From positions 1-5,993 of the forward strand of contig JAEDOJ010000100.1 in NCBI GenBank assembly GCA_016302015.1: 5,993 nt of DNA, read 5' to 3'. Below, in pieces: positions 1-5,993 of this stretch. This DNA comes from Oscillospiraceae bacterium. Lineage in GTDB: Bacteria > Bacillota_A > Clostridia > Oscillospirales > Oscillospiraceae. The notes beneath the pieces were generated by a model. It was not told the origin of the DNA and ran no database searches. It was given only the letters and a program-made list of their open reading frames with translations. A program made the position numbers and the translations under genes. Each line of letters begins with the position of its first letter. Positions within the stretch are counted from its first letter, which is position 1.

Positions 1-890
1 TCAGCCAGCTCCCAGATCTTGCCCACGGGGTCCTTGAAGGCGCCGTCGCCGTAGATCATGGCCTCAATCTGCTTGCCGGAGGCTTCGCTGAGCAGCTTGC
101 TCAGACGCTCCGCCACCGCGGCGCAGTCTCTGGGGAAGAGTTTTACTGTGCCTTCGGTTGCCAGATTGGAGCCCAGCAGGCCGTATTCTGAATTGTAGCC
201 GCTGCCGGTCACAGAAGCGGTGAGCAGATCGTCCAGACCCAGAACCACCTTCCCTCCGGCAGCCTTCAGCAGACGCTTGCTGCGCTGTCTGGTGTGGATG
301 TCGCAGGTGATCACGGTGTCGGTGTAGTCCAGCAGGGTCTGAATCCGGTTGCCGAAGAGAATCTCCGCCTCCGCACCGGTGGAGCGGATCAGGTCGGAAT
401 AGAAATCAATATAGTCCACACCGGTGAAGGGGTGGAGAATTTTGCCGAATTTTTCCCGGAAGTCCGCAACGGTCAGAACATCGCTGTAGGGGTTCACACC
501 GGCTGCGTCCAGGCGATCCCAGTCTACCAGATGGTTGCCCACCTCGTCGGAAGGGTAGGACAAAAGCAGAACGATCTTCCGGCAGCCCATGGCAATGCCC
601 TTGAGCAGCATGGAAAAGCGGTTGCGGCTCAGAATGGGAAAAGCAACGCCTACCACGCCGCCGCCGGTTTTGCTGCGAACATCCGCAGCGATCTGCTCCA
701 CGGTGGCGTAGTTGCCCTGGGCGCGAGCCACCACGGATTCGGTCACGGCCACCACATCCCGATCCTGGGGATGGATTCCGGCCTCCTGCCATGCGTCGGT
801 CACCGCTTTCGCGGCAACGGCGGCGATATCATCATTTTGACGAATAATGGGAGCACGAATGCCCCGAACAACAGTACCCACAGTTCTCAT
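1..890 (-). CDS. CofE-like protein, coenzyme F420-0:L-glutamate ligase family (partial, C-terminus off left edge)
   Basis: The frame is open from ATG at 890 to the left edge, giving 296 visible residues and no stop. The N-terminal third resembles CofE: an Arg-Gly-Ile-Arg-Ala-Pro segment (residues 9-14), then a DD..A....A helix (20-30), then DVVAVTESVVARAQGN (45-60), which parallels the CofE 'GDVLVV..K.VSKAEGR' motif. A later segment YGDGAFKDP (280-288) may match the CofE 'DTxGRxxR' region. Between them lies a long insert (about 75-275) absent from short archaeal CofE, as I recall for the long Clostridial version. True CofE adds glutamates to F420-0 using GTP. No F420 biosynthesis partner is visible here, so the real substrate may differ. 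No signal peptide or membrane segment is seen, so it is probably cytosolic. The start is supported by an AAGGAG site eight bases upstream and by its own promoter. The family call is fairly firm, the reaction is not. Confidence 0.72.
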   Translation of the reverse strand, partial: MRTVGTVVRGIRAPIIRQNDDIAAVAAKAVTDAWQEAGIHPQDRDVVAVTESVVARAQGNYATVEQIAADVRSKTGGGVVGVAFPILSRNRFSMLLKGIAMGCRKIVLLLSYPSDEVGNHLVDWDRLDAAGVNPYSDVLTVADFREKFGKILHPFTGVDYIDFYSDLIRSTGAEAEILFGNRIQTLLDYTDTVITCDIHTRQRSKRLLKAAGGKVVLGLDDLLTASVTGSGYNSEYGLLGSNLATEGTVKLFPRDCAAVAERLSKLLSEASGKQIEAMIYGDGAFKDPVGKIWELA

Positions 891-897
891 AATCCAA

Positions 898-904
898 TCT
901 CCTT
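898..904 (-). promoter_or_regulatory. Ribosome binding site of the CofE-like gene
   Basis: On the minus strand this reads AAGGAGA, with AGGAG ending eight bases before the ATG at 890. It fixes the start of a gene whose other end is outside the window. Confidence 0.8.
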
Positions 905-941
905 CTGCCGCAACAGCCCTTGAACTCTGACGGCATAGCTT

Positions 942-970
942 ACTATACAGTATTTCCGGCCATAAGTAAA
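942..970 (-). promoter_or_regulatory. Sigma-A-type promoter for the CofE-like gene
   Basis: On the minus strand a -35 box TTTACT (965-970, four of six to TTGACA) and a -10 box TATAGT (942-947, five of six to TATAAT) are separated by exactly 17 bases. The upstream DNA is AT-rich in an otherwise GC-rich window. Transcription would start near 935, leaving a leader of about 45 bases. The promoter lies after the terminator of the upstream operon, so the gene is probably transcribed independently. The -10 overlaps an imperfect palindrome (941-952) that could be an operator. Confidence 0.65.
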
Positions 971-1015
971 ACATTAAAAATTTATGATGAATATAAGAAA
1001 GGCTAATGGGAAAAC

Positions 1016-1042
1016 TAAGAGGCTGCGTTTCGCAGCCTCTTA
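1016..1042 (-). terminator. Intrinsic terminator closing the four-gene operon
   Basis: The arms AAGAGGCTGCG (1017-1027) and CGCAGCCTCTT (1031-1041) are perfectly complementary around a three-base loop; T1016 and A1042 extend the stem to 12 bp. On the minus strand the stem is followed by TAGTTTTCCC, a short, interrupted T-run. It begins three bases beyond the stop codon of the amidohydrolase gene (1045-1047). The plus-strand side is also T-rich (TTATTTCATTTAT), so it could work both ways, although no plus-strand gene needs it. Confidence 0.85.
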
Positions 1043-1044
1043 TT

Positions 1045-2400
1045 TCATTTATATAAATATGTATCGCAGACCCGGCGGGCTTCTTCTGCCAGCACCGGCT
1101 CGTCCACGGACACCAGATGTCCCTGCTCCACGGTGACTCTGCCGTTGACCACGGTATAGTCCACCGCACCCCGGAGACCCACAGTGCCGAACACATTTTT
1201 GGGGTCGTAGACTGCGCCCACCAGCTCCAGACGGCGGGAATCCACCAAAAAGAAGTCGGCGCATTTTCCTACCTCAATGGAGCCGATATCCGTTCTGCCC
1301 AGCAGGGAAGCGGAGCCTCTGGTGGCCATTTTCAGCACATCATAGCCGCTGGGGGCTCTGGAGGAGGAGTTCAGACGATGGAGAAGGAAGCAAATCCGAA
1401 GCTCCTCCAGCAGATTGGAGCCGTCCTGAGAGGCGGAGCCGTCCACCGCCAGACCGACCCGCACGCCCCGCTCCAGCATATCCGGAATCCGGGCGATGCC
1501 GGAGGACAGCTTCATATTGGAAACCGGGCAGTGGGCCACGCCGGTGCCGGTCTGCGCCAGAAGGTCCAGTTCCCGGTCGTTGAAGTGAATGCCGTGGGCA
1601 TACCATACGTCCGAGCCGATCCATCCCAGACTTGCCATATAGTCCAGAGGCCGCAGCCCGCAGCGGTCGAGGGTGTAGTTTTCCTCGTCCCTGGTTTCGC
1701 ACAGATGGGTGTGGAGACGGACGCCGTACTGCCGTGCAAGAATGGCAGACTGCTTCAGCAGATTTGCGGAAACGGAGAAGGGAGAACAGGGCGCCAGAAC
1801 AATCTGACGCATGGAGCCAAAGGAAGGATCGTGATACTTCTCAATCAGTCTGGCGCTGTCCGCCATGATTTCGTCTACGGTCTGCACCACGCTGTCCGGG
1901 GGCAGACCCCCGTCCTTAACGGACAAATCCATGCTGCCCCGGGAGGAGACCATTCTCATCCCCAGAAGTCCGGCGGCATTGAGCTGTGCGCCGATCAAAT
2001 CCCCCGCATCGTGGGGAAAAACATAGTGATGATCAAAGCAGGTGGTGCAGCCGTTTTTCATCAGCTCCCCCAGCCCGGTGAGGGTGGAATAGTGGATTAC
2101 CTGTTCATCCAGATTTTTCCAAATTTCATAAAGGGTTCTGAGCCAGTCAAACAGCTCCATGTTCTGAACCTGGGGCAGGTTTCTGGAAAACTGCTGATAC
2201 AGATGGTGATGGGTGTTGATCAGGCCGGGATAGCAGAGGAAATGGGTGCCGTCGATCTCCCGGTCGGCCTTTTGGGGCAGATTTTTCCCAATGGCACGGA
2301 TGACGCCGTCCTCGCAGTACAGATCCACCTGCTTCGCCACGGTATCGTGGTCATCACAGGTGACAAGAGCGGACAGATTTCGGATGAGTAAGCCGGACAT
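1045..2400 (-). CDS. Amidohydrolase, probable 8-oxoguanine deaminase (451 aa)
   Basis: This is a full-length cytosolic amidohydrolase of the guanine/cytosine deaminase group. Metal-site and catalytic residues are all in place: HxH at His64/His66 (NTHHHLYQ), His232 and Glu235 in HTHLCE, His269 in WYAHGIHF, and Asp320 in AVDGSAS. Further landmarks are CFDHHYVFP (121-129), SRGSMDLS with DGGLPPDS (153-170), LAPCSPFSVS (202-211) and VAHCPVSNMKLSSGI (288-302). The SRGSMDLS..DGGLPPD stretch is what I associate with 8-oxoguanine deaminase, which hydrolyses 8-oxoguanine to urate and ammonia. Related hydrolases (AtzB-like, SsnA, guanine deaminase) share the fold, so the exact substrate is inferred. The N-terminal (1-56) and C-terminal (from about 370) segments form the usual composite beta-sandwich. 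The start has a strong AGGAGG site, the gene follows the GTPase-NYN gene by 14 bases, and it is the last gene before the terminator. Confidence 0.82.
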   Translation of the reverse strand: MSGLLIRNLSALVTCDDHDTVAKQVDLYCEDGVIRAIGKNLPQKADREIDGTHFLCYPGLINTHHHLYQQFSRNLPQVQNMELFDWLRTLYEIWKNLDEQVIHYSTLTGLGELMKNGCTTCFDHHYVFPHDAGDLIGAQLNAAGLLGMRMVSSRGSMDLSVKDGGLPPDSVVQTVDEIMADSARLIEKYHDPSFGSMRQIVLAPCSPFSVSANLLKQSAILARQYGVRLHTHLCETRDEENYTLDRCGLRPLDYMASLGWIGSDVWYAHGIHFNDRELDLLAQTGTGVAHCPVSNMKLSSGIARIPDMLERGVRVGLAVDGSASQDGSNLLEELRICFLLHRLNSSSRAPSGYDVLKMATRGSASLLGRTDIGSIEVGKCADFFLVDSRRLELVGAVYDPKNVFGTVGLRGAVDYTVVNGRVTVEQGHLVSVDEPVLAEEARRVCDTYLYK

Positions 2401-2406
2401 AAAGGT

Positions 2407-2413
2407 ACCTCCT
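2407..2413 (-). promoter_or_regulatory. Strong ribosome binding site of the deaminase gene
   Basis: On the minus strand this is AGGAGGT, a full anti-16S match, with AGGAGG seven bases before the ATG at 2400. It sits in the 14-base gap directly after the stop codon of the upstream gene (2415-2417), so there is no room for a separate promoter in the gap. It is the strongest such site in the window and may allow the deaminase to be translated more than its upstream neighbour. Confidence 0.88.
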
Positions 2414-2414
2414 G

Positions 2415-4997
2415 TCAGTGAATGGGAATGGAACGAAGGGGATTATTCTGAATGGAAGCCCGCTTGGCTTCCTCATGAAGCTGACGAATGACAACGGCGA
2501 TTTTTTCGTTGACCTGCTGGATTTCCGTTAAAAATTCCTTGGCGGAGACCCGCAGGACGCCGCTGCGCAGAGCGGAAAGCTGAATCAGGGCGTCGGAGGT
2601 GGCGACCCGCACGGAATAATTCCGACCGATTTGTCCCACAAGGGTTTCGATATAAAGGTCTGCGCTTTCGTTTTCTCTGGTGTAGACAACCTTCAGAGAA
2701 TTGTGTCTGGTTTTGGAGCCTGCGCCGCCCTTGACCCGGTAGCTGTCGAAGACAACCACCAGCTCACAGGGATGGTAGCCGCAATAGTTGCTGAGGATGT
2801 CCAGCAACCGCTCTCTTGCTCCCGCCAGATCGGTCTGCGCCTGCTCCCGCAGGCCGTCCCATGCAAAAATCATATTGTAGCCGTCCACGATCAGATATTC
2901 CTTCTTTTTGGGCGGCAGGGTGATTTCAGAAGCTTCCGCCTTGGGAACGGGACGATGCAAAACCCGCTTCTCCGGGCCGAATTCCCGCCGGATAATCTCC
3001 TGAAGGGCCTTTTCGTCCAGGTCCAGATTCCGGGTTTGCACCCGAACCGGAGGCGGAGCCTCCTCCTTCGGCGTCTGCAGCACGCTCTCCAGATGCATAT
3101 GAGAGAAAACCTGAGACCATTTTACGTTAAAACCACCGCCGTGGGCGCAAAAAACAGAATCCGGTGTGTTCTCTGTGTCCGCTTCCGGGTCGTAGGCGGC
3201 CTCTGCAATGACGGCTTCGGCATTGTGACAGGGGGCGTAGCCCTCCACCCGGCAGATCAGCTTCCCTCTGCCGTGGGTGTAGGACACCACCTGCGCCATA
3301 TAGTCCTGCATTTCCGCCACCGGGGCGGTGCCCTCCAGACGCATATTGCCCTGATCGTCCTCCGGGGAGGAAAACTCCCCGCCCATGGCACGGATGTCGT
3401 TGATGGCACGACCAATCTGCTCCGGGGGAACGGTTAATTCAAAATGATAATAGGGCTCCAGCAGAACGGTGTTCGCCTGCATCAGCCCCTGACGGACGGC
3501 ACGATAGGTGGCCTGACGGAAATCTCCGCCCTCCGTATGCTTTACATGGGCACGACCGGCGGCAAGACTGATTTTCATATCCGTGATGGGGGAGCCGGTG
3601 AGGACGCCCAGATGGGTCTTTTCCCCGAGATGGGTGAGAATCAGCCGCTGCCAGTTCCGATCCAGAGCGTCCTCGCTGCAAACGGAAGCAAATTGGAGAC
3701 CGCTGCCCCGGGGCAGAGGCTCCAAAACGAAATGCACCTCCGCATAGTGTCGCAGGGGCTCAAAATGCCCCACGCCCTCCACCGGTTCCAAAATCGTTTC
3801 CCGGTAGGAGACCCGTCCGCTGTCGATAACAACCTCCAGATCGTATCGCTCCCGGATGAGGCTTTCCAGCACCTCGATTTGAACCTGACCCATGAGCTGG
3901 GCGTGGATTTCCCGCAGGCGTTCGTCCCAGACGATGCGAAGCTGGGGCTCTTCCTCCTCCAGCTGCTTCAGCTTTTCCAGAGCGGGACGAACCTCCGTGC
4001 CCAGGGGCAGACGAAGGCGGTAAGACATCACGGGAGTCAGCAGGGGAGGCGGGGCGGCCTTGGCAGAGCCCAGACAGTCTCCCGCCACAAGACCGGAAAG
4101 CCCGGTCACGGCGCAGACGGTGCCGGAGGAAGCCTCCTCCACCTGGGTGAAATTCACCCCGGAGTAGAGACGAATCTGGCTGACCTTTTCCTCCAGCTCC
4201 ACGCCCTCCCCGGAGGTATATTTTAATGAGGTACGCACCCTCAGACTGCCGCCGGTGACCTTCAGGAAGGTCAGACGGTGACCCTGGGGGTCCCGGGCGA
4301 TCTTATAGACTCTTGCGCTGAAGTCCTCCGGGTAATACGGCTCGGCGGTGCAGTCCTCCAGAGCGGAAAGCAGGTCATCCACCCCTTCCAGCTTCAGGGC
4401 AGAGCCGAAAAGACAGGGGAACATCAGCTCCCGCTGAATCAGGTCTGTGAGTTGGGCGTGGGTGACCGTTCCGGTTTCCAGATACTGCTCCAGAACCGCC
4501 TCGTCGCACAGAGCGGCGGCTTCCTGATCCTCCAGCGCCATGCACTGGCTGCTTAAATGCGCCTTGACATCCCGCAGCAGCCTGTCCCGGTCCGCGCCGG
4601 GAAGATCCATCTTATTAAAGAAAAGAAAGGTAGGAATATGATACCGACGGAGCAACCGCCACAGGGTTTCCGTGTGTCCCTGAACGCTGTCGGTGCCGCT
4701 GATCACGAGGATGGCGTAATCCAGCACCTGCATGGTGCGCTCCGCCTCCGGAGAAAAATCCACATGACCGGGGGTGTCCAGCAGAGTGACGGAGAGGTTG
4801 GGGGTGGAGAACCGTGCCTGCTTGGAAAAAATGGTGATGCCCCGGCTGCGCTCCAGAGCAAAATGATCCAGAAAGGCGTCGCCATGATCCACCCTGCCCA
4901 GCCTTTTTACCTGACCGGTGCGATAGAGCAGGGCTTCGGAAAGGGTGGTCTTTCCGGCGTCCACCTGAGCGAAAATGCCAATGGTAATTTGCTTCAT
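2415..4997 (-). CDS. TetM/EF-G-like ribosomal GTPase fused to a C-terminal YacP/Rae1-like NYN domain (860 aa)
   Basis: The N-terminal GTPase has G1 AQVDAGKT (10-17), switch I ERSRGITI (49-56), G3 DTPGH with the catalytic-type His78 (74-78), G4 NKMD (128-131) and a G5 GSA (198-200). Domains II-V of the TetM/EF-G type follow to about residue 590. Tet(M) is about 640 residues; this protein continues through a linker (about 640-697) into an NYN/PIN-like domain (about 699-845). That domain has VDGYNMI (Asp705), VVFDSYRV (Asp751), YTRENESAD (Asp780) and VATSD (Asp802), the pattern of YacP/Rae1, which cuts mRNA in the ribosomal A site in Bacillus. The domain IV tip (479-494) lacks the Tyr-Ser-Pro-Val signature of Tet(M), so a drug resistance call is not supported. 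It starts three bases after gerW with a weak GGAAG site, implying translational coupling. The domains are certain; a role in ribosome surveillance or rescue is inference. Confidence 0.92.
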   Translation of the reverse strand: MKQITIGIFAQVDAGKTTLSEALLYRTGQVKRLGRVDHGDAFLDHFALERSRGITIFSKQARFSTPNLSVTLLDTPGHVDFSPEAERTMQVLDYAILVISGTDSVQGHTETLWRLLRRYHIPTFLFFNKMDLPGADRDRLLRDVKAHLSSQCMALEDQEAAALCDEAVLEQYLETGTVTHAQLTDLIQRELMFPCLFGSALKLEGVDDLLSALEDCTAEPYYPEDFSARVYKIARDPQGHRLTFLKVTGGSLRVRTSLKYTSGEGVELEEKVSQIRLYSGVNFTQVEEASSGTVCAVTGLSGLVAGDCLGSAKAAPPPLLTPVMSYRLRLPLGTEVRPALEKLKQLEEEEPQLRIVWDERLREIHAQLMGQVQIEVLESLIRERYDLEVVIDSGRVSYRETILEPVEGVGHFEPLRHYAEVHFVLEPLPRGSGLQFASVCSEDALDRNWQRLILTHLGEKTHLGVLTGSPITDMKISLAAGRAHVKHTEGGDFRQATYRAVRQGLMQANTVLLEPYYHFELTVPPEQIGRAINDIRAMGGEFSSPEDDQGNMRLEGTAPVAEMQDYMAQVVSYTHGRGKLICRVEGYAPCHNAEAVIAEAAYDPEADTENTPDSVFCAHGGGFNVKWSQVFSHMHLESVLQTPKEEAPPPVRVQTRNLDLDEKALQEIIRREFGPEKRVLHRPVPKAEASEITLPPKKKEYLIVDGYNMIFAWDGLREQAQTDLAGARERLLDILSNYCGYHPCELVVVFDSYRVKGGAGSKTRHNSLKVVYTRENESADLYIETLVGQIGRNYSVRVATSDALIQLSALRSGVLRVSAKEFLTEIQQVNEKIAVVIRQLHEEAKRASIQNNPLRSIPIH

Positions 4998-5000
4998 GGA

Positions 5001-5387
5001 TTATTCTTCCACGGCCTCTTCGGCGCTCTTGTCGTCCTTTTTGAATTTTTCCTGAAGCTGGGAAACCAGAGGAAGCAGAGCGCTGATGATGCCCTTCTTT
5101 TCGGTCTCCTCTTCGGAGACCCTCAGAACCTTCACCTCCGAGCCGCAGACGGCAAGGAAGGTCAGAGGAGTCTTGGTAATTTTTACACCGGCGCCGGCCA
5201 TGATGCCGTCCGCCTTTTTCTTTGCGGCAAGGTCAGAGCCGCCGCCGGTAAAGCCGCAGGACAGCTTGGCAACGGGGATCACGGTCACGTCGCCGATGAC
5301 GATGGGGGCTTCGGTGACAGACTGCTGTGCGGAAAGCTCCTTCGCCTGCTGGGCGGTGAATTCAAATACCTTCAAAAGCTCATTCAT
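5001..5387 (-). CDS. gerW: GerW family sporulation protein (YtfJ), 128 aa
   Basis: This is a small soluble protein of the GerW/YtfJ family, close to the usual length of about 130-150 residues. The core motifs are present: IGDVTVIPVAKLSCGFTGGGSD (31-52), the alanine/glycine-rich AGAGVKITKTPLTFLAV (64-80) and EVKVLRV (84-90), followed by a hydrophobic and then strongly charged C-terminal tail (99-128). In Bacillus subtilis the family member is made during sporulation and is needed for normal germination responses; its biochemistry is not established. The start at 5387 overlaps the upstream DUF2953 stop in an ATGA (5384-5387), with AGAAGG nine bases upstream at 5397-5402. The DUF2953-gerW pair is a conserved arrangement in spore formers, which supports both calls. 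I see no signal peptide. Confidence 0.92.
   Translation of the reverse strand: MNELLKVFEFTAQQAKELSAQQSVTEAPIVIGDVTVIPVAKLSCGFTGGGSDLAAKKKADGIMAGAGVKITKTPLTFLAVCGSEVKVLRVSEEETEKKGIISALLPLVSQLQEKFKKDDKSAEEAVEE
5006..5010 (-). promoter_or_regulatory. Weak ribosome binding site of the GTPase-NYN gene, inside the gerW 3' end
   Basis: On the minus strand this is GGAAG, eight bases before the ATG at 4997, lying within the last codons of gerW. The poor match and the three-base gap between gerW's stop (5001-5003) and this start suggest re-initiation by ribosomes finishing gerW. The start is also fixed by homology: MKQITIGIFAQVDAGKT begins just as Tet(M) and EF-G proteins do. Confidence 0.6.
5384..5387 (-). 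promoter_or_regulatory. ATGA stop-start overlap coupling DUF2953 and gerW
   Basis: On the minus strand the bases read ATGA: the gerW start codon ATG overlaps the TGA stop of the DUF2953 gene. Such overlaps usually mean translational coupling. An AGAAGG site at 5397-5402, nine bases from the ATG, is moderate in strength. Confidence 0.85.
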
Positions 5388-5993
5388 GTCTTGGCGCCTT
5401 CTTTCTTGAGAGATTGTTTGAGATAGCGGCCGAACAGGCCGAGGAGGAATGCGACAAACGTCCGGGGACGGTAGTTCAATTGCCCGTCAAAGCGGACGGT
5501 GGAGGCTTCCCGGGTAAAATCGCAGCGGATGTTGACGGAACGTTTTTTGAATTTCATGGTATCCTCCAGCAGGGTCAGCAGAGGATAGACGGCGGCGCAG
5601 ACCGCACCGTAGGAAAAGGCGGCGTCGGCGGCGTCGCTGTCACCGACTACGATTTCCAACTCAAATTTGCGGAAAACTCCTTTTTTCACCACACCGAAGA
5701 TTCTGCCGAACAGGTCCCGCACTGCGGCGAAGACGCTGCCGATGGTTGCAACCAGACCGTTTTCGCTGATGGACTGTCTGGCCCTGGCGGCGGTGCTGAT
5801 CTCATCAAAGCCCAAAAAGGACAACAGGGTGGAAGCAGCGGAGCTCTTGGATTTTTTCTTCCCCTTCGGGGGAGCCGGCGCAGCTTCCTGCGTTGGCTCT
5901 CTGGGCGGCTTCTCGCTGTCCGCCAGGGTGAAAAACAGATATTTGACCCGGTACTGCAGCTCTGCCTCCGGATCATAGCGGAGGTAAATCCGC
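5384..5993 (-). CDS. DUF2953 domain protein, YtfI-like (partial, N-terminus off right edge)
   Basis: The frame stays open from the stop at 5384 to the right edge, giving 202 visible residues beginning RIYLRYDPEAELQYRVKYLF. That opening strand pair matches the early part of DUF2953 proteins, which usually begin with a membrane helix, so perhaps a few tens of residues are missing. A charged, proline- and lysine-rich linker (visible residues about 27-52) follows. The DUF2953 core comes next, with VVKKGVFRKFELEIVVGDSD, then AAFSYGAVCAAVYPLLTLLE, and a typical ending in DFTREASTVRFDGQLNYRPR. The last part, TFVAFLLGLFGRYLKQ, is hydrophobic and then basic and may contact the membrane. A TTG at 5822-5824 is an in-frame codon, not the start. 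Position directly before gerW is diagnostic. The function is unknown beyond its association with sporulation genes. Confidence 0.85.
   Translation of the reverse strand, partial: RIYLRYDPEAELQYRVKYLFFTLADSEKPPREPTQEAAPAPPKGKKKSKSSAASTLLSFLGFDEISTAARARQSISENGLVATIGSVFAAVRDLFGRIFGVVKKGVFRKFELEIVVGDSDAADAAFSYGAVCAAVYPLLTLLEDTMKFKKRSVNIRCDFTREASTVRFDGQLNYRPRTFVAFLLGLFGRYLKQSLKKEGAKT

Follow-up and report, generated by a model that had tools for sequence, protein, structure and literature searches.

A translation GTPase and a Rae1-type nuclease domain in one open reading frame

The stretch of DNA analyzed here, referred to below as the window, is 5,993 nucleotides long and comes from an Oscillospiraceae bacterium. 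At its center is an uninterrupted open reading frame that starts with ATG and encodes a protein of 860 amino acids, in which an EF-G/TetM-type GTPase is followed by a C-terminal extension, a linker, and a NYN nuclease domain (Table 1). An earlier note on this DNA had described a one-chain fusion with complete GTPase motifs and a complete NYN domain, and had placed aspartates at residues 705, 751, 780, and 802; the open reading frame, the Pfam matches, and the motif positions bear out this description, with the aspartates found at exactly those residues. The NYN_YacP match starts ~110 residues past domain V. Domain III is backed by structure comparison despite its low Pfam score, and His484 in the domain IV tip aligns with His573 of Thermus thermophilus EF-G. 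The C-terminal extension, with conserved Cys590, Cys617, and His635, is ordered in the structure model and is also found in relatives that lack the NYN domain.

The stop codon of the upstream YtfJ-like gene lies 3 bases before the ATG of the fusion, and the two genes are therefore probably on one transcript. Downstream, the deaminase-like gene begins 14 bases past the fusion stop, and an F420 ligase-like gene lies beyond it on the same strand. A hairpin and T-rich stretch at positions 1016-1042 may end the transcript; promoter and terminator scans of the window gave results near chance overall, and no RNA families or tRNAs were found in it. None of the three nearest neighbors is a conserved operon partner, each recurring at the few homologous loci given in Table 1. 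The commonest other neighbor family occurs at 28 of the 80 loci, which have flanks of unequal length, and has no fixed place.

Table 1. Genes and features of the window, with the basis for each assignment.
Feature	Residues	Positions	Strand	Basis
DUF2953 protein, upstream, runs off the window		5384..5992	minus	ORF, Pfam; 5/80 loci
YtfJ-like sporulation protein, upstream		5001..5387	minus	37.7 bits, below NCBIfam cut-off of 116.3; 6/80 loci
Fusion gene, EF-G/TetM-type GTPase and YacP/Rae1-type NYN nuclease	1-860	2415..4997	minus	ORF, Pfam, homologues
G domain	1-217	4347..4997	minus	Pfam GTP_EFTU 3-217, 5.7e-48
G-domain motifs	P-loop 10-18 (AQVDAGKT 10-17), switch I RGITI 52-56, DTPGH 74-78, NKMD 128-131			
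Domain II (EF-G_D2)	226-309	4071..4322	minus	Pfam
Domain III	340-391	3825..3980	minus	Weak Pfam match, 19.6 bits, below cut-off of 27
Domain IV (EFG_IV)	394-509	3471..3818	minus	Pfam
Domain IV tip, H.KHTEGGDFR	484-494	3516..3548	minus	Alignments
Domain V (EFG_C)	511-593	3219..3467	minus	Pfam
C-terminal extension, CHN ... SVFC.HG.G..V.W..V...MH	590-640	3078..3230	minus	Structure model and alignments
Linker	641-698	2904..3077	minus	Structure model, low confidence
NYN_YacP (Rae1-type) nuclease domain	702-846	2460..2894	minus	Pfam 4.7e-42, 144.2 bits, cut-off 24.6
Asp705 codon, presumed catalytic	705	2883..2885	minus	Asp in 79/79
Asp751 codon, presumed catalytic	751	2745..2747	minus	Asp in 79/79
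Asp780 codon, presumed catalytic	780	2658..2660	minus	Asp in 79/79
Asp802 codon, presumed catalytic	802	2592..2594	minus	Asp in 79/79
8-oxoguanine deaminase-like amidohydrolase, downstream		1045..2400	minus	565.5 bits, cut-off 532; 4/80 loci

Both active sites are conserved in homologous loci

A genome scan for relatives yielded 157 candidates, and the best 80 were kept as loci. The fusion is a single chain in all 80, from carriers such as Anaerobutyricum hallii, Mediterraneibacter, Blautia, Extibacter, and many Oscillospiraceae. Co-conservation of the two active sites, for which the earlier note had proposed a survey, holds in this set: 77 loci are complete in one open frame with both sites, two (L039 and L076) are truncated where their contigs end, and in the third exception (L075) the open frame begins inside the G domain. 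Precomputed domain annotation places NYN_YacP and GTPase domains together in all 120 matches listed, out of 7,996 scored. The same architecture in listed database homologues and in every kept locus rules out a chance arrangement or a mis-joining of adjacent genes.

The four NYN aspartates, whose common loss from homologues the earlier note had named as grounds for abandoning its reading, are invariant in all 79 homologues long enough to cover them. Among the aligned loci, the P-loop lysine and threonine are kept in 78 of 78 and DTPGH in 79 of 79. The G-domain motif residues are near-invariant across the 80 loci, with the first position of NKMD being asparagine in 71 and threonine in 9. The most conserved domain is domain IV, in which 58 of 116 columns are at least 95% conserved, compared with 27 of 146 in the NYN domain; Lys486 and His487 in its tip occur at all 80 loci.

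Spread on mobile elements was considered and rejected. The fusion occurs in just 2 of 72,556 plasmid records. Two unverified records named 'Bacteriophage sp.' carry it, and 10 of their 25 listed open reading frames were scanned, one of them being the fusion. These encode tRNA synthetase, transport, and metabolic proteins, and no phage structural family was found among the 10; with ordinary bacterial genes and no such family, both records resemble bacterial contigs. YacP is likewise present on 12 Clostridioides difficile 'plasmids', which are probably pieces of assemblies because the one record examined has the chromosome-typical order cysS-rlmB-yacP-sigH-tuf-rpl.

The fused nuclease and the near-absence of stand-alone yacP

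Rae1 is the nearest solved relative of the NYN part (PDB 5mq8, 5mq9), and comparison with the solved structure confirmed the fold, with Asp705, Asp751, Asp780, and Asp802 aligning with the acidic active-site residues of Rae1. The available text of two papers (PMC12320835, PMC6613710) describes Rae1 as an mRNA endonuclease that acts in the ribosomal A site. By analogy, the fused NYN domain would be expected to cleave mRNA in the A site in a translation-dependent manner. Its specificity may differ from that of Rae1, because most fused NYN domains have Phe711, Ala712, and Tyr753 beside the active site where stand-alone copies have asparagine, serine, and histidine.

The distribution of fused and stand-alone forms was surveyed in 393 evenly drawn Clostridia genomes with a nominal requested completeness of 90%. 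A NYN_YacP domain was detected in 250 of them (249 above the cut-off) and was the single match in 245, a count that may overlook a second copy, since scoring was confined to 8 candidates in part of the genomes. Among the five genomes with more than one match, only G304 has an intact stand-alone copy and the fusion; the extra matches in G140, G194, and G228 do not reach the cut-off, and those in G390 are fragments. Genomes were assigned by open-frame length. Of the genomes with the domain, 150 comprised 81 fused (at least 700 amino acids), 65 stand-alone (at most 220 amino acids), and 4 unclear cases, and 80 re-scanned genomes comprised 41 fused (at least 600 amino acids), 35 stand-alone, and 4 unclear cases, with 20 others not re-scanned. 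The totals are 122 fused genomes, G304 included, and 100 stand-alone. Thus, 365 genomes were classified (28 were not), with 121 carrying the fusion only, 100 the stand-alone form only, 1 both, and 143 neither. Stand-alone YacP, whose loss from fused genomes the earlier note had suggested looking for, is accordingly nearly absent from them, the two forms occurring intact together in 1 of the 365. This mutual exclusion (Fisher p ~3e-20, not corrected for kinship) reflects shared descent in part, if the fusion arose once. In a set of 20 fused genomes, all 20 had exactly one NYN_YacP domain, the fused one.

Stand-alone yacP lies in the order cysS-RNase III-thyX-rlmB-yacP-sigH-tuf, as read in locus L125 and a C. 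difficile record. We searched the rlmB region in 17 fused genomes and in G229, where the pair is unfused. An intact yacP after rlmB is absent from 16 of the 17 and is kept in G304. Remnants are seen in G390, with pieces matching residues 3-35 and 101-159, and in G117, with a piece matching residues 64-103; the other 14 gave no yacP match within the 1,500 bases after rlmB that were examined. The rlmB place is taken as correct in 14 of the 17 because mrnC, cysS, or sigH adjoins it, and is less sure in G001, G003, and G155, where none of these was found beside it. Absence or decay of yacP at this position is the pattern expected if the fusion took over and the old gene then decayed. Together, these observations suggest that in many Clostridia the fusion replaced the separate Rae1, and that it is more than a resistance gene.

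The GTPase part and its NYN-less relatives

The nearest solved relatives of the GTPase part are ribosome-bound EF-G and TetM, and by sequence TetM is the top match among solved proteins (E 9.8e-76). Of the curated models, that for tetracycline ribosomal protection scores best, at 418.6 bits compared with 325.6 for the best EF-G model. Scores nevertheless fall short of the cut-offs on both sides, for the TetM group (418.6 versus 775, 286.9 versus 1100, and 241.7 versus 1420 bits) and for two EF-G models (272.2 versus 659.4 and 325.6 versus 583 bits). The residues aligned with the SPV stretch of TetM loop III are VKH in the fusion, a difference of limited weight because, according to the available text of PMC4750697, TetM with a triple alanine change in this stretch is still active. 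EF-G-like genes of ~700 amino acids are present besides the fusion.

GTPases of the same kind that lack the NYN domain are found in other genomes. Over residues 394-640, the clostridial examples share 44-59% identity with the window protein (G396, at 35%, was set aside), and at most positions the tip and extension residues are kept in at least 15 of 16 clostridial NYN-less rows, as well as in Ligilactobacillus salivarius and Paenibacillus examples. An NYN-less GTPase occurs in 19 of 65 checked genomes with stand-alone YacP (from 100 such genomes in total, and leaving out the more distant type of G396) and in 7 of 143 genomes without any YacP (Fisher p 3e-6, uncorrected); none was found besides the fusion in 10 fused genomes checked. 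Because some genomes have this GTPase even without YacP (n = 7), the GTPase does not need the nuclease, and because the parts are separate elsewhere, the fusion stands in for two genes. From these sequence comparisons the GTPase appears to be a type of its own, not to be filed as TetM.

Trees consistent with a single origin

Two quick trees of the GTPase part were calculated, one with all rows and one without four of them, from 39 fused rows (one from the window, 31 from the 80 loci, and 7 from elsewhere) and 20 NYN-less rows. The fused rows group in a single clade, which has full SH-aLRT support and contains no NYN-less row. Its sister group (support 98) consists of the NYN-less GTPases of G198 and G308, two genomes without YacP. 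Secondary loss of the NYN domain in these two is not supported, as they are sister to the fused clade rather than nested in it, and inspection by eye of the printed part of a three-frame translation downstream of the gene found no NYN motif. The NYN tree is less resolved and places the stand-alone copy of G229 (L130) among the fused ones, with a single fused clade not rejected (p-AU 0.58). The trees are compatible with the fusion having arisen once.

Predicted structure and proposed mechanism

A full-length structure model built from 57 sequences (pLDDT 81.9, pTM 0.56) is ordered through the GTPase and C-terminal extension to ~residue 640, and its NYN domain is mostly confident. The linker is disordered, with pLDDT below 50 at residues 644-660 and 673-697 and a short helix at 662-673. 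Structure prediction had been suggested in the earlier note as a way to see whether the NYN active site reaches the mRNA; with a flexible linker and a pTM of 0.56, the model does not fix the position of the NYN domain relative to the mRNA. By arithmetic, the 58-residue linker would span ~200 Å when fully stretched (~3.6 Å per residue), and its length therefore does not restrict reach. Most of the best structure matches are to factors on 70S ribosomes; mitochondrial 39S complexes also occur among them.

Domain IV of EF-G and TetM enters the decoding center (for loop III of TetM, see PMC4750697). The place that domain IV occupies in this fold is also the proposed site of Rae1 action. The NYN domain and domain IV can therefore hardly share one A site, which makes docking, GTP hydrolysis, exit of domain IV, and then cleavage the likeliest order. 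We propose, with a probability of roughly 50%, that the fusion is a Rae1 with its own ribosome-docking GTPase that cuts mRNA on stalled ribosomes. In this mechanism, the EF-G/TetM-type GTPase would bind the factor site of a 70S ribosome with a free or blocked A site, its distinctive domain IV tip would sense the state of the A site, and GTP hydrolysis would release domain IV from it. The NYN domain, on its flexible linker of ~58 residues, could then cut the mRNA in or beside the A site, or alternatively on the mRNA entry side or on a neighboring collided ribosome, after which the stalled ribosome would be rescued and the message degraded. The analysis itself establishes the domain content, the intact and co-conserved active sites, Rae1 as the nearest fold, trees that fit a single origin, and the near-absence of intact stand-alone yacP from fused genomes; ribosome binding, cleavage, the position of cleavage, and its timing by GTP hydrolysis are inferred. 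The GTP-driven, ribosome-targeted mRNA endonuclease or rescue factor envisaged in the earlier note is supported in part. A more specific version, which we hold tentatively and consider rather doubtful, is a 'clear and cut' rescue factor, in which the GTPase uses GTP hydrolysis to clear or inspect a blocked A site with its KHTEGGDFR tip and hands the site to the tethered Rae1 nuclease; this GTP-timed factor would have taken over from diffusible Rae1 a single time, in an ancestor of the fused clade, and would now be the sole Rae1 of many gut Clostridia.

If the proposal is correct, a translation GTPase and mRNA cleavage are coupled within one chain in a large group of gut bacteria, and the timing of the cut in a stalled message could be set by GTP hydrolysis. 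Some gut proteins labeled as tetracycline resistance would then be housekeeping mRNA-decay factors, altering resistome counts.

Alternative explanations

The two parts could instead have independent functions, a condition-specific translation GTPase and an ordinary Rae1 on a leash, with the fusion ensuring joint expression or proximity to the ribosome and GTP hydrolysis not controlling cleavage. The long disordered linker, the different rates at which the domains evolve, and the widespread NYN-less relatives, two of which are sister to the fusion, all fit this explanation. Against it, no loss of the NYN domain is seen within the fused clade, and the readable loci keep both active sites intact, which fits joint use. 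We consider independent functions possible but unlikely.

Distinctly less probable is a protein protecting the ribosome from tetracycline or another drug with an RNase added for resistance, as proposed by Atkinson et al in 2015 in the available text of PMC4342817. The best curated model and the TetM-type names that some members bear in databases agree with that idea, but the scores lie far below the curated cut-offs of 775, 1100, and 1420 bits. The VKH residues in place of SPV, with the lysine and histidine in all 80 loci, also count against it to the limited extent noted above, as do the lack of a conserved neighbor and the rarity on plasmids, and the broad presence of the fusion with near-absence of yacP suggests a housekeeping role. 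A ribosome-assembly or stable-RNA factor, with the GTPase on pre-ribosomal particles and the NYN domain trimming rRNA or tRNA, recalls an early proposal that NYN domains mature these RNAs (Anantharaman and Aravind, 2006, as cited in the available text of PMC4342817) but is very improbable, given that the nearest characterized NYN protein, Rae1, is described as an A-site mRNA endonuclease and that factors bound to 70S ribosomes predominate among the structure matches.

Comparison with known systems

The clostridial 'Tet' proteins with a YacP-like NYN domain reported by Atkinson et al (2015) in ten Clostridiales species, for which RNase-based resistance was suggested, have the same domain content and architecture and come from the same bacterial group, as far as the available text of PMC4342817 shows. 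Neither a single origin, a displacement of stand-alone yacP, nor a distinct type of GTPase is mentioned in that text. The earlier note had described such proteins as carrying only resistance or GTPase labels with no known mechanism; the architecture and a resistance idea were in print in 2015, and no functional test of the fusion was found among the matches listed in the open-licence literature. The main Rae1 papers may already mention the fusion. The open-licence literature, within the matches listed, contained no described case of GTPase-coupled mRNA cleavage in one chain.

Rae1/YacP of Bacillus subtilis is a stand-alone protein, and its clostridial counterpart sits after rlmB; here the nuclease is instead the C-terminal part of a GTPase encoded at other loci. 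The fusion shares with TetM and TetO the EF-G-like multidomain GTPase architecture (domain III being weak by Pfam) but differs in its sub-cut-off scores, its domain IV tip, its additional C-terminal extension and nuclease, and its rarity on plasmids. In EF-G, the loop after the tip histidine is unlike that of the fusion. The fusion also resembles the NYN-less GTPases of Clostridia, Paenibacillus, and Ligilactobacillus, some of them with TetM-type annotations, which have the same HTxGGDFR tip and SVFC/SIFC...MH extension but stop where the linker of the fusion begins and have no nuclease; Lys486 of the fusion is valine in L. salivarius and glutamate in the Paenibacillus example. The architecture itself is therefore already published, and what is new here is that the fusion appears to have replaced Rae1 and that its GTPase is of a separate type.

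Conserved residues of the C-terminal extension

Cys590, Cys617 and His635, located in the extension between domain V and the linker, are invariant or nearly invariant in fused proteins and in relatives of the GTPase part without the nuclease domain (NYN-less proteins) alike, with His591 also frequent in both. These three residues, together with the frequent His591, may form a metal site.

Coordinates of the features described in this section
Feature	Sequence	Positions
F420-0:gamma-glutamyl ligase-like protein	window	3-890
C-terminal extension, residues 590-640	window	3078-3230
Decayed stand-alone yacP remnant	L140 (genome G390)	2317-2609
Decayed stand-alone yacP remnant	L147 (genome G117)	2203-2322
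YacP of unfused pair	L130 (genome G229)	3787-4308
NYN-less GTPase of unfused pair	L113 (genome G229)	2987-4936
NYN-less relative	L169 (Ligilactobacillus salivarius megaplasmid pMP118)	5968-7902

Genomic context of fused and unfused proteins

The ligase-like neighbor in the window, found in a clostridial context, has a Pfam match of 116.4 bits, while NCBIfam CofE models score ~30 bits against cut-offs of at least 180. Both yacP remnants lie immediately after rlmB, in genomes that also carry the fusion. One genome, G229, has an unfused pair, in which YacP clusters with the fused NYN domains and its gene adjoins an Mntp-type gene, distant from rlmB, and the NYN-less GTPase is a separate protein. 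This pair may be a split fusion or a pre-fusion relic.

Plasmid- and phage-labeled records

Two unverified 'Bacteriophage sp.' records (MT835563.1 and MT835514.1) contain the fusion surrounded by bacterial-looking genes, and are probably not phages. Stand-alone yacP is present in 12 Clostridioides difficile records labeled as plasmids, which are probably assembly pieces; the one examined for gene context (NZ_CP149721.1) has a cysS-rlmB-yacP-sigH-tuf-rpl region, an arrangement typical of the chromosome. The pMP118 gene, which encodes a NYN-less relative, adjoins an rpsN copy, and its product, 41% identical to the clostridial protein at locus L110, is annotated as TetM-type tetracycline resistance. 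In the corresponding plasmid search, 21 of the 25 matches listed were L. salivarius records, at ~41% identity.
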